Source: Rhodospirillales bacterium (GTDB lineage: Bacteria > Pseudomonadota > Alphaproteobacteria > Acetobacterales > Acetobacteraceae). Taken from it: 59,932 nt of DNA. Where the stretch lies: positions 1-59,932 of the forward strand of contig JANXVC010000119.1 of the NCBI GenBank assembly GCA_025351925.1, written 5' to 3'. This document shows, piece after piece, positions 1-59,932 of the stretch. The notes under the pieces were generated by a model, which was not told where the DNA came from, did no database searches, and saw only the letters and a list, made by a program, of their open reading frames with translations. The translations under genes were made by a program, and so were the position numbers. Within the stretch, counting starts at the first letter, position 1. Each line of letters opens with the position of its first letter.

Positions 1-39
1 GGCTTGACGTGACCCTGATGCTTGGGATTCAAAGCGGGG

Positions 40-1386
40 ATGACCGAGCTTCCTGATCTCAGCTGTCTGACGCACGAGGAGAAGGACGCGCTGATCCGGG
101 CGTTGACAGCACGGGTGGCAGAGCTGGAGGCAAGGCTCGGGGCGCCGCTGAAGACGCCGGACAACTCCAGCCTGCCGCCGTCCCGGGGCCAGAAGCCGAA
201 CCGGCCAGAAAAGGCCAAGCGCCACGGCCCGCGCTCGGGCAGCTTGGGCCGCACGGGCGGTGGACGGCCATTGGCAGAAACCCCCGACGAGATCGTCAGC
301 GCAAAGCCGGTCCAATGCGCGCACTGCCGGGCGGCGTTCGGCGAGACGGACCATGTGCTGCATGGGCGCTACGACAAGATCGACTTGCCCCCGGTCGCGC
401 CGGTGGTGACGCGGGTGGAACGCTATGCCGCCCGGTGCCAGTGCTGCGGCGGCACGACACTGGCGCCGGTGCCGGAGGGCTTGGAGCCAGGCACCCCGTT
501 CAGCGTGGGCATCGTGGCTTTGGCAATGTATCTGCGCTTCGTGCACGCGATCAGCTACCAGCGGCTGAGCCGGCTGTTGCTGGAGCTGTTCGGCCTGGGA
601 ATCAGCGAGGGCGCGCTCGACGCCGCCTTTCGCCGGGGCAAGCTGCAGTTCGACGCCGACGTGGCCAGCATTCTCGCCCGTCTCCGCTGCGCTCGCGTGG
701 TGTGCTCGGACGAGACCAGCGTGCGCATCGATGGCCGCACGTGTTGGAACTGGGTGTTTCAGAACGACGAGGTGGTGATCCACGTGATCCGCCGCAGCCG
801 TGGCGCCGGCGTGGTGGCCGAGGTTCTGGACGGGCACCGGCCGGCGCTCTGGGTGTCTGACCTTTACAGCGCGCAGCAGGGCCATGCCGAGGAGTGGCAG
901 ATCTGCTTGGCCCACCAACTCCGTGACTGCACCTACGCCATCGAGGCCGGCGACACCGTGTTCGCCCCGCGCATGAAGGCATTGCTGCTGCGCGCCGTCG
1001 TGCTCGCGCGACGCAGCCGGGATCTGGCCCCAAGCACCCGGCGCGAATACCGACGGCGTCTCGAGTGTGCGCTCGACGCCGTCATGGCCCTGGCGCCCAC
1101 CCACCGCGACGGCCAGCGTCTGCGAAAGCGATACGGCAAGCTCCGCTCGCACCTGTTCGCCTTCCTCGGCCGTCCCGAGGTGCCAGCCGACAACAACGGC
1201 AGTGAACGCGAACTGCGGCCCACGGCCACCTACCGCAAGGTCACTGGCGGGTTCCGCTCCGATTGGGGCGCCGGCCTGTTTGCCAGCGTGCGCTCCGTCA
1301 TCGGCACCGCCGCACGCCGCGGCGTGGGCGCCTACCAGGCTATCCAGCAAACATTGCCTGGGCAGGCTACTCCCTACCCGGGTTGA
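40..1386 (+). mobile_element. IS66-family transposase (TnpC type)
   Basis: A transposase of 448 aa with the IS66 layout. The N-terminus is a short leucine-rich helix followed by a proline/arginine-rich linker. A zinc-binding segment follows, with one CxxC pair at residues 93 and 96 and a second Cys cluster (CQCC) about 40 residues later. The catalytic DDE domain has D224 in CSDETS, D274 in VSDLYS and E389 in NNGSERELRP. An in-frame TTG at 22 would add six residues; ATG 40 is the simpler start. The small accessory genes tnpA and tnpB of classic IS66 elements are not visible, but only 39 bases precede the gene. I could not find convincing terminal inverted repeats, so element ends are not defined. 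The gene looks intact. Confidence 0.92.
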
Positions 1387-1511
1387 GCAGAGACGGACGA
1401 GCTTGCGGACATCAAGTGCGGCTTCATCGAGCTGGATCAACGCAGCAAAGGTAAGTCGGACGATCCTAGCCGCACATCGGCCGCTGCGGATTGAGCCGAG
1501 TTGCAGCAACC

Positions 1512-1796
1512 CTAAATGAATTGCCCGCGCAGAAAACCCAGAGCAGGCAATGGCTTCCAGGCACGTGGCAGGTCAGCCGGACGGATTGGCGCTACGCTGT
1601 AGCTCGGCGCTGGCTGGCGGCAGGATTGCAATAGGCTGGCATAGGCGCGGATTTGCTGCTCCCGCCATGCGCGGTCGGCTAGGGCGCGCTCACGGCTGGG
1701 GAAGATTTCGGCTACCCGGGTCGCACGGCCCACCGAAGCCATCACGGCCCATAGCGTGTCGTCCTTGCGGTGCTTGAACTCGATCACCGCGCTCAT
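1512..1796 (-). CDS. hypothetical small protein, 94 aa
   Basis: I do not recognise a family. The frame encodes a basic, arginine-rich protein with a central helix-like segment (residues about 30-60, rich in Arg, Ala and Glu) and a proline-rich C-terminal third. It lies 48 bases behind the hydantoinase gene on the same strand, so it could be the last gene of that operon. The N-terminal residues (MSAVIEFKHRKDD) have an ordinary protein composition, which is the main argument that it is real. It lies between the transposase and the operon, so it could equally be a leftover reading frame. Confidence 0.5.
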   Translation of the reverse strand: MSAVIEFKHRKDDTLWAVMASVGRATRVAEIFPSRERALADRAWREQQIRAYASLLQSCRQPAPSYSVAPIRPADLPRAWKPLPALGFLRGQFI

Positions 1797-1844
1797 GCAG
1801 GACTCCGTGTTCCAACCATCGCTGTTATATTGGCTGATCCAGGG

Positions 1845-3293
1845 TCAGGGACAAGCCACCGAGGGATCGAAGCCATTGGCCAGCACGCCGCGCGGCGCGA
1901 TCATGTCGTAGGGACCGACTGGAAGGTAACGGCCGCTGCCGGGCTGGGCCTCGACGCGGCCATCCTGCATCACGACCTCGCCGCGGCGGATGGTCGCCAT
2001 CGGCCAACCGGTGACCTCCAGGCCCTCGTACGGCGTGTAGTCGATCGCGTGCTGCAGCAGGGCATTGGTGATGGTGGTGCGCCGTGTCGGGTCCCACAGC
2101 ACCAGGTCGGCGTCGGCACCCGGCATGACGCTGCCCTTCCTGGGGTGCAGGCCAAACAGCCGCGCAGGCTGCGTCGCGGTCAGGCGGACGAAGTCGCTCG
2201 GCGTAATGCGCTCAGTGGCGACGCCCTCGCTCCAAAGGATCGGCAGGCGGGACCCCAGGCCCGGCACGCCGTTCGGGATATCGCGAAAATTCGCCCCGGA
2301 GCCACTGATCCGCTTGCCGCGCGCCCCGTCGTAGTTCCAGCCGCTATGGTCGCTGCTGACCACGTCGAGCGTGCCCAGCCGGATCGCTTCCCACAGCCCG
2401 GCCGTCGCCGCCGTGTCGCGCGGGGCCGGGCTGCACATGAACTTGGCGCCCTCAAAGCCCGGGCGATCCATGTCGGCAGCGGATAGAACGAAATACTGCG
2501 GGCAGGTCTCCCCCCAGACCCGCACGCCGCGCTGCCGGGCGCGGGCGATCTCCTCGGCTGCCTCCGGGCAGGACACATGGAAAATCTGAATGGGCTGATC
2601 TACCAGCTCGGCCAATGCGATGGCGCGATGTGTCGCCTCCCGCTCCAGCACGGGCGGGCGGGACCAGGCGTGGTACTTCGGCGCAGTCAGGCCGGCTGCC
2701 AGCAGCGCCTCGGTCATCCAGCCGATGGCGTCGTAGTTCTCGCAGTGCACCGTCACCAGCGCGCCGTTGCGACGCGCGGCGGCCAGCACGTGGAGATATT
2801 GCCGGTCGTCGAGCCGCAGCGGATCATAGGTCAGGAACACTTTTAGGCTTCGCACGCCGCTTGCGATGATCGCGGGGAGCTCCGCCAGCACGGCGTCGGT
2901 CGGGTCGGTGACGATCTGGTGGAAGGCGTAGTCCACCATCGCCTGCTTGGCGCTGCGGTGATACTCCGCCAGCGACGGCCCGATTGCCCGGCCCTTGAAC
3001 TGATTGGAAAAGCTGACAACGCTCGTGGTGCCGCCGGCCAGCGCGCTGCGGCTGCCGGTCTCCCAAGTCTCCTCATCGACGCTGCCATCGGCCCGCAGCT
3101 GCTCGATGTGGCAGTGAGTATCGACGCCGCCGGGCAGCACCAGCAGCCCGCCGGCGTCCAGCACGCGGCTGCCAGCGAGGTTGACGCCCAACGCCTCGAT
3201 GCGGCCGCCGCGGATGCCGACCTCGGCGCGGAACTGCTCGGCTGCGGTCACGACGGTGCCCCCGCGGATCACCAGGTCGAAGTCGTCCGTCAT
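1845..3293 (-). CDS. dihydropyrimidinase / D-hydantoinase family amidohydrolase
   Basis: A 482-aa cyclic amidohydrolase, the usual length for hydantoinases and dihydropyrimidinases, which open cyclic amides or ureides such as hydantoins and dihydrouracil. The binuclear metal site is readable: HxH at H60 and H62 (GGVDTHCH), the lysine expected to be carbamylated at K151 (SLKVF), H183 (TVHCEN), H239 (IFHVSC) and D315 (SSDHSG). The start codon overlaps the stop of the CoA-transferase gene by ATGA, so translation is coupled to an acyl-CoA operon. No carbamoylase or other pyrimidine-catabolic gene is nearby, so the natural substrate may be an unusual cyclic amide or imide. The family is clear; the substrate is not. 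Confidence 0.9.
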   Translation of the reverse strand: MTDDFDLVIRGGTVVTAAEQFRAEVGIRGGRIEALGVNLAGSRVLDAGGLLVLPGGVDTHCHIEQLRADGSVDEETWETGSRSALAGGTTSVVSFSNQFKGRAIGPSLAEYHRSAKQAMVDYAFHQIVTDPTDAVLAELPAIIASGVRSLKVFLTYDPLRLDDRQYLHVLAAARRNGALVTVHCENYDAIGWMTEALLAAGLTAPKYHAWSRPPVLEREATHRAIALAELVDQPIQIFHVSCPEAAEEIARARQRGVRVWGETCPQYFVLSAADMDRPGFEGAKFMCSPAPRDTAATAGLWEAIRLGTLDVVSSDHSGWNYDGARGKRISGSGANFRDIPNGVPGLGSRLPILWSEGVATERITPSDFVRLTATQPARLFGLHPRKGSVMPGADADLVLWDPTRRTTITNALLQHAIDYTPYEGLEVTGWPMATIRRGEVVMQDGRVEAQPGSGRYLPVGPYDMIAPRGVLANGFDPSVACP

Positions 3294-4420
3294 GCATGCG
3301 CCTCATCGAATTCGTTGCGGATCATAGCGGAATGCTCGCCGATCGCCGGCACCGGCCCGAGCATGGGTGCCTGCCCATCCAAAATAACCGGCGGCGCCAC
3401 GATCTCGGCCGGGCCGTTGGGCGTCTCAACCGTCGTGCGGCGAAGGGCCGGGTGCCGCGCCAGCGCCGGGATGTCGTTGACGAAGCCATAGGCGACGTTG
3501 GCCGCCCGCAGCCGGGCCGCAGCAGCGTCGCGCGACAGGCGCAGGAAGGCAGCCGCAATGTGTCCATCAACAACCGGGCGGTTGGCGACGCGGGCGTTGT
3601 TGCTGTCGTATCCGGCCGCGCTGGCCAGGCCGGCCTCCTCCAGGAACACGGCGCAGAAGCTCACCCACTCCCGCTCGTTTTGGATGGCCAGCAGCACCAG
3701 TGCATCGTCTGCGGTGGCGAACGCGCCGTAGGGACAGATCGACGGGTGCGCCAGGCCGACGCGGGCAGGGGCGCGACCGGTGCCCTCGGTATAGAGCAGC
3801 GGCACGTTCATCCAGTCCGCCATGCCGTCAAACAGGCTGCAGGCCAAACTGCGGCCCTGGCCGGTGACGCCGCGGCCGATCAGCGCCTCCAGCACTGCCG
3901 CATGCGCCGCCATGCCGCAGGCGATGTCGCAGGCGCTCACGCCGATGCGGCCCGGCCCGGCGGGGTGCCCGGTGATCGAAGCGACGCCGCTCTCGGCCTG
4001 GACCAGCAGATCGTACGCCTTCATGTCGGCGTAGTCGTGGCCCACGCCGTAGCCGCTGATATCCATGGTGACGAGGCGCGGGTGGCGCGCGCGCAGGGCG
4101 GCGCTGCCGAAACCCGCGCGCTCCGCGGCACCGGGCGCGAGGTTCTGGATGAACACGTCCGTCCGCGCCAGGATGCGGTGCAGCAGTGCCGCATCGGCCG
4201 GGGCCTTGATATCGGCCACCAGGCTCTCCTTGCCCCGGTTCAGCCAGACGAAGTAGCTCGACAGCCCATGCACCGAGGCGTCGTAGCCGCGGGCGAAATC
4301 CCCCTCCGGGCGTTCGATCTTGATGACCCGCGCCCCGGCATCTGCCAGGCGCGAGCTGCAATACGGCGCCGCGACGGCCTGCTCCAGGCTGAGCACCAGC
4401 AGTCCGTCGAGGGCGCCCAT
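3290..4420 (-). CDS. family III CoA-transferase (CaiB/BaiF type)
   Basis: A 376-aa protein of the CaiB/BaiF/Frc family, which moves CoA between carboxylic acids. The N-terminus (LEQAVAAPYCSSRLADAGARVIKIE) is the typical dinucleotide-like CoA-binding start. The likely nucleophile is D165 in the segment VSACDIACG, matching the position of Asp169 of formyl-CoA transferase. It is the fourth gene of the operon: its ATG overlaps the acyl-CoA dehydrogenase stop (TGATG), and its stop overlaps the hydantoinase start (ATGA). The context suggests it activates the acid handled by the neighbouring dehydrogenase and hydratase, but donor and acceptor cannot be read from sequence. Confidence 0.9.
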   Translation of the reverse strand: MGALDGLLVLSLEQAVAAPYCSSRLADAGARVIKIERPEGDFARGYDASVHGLSSYFVWLNRGKESLVADIKAPADAALLHRILARTDVFIQNLAPGAAERAGFGSAALRARHPRLVTMDISGYGVGHDYADMKAYDLLVQAESGVASITGHPAGPGRIGVSACDIACGMAAHAAVLEALIGRGVTGQGRSLACSLFDGMADWMNVPLLYTEGTGRAPARVGLAHPSICPYGAFATADDALVLLAIQNEREWVSFCAVFLEEAGLASAAGYDSNNARVANRPVVDGHIAAAFLRLSRDAAAARLRAANVAYGFVNDIPALARHPALRRTTVETPNGPAEIVAPPVILDGQAPMLGPVPAIGEHSAMIRNEFDEAHA

Positions 4421-5595
4421 CAGTAGCTTCTCGGCATCCCGAGCACGTGTTCGGCGACATACGACAGAATGAGGTTCGTGCTGATCGGAGCGACCTGATA
4501 CAGCCGGGTCTCCCGAAATTTGCGCTCGATGTCGTATTCTTCGGCGAAGCCAAAGCCGCCATGGGTCTGGATACAGGCCTCGCCGGCGGCCCAGGACGCC
4601 TCGGCGGCCAGCATCTTCGCCATGTTGGCCTGCTCGCCGCAGGGCAGCCCGGCCTCAAACCGCTCGAGCCCGTCGCGCACCAGCAGCTCGGCCGCGCGCA
4701 TCTGCGCATAGGCGCGGGCGATCGGGAACTGGATGCCCTGGTTCTGCCCGATGGGCCGCCCGAACACCTTGCGCTCATTGGCATAGACGGCCGACTTGGC
4801 GGTGAACCACTTGGCGTCGCCGATGCACTCGGCGGCGATCAGAAGCCGCTCGGCGTTCATGCCGTCCAGGATGTAACGGAAACCGCGGCCCTCCTCGCCC
4901 AGCAAAGCGTCGGCCGGGATGTGCATTTCGTCGAAGAATACCTCGCACGAATTGTGGTTCATCATCGTGCGAATGGGGCGGATCGTTAGACCGTCCACCG
5001 CCTTCATATCGACGATAAACGTGGACAGCCCCTCGGTCTTCTTGCGCACCTGATCGCGCGGGGTAGTGCGGGCGAGCAACAGCATCAGGTCCGAGTGCTC
5101 GGCCCGGCTGGTCCAAATCTTCTGGCCGTTGACCACGTAGCCGTCATTGGTCCGCCGCGCGGTGGTGCGCAGCGAGGTCGTGTCCGTGCCGCTGCCGGGC
5201 TCGGTCACGCCGAACGCCTGCAGCCGGAGCTCGCCAGTGGCGATCTTCGGCAAATAGCGCTGCTTCTGCTCGTCTGAGCCGTGCCGCAGGATCGTGCCCA
5301 TGGTGTACATCTGCGCGTGGCAGGCGCCGCCGTTGCAGCCCTCGGCCTGGATGGTTTCCAAAATAGCGGCAGCGGCGGTGATGCCGAGGCCCGACCCACC
5401 GTACTCCTCGGGGATCAGCACCGAAAGATAGCCGGCCTCGGTCAGCGCGGTGACGAACTCGGTCGGGTAGCCGCGCACCTCGTCGAGCTTGCGCCAGTAC
5501 TCGCCGGGGAAGCGGGCGCACAGCTTGCGGACCTCCTCGCGGATTTCGGCGTGGTCGTCGCGCCCCAAGCTGGGCTGGATCATGTCGGGCGCCAT
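4420..5595 (-). CDS. acyl-CoA dehydrogenase
   Basis: A 391-aa FAD-dependent acyl-CoA dehydrogenase of normal length, introducing a double bond alpha-beta to the thioester. Visible family features are the substrate/FAD segment FGVTEPGSGTDT near residue 125, the middle beta domain and the C-terminal helical bundle with QTHGGFGFAEEYDIER. The place where medium-chain enzymes carry the catalytic Glu (YEG) reads RLYQVAPIS, so residue 367 is Gln. The base may sit elsewhere, as in isovaleryl-CoA dehydrogenase, or the enzyme may use a different substrate class. The gene overlaps both neighbours by TGATG junctions. Confidence 0.92.
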   Translation of the reverse strand: MAPDMIQPSLGRDDHAEIREEVRKLCARFPGEYWRKLDEVRGYPTEFVTALTEAGYLSVLIPEEYGGSGLGITAAAAILETIQAEGCNGGACHAQMYTMGTILRHGSDEQKQRYLPKIATGELRLQAFGVTEPGSGTDTTSLRTTARRTNDGYVVNGQKIWTSRAEHSDLMLLLARTTPRDQVRKKTEGLSTFIVDMKAVDGLTIRPIRTMMNHNSCEVFFDEMHIPADALLGEEGRGFRYILDGMNAERLLIAAECIGDAKWFTAKSAVYANERKVFGRPIGQNQGIQFPIARAYAQMRAAELLVRDGLERFEAGLPCGEQANMAKMLAAEASWAAGEACIQTHGGFGFAEEYDIERKFRETRLYQVAPISTNLILSYVAEHVLGMPRSY

Positions 5596-6503
5596 CAGAC
5601 GGGGTCCCAGCCGAATACGTCCTGGCTGCGGTCGAGCGGCAGCAGGCTCGCGTGCAGGGCAGGGGCGGCGTGCTCGGCGATCGAGGCGGGGGTCCAGCCC
5701 TCGCTGCGGTGCACGGAGCGAATCGGGCGGCTTTGGCTCATGAGGAAGATCTCGTTGTAACGGGTTGCGAAGACCTGGCCGGTGAAGGCATGGGCCGCGT
5801 CGGACGCCAGAAACACCGCGAGCGGCGCGTTCTTATCGGGCGTCAACTGCTGCAGCTTGGCGACCCGGGCCTGCTGCTCCGGCGTCTCGGCCGGGATCGA
5901 GCTGGTCATCCGGCTCCAGGCGAATGGCGCGATGCAGTTGGAGCGCACCCCGAAGCGCTGCATGTCGAGCGCGATCGATTTGGACAACGCCACGATGCCG
6001 AGCTTTGCGGCGGAGTAGTTGGCCTGGCCGAAATTACCCACCAGGCCCGACGTGCTGGTCATGTGCACGTAGGCGCCGCTGTTCTGCGCCCGGAAGTGCT
6101 CGGCGGCGGCGCGACTAACAAAAAAGCTGCCGTTCAGGTGAACGTCGATGACCTGCAGCCAGTCTTCCGGCGCCATCTTATGAAAAATCGTGTCGCGCAG
6201 GATGCCGGCGTTGTTCACTACAATATCGATCCGGCCGAAACCGTCCATCGCCGCCTGCACGATGCGCTGCGCCGACGCCCAGCTCGATACGCTGTCGGTG
6301 CTCACGACCGCCCGGCCGCCGCGCTGGGCGATGATTTGCTGGGTCTGCTCGGCGGGGGAGGAGGACAGGCCCTGGCCCGCCAGCGACGCGCCGATGTCGT
6401 TCACCACGACGGAAGCGCCAGCCAGCGCCATCGCTACCGCGATCTCCCTCCCGATGCCGCCGCCGGCGCCGGTGACGATCGCGACCTTGCCTTCGAGCAT
6501 CAT
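5595..6503 (-). CDS. SDR-family dehydrogenase (3-hydroxyacyl-CoA dehydrogenase-like)
   Basis: A 302-aa classical short-chain dehydrogenase/reductase. The nucleotide-binding motif TGAGGGIG is at residues 11-18, NNAG at 97-100, the catalytic Ser in TSTSG near 150-152, and Tyr163 and Lys167 in the YxxxK motif. The start at 6503 was chosen because it begins with the standard strand (LEGKVAIVTGAG) and gives an ATGA overlap with the MaoC gene; the frame is open further upstream but that region is the antisense of MaoC. The length resembles SDRs that act as 3-hydroxyacyl-CoA dehydrogenases in multi-domain beta-oxidation enzymes, which suits the next-door hydratase. Confidence 0.9.
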   Translation of the reverse strand: MMLEGKVAIVTGAGGGIGREIAVAMALAGASVVVNDIGASLAGQGLSSSPAEQTQQIIAQRGGRAVVSTDSVSSWASAQRIVQAAMDGFGRIDIVVNNAGILRDTIFHKMAPEDWLQVIDVHLNGSFFVSRAAAEHFRAQNSGAYVHMTSTSGLVGNFGQANYSAAKLGIVALSKSIALDMQRFGVRSNCIAPFAWSRMTSSIPAETPEQQARVAKLQQLTPDKNAPLAVFLASDAAHAFTGQVFATRYNEIFLMSQSRPIRSVHRSEGWTPASIAEHAAPALHASLLPLDRSQDVFGWDPV

Positions 6504-7369
6504 GCCCGCCCCGCCTCTGCAGTAAATATGGCGTGCCCATTGCTCACAACCAGCACATCGCGCTCGACGACGCGGGCCTGGAAGGCGCCGTCGCGCCAGA
6601 TCTCGGTGCGGATCGTCTCTCCGGGAAACACCGGCGCGGAAAACCGCAGGTCCAGGCCACGAAAACGGGCCGGATCGTAGGCGCCAAGCGTGCGCAGCAG
6701 CGCATGTCCGACGACGCCGAGGGTGCACAGCCCGTGCAGGATCGGGCGCGGGAACCCGGCCGCTGCGGCCACGGCCGGGTCCGCGTGCAGCGGGTTGTCG
6801 TCGCCGTTCAACCGGTAGTACAGCGCCTGCTCCGGCCGGGTCGGCAGATCCACGATGTAGTCCGGGGCGGTATCGGGCATGGGATACGGCGGGCGCACCG
6901 GGCCGGCGCCGCCGCCGAAGCCGCCGTCGCCGCGCAGGAAGACCGTGGCCGTCGTCGTAGCCAGCAGCGTGTCGTCGCTCGCGTCCAGCACCAGCTTCTC
7001 AGCATACAGCAGCGCGCCGCGGCCGGGACCCTTATCCACCAGGCCAGTGACCCGGGTGCGGCCGATGATCTCGCCGCCGATCGGGAAGGGACGGTGGATG
7101 ACGATGCCCTGCTCGCCATGCACCAGGCGCACTGCGTCCACCCCGGTGCGCGGATCGGCCAGCCAGAACCCCGGATGCCCCAGTACCACGGCCATGAAGG
7201 GCAGGGCGCGCAGGGTGCGGTGGTGGTCCACGAAGTCGAGCTGCCGGGTGTCGAGCGGGTCCTGGCCGAGACCGACCGACAGGGCATAAAAGACGGCATC
7301 GCGGGCGGTCAGGCGCTGGCGCACGTCGGGGATAGGGTAGCGCAGCAGGGCTTGGGCGTCGATCGGCAT
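6500..7369 (-). CDS. MaoC-family double-hotdog enoyl-CoA hydratase
   Basis: A 289-aa protein with two hotdog folds, resembling the hydratase-2 half of peroxisomal multifunctional enzyme 2. The hydratase motif YRLNGDDNPLHADP is in the second hotdog, with D190, N192 and H195 as the expected catalytic residues. The N-terminal half is the usual degenerate hotdog. The start at 7369 (MPIDAQ) is the first good Met; longer versions run into a low-complexity region. It is the first gene of the operon, with 120 bases separating it from the divergent DUF4337 gene, so the promoter should lie at 7370-7489. Family assignment is firm. Confidence 0.9.
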   Translation of the reverse strand: MPIDAQALLRYPIPDVRQRLTARDAVFYALSVGLGQDPLDTRQLDFVDHHRTLRALPFMAVVLGHPGFWLADPRTGVDAVRLVHGEQGIVIHRPFPIGGEIIGRTRVTGLVDKGPGRGALLYAEKLVLDASDDTLLATTTATVFLRGDGGFGGGAGPVRPPYPMPDTAPDYIVDLPTRPEQALYYRLNGDDNPLHADPAVAAAAGFPRPILHGLCTLGVVGHALLRTLGAYDPARFRGLDLRFSAPVFPGETIRTEIWRDGAFQARVVERDVLVVSNGHAIFTAEAGRA

Positions 7370-7489
7370 GCCGGAAATGCTAGGCCGGCGGCGGCGGCGC
7401 GTCCACAGCGGTTTGCCCGTCCAAGCAGCTGCGAGTTTCCGCGCGGCGCGTTCCGTGCGAAGACAGCGCGGACCGATAGAGAGACCACG

Positions 7490-8053
7490 ATGAGTGAGCA
7501 CGAACACATCCAGCATGCCGGCGACAAGCGTATCGCCCTGCTCATCGCCATCCTGGCGCTGTTTCTGGCGCTGGTCGAAACCGGGGCGAAGAGCGCGCAG
7601 ACCACCGCGATCACCCGGAACGTTGAGTCGACCAATCTTTGGGCGTTCTTCCAGGCCCGGTCCATTCGGCAGACAACAGTGCGTACCGCGGCGGAGCAGG
7701 CGGAACTGCAGAAGGCGACCGTGACCGATCCCGGCGAAAAGGCCGCGCTTGAGGCGCAGCAGAAGGTTTGGCGGGACAACGCCGCCCGCTGGGAGAGCGA
7801 GCCCAGCACCGGCGAGGGCCGCAAGGAGCTGGCCGAGCGCGCCAAGGCGACCGAGACGGAGCGCGACTATTCGATGGCGAAATACCACCTGTACGAGTAT
7901 TCCGCCGCGCTGTTTCAGGTCGCCATCGTGATCGTCTCGGCCTCGATCGTGACGAGCGTCTCTGCACTGGCGATCATGGGTATTCTACTTGGGGTCGGCG
8001 GCCTGGGGCTGGGCGCGATCGGCCTGCTTGCTCCGCTGGCGGTGCACTTCTAA
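7490..8053 (+). CDS. DUF4337-type membrane protein
   Basis: A 187-aa protein that matches the DUF4337 pattern: a short cytoplasmic start, one transmembrane helix near residues 15-32, a long soluble helical stretch rich in Gln, Glu and Arg (about 45-130), and two hydrophobic helices at the C-terminus (about 138-185) ending in a glycine-rich segment. The function of the family is unknown to me. The ATG at 7490 was preferred because the upstream open frame is the antisense of the MaoC gene and lacks protein character. It is divergent from the acyl-CoA operon and convergent with the binding-protein gene 12 bases downstream. Confidence 0.82.
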   Translation: MSEHEHIQHAGDKRIALLIAILALFLALVETGAKSAQTTAITRNVESTNLWAFFQARSIRQTTVRTAAEQAELQKATVTDPGEKAALEAQQKVWRDNAARWESEPSTGEGRKELAERAKATETERDYSMAKYHLYEYSAALFQVAIVIVSASIVTSVSALAIMGILLGVGGLGLGAIGLLAPLAVHF

Positions 8054-8065
8054 CGCCGACTCAGG

Positions 8066-9283
8066 TCAGGCGCCGAGCGTCGGGCGGAGCCTGCCTACCG
8101 CCGCCGCCTCCGGCAGCACCGTCACTTGCGATCCGCCCTGCCACTGCAGCAGCATCGGCTTGGCCCGGGTGTTCTGGCCGCGCTCGTCGAACTTCGCGCC
8201 CCAGCCCGTCGCGGTGGTGCCGGGCGCGATGTCGGTCGCCAGCACGGCCGCGCGCAGCTTGTCCTTGTCGAGGCTGCCGGCGCGATGGATCACCTCCAGG
8301 AACAGCCGGCCGCCCACGTAGTTGGCCAGGCTGTGCCCGCTGCGCGGCTTGGCGCCGTATTTCTTTTCATAAGCGGCCCCGACCTCGCGCGCGCCGGGCG
8401 CTGCCGCCTCGTTCACGGCGTATTGGGTGAAGTCCGCGTTCACCGTCCCTTCATAGTCCGGCCCGACCGCGTTCGCTGTGTCCTGCAGCGAGTGCCCACC
8501 GCCGGCGCCGACGATCATGCGCGGCTTCCAGCCGACCTGCCGCATTTGCCGGAAGAACAGCACGACGTCGCTCTGGTAGCCGGTGTGCAGCACGACATCG
8601 ACGCCCGAGCCGCGCAGCCGCTGCACGACGCTCGACAGCTCCACCGTGGTCGCGCTGTAGGACAGGGTTTCCACAACATTTAACCCCAGGTCCTTGCAGC
8701 GGGCTGCCTGAAAACCGCTGACGGTGCTGCCGTACAGCGCATCCTCGTGCAGGATCGCGAGCTTCAGGCTTTTGGGATCGACGCTCCATAGCGGCGCGAG
8801 GGCATCGTTCACCGCATCAACCGTGGCGAGGCCAAACGCGCTGGCGAGCGGACAGGAGCGGAACAGGGCGTTGAAGCCGCGCTCGGTGATGGGATCGCTG
8901 ATGGCGCCCAGCTCGAAATACGGCGTGCCGGCCAGTTCGGTCACCTGGCTCGCGGCAAACACCAGCGGGCTGGCAAAGGTGCCGAACACCGCGGCCACGC
9001 GCTCCGCGATCAACAGGCGCCGGACCTCGGTCACGGCCTGGCTCGGATCGACGGCGTCGCCTTTGGCCAGGCGCACCGGACGGCCCAAAACGCCGCCGGC
9101 GGCATTGCGCTCCTCGACCGCCAGCTCCAGACCGCGGAAGCTCTCATCGCCGAGCAGCGCGAGCCCGCCGGAGAACGGGTAGAGCGCGCCGAGCGTGATA
9201 GGGTCGGGCTGCGCCAGCGCCCGCCGCAGGACGAACGGGGAGGCGAGGGCGGCTCCCAGGGCCGTGCGGCGGGTGATCGTCAT
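8066..9283 (-). CDS. ABC transporter periplasmic substrate-binding protein (Liv/Peripla_BP_6 type)
   Basis: A 405-aa type I periplasmic binding protein. The N-terminus MTITRRTALGAALASPFVLRRALA is a twin-arginine-like export signal, and the mature protein begins PDPITLGALYPFSGG, the standard first strand of branched-chain amino acid/amide binding proteins. Later blocks (LAILHEDALYGST, VDVVLHTGYQSDVVLFFRQM, GHSLANYVGGRLFLEVI) follow the same fold. An ATG five codons upstream (9298) is also possible. No permease or ATPase gene is adjacent, so it is an orphan here or works with a transporter elsewhere, such as the one at 52.5-55.8 kb. The ligand is unknown. Confidence 0.88.
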   Translation of the reverse strand: MTITRRTALGAALASPFVLRRALAQPDPITLGALYPFSGGLALLGDESFRGLELAVEERNAAGGVLGRPVRLAKGDAVDPSQAVTEVRRLLIAERVAAVFGTFASPLVFAASQVTELAGTPYFELGAISDPITERGFNALFRSCPLASAFGLATVDAVNDALAPLWSVDPKSLKLAILHEDALYGSTVSGFQAARCKDLGLNVVETLSYSATTVELSSVVQRLRGSGVDVVLHTGYQSDVVLFFRQMRQVGWKPRMIVGAGGGHSLQDTANAVGPDYEGTVNADFTQYAVNEAAAPGAREVGAAYEKKYGAKPRSGHSLANYVGGRLFLEVIHRAGSLDKDKLRAAVLATDIAPGTTATGWGAKFDERGQNTRAKPMLLQWQGGSQVTVLPEAAAVGRLRPTLGA

Positions 9284-9422
9284 CGGGTCCTTCGGCATCG
9301 TACTCAATGCGACAATCCCGCGTTGTCCGGAGCGGCGCAAGCGCGTCCCTGGGAGCGGCGCAAATGGATTGACAGGGCTGGGCCAGGCGCGGAGTTTCCG
9401 GCGAAACCGCAGGACGCCCGCC

Positions 9423-10421
9423 ATGCCAGTGCCCGCCCAGATGCGCCAGATCGCCCATACGCCCGGCGGGCCGGAGGCGATGCATGTCGCCACCGGCCCA
9501 GTGCCGGCCCCGACGCCGGGCGAGGTGCTCATCCGCGTCCAGGCCGCCGGCGTGAACCGTCCGGACGTGCAGCAGCGGCTGGGGCTTTATCCGCCGCCGC
9601 CCGGCGCGAGCCCGATGCTCGGGCTGGAGGTCGCGGGCGAGGTGGCGGCGGTGAACGGCGACGCCGGATGGCAGGTGGGCGATAAGGTCTGCGCGCTGAC
9701 CAACGGCGGCGGCTATGCCGAGTACTGCACAGCGCCCGGCACTCAGTGCCTGCCCTGGCCCGACGGCTATGACGCGGTCCGCGCCGGTGCGCTGCCCGAG
9801 AACCACTTCACGGTCTGGGCCAACCTGTTCGGCCACGGCCGCCTCGCGCCCGGTGAGAGCGCCTTGGTGCACGGCGGGACCAGCGGGATCGGCGTCACCG
9901 CCATCCAGCTTGCGCATGAGTTCGGCAGCCGGGTGTATGCGACGGCGGGCAGGGCCGAGAAGTGCGACGCCTGTATCCGGCTCGGCGCCGACGCGGCGAT
10001 CAACTACAAGAAGGCGGATTTTGCCGTGTCCATCAAGGAATTCACCGCGGGCGCGGGGGTGGACGTGGTGCTGGACATGGTCGGCGGCCCGTATATCGCC
10101 CGCAACCTGCGCAGCCTGGCGATGGATGGGCGCCTGGTGCTGATCGCCTTCCTGGGCGGACCCAAGGTTGAGGAATTGGACCTCACCGCCATCATGGTCC
10201 GGCGCCTTACGGTGACCGGCAGCACGATGCGCCCGCGCACCGCCGCACAGAAAGCGGCGATCGCCTCGGCATTGCGGGAGAAGGTGTGGCCCGTGCTGAG
10301 CGCCGGCCGCTGCGGCCCGCTGGTGCACGAGGTGTTCCCGCTGGACCGCGCCGGCGACGCGCACCGCCTGATGGAGAGCAGCGCCCATATTGGCAAGATC
10401 ATGCTGCGCGTCGCCGATTGA
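9423..10421 (+). CDS. NAD(P)H quinone oxidoreductase (PIG3/QorB-like MDR)
   Basis: A 332-aa medium-chain dehydrogenase/reductase without the zinc ligands, of the PIG3/quinone oxidoreductase group. The N-terminal GroES-like domain includes VNRPDVQQRLGLYPPPPGASP, typical of this group, and GLEVAGEV. The Rossmann motif is in VHGGTSGIGVTAIQLAHEFG (about residues 145-165), and NYKKADF follows. It reduces quinones or similar enones with NADPH. The gene is divergent from the binding-protein gene, with 139 bases between the starts. Confidence 0.9.
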   Translation: MPVPAQMRQIAHTPGGPEAMHVATGPVPAPTPGEVLIRVQAAGVNRPDVQQRLGLYPPPPGASPMLGLEVAGEVAAVNGDAGWQVGDKVCALTNGGGYAEYCTAPGTQCLPWPDGYDAVRAGALPENHFTVWANLFGHGRLAPGESALVHGGTSGIGVTAIQLAHEFGSRVYATAGRAEKCDACIRLGADAAINYKKADFAVSIKEFTAGAGVDVVLDMVGGPYIARNLRSLAMDGRLVLIAFLGGPKVEELDLTAIMVRRLTVTGSTMRPRTAAQKAAIASALREKVWPVLSAGRCGPLVHEVFPLDRAGDAHRLMESSAHIGKIMLRVAD

Positions 10422-10493
10422 CGGTCGGCGCGGGCACGTCGTGCGTGTGGCGCACCGCTGGCTGATGGCGTAGGGTGGGACAGGAGAAGCAAG

Positions 10494-11057
10494 ATGAACG
10501 TCGCCCTTCGCAGGACCATGACGCTGGACGACTTCCTTGCCTGGGAAGCCCAGCAGGAGGAGAGATACGAATTTGATGGGTTCCAGCCCGTCGCCATGAA
10601 TGGCGGAACGGTGGCGCATGCGACTATTGGGATGAACCTTGCCGCTGAGTTACGCTCGCGGCTGCGTGGCACTGAGTGCCGGGCCTTTGGACCGAGCATG
10701 AAAATTCTGGTGGCGGGCCGTGTGCGTTACCCCGACGCCTTCGTGACCTGCTCGCCGGCTGCCAACAAGGCGACGTGGCTGACCGAGCCGGTCGTGGTGT
10801 TTGAGGTGCTTTCGGAAAGCACGGCGATCGTTGATCAGACGACCAAGAATGCCGAATACCGGGCCACAGCCTCGATCCAGCGCTACGTCATGCTGTCGCA
10901 GGACAGCGTCTCCGCTGTTATCTATGAGCGCGCCCGGGACCAGTGGGTCGGCACCTTGGTGACCGATGCCACGGCAGTGCTCGCCATGCCGGAACTCGGG
11001 ATCGAGCTGCCGCTGGCTGCGCTCTATGAGGGGCTGACCTTCGATACCCTGGCCTAA
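10494..11057 (+). CDS. Uma2-family endonuclease-fold protein (DUF820)
   Basis: A 187-aa Uma2/DUF820 protein with a PD-(D/E)XK nuclease fold. The N-terminus (MTLDDFLAWEAQQEERYEFDGF) contains the family's E-x-x-x-E-x-x-DG start, and the catalytic core is readable as RYPD with D81 followed by VVFEVLS with E104. RYVMLSQ is the next family block. The biological role of these proteins is largely unknown; they are abundant in cyanobacteria and scattered, often mobile, in other bacteria. The gene has its own AGGAGAAGC-like ribosome site upstream and is convergent with the FAD oxidoreductase gene. Confidence 0.88.
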   Translation: MNVALRRTMTLDDFLAWEAQQEERYEFDGFQPVAMNGGTVAHATIGMNLAAELRSRLRGTECRAFGPSMKILVAGRVRYPDAFVTCSPAANKATWLTEPVVVFEVLSESTAIVDQTTKNAEYRATASIQRYVMLSQDSVSAVIYERARDQWVGTLVTDATAVLAMPELGIELPLAALYEGLTFDTLA

Positions 11058-11063
11058 ACCGCC

Positions 11064-12155
11064 TCAGGTATCCGCCAGCGCCCAAGGCGGCACCCGGGTC
11101 AGCCGGGCAATCCAGCGCAACGCGCCGGGCCAGGCGCGGGCAGCGAGGACCGCAAGGCCCGGCTGGGCGCGGCCAGCGCGATAGAGCCAACCGGCACGGC
11201 CGATCTGTCCCATGAGGTCGTGGCGCATGCGCTGGTGATAGGCTGTCGTCCCGGCATCCCGGTAGGCCCGCACCGCCGCAAATGCGCTGTGCAGCGCAAT
11301 CGAAATGCCGTCGCCGCAGAACGACGGAATGACCCCCATCTGGTCGCCGAGCCGATACAGCCCTGGCCAATCCGTCGGGCCGGACGTGTGCACATAGCCA
11401 TACGGCACGCGGAAGATCGTCAATGGCCGGTTCAGCAGCTCAGTGGCCCCGCGCAGCCTTCCAGCCAGATGCGGGCAGGCCTGTTCCAGATGCTGGCGCA
11501 CGCCGGGCCACGCGCTGCCGGCCGCCTTGAACTGGGTGCGGTTGACCAGCAGGCACAGGTTCGCCACGCCGCCCTCGATCAGCTGCAGTCCGGCATAGCC
11601 GCCACGGAACAGCAGCACTTCGACATGACCCGCCAACTCGGCCTGCTGCGCGGTATTCAGGGCAAAATACATCTTGAGGCCGATCAGATCCTCGGGCTCC
11701 TGGGTGGGTTGCCGCCGCATGCCGCGCAGGTCGTGCTTACCGGTGGCGAGGAACACTGCAGGTGCGCTCAGGCGCCCGTGACCCTCCACCTCCAGTTCGC
11801 CCGGCGAGACGCTGCGCACCGCATGTCCGCGGAGCAGCACAGCGCCAGCCTGCTCTGCGTGTGCCAGCAACGCCTCGTCCAGCGCGCGGCGGGACAGGCC
11901 CAGGCCTTGGAATGGCAGCGCCGCCTGCGCCACCCGGTCCCCATGCACCAGCCGGACCGTGTCGATCCGGGCAGCGCCAAGCGCGAGCGGGTCGATGCCT
12001 AGCCGGGCCAGATAGGACTGTGCCTCGTGGCTGACGAACTCACCGCAAATCTTGTCATGCGCCGCGCGCTCGCGCTCGATCAGCAGGGACCCGGGACCCA
12101 ATAGGCACGCCACGGCGCTGCCGGCGACTCCGCCGCCGGCGATCAGAGCCTGCAT
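11064..12155 (-). CDS. FAD-dependent oxidoreductase of a type III PKS cluster
   Basis: A 363-aa flavoprotein of the geranylgeranyl reductase/halogenase-like NAD(P)/FAD oxidoreductase class. It begins with the FAD motif IAGGGVAGSAVACLL, and the second FAD motif (YRLGDQMGVIPSFCGDGISIAL) is near residue 275. It lies 10 bases behind the methyltransferase gene in a compact five-gene cluster. By analogy with alkylresorcinol clusters in which a flavin monooxygenase follows the type III PKS (for example SrsC), it probably oxidises the polyketide ring after cyclisation. The exact reaction is inference. Confidence 0.85.
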   Translation of the reverse strand: MQALIAGGGVAGSAVACLLGPGSLLIERERAAHDKICGEFVSHEAQSYLARLGIDPLALGAARIDTVRLVHGDRVAQAALPFQGLGLSRRALDEALLAHAEQAGAVLLRGHAVRSVSPGELEVEGHGRLSAPAVFLATGKHDLRGMRRQPTQEPEDLIGLKMYFALNTAQQAELAGHVEVLLFRGGYAGLQLIEGGVANLCLLVNRTQFKAAGSAWPGVRQHLEQACPHLAGRLRGATELLNRPLTIFRVPYGYVHTSGPTDWPGLYRLGDQMGVIPSFCGDGISIALHSAFAAVRAYRDAGTTAYHQRMRHDLMGQIGRAGWLYRAGRAQPGLAVLAARAWPGALRWIARLTRVPPWALADT

Positions 12156-12165
12156 TGCGCCATCC

Positions 12166-12870
12166 TCACCGGATGCGGCTGATGCAAAGCCGGAACTGCA
12201 GGTGCCAACGCACCTTCGCTTTGCCCGCCAGCCCCGCCTGCTGCAGCAAAATGTCCCAGTCCCGCCGACGGAAGCTGCGCGCGACGCTGATGGGACCGTC
12301 GTGCTGCACGAACCGGTGCCATCCCGCGGCGCCGCTCAACAGGCGGAAGCCGTGGAACGCGATGGGATGGCGGTGCAGGTCGTTCACAAACCAGCCGCGC
12401 CGCGCCCGCGCCTCCATCCAAACCAGGAACTCCACGACCTGCGCGTCCGTCAGATGATGGGTGAACAGCGAGCTGAGCACGACGTCGGTCTCGCCCGGCG
12501 GCAGGTCGAACAGATCGCTGGTCACATAGCGGACGCCCATGGCGGCCGGCGTCGCGGCCTCGGCTGCCGCGGTGCTCCAGGGGTTCAGATCGACCCCCGA
12601 CAGCTCCATGACAAGGCCCCGACGGGTGCCCCAGCGATAAACGCGGCGCAGCATGTCACCCTCGCCGAACCCGACGTCCAGCACCGACAGCCGGGCGCCT
12701 GGCGCCATGCCGCGCGCCACCCGGCGCATGAAGGCGACGGTGGGCGGCCGCGCCAGGGTCACGCTGTTGACCACCGCGAGGTCGGCCAGGCACTGCGCGA
12801 AATCGGCGGCGCTGATAGCCTCGGTGTCCATCCACTCCAGCTGCGGGCTGCGGCGGCGGAAATCGTTCAT
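12166..12870 (-). CDS. class I SAM-dependent methyltransferase
   Basis: A 234-aa Rossmann-type methyltransferase. Motif I is readable as SVLDVGFGEGDMLRRV (residues about 61-76), an acidic post-I residue occurs in SGVDLNP, and motif IV is in TDVVLSSLFTHHL. The ATG at 12870 overlaps the PKS stop by ATGA. Its place between a type III PKS and a FAD oxidoreductase suggests methylation of a phenolic or pyrone oxygen, or of carbon, on the polyketide. The family is certain and the substrate is inferred from context. Confidence 0.88.
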   Translation of the reverse strand: MNDFRRRSPQLEWMDTEAISAADFAQCLADLAVVNSVTLARPPTVAFMRRVARGMAPGARLSVLDVGFGEGDMLRRVYRWGTRRGLVMELSGVDLNPWSTAAAEAATPAAMGVRYVTSDLFDLPPGETDVVLSSLFTHHLTDAQVVEFLVWMEARARRGWFVNDLHRHPIAFHGFRLLSGAAGWHRFVQHDGPISVARSFRRRDWDILLQQAGLAGKAKVRWHLQFRLCISRIR

Positions 12871-13934
12871 AGCCGGGTGAACCGGAACGTCTCGGCGCAC
12901 AGGCCGGGGCCGAACGCCATCGCAACGCCCGGTCCCGCCACGTCCTGCGCCAGGATGCGCGCCAACACGAACATCAGCGTGGCGGAGGAGACGTTGCCCA
13001 CGTCGTGCAGCACGGCCCGGGAGACGTGCAGCGCGTCGGAGTGCAGGCGCAGCCCGGCCTGCACGGCATCCAGCACCGTACGGCCGCCGGCGTGGACCGC
13101 CCAATGCGCGATGCCGGCGATGTCCTGGCCGCGCAGGAAGCCGCTGGAGTCGTTGCGATCGGCCTCGCTGCGCAGCGCGCCGGCGATCCGGGCCGGGACC
13201 TTGCCGGACAGGTGCATGTCAAAGCCCTGGTCGCCGATGCGCCAGGTGATCAGGTCCTGAGTATCCGGAATCGTGCTCGAGTGAAAATCATGCAGCGCGA
13301 TGCCGTGCGCATCCGCCGTCACCAGCGCGGCCGAGGCCCCGTCGCCGAACAGCAGGAACGACAGCACACGCTCCAGGTCGGGTGTTTCCTGCAGGTGCAG
13401 TGAACACAACTCCAGATTGACCACCAGCACCCGGGCGGCCGGGTCGGACCGGACGATATGGTGGGCGGCACGCAAGGCGGGCACGGCGGCGTAGCAGCCC
13501 ATGAAGCCGACCAGCGTCCGCTCCAGCGAGCCGCTGAGCCCAAGCCGTTCGGCGATCAGCTGGTCGAGCCCCGGCGCCGTAAAACCGGTGCAGCTTGCGA
13601 CCAGCAAATGGGTGATGCCCTCATCCCCGATCCCAAGCCGTGTCGCCGCCTGGACGGCAAGCGCCACGGCGTCGGTCTCGTAGCGCACCATCCGCGCCCC
13701 AGTGCCGGGGAAGGCGCCGCGGCGATAGAAACCCTCGGCGTCGATCTTCATTGCGCCGGGCTCGCCGGGTCGGAAGAACGAATAGCGATGCGCGATGCCA
13801 GAGCGTTCCGCCATGCGCTCGAACACCAGACGCGAGCGGTCGTCAGCCAGCAGGGTGCGGGCAAAACCCACAAAAGCCTCGTGCACATCGTGCGGCGGAA
13901 CGGCGGTGCCGATCCGGTTGACGTGCGCGGTCAT
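12867..13934 (-). CDS. type III polyketide synthase (chalcone synthase-like)
   Basis: A 355-aa thiolase-fold condensing enzyme of the chalcone/stilbene synthase superfamily. The catalytic triad is complete: Cys147 in GFMGCYAA, His281 in WAVHAGG and Asn314 in DVGNVSS. The segment SCTGFTAPGLD near residue 115 and FGDGASAAL near 197 are further family marks. Type III enzymes extend an acyl starter with malonyl-CoA and cyclise the chain without a carrier protein, which makes the neighbouring ACP and ketoacyl synthase notable. The start at 13934 gives an ATGA overlap with the ketoacyl synthase gene; further upstream the frame is only the antisense of that gene. Confidence 0.93.
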   Translation of the reverse strand: MTAHVNRIGTAVPPHDVHEAFVGFARTLLADDRSRLVFERMAERSGIAHRYSFFRPGEPGAMKIDAEGFYRRGAFPGTGARMVRYETDAVALAVQAATRLGIGDEGITHLLVASCTGFTAPGLDQLIAERLGLSGSLERTLVGFMGCYAAVPALRAAHHIVRSDPAARVLVVNLELCSLHLQETPDLERVLSFLLFGDGASAALVTADAHGIALHDFHSSTIPDTQDLITWRIGDQGFDMHLSGKVPARIAGALRSEADRNDSSGFLRGQDIAGIAHWAVHAGGRTVLDAVQAGLRLHSDALHVSRAVLHDVGNVSSATLMFVLARILAQDVAGPGVAMAFGPGLCAETFRFTRL

Positions 13935-15145
13935 GCGGCCCGCCGAAACGCCAGCACCGCGTTCAGCCCGCCAAACGCGAAGGAGTTGGACAGCGCCGCC
14001 TCGATCGGTGCCGCACGGGCGACGTTCGGCACGCAGTCCACGTTGCATTCCGGATCCGCCTCCCGAAACCCGGCGGTCGGCGGCAGCACGCCGTGCCACA
14101 GCGCCATGACGGTCGCGACCGCTTCCAACGCGCCGCCAGCCGAAAGGCAGTGCCCGATCATGCTCTTGCTGGACGACACCGGAGGCGGCCGGCCGAAGAC
14201 CCGGCGCAGCGCCGCGCTCTCGATCCGGTCGTTCAGCCGCGTGCCGGTGCCATGGGCATTGACGTAGCCGATCTCGGTGGCGTCGAGCCCCGCGTCATCG
14301 AGCGCCGCCTGCATCGCTGCGGCGGCGCCGTCGATATCCGGAGCGGTGATGTCGAGCCCATCGGCGCTCATCCCGCTGCCGGCGAGTTCCGCCAGCACCG
14401 ATGCGCCACGCTGCCGTGCGTGGTCCCAATCCTCCAGCACCAGCACCGCCGCGCCCTCGCCGAGCACCAGCCCGGTGCGGTCGCGGGAGAACGGGCGGCA
14501 GGTATCGGCGCTGAGCACGCGCAACGCCTCCCAGCACTTGAATACGCCCACAACGAGCGATGCGTCTGCCCCTCCCGTCAGCATCACGTCAGCCCGTCCG
14601 GCGCGGATGGTGTCGGCAGCGAGGCCGATGGCGTGGTTCGCCGACGCGCAGGCCGAGGCTACAGCGTAGGACGGACCGCGCAATCCGAACTCCATCGAGA
14701 GGTGCGAGGCCGGAGCATTGGGCATGACCCGCGGCACGGTCAATGGATGCACCCGGCTCGCACCCTCCCCATAAAATGCCAAATAGGCCGCATCGAGGCT
14801 GGACTGGCCGATGGCCGCGGCGAGGATGACGCCCCGTCGATGCGCCTGCGCTGCATTGGACGGCAAAGCAGCATTCAGAACGGCCTCCCGCGCGGCGACC
14901 ATGGCGAGTTGCGCGGTACGGTCCAGCAAGGGCAAGCGTCGGCTGTCGAAATGGGCTGCGCCATCAAAGCCGGCAATCTCGGCCGCGATGCTTGCGGAAA
15001 GGCGGGTGGTCGGGATCGCTGAGATGGGGCCGATACCGCTTCGCCCCGCCTGCAAGGCGGACCAAACGGCTCGGGCGTCATTTCCCAAAGCACAGATCGC
15101 TCCAAGGCCAGTGATCGCCACCCGCCTCCGCTTGCTATCCGGCAT
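13931..15145 (-). CDS. beta-ketoacyl-ACP synthase (KAS II/FabF-like)
   Basis: A 404-aa FabF-type condensing enzyme. The active-site Cys166 is in ASACASANHAIG, and the two histidines are H298 in NAHGTGT and H332 in SMIGHCLSAGG, so a full Cys-His-His triad is present. NSFAFGGLNAVL closes the protein as in FabF. It overlaps the ACP gene by 11 bases and the type III PKS by four, so it is surely part of this cluster and not the housekeeping copy. The likely job is elongating or modifying an acyl starter on the dedicated ACP before transfer to the PKS, which is inference. Confidence 0.92.
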   Translation of the reverse strand: MPDSKRRRVAITGLGAICALGNDARAVWSALQAGRSGIGPISAIPTTRLSASIAAEIAGFDGAAHFDSRRLPLLDRTAQLAMVAAREAVLNAALPSNAAQAHRRGVILAAAIGQSSLDAAYLAFYGEGASRVHPLTVPRVMPNAPASHLSMEFGLRGPSYAVASACASANHAIGLAADTIRAGRADVMLTGGADASLVVGVFKCWEALRVLSADTCRPFSRDRTGLVLGEGAAVLVLEDWDHARQRGASVLAELAGSGMSADGLDITAPDIDGAAAAMQAALDDAGLDATEIGYVNAHGTGTRLNDRIESAALRRVFGRPPPVSSSKSMIGHCLSAGGALEAVATVMALWHGVLPPTAGFREADPECNVDCVPNVARAAPIEAALSNSFAFGGLNAVLAFRRAA

Positions 15146-15422
15146 TCGGATGATGCGACCCGGACGGCGCTGCTTCCAGCGTGACGAGCACATGCTGAAC
15201 AAGGTCACCGATCGTCTGGAACTCGGCCCCAGTCCGTTCGGAGACGACAGGAATATCCACCTTATAGCGTTCCTCGATCGCGAAGATCGTCTGTACGAGA
15301 TCGAGCGAGGGGATGTCGAGGTCACTGATCGTCGCGTCCAGTGTCAGCCGCGCGCGGTCCACCCCGGTTTCTTTGGCGACGATATCCAGGATCTCATCGG
15401 CACGCGGGTCATGCAGTATCAT
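15135..15422 (-). CDS. dedicated acyl carrier protein
   Basis: A 95-aa acidic four-helix carrier protein. The phosphopantetheine site is Ser39 in the sequence DIPSLDLV, where the more common context is DSL; the residue before the serine is Pro, a variant found in some specialised ACPs. Helix 2 (LDLVQTIFAIEERYKVDIP) is normal, with EERYKVDIP as in FabF-partner ACPs. It is the first gene of the cluster and overlaps the ketoacyl synthase by 11 bases. No ACP synthase or transacylase is present here. Confidence 0.88.
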   Translation of the reverse strand: MILHDPRADEILDIVAKETGVDRARLTLDATISDLDIPSLDLVQTIFAIEERYKVDIPVVSERTGAEFQTIGDLVQHVLVTLEAAPSGSHHPNAG

Positions 15423-15536
15423 CCAACGCCTGTACTCTGATGCCCCACATTAGGTGCAGGTATTGTGGTCATGCAAAGGCAACCCGGTCCACGCCGCGTC
15501 CGGACGACCATTGTCTATCCGAACGAAGGCGATGCA

Positions 15537-16154
15537 TCAAACAATCGGCGGTGTTGTGCCAATGGTTGGACCGCCGCCCGCGGTATAGGCCGGTGCGCTC
15601 TCGTCGAAACGGCTCCAGCCACCCCGGCGATACTCGTCGGCCCGTGTGCTGACATCAACGGTCGAGTGCCTGGCCAGCACCTGTTCGACCATCGCGCCCT
15701 GGCCGTCATCAATGCGAACCGTCACCAGCGTGCCGCCGCGGCGTACGCCCTCGGCATAGACATGCGCGTCGGTTTCGCTCACACCAGCGCCGACGAGCGA
15801 GCCAAGCAGCCCGCCCGACGCTGCGCCGACGCCCGCGCCCAACGCCGTTGCGACGAGCCAGCCAGCCGCCACGACCGGACCTACGCCTGGGATCGCCAGC
15901 ATGCCAAGCCCTGCGAGCAGGCCGGCGCCGCCGCCGATTACCGTTCCTACCGACGCGCCGGTGCCGGCTCCATCCGCGACGGCGTCATTAGGGTCAGCCT
16001 CATCGATCTGCGCTACGCTGTTGTCGTACCGGTTGTCGGAGTTGTTTGCGACCAGGCTAATGGCCCTATGCGGCACGTCATTTACCTCAAGGTCGGCTAC
16101 AGCCTGGGTCGCATGTTCGTAGGTGTCGAACAGCCGGGTAATCACCGTGTCCAT
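15537..16154 (-). CDS. general stress protein 17M-like domain protein
   Basis: A 205-aa protein. The N-terminal 60 residues (TVITRLFDTYEHATQAVADLEVNDVPHRAISLV) match the flavin/YflT-type heat induced stress protein domain. A glycine- and alanine-rich hydrophobic stretch follows (about residues 65-125, with GTVIGGGAGLLAGLGML repeats of glycine zipper type), then a second alpha-beta segment with VTVRIDDGQGAMVEQVL. It is common in alphaproteobacteria, probably membrane-associated, and its precise role is unknown. It lies behind the ACP gene promoter region on the same strand, probably as a separate unit. Confidence 0.82.
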   Translation of the reverse strand: MDTVITRLFDTYEHATQAVADLEVNDVPHRAISLVANNSDNRYDNSVAQIDEADPNDAVADGAGTGASVGTVIGGGAGLLAGLGMLAIPGVGPVVAAGWLVATALGAGVGAASGGLLGSLVGAGVSETDAHVYAEGVRRGGTLVTVRIDDGQGAMVEQVLARHSTVDVSTRADEYRRGGWSRFDESAPAYTAGGGPTIGTTPPIV

Positions 16155-16251
16155 CAGAGAACTCCTGGATAAGACAATAACGCCGGTTTACGGCCACCAT
16201 ACCACTCGCAGCGCGATGCCAGGTCGGCGGAGTGCAGAAACAGGCTGTCGT

Positions 16252-16422
16252 TCAGCTCCCCTCAAGATCCTTCACAATTTCCGCCGGGGCCGATGGATCA
16301 AGCTTTTTCGCCTTCTCAATCAGTTCATCAGCCCGGCGCTCATCACCCTCGTCCATCGCCTCCAGCGCCTCTTCCGTCAAATCCAGCGCCTTCTCATGCT
16401 TAGAGTTACCCGTATCGCTCAT
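16252..16422 (-). CDS. small acidic helical protein, 56 aa
   Basis: I recognise no named family. The protein is strongly charged and predicted helical, with repeated Glu/Asp and Lys/Arg (EKALDLTEEALEAMDEG, RRADELIEKAKKLDPS), resembling a single TPR-like helix pair. The ATG at 16422 is preferred to 16437 because the five extra residues add nothing. It is 97 bases downstream of the stress protein and on the same strand. Conserved-looking composition argues for a real gene. Confidence 0.65.
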   Translation of the reverse strand: MSDTGNSKHEKALDLTEEALEAMDEGDERRADELIEKAKKLDPSAPAEIVKDLEGS

Positions 16423-16704
16423 AACCCGACTCCCCACGTCCGAAGGCGAAGCGTTCGAAGCAGATTACGGTTCCACACATGCCCAAATCGTCACGAGTTT
16501 GCGGCCATGGCCACAGATTAGGTGAACCGCGCCGGGTTTGCCGGAGGCTGGTTTTCTTGGGTGACGCCGCCACCGGGAGTGTCTCAAGTTCGGCATAGTA
16601 TCGCGCTTCGGTTTCAAGCCACGAAGGACGAGCCGGACGGGACGGAGACCGATCCGCTCAGGACCAACGTGATAAACGAGACGACGCCGCTTCGGCTTGC
16701 GGCC

Positions 16705-16781
16705 TGGCGCGCCCGGAAAGACTCGAACTTCCAACCCCCAGATTCGTAGTCTGGTGCTCTATCCAATTGAGCTACGGGCGC
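16705..16781 (-). tRNA. tRNA-Arg (anticodon ACG)
   Basis: On the minus strand a 77-nt cloverleaf is readable with encoded CCA. The 7-bp acceptor stem is GCGCCCG/CGGGCGC with discriminator G. The D arm has stem GCTC/GAGC. The anticodon stem is CCAGA/TCTGG with loop CTACGAA, giving anticodon ACG, read as arginine (A34 normally deaminated to inosine). The variable loop is short, and the T arm has GGAAG/CTTTC around TTCGAGT. All stems pair, with one G-T wobble in the T stem. Confidence 0.96.
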
Positions 16782-16856
16782 CTCGGAGCCAGGCGATTTA
16801 GCCCAGTGGTCAGGATGCCGCAAGGGCCCTGATGCCATCACTGCCCCGCAACCGCC

Positions 16857-17342
16857 TCAGCTCTGGCCGCCCTGCTTCGCGATCGGCGGCACGAACAGCG
16901 GCGCGGTGTCCCACGGGAACAAAATCCACGTCTCCTGCGGCACCTCGACCACCCAGGTGTCGGCCAGCCGCTGACCGGCGGGTTTCGCATACAAACAGGC
17001 GAAATGCGCCCGCGGCAGCAGGTCCCGTACCACCTGGGCGGTAACGCCGCTATCGACCAGGTCGTCGATGATCAGGAATCCGGCGCCGTCCCCAGCCGCG
17101 GCCGGATACTTCAGGACATGCGGCTTGGCCCGCTCCTCCTCGTCATAGGTCGCGACCGAGATGGTCTCGACCAGCCGGCACTCCAGCTCCCGCGCCACAA
17201 TCGCCGCCGGAATCAGGCCGCCGCGGGACACCGCCACGATGCCGCGGAACGGACCGCGCGGCATCAGCGCCGTGGCCAGCGTGCGCGCGTCGCGGTGCAG
17301 CTGGTCCCACGTGACGGTCGCGTAGCTGCGTCCCGCCGTCAA
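16857..17342 (-). CDS. gpt: xanthine phosphoribosyltransferase
   Basis: A 161-aa type I phosphoribosyltransferase closely resembling E. coli Gpt, which salvages xanthine and guanine with PRPP. The PRPP motif is FLIIDDLVDSGVTA (E. coli FIVIDDLVDTGGTA), and the start VTWDQLHRDAR, the loop GIVAVSRGGLIPAA and the tail DTAPLFVPPI align along the length. No ATG exists at the right place; a TTG at 17342 gives the expected N-terminus and overlaps the csaA stop as TTGA, so translation is probably coupled. The frame continues upstream, but that part reads as antisense-like sequence inside csaA. Confidence 0.9.
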   Translation of the reverse strand: MTAGRSYATVTWDQLHRDARTLATALMPRGPFRGIVAVSRGGLIPAAIVARELECRLVETISVATYDEEERAKPHVLKYPAAAGDGAGFLIIDDLVDSGVTAQVVRDLLPRAHFACLYAKPAGQRLADTWVVEVPQETWILFPWDTAPLFVPPIAKQGGQS

Positions 17343-17680
17343 AACAGCCGCCCGCCGGACGGGATCGCCTGGTCCGGCCGCACCAGCACCACGGCCCCCT
17401 CGGCGTCGGGCATGCCGAGAGTCAGCACCTCGCTGCGGAACTTGCCGATCTGCCGGGGCGCGAAGTTGACCACCGCGCAGACCTGCTGGCCGATCAGCGC
17501 CGAGGGCGTGTAGTGCTCGGTGAGCTGCGCCGAGGACTGCCGCACGCCGAGCCCAGCGCCGAAGTCGATCCACAGCTTGATTGCCGGCTTGCGCGCCTCG
17601 GGAAAGGGCTGGGCGTCGATGACGGTGCCGACCCGGATGTCAATCCGGTCGAAGTCGTCCATGGTCGCGGGGGTGCTCAT
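17339..17680 (-). CDS. csaA: CsaA-type tRNA-binding / secretion chaperone protein
   Basis: A 113-aa single OB-fold protein. The family marks are FDRIDIRVGTVIDAQPFPEARKPA near the N-terminus and VVNFAPRQIGKFRSEVLTLGM with ...VLVRPDQAIPSGGRLF at the end, the standard CsaA pattern. CsaA dimers bind tRNA and have been described as export chaperones in Bacillus. It is the upstream partner of gpt, with overlapping stop/start. The start at 17680 (MSTPATMDDFDRID) gives normal length; the frame upstream is antisense of the gamma-glutamyltransferase. Confidence 0.9.
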   Translation of the reverse strand: MSTPATMDDFDRIDIRVGTVIDAQPFPEARKPAIKLWIDFGAGLGVRQSSAQLTEHYTPSALIGQQVCAVVNFAPRQIGKFRSEVLTLGMPDAEGAVVLVRPDQAIPSGGRLF

Positions 17681-17769
17681 CGCCGCATCATGCCGGGCTG
17701 GCGGCATAATTGCCAAGTGCGAGTCGCCGTGGCAGCGTCCTGGCCCACCTTGTTCTCCAGGAATTGGCC

Positions 17770-19383
17770 ATGATCCCCCCTGCGTCGCGCGATTTCCACC
17801 TGGCCGGGCGCAGTCCGGTATATGCCGCCCATGGCATGGCCGCGACCAGCATGCCGGCCTCGACCCTCGTGGCGCTCGACGTGCTGCGGTCGGGCGGCAA
17901 CGCTCTGGACGCCGCGGTCGCCGCGGCGGCGGTGCTCGGGGTGATCGAACCGCAGTCCACCGGAATCGGCGGCGACTGCTTTTGCCTCTACGCGCCCGCG
18001 GGAACCGGCCGAGTCGTCGCGCTGAATGGCTCCGGCCGTGCGCCGGCTGCGGCAACGATCGATTGGTTCGAGGACCATGGCATCACCGCACTTGAGAACA
18101 CCTCGCCGCACAGCGTCACCATCCCGGGCGCCATCTCGGCCTGGGAGACGCTGCTGGCGGCGCACGGCACCAAGGGGCTGGACGAGCTGCTGCAGCCGGC
18201 GATCGGCTTTGCGGTGGAGGGCTGGCCGGTGCACCACCGGGTCGCGTCCGACTGGCGCGGGCAGGTGGACAAGCTCCGCCGCACCGGCGCCGACGCCTTC
18301 CTGCCGAATGGCACAGCGCCGCGCGAGGGCGACCGCTTCGTCCAGCGCCCGCTTGCGGAGACGCTGCGCGGCATCGCCCGGCATGGCTCCCGCGGCTTCT
18401 ACGAGGGCGCGGTCGCCGCCGACATGGTGGCGGCCCTGCGCGCCCGGGGCGGCCTGCACACCGAGGCCGATTTTGCTGCCGGGCGCACCGCGGCGGAGTT
18501 CGTCGAGCCCATCCAAACCGCCTGGCGCGGCATGGAGGTTTGGCAGTGCCCGCCTAATGGCTCCGGCTTGCTGGTGCTCATGCTGCTCGGCATCCTGAAG
18601 GGTTTTGAGCCGTCGCGCGACGGCCCGCTCGGCGCAGAGCGCCTGCACCGGCACTTGGAGGCCGCACGCCTGGTATATCGCGACCGCGACGCCTTCCTGG
18701 CCGACCCGGCGCAGGCCAGCGTCCCCGTCGCCCGCCTGACCAGCCCCGAGTACCTGGACAGTCTCCGCCGGATGATCGACCCGGCGCGCGCCATGCCGTT
18801 CGTGCCGCCCATCGGCGAGGCCATGCTGCCGGCGCATCGTGACACGGTTTACCTGTGCGTCGTGGACCGCGACGGCAACGCGTGCAGCTTCATCAACTCG
18901 CTGTTCCAGGGCTTCGGCTCCGGCATCCTGGCGGCGCAGTCGGGCGTGATGCTGCAGAACCGCGGCCTGGGTTTCCGCATCGAGCGCGGCCACCCGAACT
19001 GCATCGCGCCGAACAAGCGGCCGATGCACACCATCATCCCCGGCATGGTCATGCAGGGCGGCCGGGCGGTGATGCCGTTCGGCGTGATGGGCGGGCATTT
19101 CCAGCCGATGGGCCAGAGCCTGTTTCTCGCCAACATGTTCGAGTATGGCCTCGACATCCAGCAGGCCCTCGACCTGCCGCGGCTGTTTCCGTATCAGGGC
19201 AAGGTCGAGATCGAGCGCGGCATACCCGCCGCAGTCGCAGCGCAATTGGCGCAGATGGGGCACGACGTCATGACGCCGGAGCGTCCGCATGGCGGCGGCC
19301 AGGCCATCTGGATCGACCACAACCGCGGCTGCCTAGTGGGCGGGTCTGACCCGCGCAAGGACGGGATGGCGCTGGGGTATTAA
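17770..19383 (+). CDS. gamma-glutamyltransferase family protein (first copy)
   Basis: A 537-aa Ntn-hydrolase precursor of the gamma-glutamyltransferase family. The large-subunit part has SGGNALDAAVAAAAVLGVIEPQSTGIGGDCFCL. The autoprocessing and nucleophile residue is Thr359 in the segment HRDTVYLCVVD, followed by GNACSFINSLFQGFG. No export signal is obvious. The ATG at 17770 begins immediately before the RDFHLAGRSPVYAAHGM block. Substrates for this branch are often not glutathione, so peptidase or acylase roles are possible. It is convergent with the Lrp-domain gene. Confidence 0.9.
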   Translation: MIPPASRDFHLAGRSPVYAAHGMAATSMPASTLVALDVLRSGGNALDAAVAAAAVLGVIEPQSTGIGGDCFCLYAPAGTGRVVALNGSGRAPAAATIDWFEDHGITALENTSPHSVTIPGAISAWETLLAAHGTKGLDELLQPAIGFAVEGWPVHHRVASDWRGQVDKLRRTGADAFLPNGTAPREGDRFVQRPLAETLRGIARHGSRGFYEGAVAADMVAALRARGGLHTEADFAAGRTAAEFVEPIQTAWRGMEVWQCPPNGSGLLVLMLLGILKGFEPSRDGPLGAERLHRHLEAARLVYRDRDAFLADPAQASVPVARLTSPEYLDSLRRMIDPARAMPFVPPIGEAMLPAHRDTVYLCVVDRDGNACSFINSLFQGFGSGILAAQSGVMLQNRGLGFRIERGHPNCIAPNKRPMHTIIPGMVMQGGRAVMPFGVMGGHFQPMGQSLFLANMFEYGLDIQQALDLPRLFPYQGKVEIERGIPAAVAAQLAQMGHDVMTPERPHGGGQAIWIDHNRGCLVGGSDPRKDGMALGY

Positions 19384-19634
19384 CCCTTGGCCGCGGCGAA
19401 GGCGTTGAAGGTGATCAGCGTGTAGGTGTCGGCGACGCCGGGCAGGGTCTGCACGCGCTCCGTCACGAACAGGCCGGTGTCCTGCGCTTCGTCGAGGTAG
19501 AATTTGCCCAGCAGGTCGTATTGGCCGGAGGTCGAATAGATCTCCGACAATTCTTCAATGGTATCGACCGCGAGCTGCGCCACGCGGTAGGCTTGGCCCA
19601 TTTGGCATTTCATCTGGACGAAGATCGCGCGCAT
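19380..19634 (-). CDS. stand-alone Lrp/AsnC ligand-binding domain protein
   Basis: An 84-aa protein consisting only of the RAM/AsnC_trans_reg ligand-binding domain: beta-alpha-beta-beta-alpha-beta with QMGQAYRVAQLAVDTIEELSEIYSTSGQYDLLGKFYLD. There is no helix-turn-helix, so it cannot be a DNA-binding regulator by itself. Such short proteins are widespread; they oligomerise and bind amino acids or assist other enzymes. The stop overlaps the convergent gamma-glutamyltransferase end. The start at 19634 was chosen for the standard first strand MRAIFVQMKC. Confidence 0.85.
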   Translation of the reverse strand: MRAIFVQMKCQMGQAYRVAQLAVDTIEELSEIYSTSGQYDLLGKFYLDEAQDTGLFVTERVQTLPGVADTYTLITFNAFAAAKG

Positions 19635-20091
19635 TGGGGCCTCCTGCGGTCGTGCGTGATACAATGGCTCCATGGCCGCAAAGCTAATAAGGTGCAGATT
19701 CTGTAAGCCTGAAAGTATGCGGTTGCGGGTGCAACATTGAAATAATCGCTGTTTTGACATTTCGCTGGTTGGCGTCGAGGGGCACGAGGGCGCTTTCGCC
19801 ACGCCTCGCGCCAGACAGTTTCAAAAATTTTTACAAATGGCCCGGATCGTAAAGAGGCGCTGTGTAACCGAGGTTCGTGGAAAGCACGGGTAGAGGGCTG
19901 GTCGCAATGGGGTCCGCTTTGCGCCCATGCCGGGCGTTGCAAGCATTTTGAGCTCTATTCGAAAGCAGACGTTGGCTTCGGCTAGGACCTCTGCCGGCAG
20001 TATCGGGAATGGTCAAGCCCTTGCTTTACGACAGTGGAGTTTGTCGCGCCGGATCTGGCATAGTCGGAAACGTGTTGTGGGGGGATGCGCG
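19635..20091. other. intergenic region, 457 bases, divergent promoters
   Basis: This lies between the divergent Lrp-domain gene and the YbdK-like ligase and must hold both promoters. It is more AT-rich than its surroundings around 19,815-19,850. I see no convincing gene, tRNA, riboswitch or repeat in it. The longer reading frames that cross it lack protein character. Confidence 0.5.
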
Positions 20092-21219
20092 TTGGACGCG
20101 AGCTACCGGTTTGGCATTGAAGAGGAGTTATTCCTCGCGGACGCGTCAACTCGCGGCACGCCGCGGCGTTCGCTCAAAGCTTTTCATGCCGAGGTGCACG
20201 AGCAGCTGCCGAAGGTCGAGCGCGAGCTCCTGCAGGCGCAGGTGGAGATCGCCTCGCCGCCGTTGACCGACTTCGCCGAGGCACGCGCGGTATTATCCGG
20301 GTTGCGCGAGCGACTTGCCGGCATCGGGCGGGGTCACGGAATCCTTGTCCTGGCGGCAGGCACACAGCCAATCGCGCGTTTGGCGCGCCAGCACCATACC
20401 AAGAAGGACCGATACGAGGCCCTGGTGCTGGAAATGCAGATGCTCGGACGACGGAACATTGTCTGCGGCATGCATGTCCATGTCGAGGTGCCCAGGCCCG
20501 AGGAGCGGGTGGATCTGATGAACCGGCTGCTTCCTTACATGCCCTTGCTGCTCGCGTTGTCGGCGTCCTCACCATTCTGGCAAGGACAAGAAACTGGCCT
20601 GGCGGCTTATCGGCTATCGGTATGGGGCGAGATGCCGCGCACCGGACTGCCCGATCTGTTCCACGACAATGCGGATTACGAACAGTTCGTGGCGACCATG
20701 GTCCGTTCTGGAGCGATTACTGACGCGAGCTACTTGTGGTGGACATTGCGGCCATCGATCCACTATCCAACACTCGAGTTGCGCGTTGCCGACAGCTGCA
20801 CCCGGCTTGAGGACACGCTCGCCATCGCGGCCCTCTACCGCTGCCTGGTGCGGCTTATGGTGCGTCGGCCGGAACTCCATCGCGGGCAAACGGGTAACGC
20901 ACGGGCCATCACCTCCGAGAACCTTTGGCGGGCGCAGCGGGACGGAGTTCATGCGAGCTTCCTTGATGCGGGAGGCGGCGATGTCGTGCCGGTCGCTGCC
21001 CAACTCGAGGCGGTGATGGCCCTGGTAGCAGAGGACGCTGACGCGCTTGGCTGCGCCTCCACCTTGGAGCGAGCGCGGGAGATCGCCGCGATCGGCACGA
21101 GCGCTGACCGCCAACGCGCGATCTTTGCCGAGGCCCTCGCCCGGACAGGCACGACCATCAATGGGCTGCAGGACGTGGTCGACTGGATTGCAACGACAAC
21201 CGGTAGCCAAATCCGTTAG
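20092..21219 (+). CDS. YbdK-type carboxylate-amine ligase (GCS2 family)
   Basis: A 375-aa glutamate-cysteine ligase-like protein of the YbdK/GCS2 group (E. coli YbdK is 372 aa). It opens with YRFGIEEELFL, which carries the ATP/metal-binding Glu residues, and has GMHVHVEVP, SYLWWTLRPSIHYPTLELRVADSCT and the C-terminal helical part. These enzymes form weak gamma-glutamylcysteine in vitro and their natural substrates are unknown. No ATG lies at the start; TTG at 20092 follows a GGGGGGA purine tract (20078-20084) at good distance. GTG at 20077 is a fair alternative. The frame further upstream is not protein-like. Confidence 0.85.
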   Translation: MDASYRFGIEEELFLADASTRGTPRRSLKAFHAEVHEQLPKVERELLQAQVEIASPPLTDFAEARAVLSGLRERLAGIGRGHGILVLAAGTQPIARLARQHHTKKDRYEALVLEMQMLGRRNIVCGMHVHVEVPRPEERVDLMNRLLPYMPLLLALSASSPFWQGQETGLAAYRLSVWGEMPRTGLPDLFHDNADYEQFVATMVRSGAITDASYLWWTLRPSIHYPTLELRVADSCTRLEDTLAIAALYRCLVRLMVRRPELHRGQTGNARAITSENLWRAQRDGVHASFLDAGGGDVVPVAAQLEAVMALVAEDADALGCASTLERAREIAAIGTSADRQRAIFAEALARTGTTINGLQDVVDWIATTTGSQIR

Positions 21220-21781
21220 ACCTTGTTTGTTCGCCTACGACGGATCATGCCACGGGAACAGGGTGGAGCTAGACCACGGCGGACGACTCTGGCTTGTCCA
21301 TGATGATCGCTCTACGGCAATTACAGGGTTGGCTCGTCTCGATCTGGAGGACAGGTTCCTTGATAGTCCAGTGACTCTGAACGGTGCACAGTTCCAAGCT
21401 GCACGCCGCGTTTTCTGAACAAAAGCCCAGCGCGAACGTCCGCTTATCGCGATTTCAGTTTAACAGCCGCCAGTCAGGTATCGGCCAGCATCTGCCATCT
21501 GGTCCTTTGGCTTGGATGGCCGAGACGGGTTGGGGAGAGCTGGACGATGACCAGGCGTGTCAATCTTTACAGAACAGGCAGGCGATCAGAGGTGGCTGTT
21601 TTGCAGGCCGGATCAACGAGAGTGCTCGGTCATGCTAGCGAAGCCGCCCATTGGGTGAAGCGTAAAGTGCCGTGGTTACGGCTCTCGACCCTCAGACCGC
21701 CTACCGACGCTTCGATGGACGATGCCGCTGATTGCAGGACCGCAGACGGCCAGGACGCAGAGCTTCGCAGCCGCTACGCCG
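21220..21781. other. 562-base stretch without a supportable gene
   Basis: Between the convergent ligase and EamA exporter genes, a few short frames are open on the plus strand (for instance ones starting near 21,384 and 21,547), but none shows a recognisable domain, a clear ribosome site and protein-like composition together. It may be a decayed gene. No repeat or RNA gene was seen. Confidence 0.4.
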
Positions 21782-22690
21782 CTACCGCGCCTTCTGCGTG
21801 GCGACCACGCAGGCCAGCACCGCCAGCGCGGTCGCGACCATTGGCAGGGTGATCGCCTCGCCCAGCAGCCGCCAGGCCAACGCCAGCGAGAGCACAGGCT
21901 GGGCGAGCTGCAGCTGGCCCACCCGCGCCACGCCCCCCTGCGCCAAGCCGCGGTACCAAGCGAAAAACCCCGCAAAGCTGCTGATGACGGACACGTAGGC
22001 GAACCCGGCCCAGGCGGCTGGAGTGGCGCGGGCCAGGGACGCCGTGTCGAGCTGGATCAGTGTCAGCGCCGCCGTCACCGGCAGCGACAATACCAGGGCC
22101 AGGCTGATGACCTGCAGGCCGCCGAGCTCACGCGCCAGCGCGCCGCCCTCGGCATAGCCCAGCCCGCACAGCAGCACGGCGGCGAGCAAAAGCGCATCCG
22201 CCGGCTCGAAGCGACCCGCGCCCTGCACGACGGCGAAGGCGAGCACGCACACGACGCCGGCGAGGGCCGCGAGCCAGAAGCGCAATGACGGACGCTCGCC
22301 GGCGCGCAGCACCGCGGCGACGGCGGTGGCGGCCGGCAGCAGCCCGGTGACGACGATGCCGTGCGCGGCGGGCACGCGGGCCAGCGCGAGCGCGGTCAGC
22401 AACGGGAAGCCCAGCACGATGCAGGCTCCGACAATCGCCAGCCGCGGCAGCAGCCGGGCCGCCGGCCAGCGCTGGCGCATGAGAACCAAGGTCGCCAGCG
22501 CCAGCACCCCGGAGACGACCGCCCGGCCGATGCCGACGAAGCTCGCGCTCAGGCCGCCCGCGATGGCCAGGCGGGTCGCCGGCAGTGAGACCGAGAAGGC
22601 CAGCACCCCGACCGAACCCCAGAGCAGACCGGCACTCGCCGTCGTCGAGACTGGGGGGCTGCTCGCTTTGATGCTGTCCGTTTGGTCCAC
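21782..22690 (-). CDS. EamA/DMT-family exporter
   Basis: A ten-helix transporter of the drug/metabolite superfamily, 302 aa from the start chosen. Two EamA repeats are visible: hydrophobic helices from residue about 22 (LLWGSVGVLAFSVSLPATRLAI) to about 150, and again from about 160 to the end, with LGEAITLPM in the last repeat. The substrate could be an amino acid or a metabolite. The start is uncertain: GTG at 22690 lies 20 bases after the glutathione transferase stop; ATG at 22768 would overlap that gene and add a non-hydrophobic extension. It is probably co-transcribed with the transferase. Confidence 0.85.
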   Translation of the reverse strand: MDQTDSIKASSPPVSTTASAGLLWGSVGVLAFSVSLPATRLAIAGGLSASFVGIGRAVVSGVLALATLVLMRQRWPAARLLPRLAIVGACIVLGFPLLTALALARVPAAHGIVVTGLLPAATAVAAVLRAGERPSLRFWLAALAGVVCVLAFAVVQGAGRFEPADALLLAAVLLCGLGYAEGGALARELGGLQVISLALVLSLPVTAALTLIQLDTASLARATPAAWAGFAYVSVISSFAGFFAWYRGLAQGGVARVGQLQLAQPVLSLALAWRLLGEAITLPMVATALAVLACVVATQKAR

Positions 22691-22709
22691 GCTGCCGGCC
22701 GCGCCGGTC

Positions 22710-23402
22710 TCAGCCGACAGGGGCTGCGGTTTCAATATGGCGGAACATGTTGCGCCGGGCTTCTGCATCCATCTCGGCCTTGAACGCGTGGCGCGCCTTC
22801 AGTGCCTCGGCGCGCGCTGCGGCTGGCCGGGCGCTGATCTCGTCGAACAGGCGCTTGAGGTTCGGCATGGCGGCCCAGGCGTCGCCGCCCAGCACGAACG
22901 GTATCGCTCGCGCCCAGCCCCAGACCGCCATATCGACGATGGTGTACTCGTCGCCCAGCATGTAGCGGCGGTCAGCGAGGCGCGCGTCGAGGATGCCGTA
23001 GTGCCGCTTGGCCTCGAATAGATATCGGGTCACTCCGTAGTCGTTCGGCTTTGGCGCGAAGTGCTGGAAATGCACGGCCTGACCGGAATAGGGGCCGATG
23101 CCCGTCGCGACGAACATCAGCCAGGACAGCAGCTGACCGCGCATGACGGGCGTGTCGTCGGGCAGGAACTGGCCGGTGCGCTCGGCGAGATATAGCAGGA
23201 TGGCGTTGCTGTCGAACACCGTGACGTCGCCGTCGGTGATGGCCGGGGTCTTGGCGTTCGGGTTGATGGCGAGGAAGGCGGGATCGAACTGCTCGCCCTT
23301 GCGGGTATCGACCGGCACCAGCTCATACGGCAGGCCAGCCTCTTCGAGGAACAGCGCGACTTTGGCCGGGTTGGGCGAGGGGTGGTAATAGAATTTGATC
23401 AC
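22710..23402 (-). CDS. glutathione S-transferase
   Basis: A 230-aa glutathione transferase. The thioredoxin-like N-domain begins IKFYYHPSPNPAKVALFLEEAG and holds NPNAKTPAITDGD and the glutathione-binding SNAIL loop; the C-domain includes YTIVDMAVWGW. It resembles the YfcG/YghU type by the helix GQLLSWLMFVATGIGPYSGQAVHF. It conjugates glutathione or reduces disulfides in the cytoplasm. It is the upstream gene of a pair with the EamA exporter and divergent from the TPP enzyme. Confidence 0.9.
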   Translation of the reverse strand: MIKFYYHPSPNPAKVALFLEEAGLPYELVPVDTRKGEQFDPAFLAINPNAKTPAITDGDVTVFDSNAILLYLAERTGQFLPDDTPVMRGQLLSWLMFVATGIGPYSGQAVHFQHFAPKPNDYGVTRYLFEAKRHYGILDARLADRRYMLGDEYTIVDMAVWGWARAIPFVLGGDAWAAMPNLKRLFDEISARPAAARAEALKARHAFKAEMDAEARRNMFRHIETAAPVG

Positions 23403-23422
23403 AGGGCGTTTCCTCCGCTGGG

Positions 23423-23466
23423 CCGGATGGCCGGCTCGGACAGACCGGATGGCCGGCTCGGACAGA
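23423..23466 (+). repeat. perfect 22-bp tandem duplication in a divergent promoter
   Basis: Two identical 22-bp copies are adjacent, at 23423-23444 and 23445-23466. Each unit begins CCGGATGGCCGG and ends with a GACAGA tail. They lie between the divergent glutathione transferase start (23402) and the TPP enzyme start (23536). The unit contains TGGCCGG-type partial symmetry, so it might be a duplicated regulator site or a recent slippage event. Confidence 0.8.
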
Positions 23467-23535
23467 CTGGCACGGCGCGCCGGCTATGGACAGCGCGGGC
23501 CTGCCGCGTACTCTGCGCAAAACGGAGGACCCGGG

Positions 23536-25221
23536 ATGGACACGCAGGCGACCACACCAATGACCCGCCCCGGCGGCCGTGTGCTGGCGGATGCCTTGGT
23601 GGCCCAGGGCATCGACCGCGTGTTCGCCGTCCCCGGCGAGAGCTACCTCGACGTGCTGGACGGGCTATACGACGTGCGCGACCGCCTGACGCTCATCACC
23701 TGCCGGTTCGAGGCGGGGGCGGTGAACATGGCCGAGGCTTACGGCAAGCTCACCGGCCGCCCCGCCGCCGCCATGGTCACCCGCGGCCCCGGCGCCTGCC
23801 ACGGGTCGATCGGCGTGCACGTCGCGATGCAGGACAGCACGCCGCTGCTGCTGTTCGTCGGCCAAATCCCGTTTGAGGAGACCGACCGCGACAGCTTCCA
23901 GGAGGTCGATTATCGGCGCATGTTCGGCCCGCTCGCCAAGTGGGTCACCCAGATCGACGACGCGCGCCGCATCCCGGAGCTGGTGGCCCACGCCGTGGAC
24001 GTCGCTACCACCGGGCGGCCCGGCCCCGTGGTGATCGCGCTGTCGGAGGAGATGCAGAAGCATTCTGTGAGTGTGCCCGACATCGGCCGGGCGCCGCTCT
24101 CATTGGGGCTGCCCAACCCGGCTGCTTTGGCGCAGATGCAGGCAATGCTGGCCGCGAGCCGTAAGCCGCTGGCGATTTTGGGCGGCAGTTGCTGGACCGA
24201 TGCGGGCCGGGGCGCGATCCGTGATTTCCTAGTGGGGCACGGTTTGCCCGTCGCGGTCGGCTTTCGTCGGCAGGCACTGTATGACGGCACGCTGCCCAAT
24301 TTCGTTGGCGACCTCGGCGTCGGCTCCGACCCGGCGCTGGTGGCGAAGGCGCGGGAGGCTGATTTGGTCCTCGCCATCGGCACCCGGCTCGGCGAGGCGA
24401 CGACCCAGGGTTTTCAACTTTTCCCCGCGGGCGCCGCCCCGGTCATCCACGTCTATCCGGACGCCGCCGAGATCGGCCGGGTGTTTCGCCCGGCGCTCGG
24501 CATCGCGAGCGAACTCAACGCATTCGCTCACGCCGCCGCGGCGCTGCCGCTGGTGGACGCGCCCTGGGCCGCCTGGACCCGCTCGCTCAGGGCCGTGCGG
24601 GAGGCCGGGCGCGTCGTGCCGGACTACGCGGGGCCGCTGAATATCGCGCAGGTCATGCGCGAGCTGGAGGCGTTGGCGGCACCCGACGCGATCTTCACCT
24701 CGGACGCCGGCAATTTCGCGACGTGGCCCGCCCGGTTCATCAACTTTGGCGACCGTCAGCGCATGATCGGTCCGACCAACGGCGCCATGGGTTACGGCGT
24801 GCCCGCCGGCGTTGCGGCGGCGATCGCGTTTCCCGGCCGCATGGTCGTCACCTTCGTCGGCGACGGCGGCATGCTGATGACCGGGCAGGAGATCGCCACC
24901 GCCTTCCAGTACGGCGCGGCGCCGATCGTCCTGGTGTTCAACAATGCGATGTATGGCACGATCCGCATGTATCAGGAGCGCGCCTACCCCGGCCGCGTCT
25001 CCGGCACCGCCCTCACCAACCCCGATTTCGCCAAATATATCGAGGCGTTCGGCGGATATGGCGAGGTCGTTGCCGACACGGCTGGGTTCACCCCGGCCTT
25101 CCAGCGCGCTGTCGCCAGCGGCAAGCCGGCGGTGATCGAGCTGCGGATGAACCCGGAGCAGATCACCTCCCGCGCCACGATTACCGAGCTGCGGGCGGGA
25201 AGGATGGTGAAGGCGAGCTGA
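23536..25221 (+). CDS. TPP-dependent enzyme of the acetolactate synthase family
   Basis: A 561-aa three-domain thiamine-diphosphate enzyme. The N-terminal domain has the catalytic Glu in CRFEAGAVNMAEAYGKLTG and MVTRGPGACHGSIGVH; the middle Rossmann-like domain is at about 195-330; the C-terminal TPP motif is FVGDGGMLMTGQEIATAFQYGAAPIVLVFNN. It could be acetolactate synthase, but no ilvN regulatory subunit is beside it. Relatives include oxalyl-CoA decarboxylase, glyoxylate carboligase and other 2-oxoacid enzymes. The ATG at 23536 follows a GGAGG at 23524-23528. Confidence 0.88.
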   Translation: MDTQATTPMTRPGGRVLADALVAQGIDRVFAVPGESYLDVLDGLYDVRDRLTLITCRFEAGAVNMAEAYGKLTGRPAAAMVTRGPGACHGSIGVHVAMQDSTPLLLFVGQIPFEETDRDSFQEVDYRRMFGPLAKWVTQIDDARRIPELVAHAVDVATTGRPGPVVIALSEEMQKHSVSVPDIGRAPLSLGLPNPAALAQMQAMLAASRKPLAILGGSCWTDAGRGAIRDFLVGHGLPVAVGFRRQALYDGTLPNFVGDLGVGSDPALVAKAREADLVLAIGTRLGEATTQGFQLFPAGAAPVIHVYPDAAEIGRVFRPALGIASELNAFAHAAAALPLVDAPWAAWTRSLRAVREAGRVVPDYAGPLNIAQVMRELEALAAPDAIFTSDAGNFATWPARFINFGDRQRMIGPTNGAMGYGVPAGVAAAIAFPGRMVVTFVGDGGMLMTGQEIATAFQYGAAPIVLVFNNAMYGTIRMYQERAYPGRVSGTALTNPDFAKYIEAFGGYGEVVADTAGFTPAFQRAVASGKPAVIELRMNPEQITSRATITELRAGRMVKAS

Positions 25222-25269
25222 GCGAAGCTCGTTCTGTGCTATAAGCCGCGCCGAGAGGATTCCCGCGCC

Positions 25270-25587
25270 ATGAGCACGACAACCCAACCGGTTCTTGCCG
25301 ACGAGGTGATCGCCATTTTGCGGGCGCATGAGCCGGAGCTGCGGGCTGCCGGGATCAAACGGCTGTCGCTGTTCGGCTCGGTGGCCCGCGGCGACCATGA
25401 GGCGGATAGCGACGTTGACCTTGCGGTCGAGTTTGAGCCAAGTGCGCGCATGGATTTGTTTCGCTTGGCGGGTTTGGAGCGACGTATTCACGATCTACTC
25501 GGTCGTGCTGTTGATCTAGTGCCGGAGCCGGTCAAGAAGCCGCGTTTGCGAGCAAACATTGACCGGGACCGCCGCCTTGCTTTCTAA
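25270..25587 (+). CDS. mntA: MntA-type minimal nucleotidyltransferase (antitoxin)
   Basis: A 105-aa minimal nucleotidyltransferase. The signature GSVARGDHEADSDVDLAVEF is complete: Gly36-Ser37 and the metal-binding pair D48 and D50. In MNT/HEPN systems this protein AMPylates the HEPN toxin and so neutralises it. The 3' end overlaps the next gene by several codons, and the pair forms a clear two-gene cassette with its own ribosome site. It lies in an otherwise metabolic neighbourhood, as often seen for such mobile cassettes. Confidence 0.9.
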   Translation: MSTTTQPVLADEVIAILRAHEPELRAAGIKRLSLFGSVARGDHEADSDVDLAVEFEPSARMDLFRLAGLERRIHDLLGRAVDLVPEPVKKPRLRANIDRDRRLAF

Positions 25588-25945
25588 GCACGATCCGGCT
25601 GACAGCCTAGCCGATATCATTGAAAATGCCGAGCGGATCGAGGGCTATATCATTGGCCTTGATCAGAATAGCTTTGAGCGCAACGGTTTGGTCCGTGATG
25701 CGGTTGAACGTTGCTTGGAGCGCGTCTGTGAGGCGGCGCATTGCCTAGGTAAGTATGCTGCTGAAATAATACCGGACCAACCTTGGGGCGAAATCCGCGG
25801 CATGGGCAATCAGCTCCGGCACGGCTATGAGCGCGTTAGTCTGGACATCGTTTGGAACACCGCTGCGAACCGGCTGCCATCGTTGGAAGCTGATGCCCGG
25901 CGAGCGTTGGAGCGGTTACGGGCCGAGAATAGCGACACTGGCTGA
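25577..25945 (+). CDS. hepT: HepT-type HEPN-domain protein (DUF86 toxin)
   Basis: A 122-aa HEPN/DUF86 protein. A start within mntA is needed; TTG at 25577 gives the standard beginning LSKHDPADSLADIIENAERIEGYIIG, and TTG at 25559 is an alternative. The helical bundle has RDAVERCLERVCEAAHCLG and the C-terminal active-site segment RGMGNQLRHGYERV, with HGY matching the HxY modification site. HEPN toxins are RNases; the arginine of the classic RX4-6H motif is not at the expected spacing here, as in a known sub-branch with GNxLRH. It pairs with MntA. Confidence 0.87.
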   Translation: MLSKHDPADSLADIIENAERIEGYIIGLDQNSFERNGLVRDAVERCLERVCEAAHCLGKYAAEIIPDQPWGEIRGMGNQLRHGYERVSLDIVWNTAANRLPSLEADARRALERLRAENSDTG

Positions 25946-25972
25946 CGTGCGGATGGCCAACCCAGCGGCGGG

Positions 25973-26521
25973 TTACGGGTAGCTTTGAGCGGCGAACCCG
26001 TTGGAGTTCAGCTCGATCCGATCGAGCCAGCGTATCCCCACCGAATGAGTGTTGACGATCGTGGCCGTCGCGTCGCCGGCATAGCCGAGCTCAAGCAGAT
26101 AATGCATCAGCACCGGATCAAACGCGTGCGTCTCAGAGAACGCTCCGTTGCGCCGTGGGGCGGCGAGCGCGTGGAAGCCGATCCGCGCGTCCTCTCCAAG
26201 CAATCGCTTCGTCCCAGCAAGCCAGATGAGCGCGCAGGCCGACGCGCAGGCGGCACCAGCCGGCACCAGGGTCTGGAGGTTCCGGGCCCGAATCTCCTGT
26301 CCGATCGCGAGCGCCGCGACCACGTTGCCGCCGGGTCCAGCCAGAACGATGCGGGCGTTCGGCACTGTCTTAACAAGCTCAAAGAAGGCCTTCTCGTCGC
26401 CCAGTTCGATCCGGCCTCTCACGACGATAGCGGGTGTCTTGCCATCGAGGGCCGCGATCTCGCCGCCATATGCTGGGACCGCGGCGATCAGGCATGCGAG
26501 CTGCATCAAGCAACGGATCAT
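25973..26521 (-). CDS. periplasmic ClpP-fold protein (COG3904 type)
   Basis: A 182-aa protein with an export signal (MIRCLMQLACLIAAVPAYGG) and a crotonase/ClpP-like core. Recognisable blocks are IVVRGRIELGDEKAFFELV, ARIVLAGPGGNVVAALAIGQEIR, the candidate nucleophile region GAACASACALIWLAG, and a candidate histidine in ARIGFHAL. This matches the predicted periplasmic proteins of COG3904. Whether it is an active peptidase is unknown. The ATG at 26521 begins the signal peptide; an upstream ATG at 26548 is possible. It is convergent with hepT. Confidence 0.78.
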   Translation of the reverse strand: MIRCLMQLACLIAAVPAYGGEIAALDGKTPAIVVRGRIELGDEKAFFELVKTVPNARIVLAGPGGNVVAALAIGQEIRARNLQTLVPAGAACASACALIWLAGTKRLLGEDARIGFHALAAPRRNGAFSETHAFDPVLMHYLLELGYAGDATATIVNTHSVGIRWLDRIELNSNGFAAQSYP

Positions 26522-26650
26522 CGATCCGCATCCCGGCAATGTCGGCACGATGCAGCTCCCTGACCCGTCTCACATCGTTACGCCTTGGCTTATATAGTTG
26601 CAAATTGTTAATGAATTTTGCATGTAGATCAGGGTCAGCGAAAGCGCACT

Positions 26651-28426
26651 TCAGCGTCCCGCCGCGTATCCTTGCATCCCCCGCGGGTTCGCCCCGGCGA
26701 ACATCTGCCCGCCCTCCCGCCTCGCCGCCGACAGCCGGCCCTCGGACCAGTCGGGACCCGCCTCCGCCAGGTGTCCGCGCGCCAGCAGGTCGGCCACCAC
26801 CTCGGCAGGATATTGCCCCTCCAGCACCAGCTTGCCCGGCCGCGCGATGCGGGGCCAGAAGCTGCTGGGCCAGTGCTCGGAGTGGAAGCTCGGCAGGTCG
26901 ATCGCCTGCTGGATGCCCAAATTGCCGTGCACCATGCGTAAAAAGAAGATCAGCGACCATTGGTCCTGCTGCTCGCCGCCGGGCGTGCCGAACGCCATCC
27001 ATGGCGCGCCGTCGCGCAGCGCGAAGCTGGGCGACAGCGTGGTGCGCGGACGCTTGCGCGGTGCCAGGCTGTTCGGCAGCCCGTCGCGCAGCCAGAACAT
27101 CTGCCCGCGCGTGCCCATCGGGAAACCGAGGCCCGGCACCACCGGCGAGGACTGCAGCCAGCCGCCCGACGGCGTCGCGCTGACCATGTTGCCCCAGCGG
27201 TCGATCACATCGACATGCACCGTGTCGGCGCCGATCACCCCGAGCCGCGCCACCGTCGGCTCCCCAGCGCCCGGCGCCTGACCGAGCATGTCAGCACGGC
27301 GGTGCGCCTCGTGGTCCACCCATGGCTCGTAGCCCGGCACGATGCCAGGGCGCAGCTTCATGGACGCCTGCCGGCCTACCTTGCCCCGCCGCACCAGGTT
27401 GTAGTTGGGCGACAGCAGGTCATCGAGCGGGACGTCCACGAAATCCGGGTCGCCGTAATAGGCCTCGCGGTCGGCGAAGGCGAGCTTGGCGCACTCGACC
27501 ACGGTGTGCACGAAGTCGGCGCCGAGCGGGTCCATCGCGCCCACGTCAAACCCGCGCAGCAAGGCCAGTTGCTGGAGGAACACCGGCCCCTGGCTCCAGG
27601 GACCGCATTTCAGCACGGTGTGGCCGTGATAATCAAAGCGCACGGGGTCTTCAACCGTGGCTGACCACTGGGAAAAATCCTGCGCGGTCAGCAGGCCTCG
27701 ATGCCGTCGGCCGGATGCGTCGAGCACGTCCGTGTCCGCGAAGAACCGCCCTACCGCCTCGGCGACGAAACCCTGATACCAGGCCGCACTGACAGCATCG
27801 ATCCGCGCCTCCCGCGTCGCGCCGACAGCCTCCTGGCACAGGCGCTCATAGGTCTCGGCAAGCTCCGCATTCGCAAACAGCGCGCCGACCGCCGGGACGT
27901 TGCCATGCGGCAGAAACACGGCGGCGCTACTTGGCCACTCGGCCTCGAACAGCGGGCGCACCAGCTCGATGGTGGCGGGGACGCGCGGCACCAGCGGCAC
28001 GCCGTTCGCCGCGTAGCCGATCGCGTAGGCCAGAACGTCGGCCAGCTCCCAGGTGCCCCAGTCCCGCAGCATGCGGCACCACGCGCCGAACGCGCCCGGC
28101 ACCATGGCGGGTAGCAGCCCGGTCGCCGGGATCAGGTCGAGGCCGAGCGCCGCGAAGGCCGGCAGGGTCGCGGCCTCCGGGGCGACGCCCTGGCCACAGA
28201 CCACGTGCTGCGTTCCGCTGCGGGCGCTATGGACGATGATCGGCGCGTCGCCGCCGGGTCCGTTCAGGTGCGGCTCGGCGACCTGCAGGACGAAGCCCGC
28301 CGCGGCGGCGGCGTCGAATGCGTTGCCGCCGCGCTCCAGCACCGCCATGCCCACGGCCGTCGCCAGCCCGTGCGTGCTGGCGACGACGCCGAACGTGCCG
28401 GCGATTTCGGGCCGCGTGGTGAACAT
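26651..28426 (-). CDS. gamma-glutamyltransferase family protein (second copy)
   Basis: A 591-aa Ntn-hydrolase precursor. It starts RPEIAGTFGVVASTHGLATAVGMAVLERGGNAFDAAAAAGFVLQVAEPHLNGPGGD, the family pattern, and has the nucleophile Thr402 in GADTVHVDVID followed by GNMVSATPSGGW. The large residue spacing and the C-terminal block GTPGGEQQDQWSLIFFLR point to the branch often annotated as acylase or gamma-glutamyltranspeptidase without proven glutathione activity. No export signal is visible. It is divergent from phnN, with only 83 bases between starts. Confidence 0.9.
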   Translation of the reverse strand: MFTTRPEIAGTFGVVASTHGLATAVGMAVLERGGNAFDAAAAAGFVLQVAEPHLNGPGGDAPIIVHSARSGTQHVVCGQGVAPEAATLPAFAALGLDLIPATGLLPAMVPGAFGAWCRMLRDWGTWELADVLAYAIGYAANGVPLVPRVPATIELVRPLFEAEWPSSAAVFLPHGNVPAVGALFANAELAETYERLCQEAVGATREARIDAVSAAWYQGFVAEAVGRFFADTDVLDASGRRHRGLLTAQDFSQWSATVEDPVRFDYHGHTVLKCGPWSQGPVFLQQLALLRGFDVGAMDPLGADFVHTVVECAKLAFADREAYYGDPDFVDVPLDDLLSPNYNLVRRGKVGRQASMKLRPGIVPGYEPWVDHEAHRRADMLGQAPGAGEPTVARLGVIGADTVHVDVIDRWGNMVSATPSGGWLQSSPVVPGLGFPMGTRGQMFWLRDGLPNSLAPRKRPRTTLSPSFALRDGAPWMAFGTPGGEQQDQWSLIFFLRMVHGNLGIQQAIDLPSFHSEHWPSSFWPRIARPGKLVLEGQYPAEVVADLLARGHLAEAGPDWSEGRLSAARREGGQMFAGANPRGMQGYAAGR

Positions 28427-28509
28427 AGAGGGATCTCCGGGTTGCGCGGCGCGCAGGCTATCGTCAAGGTCCGCCGGGGTAAAATCTTTGCTTAAAAAGC
28501 GAGGCGCTG

Positions 28510-29061
28510 ATGCTGATCCTGATCGTGGGGCCCTCCGGGGCCGGCAAGGACACCCTGATGAACGGCGCCCGTGACGCGCTGGCGGACGACCCGCGGGTCC
28601 GTTTCGTGCGCCGCGTCATCACCCGGCCCGGCGACATGGGGCAGGAGGCGCATGAGAGCGTCGCCGAACAGGCGTTCGATCTGCGGAAGCAGGCCGGCGA
28701 CTTCGCGCTGACCTGGCGGGCGCACGGCCTGCACTACGGAATCCCGGCCGACATCTCGATGGACCTGGCGCGCGGCCGGGTGGTGGTGGTCAACGTGTCC
28801 CGCTCCGTGGTGGCGGAGGCGGCTGCCCGTTTCCCGGTCGCGGTGATCGAGATCGCGGCGCCGGCGGACGCACTGGCGCTCCGGCTGGCGGCGCGCGGGC
28901 GGGAGGACGCGGTCGATGTCGCGCGCCGGCTGTCCCGCTCCATCGAGCTGCGCCTGCCGGTGGACCGGGAGACGGTGATGAACGACGGCACGGTCGAGGA
29001 GGGCGTCGCCAAGCTGCTGGCCGCGATCACCCGCGCATGGGGAGACGCTCTGCAATCGTGA
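28510..29061 (+). CDS. phnN: ribose 1,5-bisphosphate phosphokinase
   Basis: A 183-aa P-loop kinase. Walker A is GPSGAGKD at residues 7-14, and RFVRRVITRPGD and DFALTWRAHGLHYGIP are PhnN marks. PhnN makes PRPP from ribose 1,5-bisphosphate, finishing the C-P lyase route. Unlike the other phn genes it is on the plus strand, and its last 35 bases overlap the end of the convergent DUF1045 gene. It therefore has its own promoter in the 83-base gap to the gamma-glutamyltransferase. Confidence 0.92.
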   Translation: MLILIVGPSGAGKDTLMNGARDALADDPRVRFVRRVITRPGDMGQEAHESVAEQAFDLRKQAGDFALTWRAHGLHYGIPADISMDLARGRVVVVNVSRSVVAEAAARFPVAVIEIAAPADALALRLAARGREDAVDVARRLSRSIELRLPVDRETVMNDGTVEEGVAKLLAAITRAWGDALQS

Positions 29062-29692
29062 ACGCAGCGCCGGGTCCGGCCTGGGTGAACACGCAGATCT
29101 CTTCAACCCGACGCGGATAGGGCAGGGCAGGGGCCAGATGGCTTTGCGTGGCCGGCAGGAACACGGCGTGCTCAGGCTCCGTTAGGCGCCGGGTCAACGT
29201 CATGTGGAAGCGCCACTCGTCAAATACGCCGGGATAGCCCCATCGTACCAGGTTCGCCTCGCGCGCTGCGGACAGGCTGCCCTGTCGGCGTCGTGCTAGC
29301 TCCGCCGCGTTTGGTAGGGCGCGATGGTGGTCCACGCCGGCCACGCACACATCGGCCAGGGCGTTCAGGGCAGGGCAGGGCTCGGCCTCCCGCACCGCGA
29401 GGAACCCAGACAAGTCCGCCACGTGCAGCCGCGGCATGGCGAACGGCGCCAACCCGCGCGCCAGGGCGGCCGCGTCGTCCACGAAGGCATGGTAGTTCGT
29501 GCTTAGCCGCATCGGCGGCTTCAGCGTGCAGTGGAAGCCATACAGCCGGGCGTCGGCTGTAACGGCGTGGATGTCGGGCAGGTCGGGCTGCCGCAGGGTG
29601 GCCGCGGTCTCCGGATCACGGCCGAGCCAGGCGCATCCAGCGCGCCACAGCGGATCGGACAAGGCGGGGGCGTAGTAAAGCGCGACCCGCAT
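29027..29692 (-). CDS. DUF1045 phosphonate-cluster protein (2H phosphoesterase fold)
   Basis: A 221-aa protein of the DUF1045 family, which is found in C-P lyase clusters and belongs to the 2H phosphoesterase superfamily. Both HxT motifs are present: H54/T56 in FHCTLKPP and H163/T165 in FHMTLTRR. By analogy with PhnPP-type phosphodiesterases it may open cyclic ribose phosphate, a step done by PhnP in E. coli, and no phnP is seen here; this is inference. It sits 54 bases downstream of phnM in the same direction and overlaps phnN by 35 bases. Confidence 0.88.
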   Translation of the reverse strand: MRVALYYAPALSDPLWRAGCAWLGRDPETAATLRQPDLPDIHAVTADARLYGFHCTLKPPMRLSTNYHAFVDDAAALARGLAPFAMPRLHVADLSGFLAVREAEPCPALNALADVCVAGVDHHRALPNAAELARRRQGSLSAAREANLVRWGYPGVFDEWRFHMTLTRRLTEPEHAVFLPATQSHLAPALPYPRRVEEICVFTQAGPGAAFTIAERLPMRG

Positions 29693-29746
29693 GATCAGTT
29701 CCCCTGCTCCGCAGGCATGGTCAGTTTACCCGCTCTGCAAGCATGC

Positions 29747-30883
29747 CTAGGCGACCCGCTCCCCGCCGCGCCAGACTTGGCGGACGACCGGCATGCCCTC
29801 GTGCTCCCGCACGTGCACCAGATCGGCGCGCAGCCCGGGCGCAATCCGGCCGCGGTCATGCAGCCCGGCCATGCGGGCCGGGTTCGCCGTCACCATCGCG
29901 ACGCCCTGCGCTAGGCTGATGCCGGTCTGCGCCACGCTGGCAAAAGCCGCTTCCAGCATGCTGGACGGCACGTAGTCGCTGGCATAGGCGTCCACTACGC
30001 CGCGCCGCACCAGGTCGGCCGCCGCGACATTGCCGGAGTGCGAGCCGCCGCGCACGATGTTGGGCGCGCCGGCGATCACGCCCATGCCGTGCGCCCGCGC
30101 CTCGGCCGCTGCCAGCATGGAGACCGGGAACTCGCTGATGCGGATGCCGTCGGCCGCGTTCTCCGCCACCTCCTCGGCGGTGTTGTCGTCGTGGCTGGCG
30201 AGCACGATGGCGAGCGGCACGATGCGCTCCAGCAGGCGGCGGCGGTTCGGACTCCGCGTTCTCGCGCGCTGGTCCTGCAGCTCCAGGATGCGGCCCTCGA
30301 TCCAGGCGCTGGCGTGCCCCTCCCGCAACCGCATCTTCCGGTAGCGATCGAGGTTCGCGTACTGGCCGACGCCGGGGCTGTGGTCCATCAGGCTGACCAT
30401 GCGTACGCGGGGGTGCTCGGCGACGGGGTCGAGCAGATCCATCATGTCGGGCGCCGGCAGCTCGCAGCGCAGATGCAGGAAGTGCTCGGACTTCAGCAGC
30501 CCAGTGTCGGCCAGCGCGTCCAGGTCGGCGACGCCGTCGCGGAAGGTGAGCACGCGGTCCTTGTCGAAGCCGAGGTCGCCGAGGCACAGCGCGTCCAATA
30601 CCGTCGTCACGCCCGCCGCGGCACACTGCGCGTCATGCGCCACCATGGCGGAGCGCGACGGCCAGCGCGCGTTGCTGCGGGGCTGCACCTGGCGCTCCAG
30701 GTTGTCGGTGTGCACATCGACGACGCCGGGCATCAGCGTGTCGCGGCCGAGGTCCACCGCACCCGGCGCCGAGCTGCGGTGGCCCGGCTGCACCTCCACG
30801 ATGCGGCCGTCCTCCAGCAGGACGGTGCCGAGCACGACCTCGTTCTGCAGCACGAGGCGGGCGTTGGTGAGGATCGTTGTCAT
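29747..30883 (-). CDS. phnM: alpha-D-ribose 1-methylphosphonate 5-triphosphate diphosphatase
   Basis: A 378-aa amidohydrolase-fold diphosphatase. Metal-binding residues are in GVVDVHTDNLERQ (the PhnM variant of HxH), in LVSLMDHSPG-type sequence (here VSLMDHSPGVGQY) and in LASHDDNT. The C-terminus LRADLVHVREHEGMPVVRQVWRGGERVA is typical. It removes diphosphate from the triphosphate made by PhnIGHL before C-P cleavage. The start overlaps the phnL stop by ATGA. Confidence 0.94.
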   Translation of the reverse strand: MTTILTNARLVLQNEVVLGTVLLEDGRIVEVQPGHRSSAPGAVDLGRDTLMPGVVDVHTDNLERQVQPRSNARWPSRSAMVAHDAQCAAAGVTTVLDALCLGDLGFDKDRVLTFRDGVADLDALADTGLLKSEHFLHLRCELPAPDMMDLLDPVAEHPRVRMVSLMDHSPGVGQYANLDRYRKMRLREGHASAWIEGRILELQDQRARTRSPNRRRLLERIVPLAIVLASHDDNTAEEVAENAADGIRISEFPVSMLAAAEARAHGMGVIAGAPNIVRGGSHSGNVAAADLVRRGVVDAYASDYVPSSMLEAAFASVAQTGISLAQGVAMVTANPARMAGLHDRGRIAPGLRADLVHVREHEGMPVVRQVWRGGERVA

Positions 30884-31575
30884 GCGGCGTCCCGGTGGGG
30901 TTGAACATTCAGCGTGCGGCGGGCGACGGCGCCCCGGACCGCGGCGTCGTGGAAGATGCCGACGACCGCGGCGCCGCGACGGGTCGCCTCGCGGATCAGC
31001 CCTATCACGATATCGCGGTTCGCGTCATCGAGCGTCGCGGTCGGCTCGTCCAGCAGCAGCACCGGGTGTCCGGCGATGAAGCCGCGCGCCAGGTTCACCC
31101 GCTGCTGCTCGCCGCCCGAGAACGTCGCCGGCGGCAGCGCCTGCAGCCGATGCGGGATATTGAGCCGGTCGAGCAGCGCAGCAGCAGCCCGCCGCGCCTG
31201 GTCCAGCGGCACGCCGCGCGCCACCGCAGGCTCGGCCACCACGTCCAGCGCCGGCACGCGCGGCACCACGCGGAGGAACTGGCTGACGTAGCCGAGGCTG
31301 TCCCGCCGCACCCGCAGCACCAAACGCGGGTCGGCGCGGGCGATATCGACCATGACGCCGCCGTGCCGGATCAGGATGCTTCCGGCGTCGGCGCGGTACG
31401 AGCCATACAGGCTGCGCATCAGCGTGGACTTGCCGGCGCCCGACGGTCCCGACAGCGCGACGCACTCGCCCGCGCGGACCTGCAGATCGACGCCGTCCAG
31501 CACCGGGATGCGCGTGCCGCCCTGCAGATGCAGGACAAAGGTCTTCGCGATCCCACGCGCCTCCAGCATCATCAT
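30880..31575 (-). CDS. phnL: phosphonate C-P lyase ATP-binding subunit
   Basis: A 231-aa ABC-type ATPase. Walker A is GPSGAGKST near residue 39, the signature FSGGEQQRVNLARGF near 147, and Walker B VLLLDEPTATLD near 171. PhnL acts with PhnG, PhnH and PhnI in the C-P lyase core pathway and is not a transporter subunit. It overlaps phnK and phnM by four bases on each side. Confidence 0.93.
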   Translation of the reverse strand: MMMLEARGIAKTFVLHLQGGTRIPVLDGVDLQVRAGECVALSGPSGAGKSTLMRSLYGSYRADAGSILIRHGGVMVDIARADPRLVLRVRRDSLGYVSQFLRVVPRVPALDVVAEPAVARGVPLDQARRAAAALLDRLNIPHRLQALPPATFSGGEQQRVNLARGFIAGHPVLLLDEPTATLDDANRDIVIGLIREATRRGAAVVGIFHDAAVRGAVARRTLNVQPHRDAA

Positions 31576-32345
31576 GCCGAAAGCACCGAGCTGACGAGAA
31601 GCTGGGTGTAGGGGTGCTGCGGGTCGTCCAGCACCTGATCGGTCAGCCCAGACTCGATCACCCGGCCGCCCTGCATCACCAAGAGCCGCCCGGCCAGCAG
31701 CCGCGCCACGGCGATGTCGTGCGTCACCAGCACGACAGCGATGCCGAGCCGGGTCACCAAGGTGCGGATCAGGTCGAGCAGCCGCGCCTGCACCGAGACG
31801 TCGAGACCGCCGGTCGGCTCGTCCATGAACACCAGGCGCGGATGCGTCACCAGGGTACGGGCGATCTGCAGGCGCTGCAGCATGCCGCCGGAAAAGGTGT
31901 GCGGCAGATCGTCGATGCGGGCGGGGTCGATCTCCACCTGCGCCAGCCAGTCCTGCGCTGCGGCACGGATGTCACCGTAGTGGCGGATGCCCTGCGCCAT
32001 CAGGCGCTCGCCGACATTGCCGCCGGCCGAGACGCGCATACGCAGGCTGTCGCGCGGGTTCTGGTGGACGAAGCCCCAGTCGGACCGGTGCAGCGCCCGG
32101 AGCTGCGGGGCCGGCATGGCGTGCAGGTCGTGCAGATGTCGGGCGGGATCGCGATACCACACGGTACCGGCGTCGGGCGCCATGCGGCCCGACAGCACAT
32201 TGAGCAACGTGGTCTTGCCCGAGCCGGACTCGCCGACGACGGCCAGCACCTCGCCGGGCCATAGATCGGCATGCACCTCGTCGAGTGCCGTGATGGGGCC
32301 GAATGTCAGGCCGAGGCCGCGCGCGGACAACAGCGCATCGCTCAC
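31572..32345 (-). CDS. phnK: phosphonate C-P lyase ATP-binding subunit
   Basis: A 257-aa ABC-type ATPase of the PhnK group. Walker A is GESGSGKTT near residue 38, and the insert WYRDPARHLHDLHAMPAPQLRALHRSDWGFVHQNPRDSLRM is characteristic of PhnK; Walker B is LVFMDEPTGGLD. PhnK docks on the PhnGHIJ core and drives ATP-dependent turnover. The start overlaps the phnJ stop by ATGA. Confidence 0.94.
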   Translation of the reverse strand: MSDALLSARGLGLTFGPITALDEVHADLWPGEVLAVVGESGSGKTTLLNVLSGRMAPDAGTVWYRDPARHLHDLHAMPAPQLRALHRSDWGFVHQNPRDSLRMRVSAGGNVGERLMAQGIRHYGDIRAAAQDWLAQVEIDPARIDDLPHTFSGGMLQRLQIARTLVTHPRLVFMDEPTGGLDVSVQARLLDLIRTLVTRLGIAVVLVTHDIAVARLLAGRLLVMQGGRVIESGLTDQVLDDPQHPYTQLLVSSVLSA

Positions 32346-33193
32346 GCTGCATTCCCCTGGATGGCGGCTGCGGCAGCCCGTTCATTGCAATAGTCAGTAT
32401 CCGAGCAAACAAACATCCGCGTGCCCTGGTCGTCGGTGACGACCTCGTCCAAATAGCTGTCATCCGCGCCGCACAGCGCACAAATCCCGGGCGCGCGGCC
32501 GGCACGGAATGGGTGGTCGTCGAAGTCGAGCGACCGCACCGCGGTATAGGGCGGCACCGCGTAGATGCGCTTCTCCCGTCCGGCGCCGAACAACTGCAGC
32601 GCCGGCGACATGTGCAGCTTCGGGTTGTCGAAGGCCGGGATCGGCGACGGTGACATCAGATAACGGCCATTCACCATCACCGGAAAATCATAGCTATTGG
32701 CGACCCGGCCGTAGCGCGCGATGTCTTCGTATAGCTTGACATGCATCAGGCCGTATTCCTGCAGCCCATGCATGCGCGTCGTCTCGGCCCGGCTCGGCTC
32801 CAGCCGCGCCATCGGCTCCGGCAGCGGCACCTGATAGACCAGAATTTGACCCTCGTGCAGCGGGGTCTCCGGGATGCGGTGCCGGGTCTGGATGATCGTG
32901 GCGTCCACGGTGCGCGTCGTGGTGGCGACCCCAGCGGTGCGGGCAAAGAAGCGCCGGATCGACACCGCGTTGGTCGTGTCGTCGGCGCCCTGGTCGATCA
33001 CCTTCAGCACGTCGGGCGGGCCCAGGATGCTGGCCGTCACCTGGATGCCGCCGGTGCCCCAACCATAGGGCAGCGGCATCTCCCGGCTGCCGAACGGAAT
33101 TTGGTGCCCAGGGATCGCCACCGCTTTCAGGATCGCCCGACGGATCATCCGCTTGGTCTGCTCGTCCAAGTAGGCAAAGTTGTAGCCGCTCAC
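32342..33193 (-). CDS. phnJ: C-P lyase radical SAM subunit
   Basis: A 283-aa PhnJ, the radical-SAM enzyme that breaks the carbon-phosphorus bond of ribose-1-phosphonate 5-phosphate. The unusual cluster-binding cysteines are present with E. coli spacing: C238, C241, C263 and C269 (E. coli 241, 244, 266, 272). The N-terminal block YNFAYLDEQTKRMIRRAILKAVAIPGHQIPFGSREMPLPYGWGTGG is strongly conserved and includes the glycine used for the radical. The gene overlaps phnI and phnK. Confidence 0.96.
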   Translation of the reverse strand: MSGYNFAYLDEQTKRMIRRAILKAVAIPGHQIPFGSREMPLPYGWGTGGIQVTASILGPPDVLKVIDQGADDTTNAVSIRRFFARTAGVATTTRTVDATIIQTRHRIPETPLHEGQILVYQVPLPEPMARLEPSRAETTRMHGLQEYGLMHVKLYEDIARYGRVANSYDFPVMVNGRYLMSPSPIPAFDNPKLHMSPALQLFGAGREKRIYAVPPYTAVRSLDFDDHPFRAGRAPGICALCGADDSYLDEVVTDDQGTRMFVCSDTDYCNERAAAAAIQGNAA

Positions 33194-34260
33194 TTGCTAG
33201 TACCCTCGGCGTCGGCCCGCATCCGCCGCACTGTCTCCAATTCGCTCTGGAAGTCCACGTAGTGCGGCAGCTTCAGATGCTCGACGAAGCCGGTCGCCTC
33301 CACGTTGTCGCAGTGCGACAGCACGAACTCCACATCCTGCGCCGGCGCCTCCGCGGGTTCGCCGAGCTCCGCCCCGCGCATCGCACGGTCCACCAGCGCC
33401 ATGCCCATTACCCGGCGCTCCGAGTGGCCGAAGCACAGCCCATAGCCGCGGGTGAACTGCGGCGGTGCCGTGCGGCTGCCGGTGAACTGGTTCACCATCT
33501 GGCACTCCGTCAGCACGACGTCGCCGATGTCGATGGCAAAGCCGAGCTCCGGCGGCTCGATCTCCACGCTCGCCTCGCCCACGCGCAGCTCGCCCACGAA
33601 GGGATGGTTGTTGCCGTAGCCGCGCTGCGTCAAATAGCCGAGCGCCAGCAGGAAACCCTCGTCGCCGCGCGCCAGGGCCTGGAGGCGGACGTCGCGCGCG
33701 GCGGGAAACGCCAACGGATCGCGCGTCAGGTCGCCAGGCGCATCATCCGATTTGGCTTCGTCCGGCTCGACCAGCCCTTCCTGACCGAGGATGCCGAAGG
33801 CGGGTGCGAGCGGCTGCGGCTCGGCATCGACCTCGGCTGGGGCGGCCGGCGCGTCCGGCAGAGCGAAATCGAGCAGCCGGTGCGTGTAGTCGTAGGTCGG
33901 CCCCAATACCTGGCCGCCCGGCAGGTCCTTAAAAATGGCGGAGACCCGGCGGATCGCCAGCATCGCCGCGGTGTCCACCGGCCGGCCATAGGCGAAGCGG
34001 GGCAGGGTGGTGCGGTAGGCGCGGAGCAGGAACGCGGCCTCGATCAGGTCGCCCTGCGCCTGCTGGATCGCCAGCGCCGCCAGCTCCCGGTCATACAGCG
34101 ACCCCTCCGCCATTACGCGGTCCACCGCGCGGCCCAGTTGCTCGGCAATCTGTGCGGTGGTGAGCGCCGGGACCGCCGGATCGCCGCGCCGCTCCGCCGC
34201 GAGCCAGGCGTGCGCTGCGTCGATCGCCCGCTCGCCCCCCTTTACGGCGACGTAGGCCAT
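33190..34260 (-). CDS. phnI: C-P lyase nucleosidase subunit
   Basis: A 356-aa PhnI, the nucleosidase subunit that, with PhnGHL, attaches phosphonate to the ribose of ATP with loss of adenine. Blocks such as MAYVAVKGGERAIDAAHAW at the start and QGDLIEAAFLLRAYRTTLPRFAYG and NHPFVGELRVGEA later are typical. The ATG follows the phnH stop directly (TAG then ATG), so coupling is tight. Confidence 0.95.
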   Translation of the reverse strand: MAYVAVKGGERAIDAAHAWLAAERRGDPAVPALTTAQIAEQLGRAVDRVMAEGSLYDRELAALAIQQAQGDLIEAAFLLRAYRTTLPRFAYGRPVDTAAMLAIRRVSAIFKDLPGGQVLGPTYDYTHRLLDFALPDAPAAPAEVDAEPQPLAPAFGILGQEGLVEPDEAKSDDAPGDLTRDPLAFPAARDVRLQALARGDEGFLLALGYLTQRGYGNNHPFVGELRVGEASVEIEPPELGFAIDIGDVVLTECQMVNQFTGSRTAPPQFTRGYGLCFGHSERRVMGMALVDRAMRGAELGEPAEAPAQDVEFVLSHCDNVEATGFVEHLKLPHYVDFQSELETVRRMRADAEGTSK

Positions 34261-34851
34261 CTATGCCTTCCCAAACCAGGCTTGGCGGATCTGGACGGTG
34301 CGGGGCAGCGCCGCGATCCGGTCCCCGGCGCACAGGATCACGTCCACGCCGCGCGGGAACAGCGCGTGGTTCGCCGCCCACTCGGCGACGAACCCGGCCG
34401 GCAGCCCATCCACCTCAAGGATCGCCGGCGCTGCCAAACCGGGTCCCGACAACTCGAATGCGGCACCTCGGCCGAGCGCCGCCACCTGCAGGATGATCGT
34501 CGCGCTGAGCTCAGGCGCGTCGTCGGTTCCCGCCGGAAACGCGTCCAGCCGCACCGGCTCCAGCGCCAGCGCCAGAGTGGCGGCCGTTGCCGCGGCGATC
34601 GGAGCGCCGCAATGGAAGGTGATCCAATCCCGCGCCGCCATCGCCGCCTGGTCGAGCCAGATCGGCGTGTCGGCGTCGGCAAGCGTCAGCAGCACGGCCG
34701 CGGTCGCCGCGTCGAGCATCGGCGGCGGGTCCAGTGCCGTCACCGTGTGGACCTGTCCCGGACGCGCCATCGCGTCCAGCACCGCGCGAAAGCAGGCCTG
34801 GCTGTCCTGCACCGGGTCGGGGAAGCCGGGATGGGTGATGCTCACGCGCAC
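34261..34851 (-). CDS. phnH: C-P lyase subunit
   Basis: A 196-aa PhnH. It begins VSITHPGFPDPVQDSQACFRAVLDAMARPGQ, the standard PhnH pattern, and ends with the FPRGVDVILCAGDRIAALPRTVQI block. Starts are GTG at 34851 or 34845; no ATG is in frame. A GGAG lies about 13 bases upstream of the first. A 13-bp direct repeat with sequence cgctcatgaacgc occurs across the phnG/phnH junction. Confidence 0.92.
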   Translation of the reverse strand: MRVSITHPGFPDPVQDSQACFRAVLDAMARPGQVHTVTALDPPPMLDAATAAVLLTLADADTPIWLDQAAMAARDWITFHCGAPIAAATAATLALALEPVRLDAFPAGTDDAPELSATIILQVAALGRGAAFELSGPGLAAPAILEVDGLPAGFVAEWAANHALFPRGVDVILCAGDRIAALPRTVQIRQAWFGKA

Positions 34852-34870
34852 TCGCTCATGAACGCTCCGC

Positions 34871-35323
34871 TCATGAACGCATTGTTGCTAAGGTGAAGAA
34901 CTGTACTTTGGTCGCCGCGGCGCGCCGGGCCAACGTGTCGCGCCGCGCCGCCTGCGCCAGTGCCAAGGGCTGCACCACCGCGACGTCCAGCTCAGACTGC
35001 CGCGCCGGGTCCTGCAGCGCCGCATCGAGCGCCGCCGCCAGCTCCGCCTGCCGGAGGTCGCGGCCCAGGCAGTAGGCGTGGCCCACCCACCCCTCCGCCG
35101 TCCGCACCGTGCAGCGCGCGACGGTGGCCTCGCCCAGGTTGAACGCCGGCCCGGTGCCGCCCGCCCGGCCGCGCAGCATCACTAGTCCAATCTCCGGCCC
35201 GCGCAGCCGGGTGAACACCGGCAGGCGCCCTTCGGCCGACGTCGCCAGCTCCGAAGCAGTGGCGCGGGCGAGCACGGCCATCCAGCGGCGGCGATCCAGC
35301 GGGTTGGCGGAAGTGACAGGCAT
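34871..35323 (-). CDS. phnG: C-P lyase subunit
   Basis: A 150-aa PhnG, first gene of the C-P lyase operon. RRRWMAVLARATASELATSAEG at the start and FNLGEATVARCTVRTAEGWVGHAYCLGRDLRQAELAAALDAAL are conserved PhnG features. The ATG at 35323 follows GGAG, 13 bases downstream of a perfect palindrome. The frame is open for 17 codons further up but crosses the palindrome, which is then more likely control DNA. Confidence 0.94.
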   Translation of the reverse strand: MPVTSANPLDRRRWMAVLARATASELATSAEGRLPVFTRLRGPEIGLVMLRGRAGGTGPAFNLGEATVARCTVRTAEGWVGHAYCLGRDLRQAELAAALDAALQDPARQSELDVAVVQPLALAQAARRDTLARRAAATKVQFFTLATMRS

Positions 35324-35335
35324 TGCGGCTCCAAT

Positions 35336-35349
35336 GTTGTCTAGACAAC
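35336..35349. promoter_or_regulatory. 14-bp perfect palindrome, probable PhnF operator
   Basis: The sequence GTTGTCTAGACAAC is a perfect inverted repeat. It lies between the divergent phnG (start 35323) and phnF (start 35417). The TTGT-n4-ACAA core is the type of site bound by HutC-subfamily GntR regulators, to which PhnF belongs. Only one copy was found. Binding is inferred. Confidence 0.72.
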
Positions 35350-35416
35350 TACGTGTCCGACCCGGTAGCGTCAAGTCGAAGGCGCACGGCAGAGTGCCGA
35401 GGAGGGTGACGATTGC

Positions 35417-36187
35417 ATGATGGAGCCGCTTGTAGAATCTGGCCCGAAGCCTGGCGCCTCGAAGCCGGGCGCTTCACTGAGGCCCGCCATCCCACTATGG
35501 CGCCAGATTGCCCGTGCTTTGGCGTCCGGCATCGGACCCGGCGGCCTGCAGCCGGGCGACCGCCTGCCCACCGAGGCTCGCCTCGCTGCAGAGCACGGCG
35601 TCAATCGTCATACCGTCCGCCGGGCCATCGAGAGCCTGGTCCGCTCCGGCCTGGTCCGTGTCGAGCAGGGCCGCGGCTCCTTCGTTGCCGAGGACCGGAT
35701 CGACTACGCCGTCCTGTCCCGCACCCGGTTCAGCGAGTGGATACGCCGGCACAACAAGGAGCCGACCGGCCAGGTGCTGCAGGTTCGTGCCATCGCGGCG
35801 ACGGCGCAGATCGCCGTGGGCCTCGGCGTTCCGCGCGGCACGACGGTGGCGCTGTTTGGGCGGCTGGGTATGGCGGACGGCGTGCCGGTCAGCCTCGAAA
35901 GCCATTATTTTCCGATGGCAGCCCGGCCCGGCCTGCTGGAGGCGCTGCGCGTTGCGCCCTCGATCACCGCCGCACTGCACTCGGTCGGCATCGCGGACTA
36001 CCGTCGTCAGGTTACCCGCGTCTCCGCCCGAATGCCTACCGCGACCGAGGCCGGGCTGCTGCAGGTGCCGCGCAGCCGGCCGCTATTGGTATGCGAGAAC
36101 GTGAACGTGGACCTGAACGGCGCCATCGTGGAGTTCGGCGTCTCGCAATATCCCAGCACCCGCGTGCAGGTGATGTTTGAGCCGTGA
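35417..36187 (+). CDS. phnF: phosphonate operon GntR/HutC-family regulator
   Basis: A 256-aa regulator. The winged helix-turn-helix occupies about residues 25-92 (PLWRQIARALASGI, GDRLPTEARLAAEHGVNRHTVRRAIESLVRSGLVRVEQGRGSFVAED), and the UTRA effector domain fills the rest, ending VVEFGVSQYPSTRVQVMFEP-like (IVEFGVSQYPSTRVQV). It is divergent from phnGHIJKLM and probably represses it through the palindrome at 35336-35349, responding to phosphonate or a pathway intermediate. An ATG three bases downstream is an equally good start. Confidence 0.93.
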   Translation: MMEPLVESGPKPGASKPGASLRPAIPLWRQIARALASGIGPGGLQPGDRLPTEARLAAEHGVNRHTVRRAIESLVRSGLVRVEQGRGSFVAEDRIDYAVLSRTRFSEWIRRHNKEPTGQVLQVRAIAATAQIAVGLGVPRGTTVALFGRLGMADGVPVSLESHYFPMAARPGLLEALRVAPSITAALHSVGIADYRRQVTRVSARMPTATEAGLLQVPRSRPLLVCENVNVDLNGAIVEFGVSQYPSTRVQVMFEP

Positions 36188-36546
36188 TGACGGGTCCCGT
36201 GGTTTCTAAAGGAAGGTTTCGGCGCTGATCTGGGCGCCGATCGCATGAGTCTGGTCCAACACCGTCACAATAAGCCTCGAACTCGCCAAACAAGGCGATG
36301 TGACCCTCGCCCAGGATAGCGGCTTTGCGTCGATCCACGTCAGCAAAGGGCCGGGACAGACTCTGCCGGAAATGCGGCCATCGCTGCAAACGCCAGCTTG
36401 ACCTCGTCAGTGGCGGTCACCACAGCTCAGGGTGGGACGGCGTTGACCCGACCTGCAAGCTTGACGTCTCGACGAACCCCCAGCATGGACCGATCATAGG
36501 CCCAACCACGCTCCAGTCGCAGTCGCCTCGGGGATCGCAGCCCTCC
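36188..36546. other. 359-base gap, possible gene remnant
   Basis: Between phnF and the SNF2 helicase gene. A minus-strand frame ending near 36,218 reads as ordinary protein for about 40 residues (ending VLDQTHAIGAQISAETFL) but lacks a proper start and is interrupted. I do not recognise it and take it as a possible decayed gene. The promoter of the helicase gene should be at the right end. Confidence 0.35.
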
Positions 36547-39264
36547 ATGTCTCGCTTTGGCCTCCGCTTGACACCGCACGGCCATCTCCTGCCGGACCAG
36601 GCTGGCGATGCGCCGAGCCTGGACGAGACGATTGCGGCACGCCTGGCCGATGCCTTTGCCCGGGGCAGCGGGCCGGGCCTGCTGCAGCTCGGGGCGGGAG
36701 AGGTAGGGCAGGCGCTGCCGCCGGTGTTGGCTTGGTGGCGCGGTTTTGCGGCGCGCTATGTGACGTCCTTGTGCCTGCACGCGACAAGCGTCAACGAGGA
36801 TCTTGCGTCGCTGCCCGCCCTGGCGGCCATACCCGCGCCACAACCCGCCGAACTCGCAACCCTGGTGCTGACAGCGCCCATGATGCCCGGCTCCGAGTAT
36901 CTGACACCCAATATCCTTCTGGCCCTGTGGGCGGAGTTGGGAGCGGCGGTGTCCACCGGCCTCGCCGCGTCCGGGACGGACCTGCAGGGCTTCCTCAAAG
37001 GCCTGAACCCGGCGTGGAACCTCGTCGGGCGCGTGCACTTTAACTTGGCGGAGAACCGCCGCGACGCGGAGTATCCATTCGCCTTCATGGCGACCTACAC
37101 CACGCAGCTCTCGGCGCAGGCCAGGGCCCAGCACCTTCCTTTGGGCCAGGCGCTGCGCGACTACGCGGGGGCGGCGAACAAGAGCAAGCTCCTGGCGCTG
37201 CTGGTGCCGGTGCAGCGGGCAGCGGCGGCCTGCGCCTGGCTGCGGCCCATGGTGGACGCAGGCGAGATCTTCCATCCGCTGCGCTGGAGCGTCCAGGACG
37301 CCGGGCATTTCCTCGCGAGCGTGCCCGAGCTGGAGGCCGCCGGCGTCGTCGTGCGCATGCCCGCGTCATGGCCGGGGAACCGCCCGCTGCGGCCGCGGGT
37401 GACGGCGGCCGTCGGGACCCGCGCGCCGTCCGCCTTCGGCCTTGGCGGCTTGCTGGATTTCCATGCGGAGATGACGCTGGAGGGCGAGCGGCTGAGCGAG
37501 CAGGAGGTCAACGCGCTGCTCGCTGGGACCGACGCCTTGGTGCTGCTGCGCGGCCACTGGGTCACGGTGGACCGCCAGCGGCTCGGGCGCACCCTGGAGC
37601 GCTTCCGCGCGGCCGAACGGCTTGCCGAGCGGGACGGCCTGACGTTTGCGGAGGCCATGCGCATGCTCGCCGGCGCCGCGATCGGGACGGAGGACGACGA
37701 CACGGCGACGGCCGATTGGTCGCGTGTGACGGCCGGGCCGTGGCTGGCGGAGACGCTGCGGGCACTGCGCACGCCGGACGGCACGGGTGCCGACCCCGGC
37801 CCGGCCCTGCATGGTACGCTCCGGCCCTATCAGAAAATTGGCGTGGAGTGGCTGCGTTTGCTGTCCGGCCTTGGCCTCGGCGCCTGCCTGGCCGACGACA
37901 TGGGGCTCGGCAAGACCATTCAGGTCTTGTCGCTGCTGCTGCAGGCCAAGCGCCGGGACGCTGCAGCGCCAGCAGCGGCGCAGCCGAGCCTGCTGGTCGC
38001 GCCCGCGTCGCTGCTGGACAATTGGATGACCGAGCTGGAGCGGTTCGCCCCCAGCCTGCAGGCTAGGATTGTGCATCCCTCGGCCATGACGGCCGATCAG
38101 CTCAGGCAGTTCACGCCGGACGAGACCGCCGGGTTCGACCTGGTGATCACCAGCTACGGCTCGCTGCTGCGCATCCCCGGCCTGGCACAGGCCACATGGC
38201 GCTTCGCCATTCTGGATGAGGCCCAGGCGATCAAGAACCCGAACGCCAAGCAGACCAAGGCGGCCAAGGCGCTCCAGGCACGGTCCCGGATCGCCCTGAC
38301 GGGCACGCCGGTCGAGAACCACCTGGGCGATCTGTGGTCCATCTTCGACTTCATCAATCCTGGGCTGTTGGGCACCGCGCGGCAGTTCGCGCGCTATGCC
38401 AAGGGCCTCGCTGAACGGGAGCGCAACCCCTACGGCCCGCTCCGCACGCTGGTGCAGCCCTACATCCTACGGCGCATGAAGACCGACAAGTCCGTCATCG
38501 CCGATCTGCCGGACAAGACGGAGGTGACGGCCCATTGCAGCCTGAGCCGCCGGCAGGCAGCGCTCTATGCGCAGGCGGTGCAGGACCTGGCGGACAGCCT
38601 GGCCGAGACCGACGGCATCCAGCGCCGGGGCGTCGTTCTTGCGACGCTGATGCGGCTCAAGCAGATCTGCAACCATCCCTCGCAGTGGCTGGGCGACGAC
38701 GTCTGGGAGGAGGCGGACAGCGGCAAGTGGGCGCGTCTGCGCGAGATCGCCGAGGTGGTGGCGGCCCGGCAGGAGAAGATGCTGGTGTTCACCCAGTTCC
38801 GCGAGATCACCGCCCCGCTCGCTGCCTACCTCGGCGAGATCTTCGGGCGGCCCGGGCTGGTGCTGCACGGCGAGACGCCGGTGAAGCAGCGCCGGGCGCT
38901 GGTGCAGGCGTTCCAGGGCGACGAGGCGATGCCGTTCTTCATCTTGTCCCTGAAGGCCGGCGGGGCCGGGCTGACGCTGACGGCCGCCTCCCACGTCGTG
39001 CACTTCGACCGCTGGTGGAACCCGGCCGTGGAGAACCAGGCCACTGACCGGGCCTTCCGCATCGGCCAGAAAAAGAACGTGCTGGTGCACAAGTTCGTCT
39101 GCCGCGGCACGGTCGAGGAGAAGATCGACGCGCTGATCGAGTCGAAGAAGGGCCTGTCCGACGCGCTGCTGGCCGGGGGCGGCGAGGTCAGCCTGACCGA
39201 GATGAGCAATGACGCCCTGTTGCAGCTGGTCGCGCTTGACCTGAACGCCGCCATGGAGGACTGA
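36547..39264 (+). CDS. SNF2-family helicase
   Basis: A 905-aa Swi2/Snf2 ATPase. The N-terminal part (about 1-400) is the bacterial SNF2-associated region of unknown detail. The helicase core has Walker A at K456 in DDMGLGKT, the DEAQ box at D557-E558 in LDEAQAIKN, the SALTGTPVEN-type motif III (ALTGTPVENHLGDLW), and the C-terminal helicase block with LSLKAGGAGLTLTAASHVVHFDRWWNP and TDRAFRIGQKKNV. It translocates on double-stranded DNA. It is followed after 6 bases by the SWIM gene, its usual partner in bacteria. The start is ATG 36547; the open frame upstream is not protein-like. Confidence 0.92.
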   Translation: MSRFGLRLTPHGHLLPDQAGDAPSLDETIAARLADAFARGSGPGLLQLGAGEVGQALPPVLAWWRGFAARYVTSLCLHATSVNEDLASLPALAAIPAPQPAELATLVLTAPMMPGSEYLTPNILLALWAELGAAVSTGLAASGTDLQGFLKGLNPAWNLVGRVHFNLAENRRDAEYPFAFMATYTTQLSAQARAQHLPLGQALRDYAGAANKSKLLALLVPVQRAAAACAWLRPMVDAGEIFHPLRWSVQDAGHFLASVPELEAAGVVVRMPASWPGNRPLRPRVTAAVGTRAPSAFGLGGLLDFHAEMTLEGERLSEQEVNALLAGTDALVLLRGHWVTVDRQRLGRTLERFRAAERLAERDGLTFAEAMRMLAGAAIGTEDDDTATADWSRVTAGPWLAETLRALRTPDGTGADPGPALHGTLRPYQKIGVEWLRLLSGLGLGACLADDMGLGKTIQVLSLLLQAKRRDAAAPAAAQPSLLVAPASLLDNWMTELERFAPSLQARIVHPSAMTADQLRQFTPDETAGFDLVITSYGSLLRIPGLAQATWRFAILDEAQAIKNPNAKQTKAAKALQARSRIALTGTPVENHLGDLWSIFDFINPGLLGTARQFARYAKGLAERERNPYGPLRTLVQPYILRRMKTDKSVIADLPDKTEVTAHCSLSRRQAALYAQAVQDLADSLAETDGIQRRGVVLATLMRLKQICNHPSQWLGDDVWEEADSGKWARLREIAEVVAARQEKMLVFTQFREITAPLAAYLGEIFGRPGLVLHGETPVKQRRALVQAFQGDEAMPFFILSLKAGGAGLTLTAASHVVHFDRWWNPAVENQATDRAFRIGQKKNVLVHKFVCRGTVEEKIDALIESKKGLSDALLAGGGEVSLTEMSNDALLQLVALDLNAAMED

Positions 39265-39270
39265 ACCGGT

Positions 39271-40440
39271 ATGTCGCGCTACGATGACGGTGAGTGGCCC
39301 GCCTATGTTCCGGTGGCTGAACGCCGCCGCAAGGCCGAGCGTGAGGCGGCGAGGCTGCGCAAGACCGGCCGCGCCCTAACGCCTGTGCGGATCGAGGGCC
39401 GCGCGATCGCCACCACGGCCTGGGGCCGCGCGTGGTGCGACAACCTGGAGGGTTACCGCGACTACGAGAGCCGGCTGCCGCGCGGCCGGACCTATGTGCG
39501 CAACGGCTCGGTCATCGACCTGCAGATCGGGCCGTGCGAGGTCAAGGCGCTGGTCAGCGGATCGTCGATCTACCAGGTCGCGATCGGGATCGCCGCCGTG
39601 CCGGCTGCACGATGGCGGTCCATCCGCGCCGACTGCGCGGGCCGGATCGACTCCCTGGTGGAGCTTCTGCAAGGCCGGCTGTCCAAGGGCGTCATGGAAC
39701 GCATGTGCCGCCAGGGCGCCGGGCTGTTCCCCAAGCCGTCGGAGATCAGGTTTTCCTGCAGCTGCCTGGATCACGCGTCGATGTGCAAGCACGTGGCGGC
39801 GGTGCTGTATGGCGTGGGTGCACGGCTCGATGAAAGCCCCGGGCTGCTGTTCCGGCTGCGGGCCGTCGATGCCGGTGACCTCGTGGCCGATCTCGACGGT
39901 GCGATGCCGGCGTCTAGGCCTGCTGGGAACAGGGTGCTGGCGGCCGACGACGTGTCGGCGCTGTTCGGGCTCGATCTGGCTGGATCAGGCATTGTGGATA
40001 GCGTTGAAAAAGCCGACGCGCTCGATTCTCCACCCGAGCCTGTCGCACCCGCCACTCGGTTCCAGACGAGGCCCAAAGCTGGACGGAGTCGCCAGTCGCG
40101 CGCGGAGCAAAGCCCAGCGGCGGCAATTGACGAGAAACCGTTGCGGGCGGCGCCGGGTGCCTCCAAGAAAAGCGCTGCTGCCCCGCTCGGTGGACCGAGC
40201 CGCCTCGGGAAAAAAGCGGCTGAGGAGGTGGTGGCGGACGTCCTCGCGCGGATCGGGAGAGACCTTGTGATGGGGGTGAACGTCACAACGGCCGGGCCGG
40301 GTACACCGTTTGGCATTACGCGTGGTGTCCAGACCGTTCGTGGTCCCGCTACCGGTTCAAGCATCCAAACTCCGGGACGCAAGGAAACGGTCGGCAGGCC
40401 TTTGAAGAAGCGCAAGGCTACAACCCTAAAGCAACGGTAA
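39271..40440 (+). CDS. SWIM zinc-finger protein, partner of SNF2 helicase
   Basis: A 389-aa protein. The SWIM zinc finger is complete: C163-x-C165 and C172-x-H174 in FSCSCLDHASMCKHVAAVLYGVG. The N-terminal part has WGRAWCDNLEGYRDYESRLPRGRTYVRNGSV. After residue about 245 it becomes low-complexity, rich in Pro, Ala, Ser, Lys and Arg with a basic end (RKETVGRPLKKRK), suggesting a flexible DNA-binding tail. Such SWIM proteins co-occur with SNF2 helicases and probably recruit them to DNA. Confidence 0.88.
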   Translation: MSRYDDGEWPAYVPVAERRRKAEREAARLRKTGRALTPVRIEGRAIATTAWGRAWCDNLEGYRDYESRLPRGRTYVRNGSVIDLQIGPCEVKALVSGSSIYQVAIGIAAVPAARWRSIRADCAGRIDSLVELLQGRLSKGVMERMCRQGAGLFPKPSEIRFSCSCLDHASMCKHVAAVLYGVGARLDESPGLLFRLRAVDAGDLVADLDGAMPASRPAGNRVLAADDVSALFGLDLAGSGIVDSVEKADALDSPPEPVAPATRFQTRPKAGRSRQSRAEQSPAAAIDEKPLRAAPGASKKSAAAPLGGPSRLGKKAAEEVVADVLARIGRDLVMGVNVTTAGPGTPFGITRGVQTVRGPATGSSIQTPGRKETVGRPLKKRKATTLKQR

Positions 40441-40559
40441 GTTCCCGGGTCCGGCGCTCACCACGTGGACCGCGCACGACGACACCAAGGCGGCTGATCA
40501 TGCAACAGGTTCGGCGACCGGCAGCGTCGGTTGACCCAACAGCGCCCTACCCAGCACGC

Positions 40560-40922
40560 TCATCCCCGCCGCATCGCCGCGAGCCGCGGCAGCAGCGCGT
40601 CGGGCACCTCGACCGGCATGCCCAGCACGCGGAACGAATTGGTCTTGCCGTGGACATCGAGGTTGAGGCTCGAGTTCACGCCGCCCTCCAACACCTCGTC
40701 GATTACTAAGTTCAGCGCCCGCAGGTTCGGCAGCACGTAGCGGACCACCCGCGTCGCTCCCCGGTGGCGGAACAGGTCATGCACCCGGTCTTCGGTGACC
40801 TGCGCTAGGATCAACGGCCAGAGCTCGGCGCTGTAGGCGATGACGCTGACATTCAGCCGGTTGCCCTTGTCCCCGGCCCGTCCGTGGGCGATCTCATGCA
40901 GCGGGACCGTGGCGGCGCTCAT
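40560..40922 (-). CDS. AtuA-like small subunit (AtuA C-terminal domain)
   Basis: A 120-aa protein matching the separate small-domain protein that follows AtuA/DUF1446 genes. It begins VPLHEIAHGRAGDKGNRLNVSVIAYSAELWPLI and ends NLVIDEVLEGGVNSSLNLDVHGKTNSFRVLGMPVEVPD. Its ATG overlaps the AtuA stop as ATGA, so the two parts are made together. In Pseudomonas AtuA, part of acyclic terpene catabolism, the same two regions are in one protein. Confidence 0.88.
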   Translation of the reverse strand: MSAATVPLHEIAHGRAGDKGNRLNVSVIAYSAELWPLILAQVTEDRVHDLFRHRGATRVVRYVLPNLRALNLVIDEVLEGGVNSSLNLDVHGKTNSFRVLGMPVEVPDALLPRLAAMRRG

Positions 40923-42298
40923 GCGCAGAACTCGACGCTCGGGCTGACCATGTTGCGCGGCACGAGGTACGACACGGTCCTGATGCGGTTCTGCACCCGT
41001 GAACGCATGCCGCCGCCGCCGGCTGGCCCGCAGCACAGCAGCGCCAGCACCTCCTGCAGGCTCTGCTCGACCGGAAGCCGTTCGGCGCCGGAGACCGCGA
41101 GCCGCATGCGCACCTCGGCAAGCTCCCCGGCCGTCTCCAACGCCAGGCTGCCCTGGTCCGAGTCGAATACGCTCAATGCACCGATCAGGTCGAGGCGCCG
41201 GCGCACCGGGAGCCGCCGCATGTCGATGCGCCGGCCGATCACGTCGGCGGCCAGCCGCGCCCGGGCCATGGCGTTCGGCCCGGCGTAGGAGATCTCGGCC
41301 TCGCCCAGCCAGTCGCCTGGGAACGACACCGTTGCCTTCAGGCTGGGCGGCAGCGGCCAGCCGCGCACGCCGGTTACGCGGACCCGGTCCGGCCCGATCT
41401 CCTCAAGCTTGATGCCAGTAACATCGAGCGTCACATCCGGCGTGAGATAGGCGGCCGGGTCGTGCATCTCATAGAGCACTTGTTCGGTGACGGTCCGCAC
41501 GCTGACCAGCCCGCCGGTGCCGGGCGCCTTGGTCATGACGAAGCTGCCGTCCGCCGAGACCTCGGCGATGGGGAAGCCGATCGCCTCCGGCCGCGGCACG
41601 TCCTTGTAGCCGGGATCGGCGTAGTAGCCGCCGGTGACCTGCGAGCCGCATTCCAGCAGGTGGCCGACCAAGGTGCCGGCGGCGAGGCGGTCCCAATCCT
41701 CCCAGCCCCAGCCGAAATGCGCGGCCAGCGGCCCGAGCGCCAGCGCCGGGTCGGCGACGCGCCCGGTGACGACGATCTGCGCGCCCTGAAGCAGGGCGTC
41801 CGCGATTTGCCGGGCGCCGAGATAGACGTTGGCGGCGACCATTGTGCTGGTTGGGGCAGCGGTGCCGCCGTGCAGCCCGGTGTCACCTTCCCATACTTCG
41901 AGGTCCTGCAGGGTGATCGTCTCGCGGATGTCGTCGCCGAGCACCACGGCGATGCGGATGTCCGGCAGGCCCGCCTCCCGCGCCAGCCGGCGAAGCAGCG
42001 CCGCAGCGGCGGGCGGGTTGGCCGCGCCAAAATTGCCGATGATGGGGATGCCGTTGCGCATGCAGTCCGGAAGCACGGGGCCGACGAGTTCGGCCAGCAG
42101 CGGCTCATACCCTTTGGTGGGATCGTCCCGCCGCGCGACCTGTCCGAGTGCCAGCGTCCGTTCGGCAAGGGTCTCGAACATGATGGCGCCGGGCCGGCCC
42201 GACCGCGCGATGCAGCCTACGACCGAGACCGGCGCGTCGATGCGGTCGCCCGAGAAGCCGGCGCCGCAGCCCATCAAAAACCGATCCTTGTCGGCCAT
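40919..42298 (-). CDS. acyclic terpene utilization AtuA-family protein (DUF1446)
   Basis: A 459-aa DUF1446 protein. It starts FLMGCGAGFSGDRIDAP and contains NFGAANPPAAA, VVLGDDI, the block IVVTGRVADPALALGPLAAHFGW and GHLLECGSQVTGGYYADPGYKD, all marks of the AtuA family. The enzyme activity is not settled; homologues sit in terpene and branched acyl-CoA catabolism clusters. No atuC-F carboxylase genes are near. Translation of the small subunit is coupled to it. Confidence 0.9.
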   Translation of the reverse strand: MADKDRFLMGCGAGFSGDRIDAPVSVVGCIARSGRPGAIMFETLAERTLALGQVARRDDPTKGYEPLLAELVGPVLPDCMRNGIPIIGNFGAANPPAAAALLRRLAREAGLPDIRIAVVLGDDIRETITLQDLEVWEGDTGLHGGTAAPTSTMVAANVYLGARQIADALLQGAQIVVTGRVADPALALGPLAAHFGWGWEDWDRLAAGTLVGHLLECGSQVTGGYYADPGYKDVPRPEAIGFPIAEVSADGSFVMTKAPGTGGLVSVRTVTEQVLYEMHDPAAYLTPDVTLDVTGIKLEEIGPDRVRVTGVRGWPLPPSLKATVSFPGDWLGEAEISYAGPNAMARARLAADVIGRRIDMRRLPVRRRLDLIGALSVFDSDQGSLALETAGELAEVRMRLAVSGAERLPVEQSLQEVLALLCCGPAGGGGMRSRVQNRIRTVSYLVPRNMVSPSVEFCA

Positions 42299-42373
42299 CC
42301 GAACGTTTCCTCCTGGATTTCCGTCGCCACGAGTATCGACAACTCGCAGTACGTCAACAGCGCGCCGCGCGCT

Positions 42374-43447
42374 TCAGGCCAGGCCGATCACGCGGATGAG
42401 GCCGACGCTGATCGCGAGCAGCAGCAGGAGCGAGAGCGTTACGGCCGCCGTCACTCGGCTGCCGACGCGGCCGATCACCCGGACGTCCACGCCGAGCCCG
42501 AGCGCCGCCATCGAGACGACGGTCAGCAGGCCGGCGGTCCGCGCGATCGGCCTTACCGCGAGGTCGGGCACCAGCCCGATGGAGCGCAAGGCGGCGAGTA
42601 GCAGGAAGCCAAGGATGAACCAAGGCACCAGCTTGCGGGCATTGAGGCGCTGGCCGTCCGCCGGCCCGCCGTCTCGACGTAGCCTGGGTGCCAGCAGCGA
42701 AAGCCCGACCACGACAGGCCCGAGCATCAGCACGCGCACGAGCTTGACCAGCGTGCCGATCTGAGTGGCTGCAAGGCCGGCAGGTATGGTGGCGGCCAGC
42801 ACTTGCGGCACTGCGTAAACGGTCAGCCCGGCGAGCACCCCGTACTGGGTGGCTGTGAGGCCCAAAGGCAGTATCAGCAGCGGCAGGCCCAGTACCATCA
42901 GCACGCCCAGGATCGCCGTAAACGAGATGGACGAGGCAATGTCGTCGCTGTCCGCCCCGATCACCGGCGCAACGGCCGCGATGGCGGAGTTGCCGCAGAT
43001 CGAGTTGCCGCAGGCGATAAGGATCGAGATACGCGCCGGCAGGCCGAGCGCCCGGCTGATGCCGTAGCTCGCCGTGATCGCGACAGCCACCGTCGCGACG
43101 ATGGCGCCGAGCAGCAGGGGACCTGAAGCGACGATGGTGGAAAGGCTGACAGAGGCGCCGAGCAGCGCTACAGCGATCTCCAGGAGTTGCTTGGCGCTGA
43201 ACGCGACGCCGGCCCGCCAGCGTGCTCCCGGCTCCCAAAGGGTGCGCAGCCCCATTCCGAGCAGAATTGCAACCACCAACGCCTCAACATAAGGGTGCCC
43301 AAACGCGCGCTCCTCAAGGCCCTGGGCTCCCAGTGATGCGAGCGTGACGGCAACGGATAGCGCAATGCCAGGCAACAGGGTTGAGAGGCGACCCGGCGCC
43401 GCGATCCCTGCGCCACTGGTGTCCGAAGTCTTAGCGCCGTGCTGCAC
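42374..43447 (-). CDS. YeiH-family putative sulfate exporter
   Basis: A 357-aa integral membrane protein of the YeiH/Cons_hypoth698 family with about 11 hydrophobic helices. Family blocks include KQLLEIAVALLGASVSLSTI, ISILIACGNSICGNSAIAAVAPVIGADSDDIA and FILGFLLLAALRSIG, ending ALGLGVDVRVIGRVGSR. Homologues are proposed to export sulfate or related anions, often near sulfonate or sulfite genes. No such genes are here. Transport substrate is uncertain. Confidence 0.9.
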   Translation of the reverse strand: MQHGAKTSDTSGAGIAAPGRLSTLLPGIALSVAVTLASLGAQGLEERAFGHPYVEALVVAILLGMGLRTLWEPGARWRAGVAFSAKQLLEIAVALLGASVSLSTIVASGPLLLGAIVATVAVAITASYGISRALGLPARISILIACGNSICGNSAIAAVAPVIGADSDDIASSISFTAILGVLMVLGLPLLILPLGLTATQYGVLAGLTVYAVPQVLAATIPAGLAATQIGTLVKLVRVLMLGPVVVGLSLLAPRLRRDGGPADGQRLNARKLVPWFILGFLLLAALRSIGLVPDLAVRPIARTAGLLTVVSMAALGLGVDVRVIGRVGSRVTAAVTLSLLLLLAISVGLIRVIGLA

Positions 43448-43586
43448 GAAAAATCTCTCCTGGCCGTAGCAGGAAATATGCGCCAGCGAGGCAATTCAGG
43501 CCAATACATTCTCCATTACGGCCGATAAGCAGGAATTAAGTTCCGCAAACTCGCCTGCGGCGTTTGATCGCCAATCCAGCAGCCGG

Positions 43587-43826
43587 TCAGCCTAAAGCGG
43601 CATAGAGGCGCTTGGAGAACTCTGCGAAGTTGCCGAGCTTCTCAAGAATGCCGGGATCAAAGTAAACCGCCCGCGCCGCGACAACGCCGACCACGAGCGC
43701 CCAGAACATGCCGACGCCCGAACGCCGCAGCAGCCTGCCTGGATCGGCCCGGCCGGTCAGCGCGGGCGTGTCCCACAGGCGACGCGCAACCGGCTCCCCG
43801 AATGGTTCGAACTGGGCGTCGTGCAT
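43587..43826 (-). CDS. hypothetical single-helix membrane protein
   Basis: A 79-aa frame from Met 43826 (an upstream ATG at 43889 gives 100 aa). It has a polar N-terminus, one hydrophobic helix (VGMFWALVVGVVAARAVYF) and a short charged end. I do not recognise a family. It may be a small membrane protein, and there is nothing beyond composition to support it. Confidence 0.4.
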   Translation of the reverse strand: MHDAQFEPFGEPVARRLWDTPALTGRADPGRLLRRSGVGMFWALVVGVVAARAVYFDPGILEKLGNFAEFSKRLYAALG

Positions 43827-43889
43827 AATATCCACCACCGGCGAGAAGAAACAGGCCGTGTATATGTCGCGTAAAAGGCGAAACCGCAA

Positions 43890-44285
43890 TAAACGCGGAT
43901 TGCTATTTTCTCGGACAACTTAGACTGTTATTCTCCGCTACCGCTCCAAAAGGGTATTTCAGTCTTTCTTGGGCTTTGGGGCGCGCGTGCAGGATAAACC
44001 GGCCGCGGCAGCGCAGTGCCGACTTGCCGCGTCGCAGTCAGGGCAGGGCCGCCGGGCGGTCCTGGAACTCCGCAGGAGCAAGCCCAGCACTCCCTCGTCC
44101 ACCGCGAGCGGCGCAATGCCGGGCAACACGCCACCGGCATTAAGCCACCCGGCCCTCATGCACGCAGCCCTGGCGGTGGATGAGAGCGTGGGCTGAGGAG
44201 GTCAGCCATTGCCTTCTGCTGCGTCGCTTGCCAGCCTACCCCTCCAACGTTTCGCAACAATGCGGATAGGGATCGGGAGGGCACC
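43890..44285. other. 396-base region upstream of the lactate permease
   Basis: It must contain the lldP promoter; a GGAGG ribosome site is at 44276-44280, just before the ATG. A minus-strand frame at 43,959-44,159 has a small Cys cluster (PCPDC and further Cys) and a Lys-rich end, but it has no other support. No repeats or RNA gene were seen. Confidence 0.4.
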
Positions 44286-45917
44286 ATGTTCCATCAACTG
44301 CTGACGCCAGTAGGCGGCAGCCTACTATTGTCGTTCGTGGTCGCAGCGTTGCCGATCATTGTGGTGCTGGTGATGCTGGGCGTATTGCGCCGCCCGGCAT
44401 GGCAGGCGTCGCTGGGCGGCCTGGTGAGCGGGCTGGTGATCGCCGTACTGGTCTGGCAGCTTCCGGTCGGTCTCGCACTCGACAGCGTCGCCGCCGGCGC
44501 GGTGTTCGCGCTGTGGCCGGTCATGTGGATCGTGTTCAACGCGCTGCTGTTGTACAACATCGCCGTCATCTCCGGCCGCTTCGACGCCTTCCGCGACTGG
44601 GTGGTGGAGCACTTGCCCGATGACCGCCGGGTGGTGCTGGTGGTGATCGGCTTCTGCTTCGGCTGCCTATTGGAGGGCATCTCCGGCTTCGGCACCCCGG
44701 TCGCCATCACCAGCGCACTGCTGATCCTGGTCGGCTTCCCGCCGCTGGAGGCGCTGACCTTCACGCTGATCTTCAACACCGCTCCGGTCGCCTTCGGAGC
44801 GCTTGGCGCGCCCGTCACCGTGCTCGGCCAGGTCACCGGCCTGCCCGCCGCGACGCTCGGCGCCATGATCGGGCGGCAGCTGCCGTTCCTGGCGATGCTG
44901 CTGCCGTTCTACGTCATGGCGATCTATGGCGGGATGCGGTCGGTGCGCGCGCTGTGGCCGGTGCTGCTGGTCGCCGGCGGCAGCTTCGCCGTGGCGCAGT
45001 TCGTCTCTTCGAACTACCTCGACTACGCGCTAACGGACGTACTGTCGTCGCTCACAGCGCTGATCGCCACCCTGGGCTTCCTGCGCGTCTGGTCACCGGC
45101 CGCGTCCCCCGAGTTCACCATGCGCCTGCCCACCCTGGCGACGCGCGGCGTCGGCGCCGACGTGGTGCAGGCGCGGTCCACGGCGACGGTGCCGGGGTGG
45201 CAGGGCTGGATTCCCTGGGTCGTGGTCTCCGTCGTCGTGATCGCCTGGACGCACTTCAAGATCTTCGCGATCGGCCAGCAGGCGATCCCCTGGCCCGGCC
45301 TGCACAACCAAATCCTGATTACGCTCTACAACGACAAGCCTTATGCGGCTGTCTGGACCTTCCAACCACTGGCGACCGGCACCGCGATCCTGCTCTCGGC
45401 GATCATCACCGCTGCCCTGGTCGGCGTCGGGCCGGGCCGCTTCGTCGAGTGCATCGGCCAGACCTGGAGGCAGAGCCGCATCGCTATCTTCACCGTGGCG
45501 CTGATCGTGGGTCTTGCCTACCTGATGAACTACTCCGGGCTGAACTACACGCTGGGCCTGGGCGTCGCCTCTGTCGGCATCTTCTTCCCGCTACTGTCGC
45601 CATTTCTGGGCTGGGTGGCAGTGTTCCTCTCGGGCAGCGACACCTCCGGCAATGCGCTGTTCGGCAACCTGCAGGTGGTGGCGGCCAATCAGCTCGGGCT
45701 GAACCCGGTGCTGATCGCCGCCACCAACTCGTCGGGCGGCGTGATGGGCAAGATGATCTCGCCGCAGAACATCGCCACCGGCGTGTCCGTCACCAACCTG
45801 AAGGGCCAAGAGGGCGTCGTGTTCGCCCGCACCTTCAAGCACAGCATCGCCCTTACCCTCGTGCTCGGCGTGCTGGTCGTCCTGCAGCAGTACGTCTTTC
45901 CCTGGATGATTCCCTAG
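44286..45917 (+). CDS. lldP: L-lactate permease
   Basis: A 543-aa lactate permease of the LctP family with about 12-14 hydrophobic helices. Clear family blocks are CFGCLLEGISGFGTPVAITSALLI, NTAPVAFGALGAPVTVLG, and near the C-terminus LSGSDTSGNALFGNLQVVAANQLGLNPVLIAATNSSGGVMGKMISPQNIATG. It takes up lactate and some other 2-hydroxy acids with protons. The start ATG follows GGGAGGGCACC. It is convergent with the AtoE-type transporter gene; a hairpin lies between them. Confidence 0.94.
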   Translation: MFHQLLTPVGGSLLLSFVVAALPIIVVLVMLGVLRRPAWQASLGGLVSGLVIAVLVWQLPVGLALDSVAAGAVFALWPVMWIVFNALLLYNIAVISGRFDAFRDWVVEHLPDDRRVVLVVIGFCFGCLLEGISGFGTPVAITSALLILVGFPPLEALTFTLIFNTAPVAFGALGAPVTVLGQVTGLPAATLGAMIGRQLPFLAMLLPFYVMAIYGGMRSVRALWPVLLVAGGSFAVAQFVSSNYLDYALTDVLSSLTALIATLGFLRVWSPAASPEFTMRLPTLATRGVGADVVQARSTATVPGWQGWIPWVVVSVVVIAWTHFKIFAIGQQAIPWPGLHNQILITLYNDKPYAAVWTFQPLATGTAILLSAIITAALVGVGPGRFVECIGQTWRQSRIAIFTVALIVGLAYLMNYSGLNYTLGLGVASVGIFFPLLSPFLGWVAVFLSGSDTSGNALFGNLQVVAANQLGLNPVLIAATNSSGGVMGKMISPQNIATGVSVTNLKGQEGVVFARTFKHSIALTLVLGVLVVLQQYVFPWMIP

Positions 45918-45946
45918 TATCGCGATTCCAAGAAAGCCATCCCGAC

Positions 45947-46009
45947 CGTAGGGTGGGTAAAACCCGCCATCTTGCGGACGGCGCCATGGCGGATTTCACC
46001 CACCCTACG
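45947..46009. terminator. large hairpin between convergent genes
   Basis: The arms CGTAGGGTGGGT...CCAT at 45947-45970 and ATGG...ACCCACCCTACG at 45986-46009 pair almost completely, 12 perfect outer pairs then a few mismatches, with a 15-base loop. It lies between the ends of lldP (45917) and the AtoE-type gene (46060), so it could terminate both. The outer arm resembles a repeat common in many proteobacterial genomes (TAGGGTGGG... type). Confidence 0.78.
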
Positions 46010-46059
46010 CGACGCCGCTGGGCCGATTGGGGTCGTTTAAAGGAAACGCTGCCCTAGCC

Positions 46060-47427
46060 TTAAACCAGCACGAGCAGCGCCAGCGCGTAGATGAGGCCGG
46101 TGACCACGAACGTCACCACGGTGTAGCCCATCACGCGCTGGATGCCGATCCCGGCCATCGCGACGACCGGAAGCGCCCAGAACGGTTGCAGCATGTTGGC
46201 GACCTGCTCGCCCATCGCCACCGCCATGGTAGATCCCGCCATCGAGGCGTGCAGGGTGACGGCGGCGGGCACCACGAACGGTCCCTGCACCGCCCAATGC
46301 CCGCCGCCGCTCGGCACGAAGAAGGTGATGATCAGCGAGCAAATATAGCTCCAGAACGGCAGGGTATGCGCGCTGGAGACCACGACGAAGGCCTTTGAGA
46401 TCGAGTCGGCCAGGCCGGTGCCCGACATGATGCCCATGATGCCGCCGTAGAACGGGTATTGCAGCATCATGCCGCCGGTCTGCTTGGCGGCGTTCTTCAT
46501 GGCATTGCCATAGGCGACCGGCGTGCCATGCAGCGCGATGCCGCCGATCAGGAAGATCAAAATAATCATGTTGACATCGACGGTGAACGCGCCCTGGAAC
46601 CACAGCACCGCCACCACCGCAAGCCCAGCCGCCAGCAGGAACAGGCTGCCGACCGGCGAGCGGTCCATGCGCCGGGCGATGGAGTTGGACAGGTCGGGTG
46701 GCGGCGCCGGCAGCTCTGCCTCGGGCACGAAGGGCACCACGTCAACGTCCGCGGGGCGGATGGCGATGAATACGATCGGCATGACCAGCACGATCAGCGC
46801 GGTCGGCAGCCAGTTGAACGTCGCGAACACCGTGTCGGACAGCGGCAGCATCTGGCCGGTCAGCTTCTCGACGATGTTCAGCGCATTGCCGTGCGTCGCC
46901 TGGGTGAGCGCGATGGAGCTGGAGATGCCGCTGGCCCAGACAGCAAAGCCGGAGTAGGCGGCGGCGACCAGCCAGCCGAAATCCACCCGGACCTGCCGCG
47001 CCACCTCGCGGGCCAGGATAGCGCCGACGACGAGGCCGAAGCCCCAATTCAGCAGCGACGCGGCGGCGGCCACCAGGAAGGTGAGCACGACGGCCTGGTT
47101 GGGGGTGCGCGCCAGTGCGACGAGCCGGCGCAGGAAGCGCGCCACCACCGGCGCGTGGGCCAGCGCGTGCCCGGTCGCCAGGATCAGGATCATCTGGAAG
47201 GCAAAGCCGAGGATTGCGAAGATGCCGGCGTACCACGTCGTGACGATCATCGCCGGCGAGCCTTTGGGCGCGATCAGCAACGCGAGCAAGGCGGTGACCG
47301 CGGTCAGGCCGATCGCCAGCACGAACGGGTCGGGCATGTAGCGCTCGAACAGGCCGACGAACATCGGCGCAAGCGATTGCAGGCCGCGCCGGCGCGGCTG
47401 CGGGAGAGCGGTGGTGCTCATTGCCAT
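46060..47427 (-). CDS. short-chain fatty acid transporter (AtoE type)
   Basis: A 455-aa membrane protein of the AtoE/TIGR00366 family, about 12 hydrophobic helices. Blocks such as RYMPDPFVLAIGLTAVTALLALL, VVLTFLVAAAASLLNWGFGLVVGAILAREVARQ, FFVPSGGGHWAVQGPFV and VAMGEQVANMLQPFWALPVVAMAGI are typical. It imports short-chain carboxylates. It is the last gene of the minus-strand string that begins with nitrile hydratase, 30 bases behind the azoreductase, and might take up or release the acid. Confidence 0.9.
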   Translation of the reverse strand: MAMSTTALPQPRRRGLQSLAPMFVGLFERYMPDPFVLAIGLTAVTALLALLIAPKGSPAMIVTTWYAGIFAILGFAFQMILILATGHALAHAPVVARFLRRLVALARTPNQAVVLTFLVAAAASLLNWGFGLVVGAILAREVARQVRVDFGWLVAAAYSGFAVWASGISSSIALTQATHGNALNIVEKLTGQMLPLSDTVFATFNWLPTALIVLVMPIVFIAIRPADVDVVPFVPEAELPAPPPDLSNSIARRMDRSPVGSLFLLAAGLAVVAVLWFQGAFTVDVNMIILIFLIGGIALHGTPVAYGNAMKNAAKQTGGMMLQYPFYGGIMGIMSGTGLADSISKAFVVVSSAHTLPFWSYICSLIITFFVPSGGGHWAVQGPFVVPAAVTLHASMAGSTMAVAMGEQVANMLQPFWALPVVAMAGIGIQRVMGYTVVTFVVTGLIYALALLVLV

Positions 47428-47457
47428 GTTTCCCCTGATGTTGTCCGTCGCAGGTTT

Positions 47458-48129
47458 CTAAAGCGTCGCCCCGAGCTGCGCCGCCTGCGCGCAGGCTTCG
47501 GCCCGTGCGGCGTGGTCGAGCTCGGCGCCCATCAGCGTCTTCTCGACTTCGATGTGGGTGATGTCGGTGATCCCGATCATGCGCAGCCATGCGGTCATGT
47601 AGCGCTGCTGGTAGTCCAGCTCCTCACGCGGGAAGTCGGGGCCGAGGCCCACGCCGCGCGAGTCGACGACGACCGCCCGGCGACCACCGAGCATGCCGTT
47701 CAGCCCGCGCTCGTCGAAGGTGAACAGCACGTCCTTCTGCGAGATCGCGTCGATCAAATGCTTCAGGCGATATGGAATGCCGAAATTCCACATCGGCACG
47801 CTGAGCAGCACGATGTCGGCCTTGTGGAAGCGGTCGGCGAGCGTGCTGATCTCCTGCCACGCCGTGACTTGGGCAGCACTCCGGTCGCGGCCCTCAAGGC
47901 CCGCATACTTGGCGTCGATCGCATCGCCGTCGAAGGCTGGGAGCTCGGTCGTCCAGACGTTCAGCACGTCGATGCTGCCGGAGGGATGGCGGGCCTTCCA
48001 GGCGTCCAGGAAGGCGTGCGCCACCTGTAGTGAGGCGGAGCGCTGGCCGCGCGGCGATGCCTCAACGTGCAGCAATCGCGGCGTGGCGGTAGTCGTGGCA
48101 TCCTGTCGAACGTCGATAGTCTGGCTCAT
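47458..48129 (-). CDS. azoR: FMN-dependent NADH-azoreductase
   Basis: A 223-aa flavodoxin-fold NADH-azoreductase. It starts TPRLLHVEASPRGQRSASLQVAHAFLDAW (FMN phosphate loop) and has VPMWNFGIPYRLKHLIDAISQKDVLFTFDERGLNGMLGGRRAVVVDSRG, the pattern of AzoR. It reduces quinones and azo compounds. It lies between the MetX-like and AtoE-type genes in one direction, 47 and 30 bases apart. Confidence 0.92.
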   Translation of the reverse strand: MSQTIDVRQDATTTATPRLLHVEASPRGQRSASLQVAHAFLDAWKARHPSGSIDVLNVWTTELPAFDGDAIDAKYAGLEGRDRSAAQVTAWQEISTLADRFHKADIVLLSVPMWNFGIPYRLKHLIDAISQKDVLFTFDERGLNGMLGGRRAVVVDSRGVGLGPDFPREELDYQQRYMTAWLRMIGITDITHIEVEKTLMGAELDHAARAEACAQAAQLGATL

Positions 48130-48176
48130 GCTTCCTCGGTGGTCTCAAGTTTCTGATGTCGTGGGATGGGCTGGGT

Positions 48177-49229
48177 CTAGGCCGCGCTGGCCAGCAATTC
48201 CTTCAGGATGCCGTCCACCTGCTCGTGGAATTCCGGCTCGATGCCGAACAGGCCGAAATGGCCGCAGATGGTGTTCACCACCCGCAGTTCGCTGTTGGGG
48301 ATCAGCGTCTGCTCGGCGGCGCAGTCCTGTACCGGGAAAAACATGTCGGTGCTGAGCGGCATGACGAACGTCCGGGCCTTGATGCGCCCGAGTGCGGTTT
48401 CGAGGTTGCCGTCGGTGTGCCGGGCCACGTCGCCGTGCTGCCATTTCCAGGCCATGCAGAGCAGGTCGTTCGGGTCCATCGGCAGGAAGAAGCCCTCAAG
48501 GAAACCGACGACGAAATCGCCCAGCGAGACGAAGCCGAGGCCGCGCCAACGCTCCTGTTTGTAGAACTCGGGGCACAGGCCCATCACGCCCCAAAGATGC
48601 GCGTGCCGCCGCATGCCCTCATGCACGTCGGCCTGGTCGTGATACCAGCCGTTTTTCCACGCGGGGTCGGAGGTGATGGCCTCGCTCAGCGTGCTGCCGA
48701 AAAGGAAGTCGTGCGGCGTGTTCTGGGCGAAACCGGCGATGGGTGCGGCGCGGGCCACCATCTCCGGGAAGCGCACCGCCCACTCATAGGTCTGCTGCGC
48801 CCCCATCGAGCCGCCGACCACCAGGGCCAGGCGTTCGATGCCGAACTTCTCCGTCAGCAGCCGGTGCTGCGCCACCACGTCGTCGCCGATCCGCACCCGC
48901 GGGAAACGCGGGCCGTTGAACGGCGGCGGCGTGTTATGCGGCGAGCTCGACAGGCCGTCGCCGATCTGGTCGGCGATGACGATGAAATACTTCTCAGAGT
49001 CGAGCGCGCGGCCGGGTCCGATATAGACCTGCTCCATGATCTTGCTGGTGCCGGAGAACCAGGTGGTGACCAGGATCGCGTTGTCCTTGGCGGGCGACAG
49101 CGTGCCGTGGGTGGCGTAGGCCAGGCGGGCGCCGCGCAGCCGGCCGCCATCCTCCAGGTCGAGGTCGCCAAGATCGAACGTCTCGAACGGACCATGCAGT
49201 TCTTGCGAGTAGTAGGCTTCGGCGGCCAT
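48177..49229 (-). CDS. MetX-like alpha/beta hydrolase (homoserine acetyltransferase family)
   Basis: A 350-aa alpha/beta hydrolase of the homoserine O-acetyltransferase family. The nucleophile is Ser141 in VVGGSMGAQQ, the acid Asp in PLSTDMFFP and the histidine in ICGHFGLFG. It has the helical lid region (AHLWGVMGLCPEFYKQERW). Many such MetX-like proteins are not acyltransferases of homoserine, and nothing here suggests methionine synthesis. It starts 28 bases behind the nitrile hydratase activator and could act on an ester, amide or acyl product of that pathway. Confidence 0.85.
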   Translation of the reverse strand: MAAEAYYSQELHGPFETFDLGDLDLEDGGRLRGARLAYATHGTLSPAKDNAILVTTWFSGTSKIMEQVYIGPGRALDSEKYFIVIADQIGDGLSSSPHNTPPPFNGPRFPRVRIGDDVVAQHRLLTEKFGIERLALVVGGSMGAQQTYEWAVRFPEMVARAAPIAGFAQNTPHDFLFGSTLSEAITSDPAWKNGWYHDQADVHEGMRRHAHLWGVMGLCPEFYKQERWRGLGFVSLGDFVVGFLEGFFLPMDPNDLLCMAWKWQHGDVARHTDGNLETALGRIKARTFVMPLSTDMFFPVQDCAAEQTLIPNSELRVVNTICGHFGLFGIEPEFHEQVDGILKELLASAA

Positions 49230-49256
49230 CAGGCGTTTCCTTCGATTGTTTTTTAT

Positions 49257-49622
49257 CTAGACGACGCGAATTGGCTCACGTCGCGCTGGGTGGTCATGCT
49301 TGCCGGGCGGGTTGGCCGCACATTCCATCCGGCGCAGGCGTAACTCCGAATTGCCGGCCAGGGTTTTCGCGAGAACAATCTTCTCCAGCGCTGCGAGCCA
49401 ATGCCGGTAGTAGGTCGGCCCCAGATCCGGATCGCCGTCCGCCTGCGCCTGGCGGATTTCGGCGCTGATGGTGGCGACCCATTCGGGCCAGGTGAAATGC
49501 CCAGCCTGATGCAACGCTACCACCAGCGCGAAGGCCTGCGCCTCCCAAGGCTCGCGGAACACTGGGCTGGGTCCACCGCCCGGCGGCGCCATGCCGCTGG
49601 GCCAGCCGGTTTCAGGCAACAT
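49257..49622 (-). CDS. nitrile hydratase activator / accessory protein
   Basis: A 121-aa protein resembling the NHase accessory proteins that load cobalt (NhlE/P14K class), themselves related to the N-terminal half of the beta subunit. The marks are FREPWEAQAFALVVALHQAGHFTWPEWVATISAEI and YYRHWLAALEKIVL. It has a short Lys/His-rich tail. The start at 49622 overlaps the end of the beta C-half by 11 bases. Its presence supports a working cobalt enzyme. Confidence 0.87.
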   Translation of the reverse strand: MLPETGWPSGMAPPGGGPSPVFREPWEAQAFALVVALHQAGHFTWPEWVATISAEIRQAQADGDPDLGPTYYRHWLAALEKIVLAKTLAGNSELRLRRMECAANPPGKHDHPARREPIRVV

Positions 49623-49968
49623 GCAGCTCTATGTAGTCTTCAAACATATCCAGATACAGCGTGTCACGGGCCGCCGCCTGCTCGCCCCACAGGTCGCGCG
49701 CCGCGAAGCGCACGCCATAGACGTGCTGCGGCTTGTGCCCCTCGCCGTGCGCGTTGGTGTCGTTGAAACAGAACACGCCGCGGTCCGCCTCCACGGTGCC
49801 CATCTTGCCGCGGGCATAGCGGGGCAGCCTGGTGTGGGTCGTCGGGTTGATGTTGCGCACCCTCACGCGGTCGCCGGGCCGGAAGCGTGGCGCCACGTCG
49901 TCCGTCATGCGCGCGGTGGCCCCGGTGGCAATCAGCCCATCCACATTTTCGACCGGCAATGCGGGCAT
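49612..49968 (-). CDS. nitrile hydratase beta subunit, C-terminal half as separate gene
   Basis: A 118-aa protein equal to the SH3-like C-terminal half of NHase beta: FRPGDRVRVRNINPTTHTRLPRYARGKMGTVEADRG, then HVYGVRFAARDLWGEQ and LDMFEDYIE. The ATG shares its first base with the last base... region of the N-half stop as TGATG at 49966-49970, so it is in a different frame and translationally coupled. A single indel could have produced this, but the stop/start arrangement and intact flanking linker fit two genes, as in thiocyanate hydrolase and toyocamycin nitrile hydratase. Confidence 0.87.
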   Translation of the reverse strand: MPALPVENVDGLIATGATARMTDDVAPRFRPGDRVRVRNINPTTHTRLPRYARGKMGTVEADRGVFCFNDTNAHGEGHKPQHVYGVRFAARDLWGEQAAARDTLYLDMFEDYIELHVA

Positions 49969-50279
49969 CACGCGGCCTCCTTCGCGAGTTGCGCCATGCG
50001 TCCGTCGATCTCGGCCGATGTGAGCGCGCCGCGCTGCACCAGCAGGTCCTCGACGGCGTGCATCCAGTGCGCGTAGTACGAGGATTCGAGGTAGTGCGCC
50101 GCGTCCATCTTCTCGATCGCGTGGCGGAACTCGTCCACGTTGAAATGGCCGCCGGCGAAGGTGGTGATGAACAGGCCGAAGGCGGTGCGTTCCCAGGGCG
50201 CGTGGAACACCGGCTCATTCGGCTCGGGGTTGATCGGACCCATGCCATGCATGCCGCCGAGGTCGTGCACACCGTTCAT
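49968..50279 (-). CDS. nitrile hydratase beta subunit, N-terminal half as separate gene
   Basis: A 103-aa protein equal to the helical N-terminal half of NHase beta: [37 protein letters not shown], then [36 protein letters not shown]. The ATG overlaps the alpha stop by ATGA. It ends ...LAKEAA at 49968, just at the linker position where ordinary beta subunits continue. The C-half follows in a different frame. Confidence 0.88.
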
Positions 50280-50899
50280 CGAGCGGCTCCCGAGGACGAT
50301 GTGGCGACGCCGGTGCCGATCATCGCGTCGCGGGACACCAGCGCGGCGAGCGCCGCCGCGTCCATGCCCTCGGTGCCCGCCGGGCGCTCGGGCAGCACGA
50401 GGTAGCGCAGCTCGGCGTTGCTGTCCCAGACGCGAACCTCTTTCTCCGGCGGCAGCTCGACGCCGAACTCGGTCAGCACGCCGCGTGGATCGATGACCGC
50501 GCGGGCGCGATACGGCGCGGATTTATACCAGTTCGGCGGCAGGCCGAGCGTCGGCCATGGGTAGCAGGAGCACAGCGTGCACACGACCATGTTGTGCACC
50601 GTGGGCGTGTTCTCGACGACGACCATGTCCTCGCCCTGCACGCCGGAGAAGCCCAGCTCGGCAATGGCGGCGGTGGCGTCGCTCAGCAGGCGCGCCTTGA
50701 ACGCCGGGTCGGTCCAGGCGCGGGCCACGACTTGGGCGCCGTTATGCGGCCCGATCTTGGTCTCGTAGGTCTCGACGATGGCGGCCAGGGCCGCTGGCTG
50801 CACGAGCCCTTTCTCCACCAGCAGGCTTTCGATAGCGCGCACCCGCAGCGCAATGTCGTCCGTGTGGGGGGCCGGCATGCTTGCTTCCTGCTGTGCCAT
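50276..50899 (-). CDS. nthA: nitrile hydratase alpha subunit, cobalt type
   Basis: A 207-aa NHase alpha subunit. The metal-binding motif is VCTLCSC with C107, C110, S111 and C112; Thr at the second place indicates the non-corrin cobalt type (iron enzymes have Ser). The following [23 protein letters not shown] and [13 protein letters not shown] are the standard alpha pattern. It hydrates nitriles to amides. It is first in a minus-strand operon with the two beta halves and the activator. MPAPH at codon 8 is an alternative start. Confidence 0.93.
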
Positions 50900-51206
50900 C
50901 GATGTCTCCCTGATTCGTGATCGCCCGGTCCGGAACGAGCGAGCCGTTCGCGTGGCGCGCAGTTAAGACCGAGGGCCGACCTATGCGCAATCGGCTTTTC
51001 TGGCGATCAAGCGCTGTTTTGGTTGGGCGGAGGTCAGTCGTTGCGGATCGAATCCATGGTCGAGACGCCCAGGTTCCGAGTCGCCGCAAAATCGCATTGC
51101 CGTGTTGCACGGCGAGACAATTCGCGCCAGGGTTTGAAGCATTGGCAGCGTCAAACCCGATTGCTGGGAAACTGCCCATCGTCCCGTCGCCACCCCGGAG
51201 TAGCAG
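50900..51206. promoter_or_regulatory. divergent control region of the nitrile hydratase and ABC/amidase operons
   Basis: This 307-base stretch separates the starts of nthA and the substrate-binding protein gene and must contain both promoters. No gene is visible within it. I see no perfect operator palindrome, and no regulator gene is adjacent. A shared control of both sides is plausible. Confidence 0.55.
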
Positions 51207-52457
51207 ATGCACGAGTTCCGCCTATCGCGACGAGGCCTGCTCCAATCGGGCGCCACGCTGGCGGGAGGCGCGCTGGCGGCGCCGTTGGTCGCCCGGCACG
51301 CCATGGCCGCCGACACGATCAAGGTCGGCAGCCTGCTCGATTTGTCGGGACCGATCGGTTCGTCGGGCCAGGCGATGCACGCCACCATCCAGCTCGCGGT
51401 GGCCGAGCTGAACGCGAGCGGCGGGCTTTTGGGACGCCAAATCGAGCTGGTCAACTACGACACGCAGTCCACCATCCAGCTCTACTCGCAATACGCCCAG
51501 CAGCTTGCGCTGAAAGACAAGGTGGCCGTGGTGCACGGCGGCATAACGTCGGCGTCGCGTGAGGCGATACGCCCGGTGTTCGACCGGTATGCGACGCTGT
51601 ATTTCTACAACGTGCTCTACGAGGGCGGCGTGTGCGACCGCGACTGTTTCTGCACCGGCACCACTCCGGCGCAGACGGTCAACAAGCTGGTGCCGTACGC
51701 GCTGGATACCTGGGGCAAGAAGGCGTACATCATCGCCGCCGACTACAACTACGGGCAGATCACCGCGAAGTGGATGGGCAAATACGTGCGCGACGGCGGC
51801 GGCACGGTGCAGGCGACCGAGTTTTTCCCGCTGGATGTCACGGAGTTCGCGGCGACCATCAGCAAGATCCAGCAGGCCGGCCCGTCCGTCGTGCTGTCGG
51901 CGCTGGTCGGCTCCAACCACACCGCGTTCTACCGGCAGTGGGCGGCGGCGGGGATGAAGGGCAAGATCCCGATCGCCTCGACCACTTTCGGATTGGTGAA
52001 CGAGATCGCCACCATCGCGCCGTCCGAGAGCGACGGCGTTGTCACGAGCTATGGCTACTACGAGGAGCTGTCCACGCCGGCGAGCACTGCGTTCACCCAG
52101 GCGGTGCGCGCCAAATTCGGCAACGATCTGCCGTATATCAGCGAGCTCGCCGCCGCGACCTACGAGGGCTTCAAGCTGTGGGCGGAGGGGGTCAAGAAGG
52201 CCGGCTCGCTCGACCGCATGAAGGTGACGGAGGCGCTGGAGACCGGCCTCGCGGTTGATGGCCCATCGGGCAAGGTCACCATCGACCACGCCACCCATCA
52301 CGTGGTCCGCAACGCCTATCTGGCCAAAGCGGCAGACCGGAAATGGGAGGTGTTCAAGTCCTATCCGGACCAGGCGCCGGCCGATACCGCGGCGGTTTGC
52401 GACCTCATTAAAGACCCGAAAATGAGCAAGCAGTTCGTCATCGATGTGAAGACCTGA
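51207..52457 (+). CDS. amide/urea-type ABC transporter substrate-binding protein
   Basis: A 416-aa periplasmic binding protein of the UrtA/FmdD-like class. The signal FRLSRRGLLQSGATLAGGALAAPLVARHAMAA is a Tat-type leader. The mature part has IKVGSLLDLSGPIGSSGQAMHATIQLAVAELNASGG, YNVLYEGGVCDRDCFCTGTTPAQ and NYGQITAKWMGKYVRDGGGTVQATEFFPL, all typical of urea/short-amide receptors. It is the first gene of an operon with two permeases, two ATPases and an amidase, and is divergent from nitrile hydratase, so an amide or nitrile is the likely ligand. Confidence 0.9.
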   Translation: MHEFRLSRRGLLQSGATLAGGALAAPLVARHAMAADTIKVGSLLDLSGPIGSSGQAMHATIQLAVAELNASGGLLGRQIELVNYDTQSTIQLYSQYAQQLALKDKVAVVHGGITSASREAIRPVFDRYATLYFYNVLYEGGVCDRDCFCTGTTPAQTVNKLVPYALDTWGKKAYIIAADYNYGQITAKWMGKYVRDGGGTVQATEFFPLDVTEFAATISKIQQAGPSVVLSALVGSNHTAFYRQWAAAGMKGKIPIASTTFGLVNEIATIAPSESDGVVTSYGYYEELSTPASTAFTQAVRAKFGNDLPYISELAAATYEGFKLWAEGVKKAGSLDRMKVTEALETGLAVDGPSGKVTIDHATHHVVRNAYLAKAADRKWEVFKSYPDQAPADTAAVCDLIKDPKMSKQFVIDVKT

Positions 52458-52464
52458 AGCCGCC

Positions 52465-53331
52465 ATGGCGCTCACCGGCCTCATCCTGTTCAACGTCGCG
52501 AACAGCATCGCGGTGCTGGTGCTGCTGAGCCTCGGCCTCGGCGTGATTTACGGGATGATGAAGATCATCAACCTGGCGCATGGCGAGTTCCTGATGCTGG
52601 GCGCCTACACGACGGTCGTCAGCACCAACGCTGGGCTGAACCTGTGGGTCGCCATGCTGATCGCGGCGCCGGTCGCGGTGGGGCTGTTCGGGCTGTTGGT
52701 GGAGCGGCTGTTCATCCGCTTCCTGTATGGCCGGATGATCGACACCATGCTGGCGACCTGGGGCCTCAGCCTCGCGGTAATCGGGCTGATTACAACGATC
52801 TTCGGCAACACGGTGCGCGGCGTGGCGGCGCCGTTCGGCGGGTTCGCGATCGGCGGCTACCAGACCAGCCTGTATTCGCTGTTCGTGATCGCGGTGGCGG
52901 CGGTGATGGCGGCCGGGCTATGGCTGGTGCTGCGCTTCACCCGGTTCGGCCTGATCGTGCGCGCCACCATGCAGAACCCCAACATGGCGGCAGCACTCGG
53001 CGCGCCGCCGCCACAAATTTACATGGTTACCTTCGCGCTCGGTTCGGCTTTGGCCGGGCTGGCGGGCGGCGTGCTGGCGCCGGTGTCCGGCGTGTCGCCG
53101 GTGATGGGCAGCGCGTTCATCGCCCGTGCCTTCATCACCGTGCTCGGCGGCGGCCCGGCGATCGTCACCGGCACAGGCCTCGCCTCGACGCTGTTCGGCG
53201 GCATCAGCGAGGTCGCGACCTTCCTCACCACCCCGGTGTTCGGCCAAGTGGCGCTGCTGCTCGCGGCGCTCATCATGATCCGCATATTGCCGCAAGGCAT
53301 CACCGGGCGCCTGCTGCGGAGGAGCCTGTGA
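52465..53331 (+). CDS. ABC transporter permease (UrtB/LivH type)
   Basis: A 288-aa inner-membrane permease with about eight helices. The block YGMMKIINLAHGEFLMLGAY is the standard LivH/UrtB signature. MDTMLATWGLSLAVIGLITTIFGNTVRG-like sequence (IDTMLATWGLSL) and GGGPAIVTGTGLAST follow. It starts 7 bases after the binding-protein gene and overlaps the next permease by GTGA. Confidence 0.92.
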   Translation: MALTGLILFNVANSIAVLVLLSLGLGVIYGMMKIINLAHGEFLMLGAYTTVVSTNAGLNLWVAMLIAAPVAVGLFGLLVERLFIRFLYGRMIDTMLATWGLSLAVIGLITTIFGNTVRGVAAPFGGFAIGGYQTSLYSLFVIAVAAVMAAGLWLVLRFTRFGLIVRATMQNPNMAAALGAPPPQIYMVTFALGSALAGLAGGVLAPVSGVSPVMGSAFIARAFITVLGGGPAIVTGTGLASTLFGGISEVATFLTTPVFGQVALLLAALIMIRILPQGITGRLLRRSL

Positions 53332-54347
53332 CCGGCTGGGCCAGCTTCGTCGCGATGGTCGCGGCTGGGCTCGCATTGCTGTTCGGCCTGCCGATGGTGT
53401 TCGACCTGTTCGGCCTGCTGCAGATGACGGTGTTCGTGGCAATGGCGGTGCTGGCGCTCAGCCAGGGCTTCATCTGGGGCTACGGCGGCGTCATGTCGTT
53501 CGGGCAGACCGCGTTTTTCGGCCTCGGCGGCTACACCTACGCGGTCGCAGTGCTGAACATGGGCGACAGCACGGTGCCGGTGCTGCTGTCGGTCCTGGTG
53601 CCAACATTGTTCGCGGCGCTGCTCGGCTATTTCATGTTCTATGGCCGGATCAGCGACGCCTATATCGGGGTGATCACCCTCACGGTGACGGTCATCCTGT
53701 TCAATGTGGTGAACTCGACCGCCGGCGACTTCTACACGATCGGCAACGCGGCGCTTGGCGGCTTCAACGGCATGCCCTCGGTGCCGCCGCTCAACGTGCC
53801 CGGCGATCCGTCCTCGCCGCTCGACCCCGAGCAGACCTGGTACGCCGCCATGGGCGCGCTGATCCTGGTCTATGTGCTGCTGCGGATGATCCTCGCCAGC
53901 CGCTTCGGCCGCGTCGTGGTGGCGATCCGCGAGAACGAGACCCGGGCGCAGCTGCTGGGCTACGACACGCGGCTGTACAAGCTGGTTGTGTTCGCGATCG
54001 GCGGCGGCATCGCTGGATTGGGCGGGTGCCTCTACACCAACTGGGGTTCGTTCATCAGCCCGACGGTGTTCGGGCTGGCGGCCTCGGCGCAGGTGCTGAT
54101 CTACGTCCTGGTTGGCGGGCTCGGCACTTTGCTCGGACCAATCCTGGGCGCATTCGGCATCCAATACCTGATCTCGCTGATCGGCACGCAGGAGGCGGTG
54201 AACGCCAATTTGGTGCTGGGCGCGATCCTTGTGGTGTTCGTGCTGCTGGTGCCGCAGGGCGTCGTGCCGGTGGTGCGGGGGCTGTTTCGCCGGGTGCCGA
54301 ATGGGCGGCGCGGCCGGGTCGCCGAAGCGGCGGTGGTGGAACCGTGA
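53328..54347 (+). CDS. ABC transporter permease (UrtC/LivM type)
   Basis: A 339-aa permease with the LivM/UrtC pattern: ALSQGFIWGYGGVMSFGQTAFFGLGGYTYAV, then SRFGRVVVAIRENETRAQLLGYDTRLYKLVVFAIGGGIAGLGGCLYTNWG and GLGTLLGPILGAFGIQYL. The GTG at 53328 overlaps the previous stop; longer reading upstream in this frame is the shadow of the first permease. It joins the UrtB-type subunit to form the channel. Confidence 0.9.
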   Translation: MTGWASFVAMVAAGLALLFGLPMVFDLFGLLQMTVFVAMAVLALSQGFIWGYGGVMSFGQTAFFGLGGYTYAVAVLNMGDSTVPVLLSVLVPTLFAALLGYFMFYGRISDAYIGVITLTVTVILFNVVNSTAGDFYTIGNAALGGFNGMPSVPPLNVPGDPSSPLDPEQTWYAAMGALILVYVLLRMILASRFGRVVVAIRENETRAQLLGYDTRLYKLVVFAIGGGIAGLGGCLYTNWGSFISPTVFGLAASAQVLIYVLVGGLGTLLGPILGAFGIQYLISLIGTQEAVNANLVLGAILVVFVLLVPQGVVPVVRGLFRRVPNGRRGRVAEAAVVEP

Positions 54348-55063
54348 CGGCGCCGCTGCTGGAGGCCCAGGGCGTCACCATGCGGTTCGGCGGCGTCACC
54401 GCGGTGAACAGCGTCAACTTCGCCCTGCGCGAGATGGAGCTGCGCTGCCTGATCGGCCCAAACGGCGCGGGCAAGAGCACGTTTTTCAAAATGCTGACCG
54501 GGCAGCTCAGGCCGAGTGCCGGCCGTATCCTGCTGCGCGGCCGCGACATCACCGGCGCCGAGCCGTACCGGATCGCCCGCCTCGGCGTCGGGATCAAGAC
54601 GCAGGTGCCCAACGTGTTCGACGGATTGTCGGTGCAGGAGAACGTATTCGTCGCCGCCGCCCGGCGCGGCTCGGCGAGCCAGGCGCGGCGCATAACAGCG
54701 GCGACGCTGGAGCGCTTGCGGCTGACCGCGATCGCCGGGCGCCTGGTCGGTCAGCTCGCGCACGGGCAGCGGCAGTGGGTGGAGGTCGCGACCGTGCTGG
54801 CGCAGGAGCCGGAGCTGGTGCTGCTGGACGAGCCGGCGGCCGGCATGACGCATGAGGAGGTGCTGCGCACCGCCGAGCTGATCCGCGAAATCAACCAGAC
54901 GCATGCGCTGATCGTTGTAGAGCACGACATGCAGTTCATCCGCATGATCGCCCGGACGGTGACGGTGTTCAACCAGGGCAGCATTTTGGTCGAGGACGAC
55001 GTGGAGCGCGTGCTGGCCAACGCGGCGGTGCGCGACGTGTATCTCGGGAAGCAGGCGGCATGA
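54344..55063 (+). CDS. ABC transporter ATPase (UrtD/LivG type)
   Basis: A 239-aa ATPase. Walker A is GPNGAGKST near residue 40, the signature LAHGQRQWVEVATVLA near 143, and Walker B LVLLDEPAAGM. IGIKTQVPNVF-type sequence (GVGIKTQVPNVFDGLSVQENV) is typical of UrtD. The GTG at 54344 overlaps the permease stop. It ends by overlapping the next ATPase gene by ATGA. Confidence 0.93.
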   Translation: MTAPLLEAQGVTMRFGGVTAVNSVNFALREMELRCLIGPNGAGKSTFFKMLTGQLRPSAGRILLRGRDITGAEPYRIARLGVGIKTQVPNVFDGLSVQENVFVAAARRGSASQARRITAATLERLRLTAIAGRLVGQLAHGQRQWVEVATVLAQEPELVLLDEPAAGMTHEEVLRTAELIREINQTHALIVVEHDMQFIRMIARTVTVFNQGSILVEDDVERVLANAAVRDVYLGKQAA

Positions 55064-55767
55064 TGCTGCAGGTCGAGGCGCTGCGCTCCGGCTACGGCCG
55101 CATCCCAATCCTGGCCGGCGTCAGCCTCGCCGTGGCAAAGGGCGAGTTCGTCGGCATCCTCGGGCATAACGGCATGGGCAAGAGCACCCTGCTGCGTACC
55201 CTGATGGGCTATTTGCCGGCGACCGCCGGGCGCGTGGTGTTCGAGGAGCGCGACATCACCCGGCTGTCGCCCACCGCACGCGCGCGGCTCGGCATCGGCT
55301 ACGTGCCGCAGGGGCGCGAGATCTTTCCGGCGCTGAGCGTGCATGAAAACCTGCGCATGGGCTGTTTGCTGTCGTCCCGCGACGAACGCCGCACCATCGA
55401 GGATGTATTAGCGAAGTTCCCGCGGCTGCGGCGGTTGCTGGACCGCACCGGCGGCGCGCTGTCGGGCGGCGAGCAGCAATTGCTGGCGCTGGCTCGTTGT
55501 TTATGCGGCGGGCCGCAGCTGATGCTGCTGGACGAGCCGACGGAGGGCATCCAGCCCTCGATCATTGACGAGATTGTCGAAATACTGCAGGCGCTGCAGC
55601 GCGGCAACGAGATTACGGTCGTCCTGGTCGAGCAGAATTTGAAGTTCATCGCCGAGCTGTCGCAGCGTATTCTCATCATTCAGAAAGGCGCGATCACGCG
55701 TGAGACCAGTCCAGAGGCCGTGCAGGACCCGGCGCTGATCGCCGAGTTCGTCGGCATGGCCGCGTAA
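55060..55767 (+). CDS. ABC transporter ATPase (UrtE/LivF type)
   Basis: A 235-aa ATPase. It starts LQVEALRSGYGRIPILAGVSLAVAKGEFVGILGHNGMGKST, the LivF/UrtE start with Walker A, and has GIGYVPQGREIFPALSVHENLRMG, LSGGEQQLLALARCL and MLLDEPTEGIQPSII. It completes the transporter. The amidase gene starts 21 bases later. Confidence 0.93.
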   Translation: MMLQVEALRSGYGRIPILAGVSLAVAKGEFVGILGHNGMGKSTLLRTLMGYLPATAGRVVFEERDITRLSPTARARLGIGYVPQGREIFPALSVHENLRMGCLLSSRDERRTIEDVLAKFPRLRRLLDRTGGALSGGEQQLLALARCLCGGPQLMLLDEPTEGIQPSIIDEIVEILQALQRGNEITVVLVEQNLKFIAELSQRILIIQKGAITRETSPEAVQDPALIAEFVGMAA

Positions 55768-55788
55768 TTGTAACTCAAGGAGCCAACC

Positions 55789-57303
55789 ATGAGCGTTGAA
55801 AAGCCGACACTTTCCCAGCTGCAGGACATCGTCTTTGACCTCGGAATGGAGCTTTCGGAGGAACGCCTAGGCATCTTCCACGCGATGATGGACGGCGCGG
55901 TCGAATCCTACCGCGTCATTGACGCGATGCCGGATGACAAGCCGGTCGTCAAGTATCCGCGCACGCCGGGCTACCAGCCAGGGGCGGAGGAGAACGAGCA
56001 CAACGCCTGGTATGTGAAAAGCGTGGTGAAGGGCGCTGAGTCCGGGCCGCTCAAGGGCAAAACCGTGGCGTTGAAGGACAACGTCTGCCTAGCCGGCGTG
56101 CCGATGATGAACGGCTCGGCGACGCTGGAGGGCTACGTGCCGGACCAGGACGCCACCATCGTGATGCGCATGCTGGACGCCGGCGCCACCATCCTCGGCA
56201 AGGCGCACTGCGAGGCGTTCTGCCTGTCGGGCGGCAGCCATACCGGGGCGCTGGGGCCGGTGCATAATCCGCATAAGCGCGGCTATTCCGCCGGCGGCTC
56301 GTCCTCGGGATCGGGCGCATTGGTCGCGGCGGGCGAGGTGGATATGGCGATCGGCGGCGACCAGGGCGGCTCGATCCGCATCCCGGCGGCGTTCTGCGGC
56401 ATCTATGGCATGAAGGGCACCTGGGGTCTCGTGCCCTATACCGGGGTGATGCCGATCGAGGCGACGATCGACCATACGGGGCCGATGACCGCGACGGTCG
56501 CTGACAACGCGCTGCTGATGGAGGTGCTGGCCGGACCGGACGGGCTCGATCCCAGGCAGATGGGCTGCACCACGGCGCCGTACACCCAGGCGTTGAGCCG
56601 CGGCGTGCGTGGTCTCCGAATTGGTGTCGTCACCGAGGGGTTTGGCTGGGCCAACTCAGAGGCCGGCGTGGACGCCAAGGTGCGCGCCGCCGGGGAGCGG
56701 TTCGCCGGCATGGGCGCCGATGTCGAGGAGGTCAGCATCCCCATGCACCGCATCGGAAAGGACGTCTGGGCGCCGATCGGCAATGAGGGCCTGCAGGTGC
56801 AGATGATGCACGGCAACGGCATGGGCTTCAACTGGAAGGGCCAGTACAACGTCGGTCTATTGGATGCCCATGCCGGTTGGCGCGAGCGAGCGAACGACCT
56901 TTCGGACACGCTGAAGATCTGCATGTTCGTCGGCGAGTACTTCACCAAGACCTATCGCGGGCGCTACTATGCCAAGGCGCAGAACATTGCCCGCAAGCTG
57001 CGCGCCGCCTATGACGGGGCCTTGTCGAAATACGACCTACTGCTGATGCCGACGCTGCCGATCGTCGCGACGCCGCTGCCGCCCACGGATGCTGGGCTTG
57101 GCCTGTACGTCCAGCGTGCGTTCGAGATGATTAACAACACAGCGCCGTTCGACGTCACCGGGCACCCGGCGATGTCGGTGCCGTGCGGCCTCAGCGACGG
57201 ATTGCCGGTGGGCGCCATGCTGATCGGCAAGCACTGGGACGAGAGCACGATCTATGCCGCCGCCGCAGCCTTCGAGGGCGCCGGCGACTGGAAGAAGTTT
57301 TAG
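55789..57303 (+). CDS. amidase (amidase-signature family, nitrile pathway type)
   Basis: A 504-aa amidase-signature enzyme hydrolysing amides to acid and ammonia. The Ser-cisSer-Lys residues are K96 (VALKDNV), S171 in GGSSSGSG and S195 in [16 protein letters not shown], at exactly the positions reported for Rhodococcus nitrile-pathway amidase (K96, S171, S195). The N-terminal helical region (about 1-80) is also shared. ATG at 55789 follows CAAGGAG. As the last gene of the transporter operon and divergent from nitrile hydratase, it supplies the second step of nitrile use. Its end overlaps the convergent hydrolase by four bases. Confidence 0.95.
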
Positions 57304-58073
57304 AGCGCGTCCAGGAAGCCCGCGAGGTGCTGGTTGACCCGGTCCGCCCGTTCGATCGCCAGGATGTGGGCGGCGCGCGGCAGCACAACCAGTTCCGCGT
57401 CGGGAATGCGGCTGCGGATGTCCTCGCTCATGGCGGGTGGGGTGGATGGGTCGTCGGCGCCGGCGATGATCAGCGTCGGAGCACGGATCTCGGCGTTGGA
57501 CGGGCGTAGATCCATGGCGCTGATGACACCGCAGCACACTGCGTAGCCACGCGGATCAATCTGCAGGAAGCGTTCGCGCAGCGCCATCGCCAGTGGCGTG
57601 TGCTCGAAAGCGGGGGTGAACCAGCGCGCCATGACCGCGTCCACGATGGCGCCCATGCCCTTGTCGCGAACCAACGCCGCACGCTCCGCCCAGCCCTGCG
57701 GCACGTAGGCCGAGGTCGCCATCAGCACCAGGCCATGCACGCGGTCCGGCCGGGTGGCGGCGAACGCCTGCGCCGTCATGCCGCCGATCGACAACCCGAT
57801 GACATGGGCGCGGGCGATGCCCAATGCGTCCAGCAGTCCAGCGAGGTCGTCGGCCAGCGTCTCGATCGTGGCCGGTGCATCCATGACTGGGGAGCGGGCA
57901 TGGCCGCGCGCGTCGTAGCGCAGCACCCGATACCGTCCGGCGAGCGCCTGGGCCTGGGCGTCCCACATCTCGATCGTCGTGCCGAGCGAGTTGATGAACG
58001 CCACGACCGGCGCGCCCTCGGGGCCCGCGAGGTCGTAGAAAAGCTGGGTGCCATTGGCGGCGATGAGTGGCAT
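57300..58073 (-). CDS. alpha/beta hydrolase, 3-oxoadipate enol-lactonase-like
   Basis: A 257-aa alpha/beta hydrolase of the PcaD type. The nucleophile is Ser95 in [10 protein letters not shown], with the acid Asp in [11 protein letters not shown] and His in [10 protein letters not shown]. It has [10 protein letters not shown] and [35 protein letters not shown], typical of enol-lactonases. No protocatechuate genes are beside it, so the name is by similarity only. The ATG at 58073 ([10 protein letters not shown]) is preferred; 58091 is also open. Confidence 0.86.
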
Positions 58074-58186
58074 GGATGGTGCGTCCTTCATGCGGTGTGG
58101 GGGTTGAGCGCCGCTTTTTCCCGCTAAACTTTAGCACGCCGTTTGGCACGCTGCCGAGACTGGAGATCGCTGAGGCTGGGGACCCC

Positions 58187-59221
58187 TCAAGCCCGGATCA
58201 CGCCCTCGGCCAGCAGGCTCTCGGCGGTGGCGACGATCGCGTCGTCGTTCGACCGCGGTTTCCAGCCGAGCTCGGCGCGCGCCTTGTCGGCGGACACCGG
58301 ACGCAGCTTGTCGAGCTCAAACAGGCGGTCGCGCACGACGGGATCGACGATTGCGGATAGGCGGACCAGCCAATTGGGGAGCGACCGTTTCGGCACGCGC
58401 TTGGCGACCTGGGGAACGCGCTCCCGCAATACCCGGGCAATATCCGCCATCCAATAAAATGCACCCGCGCCGATGTAGCGCTGGCCGCGTGCAGCGGGGG
58501 CCAGCATGGCACGGTAGTGCAGGTCGGCGATGTCCCGCACGTCCACCAGCGGCCAGCCAAACCGCGGCAGGCCCGGCAGCGAGCCATCCATGAGTTTCTT
58601 TACGATGTCGATCGAGGCCGAGAAGTCCTGGCCCAGCACCGGCCCCAGCACCGCGCCGGGGTTGATCGTCACCAGTTCCAGCGCTCCGCCCTCGCGTTTC
58701 AGCCAGTCCCAGGCGGCGCGCTCGGCGATTGTCTTGGAGCGTTCATAGGCCGAGCTGTCGGCCCGGTTGCCCTCATCCGACCAGTCGGCCTCGGTGAACG
58801 GCGTCGTGCGGCCACCCCGGCCATAGGCGATCGCGGCGGTCGAGGCGGTCATCACCACGCGGCGCACGCCCTCGTCGCGGGCCGCTGCCAAGACGCGGAG
58901 CGCGCCGTCGCGCGCCGGACGCACTAATTCGTCGTCGCCCTTGGGGTTTTTGGAGGGCAAAGGCGACGCGACGTGGAGCACGTAGTCGCAGGCCCCTGCG
59001 GCCTCGCGCCAGCCGCTATCGCCATTCAAATCGGCGACCACGACCTCGAGCCGGTCCCCGGCGTCGGCGAGCTTGGCCAGGGTGCGGCGCAGCTCAGCCT
59101 CGCGGTCGAAGCTGCGGACAGTCGTGCGCACGCGCCATCCCTCCCGAAGCAGTTGTGCGATACAGAAGCCGGCGATGTAGCCGGACCCGCCGGTGACCAG
59201 CACCTGACCTCGAACTGCCAT
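58187..59221 (-). CDS. extended SDR, NAD-dependent epimerase/aldehyde reductase-like
   Basis: A 344-aa extended short-chain dehydrogenase. TGGSGYIAG at residues 10-18 is the NAD-binding motif, VLHVASPLP follows, and the catalytic YxxxK is in AYERSKTIAE. It resembles dihydroflavonol-4-reductase and related aldehyde/ketone reductases. It is divergent from the TetR gene by about 47 bases, so it is the likely target. Confidence 0.9.
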   Translation of the reverse strand: MAVRGQVLVTGGSGYIAGFCIAQLLREGWRVRTTVRSFDREAELRRTLAKLADAGDRLEVVVADLNGDSGWREAAGACDYVLHVASPLPSKNPKGDDELVRPARDGALRVLAAARDEGVRRVVMTASTAAIAYGRGGRTTPFTEADWSDEGNRADSSAYERSKTIAERAAWDWLKREGGALELVTINPGAVLGPVLGQDFSASIDIVKKLMDGSLPGLPRFGWPLVDVRDIADLHYRAMLAPAARGQRYIGAGAFYWMADIARVLRERVPQVAKRVPKRSLPNWLVRLSAIVDPVVRDRLFELDKLRPVSADKARAELGWKPRSNDDAIVATAESLLAEGVIRA

Positions 59222-59268
59222 TTGGAGTCTCCTTGCCTAAGCATGACATTAGACATAACAGACAACAT

Positions 59269-59847
59269 ATGTCCATATCGTCTGATACCATCACGCGGCG
59301 CGTGCTCGAGGCGGCCATGACGCTATTCGCCCGGCATGGCTTCCAGCGGACCAGCATGGCGGACGTGGCGATGGAGGCGGCGGTGTCGCGGGCCACGCTG
59401 TATCTGCGGTTTTGCGACAAGCGGAGCTTGTTCGAAGCCTTGGCGGACTCGATGGTCACGAACGCGCTGGCGGCTTCGGAGGCTGCCTGGAATTCGGACG
59501 CGGGGCTGGCTGAAAACCTGGAGGCGACCGTGCTGGCCCGCGATCTTCCGCTGTATCGCGTGCTGCATGCGTCGCCGCATGGGGCGGAGCTGCTGGCCGT
59601 GGACGCCGAGTCTACCCGGGCCCACGCCGAACGGCTGGATGCGGGTTTTGCCGCTTTGCTCGCTGCGCGTGCAATCGCGGCGGCTCTCGGCGGGGCCGAC
59701 CTGAGCGCGTTTGACGGCCCGGACGGCTTCAGCCGGTTTCTCGCGACCACCGCTGCCGGGCTGAAGCATGAGGCCCGGACCGAAGCCGCCTATCTCGACG
59801 CGGTCCGCCGCTTGTGCATTGTCACGGCACGGGCGATGACCCGTTAG
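59269..59847 (+). CDS. TetR/AcrR-family regulator
   Basis: A 192-aa regulator. The helix-turn-helix is at the N-terminus (ITRRVLEAAMTLFARHGFQRTSMADVAMEAAVSRATLYLRFCDKRSLFEALAD), and the rest is a helical ligand domain. ATG at 59269 is preferred; a TTG at 59233 would extend it into the control region. The short gap to the divergent dehydrogenase has GACAT / ATGTC repeats (59245-59249, 59252-59256, 59269-59273), which may include its operator. Confidence 0.9.
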   Translation: MSISSDTITRRVLEAAMTLFARHGFQRTSMADVAMEAAVSRATLYLRFCDKRSLFEALADSMVTNALAASEAAWNSDAGLAENLEATVLARDLPLYRVLHASPHGAELLAVDAESTRAHAERLDAGFAALLAARAIAAALGGADLSAFDGPDGFSRFLATTAAGLKHEARTEAAYLDAVRRLCIVTARAMTR

Positions 59848-59932
59848 TGCGTGATCTCGCGGATTTGGCTGCGGTCGAGGCGGAGCCACACCGGGTCGCC
59901 ACGATGCCGGGCCTGGACGCTGGAACGGTTGA
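59844..59932 (-). CDS. 3' end of an unidentified gene (partial)
   Basis: The minus strand is open from the window edge for 28 codons and stops with TAA at 59844, overlapping the TetR stop. The tail (GDPVWLRLDRSQIREITH at the end) looks like protein, but is too short to assign. The rest lies outside the window. Confidence 0.45.
   Translation of the reverse strand, partial: NRSSVQARHRGDPVWLRLDRSQIREITH

Follow-up and report, generated by a model that had tools for sequence, protein, structure and literature searches.

A probable three-gene cobalt nitrile hydratase with a divided beta subunit and a retained activator in an acetobacterial genome

Nitrile hydratase (NHase) is an industrially used enzyme whose beta subunit is ordinarily the product of one gene. 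Among its three-subunit relatives, toyocamycin nitrile hydratase, ToyJKL, acts in antibiotic biosynthesis. ToyJ is the alpha subunit of that enzyme (cited in PMC7329996), which is likened here by description. The cobalt-type NHase of Pseudomonas putida (PDB 3QXE), comprising alpha, beta and the activator P14K, is encoded in the order alpha-beta-activator and is described as being loaded with cobalt by self-subunit swapping (PMC3511329); its beta is a single chain. In the thiocyanate hydrolase (SCNase) of Thiobacillus thioparus (PDB 2DD4, 2ZZD), beta is divided at the boundary between its two domains, and the alpha-like gene is given as the last before a downstream activator gene (PMC7193024). 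The Streptomyces canus enzyme ScNHase (AnhD-AnhE-AnhA) is a cobalt enzyme of three chains that hydrates nitriles; AnhD and AnhE are the two halves of beta, the order is betaN-betaC-alpha, and the operon is described as lacking an activator, whose cobalt-loading part is played by the free betaN, AnhD (PMC7329996). A plasmid-borne NHase of Microvirga flocculans is likewise described as three chains, with alpha placed between the two beta halves (PMC11573777). Gene orders have been set out in PMC3511329, which gives four for NHases, and in PMC7193024, which gives six and whose three-subunit order is that of thiocyanate hydrolase.

The window, the whole stretch of 59,932 nucleotides analysed here (contig JANXVC010000119.1 of assembly GCA_025351925.1, from an acetobacterial Rhodospirillales bacterium), carries on its minus strand the genes alpha, betaN, betaC and activator in that order, each overlapping its neighbour (Table 1). 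An initial annotation had described a cobalt-type alpha with the motif VCTLCSC, followed by beta halves of 103 and 118 residues joined by TGATG in different frames and then by an activator, and each of these elements was recovered. In profile searches, alpha reached the NHase level with TIGR01323 (310.4 bits, cut-off 249.85). Of the two halves, betaN matched PF21006 (140.5 bits, cut-off 21.5) and betaC matched PF02211 (116.9 bits, cut-off 27.7). The activator matched TIGR03889 (95.7 bits, cut-off 46), though its gene falls outside the range 49612-50899 that the annotation had assigned to the cluster. Against the single-beta model TIGR03888 (226 positions), betaN aligned with positions 1-100 at 137.5 bits and betaC with positions 115-224 at 129.8 bits, each alone below the cut-off of 152.2; the usual one-polypeptide beta is absent, with two reading frames in its place. 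Since the halves together span these two stretches of the model, the cut lies in the inter-domain linker, with little or nothing lost. We consider it very probable, from the sequence comparisons, that the locus encodes a genuine three-gene cobalt NHase, a three-chain enzyme accompanied by its activator.

Table 1. Features of the split nitrile hydratase locus and its surroundings (positions in the window)
Feature	Position	Strand	Details
MetX-like alpha/beta hydrolase (below MetX cut-offs), flavodoxin-fold oxidoreductase, short-chain fatty acid transporter	46060-49229		beyond the NHase genes
Activator (nitrile hydratase accessory protein)	49257..49622	(-)	betaN-like domain; 11-base overlap with betaC
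betaC, separate gene for the C-terminal (SH3-like) domain of beta	49612..49968	(-)	118 aa; ATG at 49968
TGATG, betaN stop overlapping betaC start	49966..49970	(-)	two halves in different frames
AAGGAGG, Shine-Dalgarno-like	49976..49982	(-)	lies in the betaN tail; betaC ATG 7 bases further on
betaN, separate gene for the N-terminal domain of beta	49968..50279	(-)	103 aa; 4-base overlap with alpha
alpha, NHase alpha subunit	50276..50899	(-)	207 aa; VCTLCSC, cobalt-type motif
Divergent ABC transporter (substrate-binding protein, two permeases, two ATPases)	51207..55767	(+)	urea/amide-type by best match
Amidase	55789..57303	(+)	PF01425; likely next pathway step

The split is a conserved but minority form. 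A contig scan with betaN, from which the best 80 of 171 relatives were taken, gave 12 split loci and 68 with a fused beta only; L054, counted among the split, carries a fused beta as well. A family search gave 10 split among the 30 loci listed (34 matching genomes) and a phylum search 2 among the 30 listed (46 matching genomes); whole-genome and plasmid searches added further loci. The order alpha-betaN-betaC-activator with a broken beta occurs in 23 distinct loci, the window included. They comprise the window itself, two genomes of the same genus, G041, G236, G305, G115 and G708; Rhodopila globiformis DSM 161, Paracraurococcus LOR1-02 and Asaia W19; seven further metagenome-assembled genomes, among them the near-copies L041 and L043; and five complete plasmids, from Aminobacter MSH1, Rhizobium NIBRBAC000502774, Agrobacterium tumefaciens AF1/95, A. 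vitis VAR06-30 and Gloeocapsopsis dulcis. In 21 of the 23, the halves meet at TGATG or TAATG, where the third base of the stop codon is also the first of the ATG; L149 has an additional ATG one base before the first base of the stop. The exceptions are Asaia, with ATGA, and Gloeocapsopsis, with a gap. Both beta halves are under purifying selection: dN/dS against the two same-genus loci was 0.158 and 0.266 for betaN and 0.143 and 0.170 for betaC, beside 0.127 and 0.162 for alpha and 0.136 and 0.204 for the activator. Against the more distant G041, the values were 0.414 for betaN, 0.248 for betaC and 0.363 for alpha.

Several individual loci have features of their own. In L054 (3315-5652; a Rhodospirillaceae metagenome genome), a single alpha lies between a fused beta on its upstream side and, downstream, a split betaN-betaC pair with an activator, possibly an intermediate stage in the duplication and fission of beta. 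L069 (1082-2950; a Hyphomicrobiales metagenome genome) has two betaN matches between alpha and a fused beta. In L050 (4389-4980; Brenneria salicis), the alpha match is in two pieces in different frames, so the alpha gene may be broken or carry a sequence error. The record of L041, a metagenome assembly, is titled Klebsiella pneumoniae, a doubtful title; its NHase groups with those of the gammaproteobacterial L039 and L043. In three complete plasmids (L175, L176 and L177), PLSDB lists nothing across the split beta, and the series of locus tags skips one at that place, as a single pseudogene call might leave it. The beta halves in the Aminobacter and Gloeocapsopsis records are named 'SH3-like domain-containing protein'. 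Split NHases are easily missed because public records label the halves in this way or leave beta unlisted.

At the junction, over the 20 bases leading up to the betaC start, pairing with the anti-Shine-Dalgarno sequence has a median of -10.3 kcal/mol in 21 of the 23 split loci; L043, nearly a copy of L041, and L179, whose start lies 23 bases further on, were left out. The aligned place in fused genes has a median of -3.1 kcal/mol (44 rows, one of them at -11.0), and the difference is significant by a Mann-Whitney test that ignores relatedness (p 4e-9). Synonymous recoding of the betaN tail was tried as proof of selection on the site and was not decisive: an equally strong site arose in 0.4 to 86% of draws, and in 43% for the window. 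The Shine-Dalgarno site may therefore be no more than a consequence of the encoded protein sequence. The simplest reading of the overlap is termination and re-initiation, in which alpha, betaN and betaC would be made from one translationally coupled message, ribosomes finishing betaN at the TGA and restarting at the overlapping ATG with the aid of the AAGGAGG upstream.

Models of both halves were compared with NHase and SCNase chains in a re-comparison within Foldseek's list. The betaN model has a mean pLDDT of 74.8, with residues 1-17 under 50, and the betaC model a mean of 81.7. Against the equivalent portions of NHase beta chains, the best Z scores were 10.5 for betaN and 15.4 for betaC; against thiocyanate hydrolase chains they were 9.3 and 13.1. 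The helical betaN and the SH3-like barrel of betaC would be expected to assemble with alpha into the equivalent of the usual alpha-beta unit. Beta residue R52, named as mutated in the PDB titles of the Pseudonocardia enzyme, has its counterpart in betaN, invariant in the aligned split members (11 and 13 betaN sequences). The counterpart of R157 is betaC R47, a mapping that rests on alignment end points rather than on a printed alignment; it is likewise invariant in the aligned split members (6 and 13 betaC sequences). Because one residue lies in betaN and the counterpart of the other in betaC, two chains would complete one active site, the cut between the beta domains leaving the catalytic R52/R157 pair to be supplied by both. 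The activator is retained, so self-subunit swapping, as in the P. putida enzyme, is the likely route by which it would load cobalt into alpha. The role of AnhD in S. canus raises the question of whether betaN serves two functions here as well.

The genes around the locus suggest a setting of nitrile and amide metabolism. The divergent ABC transporter is nearest to urea transporters, yet scores below the curated urea cut-off; together with the amidase, it is retained in genome G001. The MetX-like hydrolase, oxidoreductase and fatty acid transporter genes on the other side of the NHase genes also occur in identical order in G001. Split relatives elsewhere have an amidase and a CbtAB cobalt transporter as neighbours, and in Rhizobium, A. 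vitis and Asaia a homologue of aldoxime dehydratase. Aldoxime dehydratase and amidase also adjoin the fused enzymes of Xanthomonas, Pseudomonas, Brenneria, Halotalea and Pantoea. Because split and fused forms adjoin the same aldoxime dehydratase and amidase genes, they seem to serve one nitrile-amide-acid route. Plasmid pUSP2 of Aminobacter sp. MSH1 (L174), typed as conjugative, carries a split NHase with an amidase and CbtAB, and the strain came from dichlobenil-treated soil. Neither the profile scores nor the neighbouring genes gave a sign of a new substrate. The enzyme is probably an ordinary nitrile-to-amide hydratase with ordinary chemistry, whose amide product would pass to the neighbouring amidase, and the divergent transporter probably carries the amide or the nitrile.

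Four other readings of the locus were weighed against a three-chain NHase with its activator. The initial annotation had allowed for a frameshifted beta gene, and an error in sequencing or assembly, or a frameshift newly arisen in an ordinary beta gene, could be argued from the single gene that normally encodes beta, from the predominance of fused forms among the best 80 loci, and from L175-L177, where beta is absent from a PLSDB table that omits pseudogenes and the annotator may have judged it broken. The break shared with 22 further loci, five complete plasmids among them and isolates too, with its overlap, refutes both a frameshift error and a dying gene, and the low dN/dS of betaN and betaC speaks against them as well; we regard this reading as extremely unlikely. 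The annotation had also named uniformly fused close relatives as an outcome that would tell against a true split. The nearest relatives, the two same-genus genomes and G041, are themselves split, and the fused ones lie further out. Ribosomal frameshifting at the overlap might also yield some fused beta, given that a -1 shift would join the betaN and betaC frames and that a Shine-Dalgarno-like stretch lies upstream of the betaN stop; the bases around the stop, however, differ between members, and no common slippery sequence was seen among them by eye, so that such a product is very unlikely.

Whether the enzyme acts on another substrate bears on a second part of the initial annotation, which had proposed a three-subunit enzyme with a different substrate. 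The three-subunit part is upheld, as far as sequence can tell, by the conserved break, the overlap, the Shine-Dalgarno-like site, purifying selection and the catalytic positions. The different substrate fared less well. A thiocyanate hydrolase, or another enzyme of changed substrate, would accord with the two-chain beta of SCNase, with a match of betaC to the SCNase alpha subunit (E 7.8e-8) and with a weak match of the betaN profile to the SCNase beta subunit (E 8.1e-4). Alpha, however, scored 178.6 bits with the thiocyanate hydrolase gamma model TIGR03887, under its cut-off of 291.45, while passing the NHase cut-off; this rules out a thiocyanate hydrolase identity by profile. Nitrile- and amide-related neighbours are common to split and fused versions, and the alpha-like gene is first here, not last. 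A changed substrate of any kind is unlikely. The split might instead be that of the published three-subunit NHases, of ScNHase or Microvirga type, with the gene order changed and an activator added. On 50 hand-picked alpha rows, we compared eight alphas of other split orders, betaN-betaC-alpha (including Streptomyces sp. NBC_01176) and betaC-alpha-betaN (including Rhizobium WYJ-E13), with 42 of the window's group and of fused enzymes. With alpha as the only chain, the AU test did not reject a joint clade of all split alphas (p 0.0891). The eight were nevertheless set apart from the window's group and the fused cobalt enzymes at 100/99.9, the published types being represented by loci of the same order rather than by the S. 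canus and Microvirga sequences. In this tree the window's alpha groups with the fused cobalt enzymes, and a shared split of this kind appears decidedly improbable.

The history of the split within this group was traced in trees. An alpha-only tree of 106 rows needed six changes between split and fused; these rows were kept from 174 beta entries once near-copies, in many cases a single locus present twice, and alphas with stops or of at most 160 residues had been removed. For a 100-row set, L037, L043 and the split L054 were added, while seven rows that were long or distant, and the fused copy of L054, were excluded. Combined trees of the three chains alpha, betaN and betaC were built from 66 hand-picked rows and from 60 rows after removal of L149, L179, L008, L058, L060 and L145. 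In both, the window's split group is intermixed with a fused beta-/gammaproteobacterial group, and the minimum number of changes is three for 66 rows and two for 60. In the 60-row tree, the two groups unite at 100/99.7 with the fused group nested inside, and the Asaia and the Agrobacterium/Rhizobium rows adjoin the fused group at 98/97 and 93/82; backbone bootstrap values are partly low (53-87). A single split clade, as expected from one origin of the split, was rejected in two of three tests, with AU p 0.0105 (66 rows, all 22 split rows as the group) and 0.011 (60 rows, 20 split rows), and fell short of rejection at 5% in the third, at 0.0758 (66 rows, 21 split rows, with L149 outside the group); the groups and removals were picked after the first tree, which makes these values guides and not proofs. 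Linker length was considered as a mark of re-fusion and rejected: between two anchors, the 22 split rows range over 61-69, with 8 of them at 63, and the 44 fused rows over 61-75, with 29 at 63.

On the reduced 60-row tree, the shortest history is one fission and one re-fusion. Several independent fissions are possible, and L149 may be a fission of its own. We tentatively suggest, at somewhat less than even chances, that beta was split in the ancestor of the group, that the fused beta of the beta-/gammaproteobacterial enzymes, probably including the P. putida model, arose within the split group when the halves were later joined again at the domain boundary where they had been cut, and that the free betaN may double as an activator-like partner of alpha. 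By sequence likeness, the P. putida beta (3QXE) is most like L045 and L180 of the fused group, with the split L175 close behind in the C-terminal half.

The locus offers a natural three-chain form of an industrial enzyme in which the activator is kept. With betaN and the activator, which have related domains, both present, their roles in cobalt loading could be told apart within one operon. If the fused P. putida-type beta does descend from a split one, the group would offer a natural case in which to test how genes are split and joined again.

Among the described systems, the P. putida NHase gives the top PDB match for all three chains, alpha, betaN and betaC, and shares the activator, but has one beta chain where the window has two. 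SCNase divides beta at the same domain boundary as here and likewise has its activator gene downstream. ScNHase differs in that alpha comes first here and the activator is kept; in the 50-row tree, the alpha of a Streptomyces locus of ScNHase order also groups apart from the window's alpha. The Microvirga type, taken as betaC-alpha-betaN from L192 and L197, was matched by description rather than by the Microvirga sequence. The source genome itself has a betaC-alpha-betaN NHase-like locus (G000:C212, L192) and a betaN-betaC-alpha one (G000:C238, L193), both with no adjoining activator match and with alphas below both the NHase and the SCNase cut-offs; together with the window, one genome thus holds three split architectures. 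The arrangement alpha-betaN-betaC-activator is absent from the orders set out in PMC3511329 and PMC7193024 and from the S. canus and Microvirga forms as given in PMC11573777, and we found no description of it in the open-licence papers searched. The present enzyme differs from the published three-subunit NHases in its gene order and in its retained activator.
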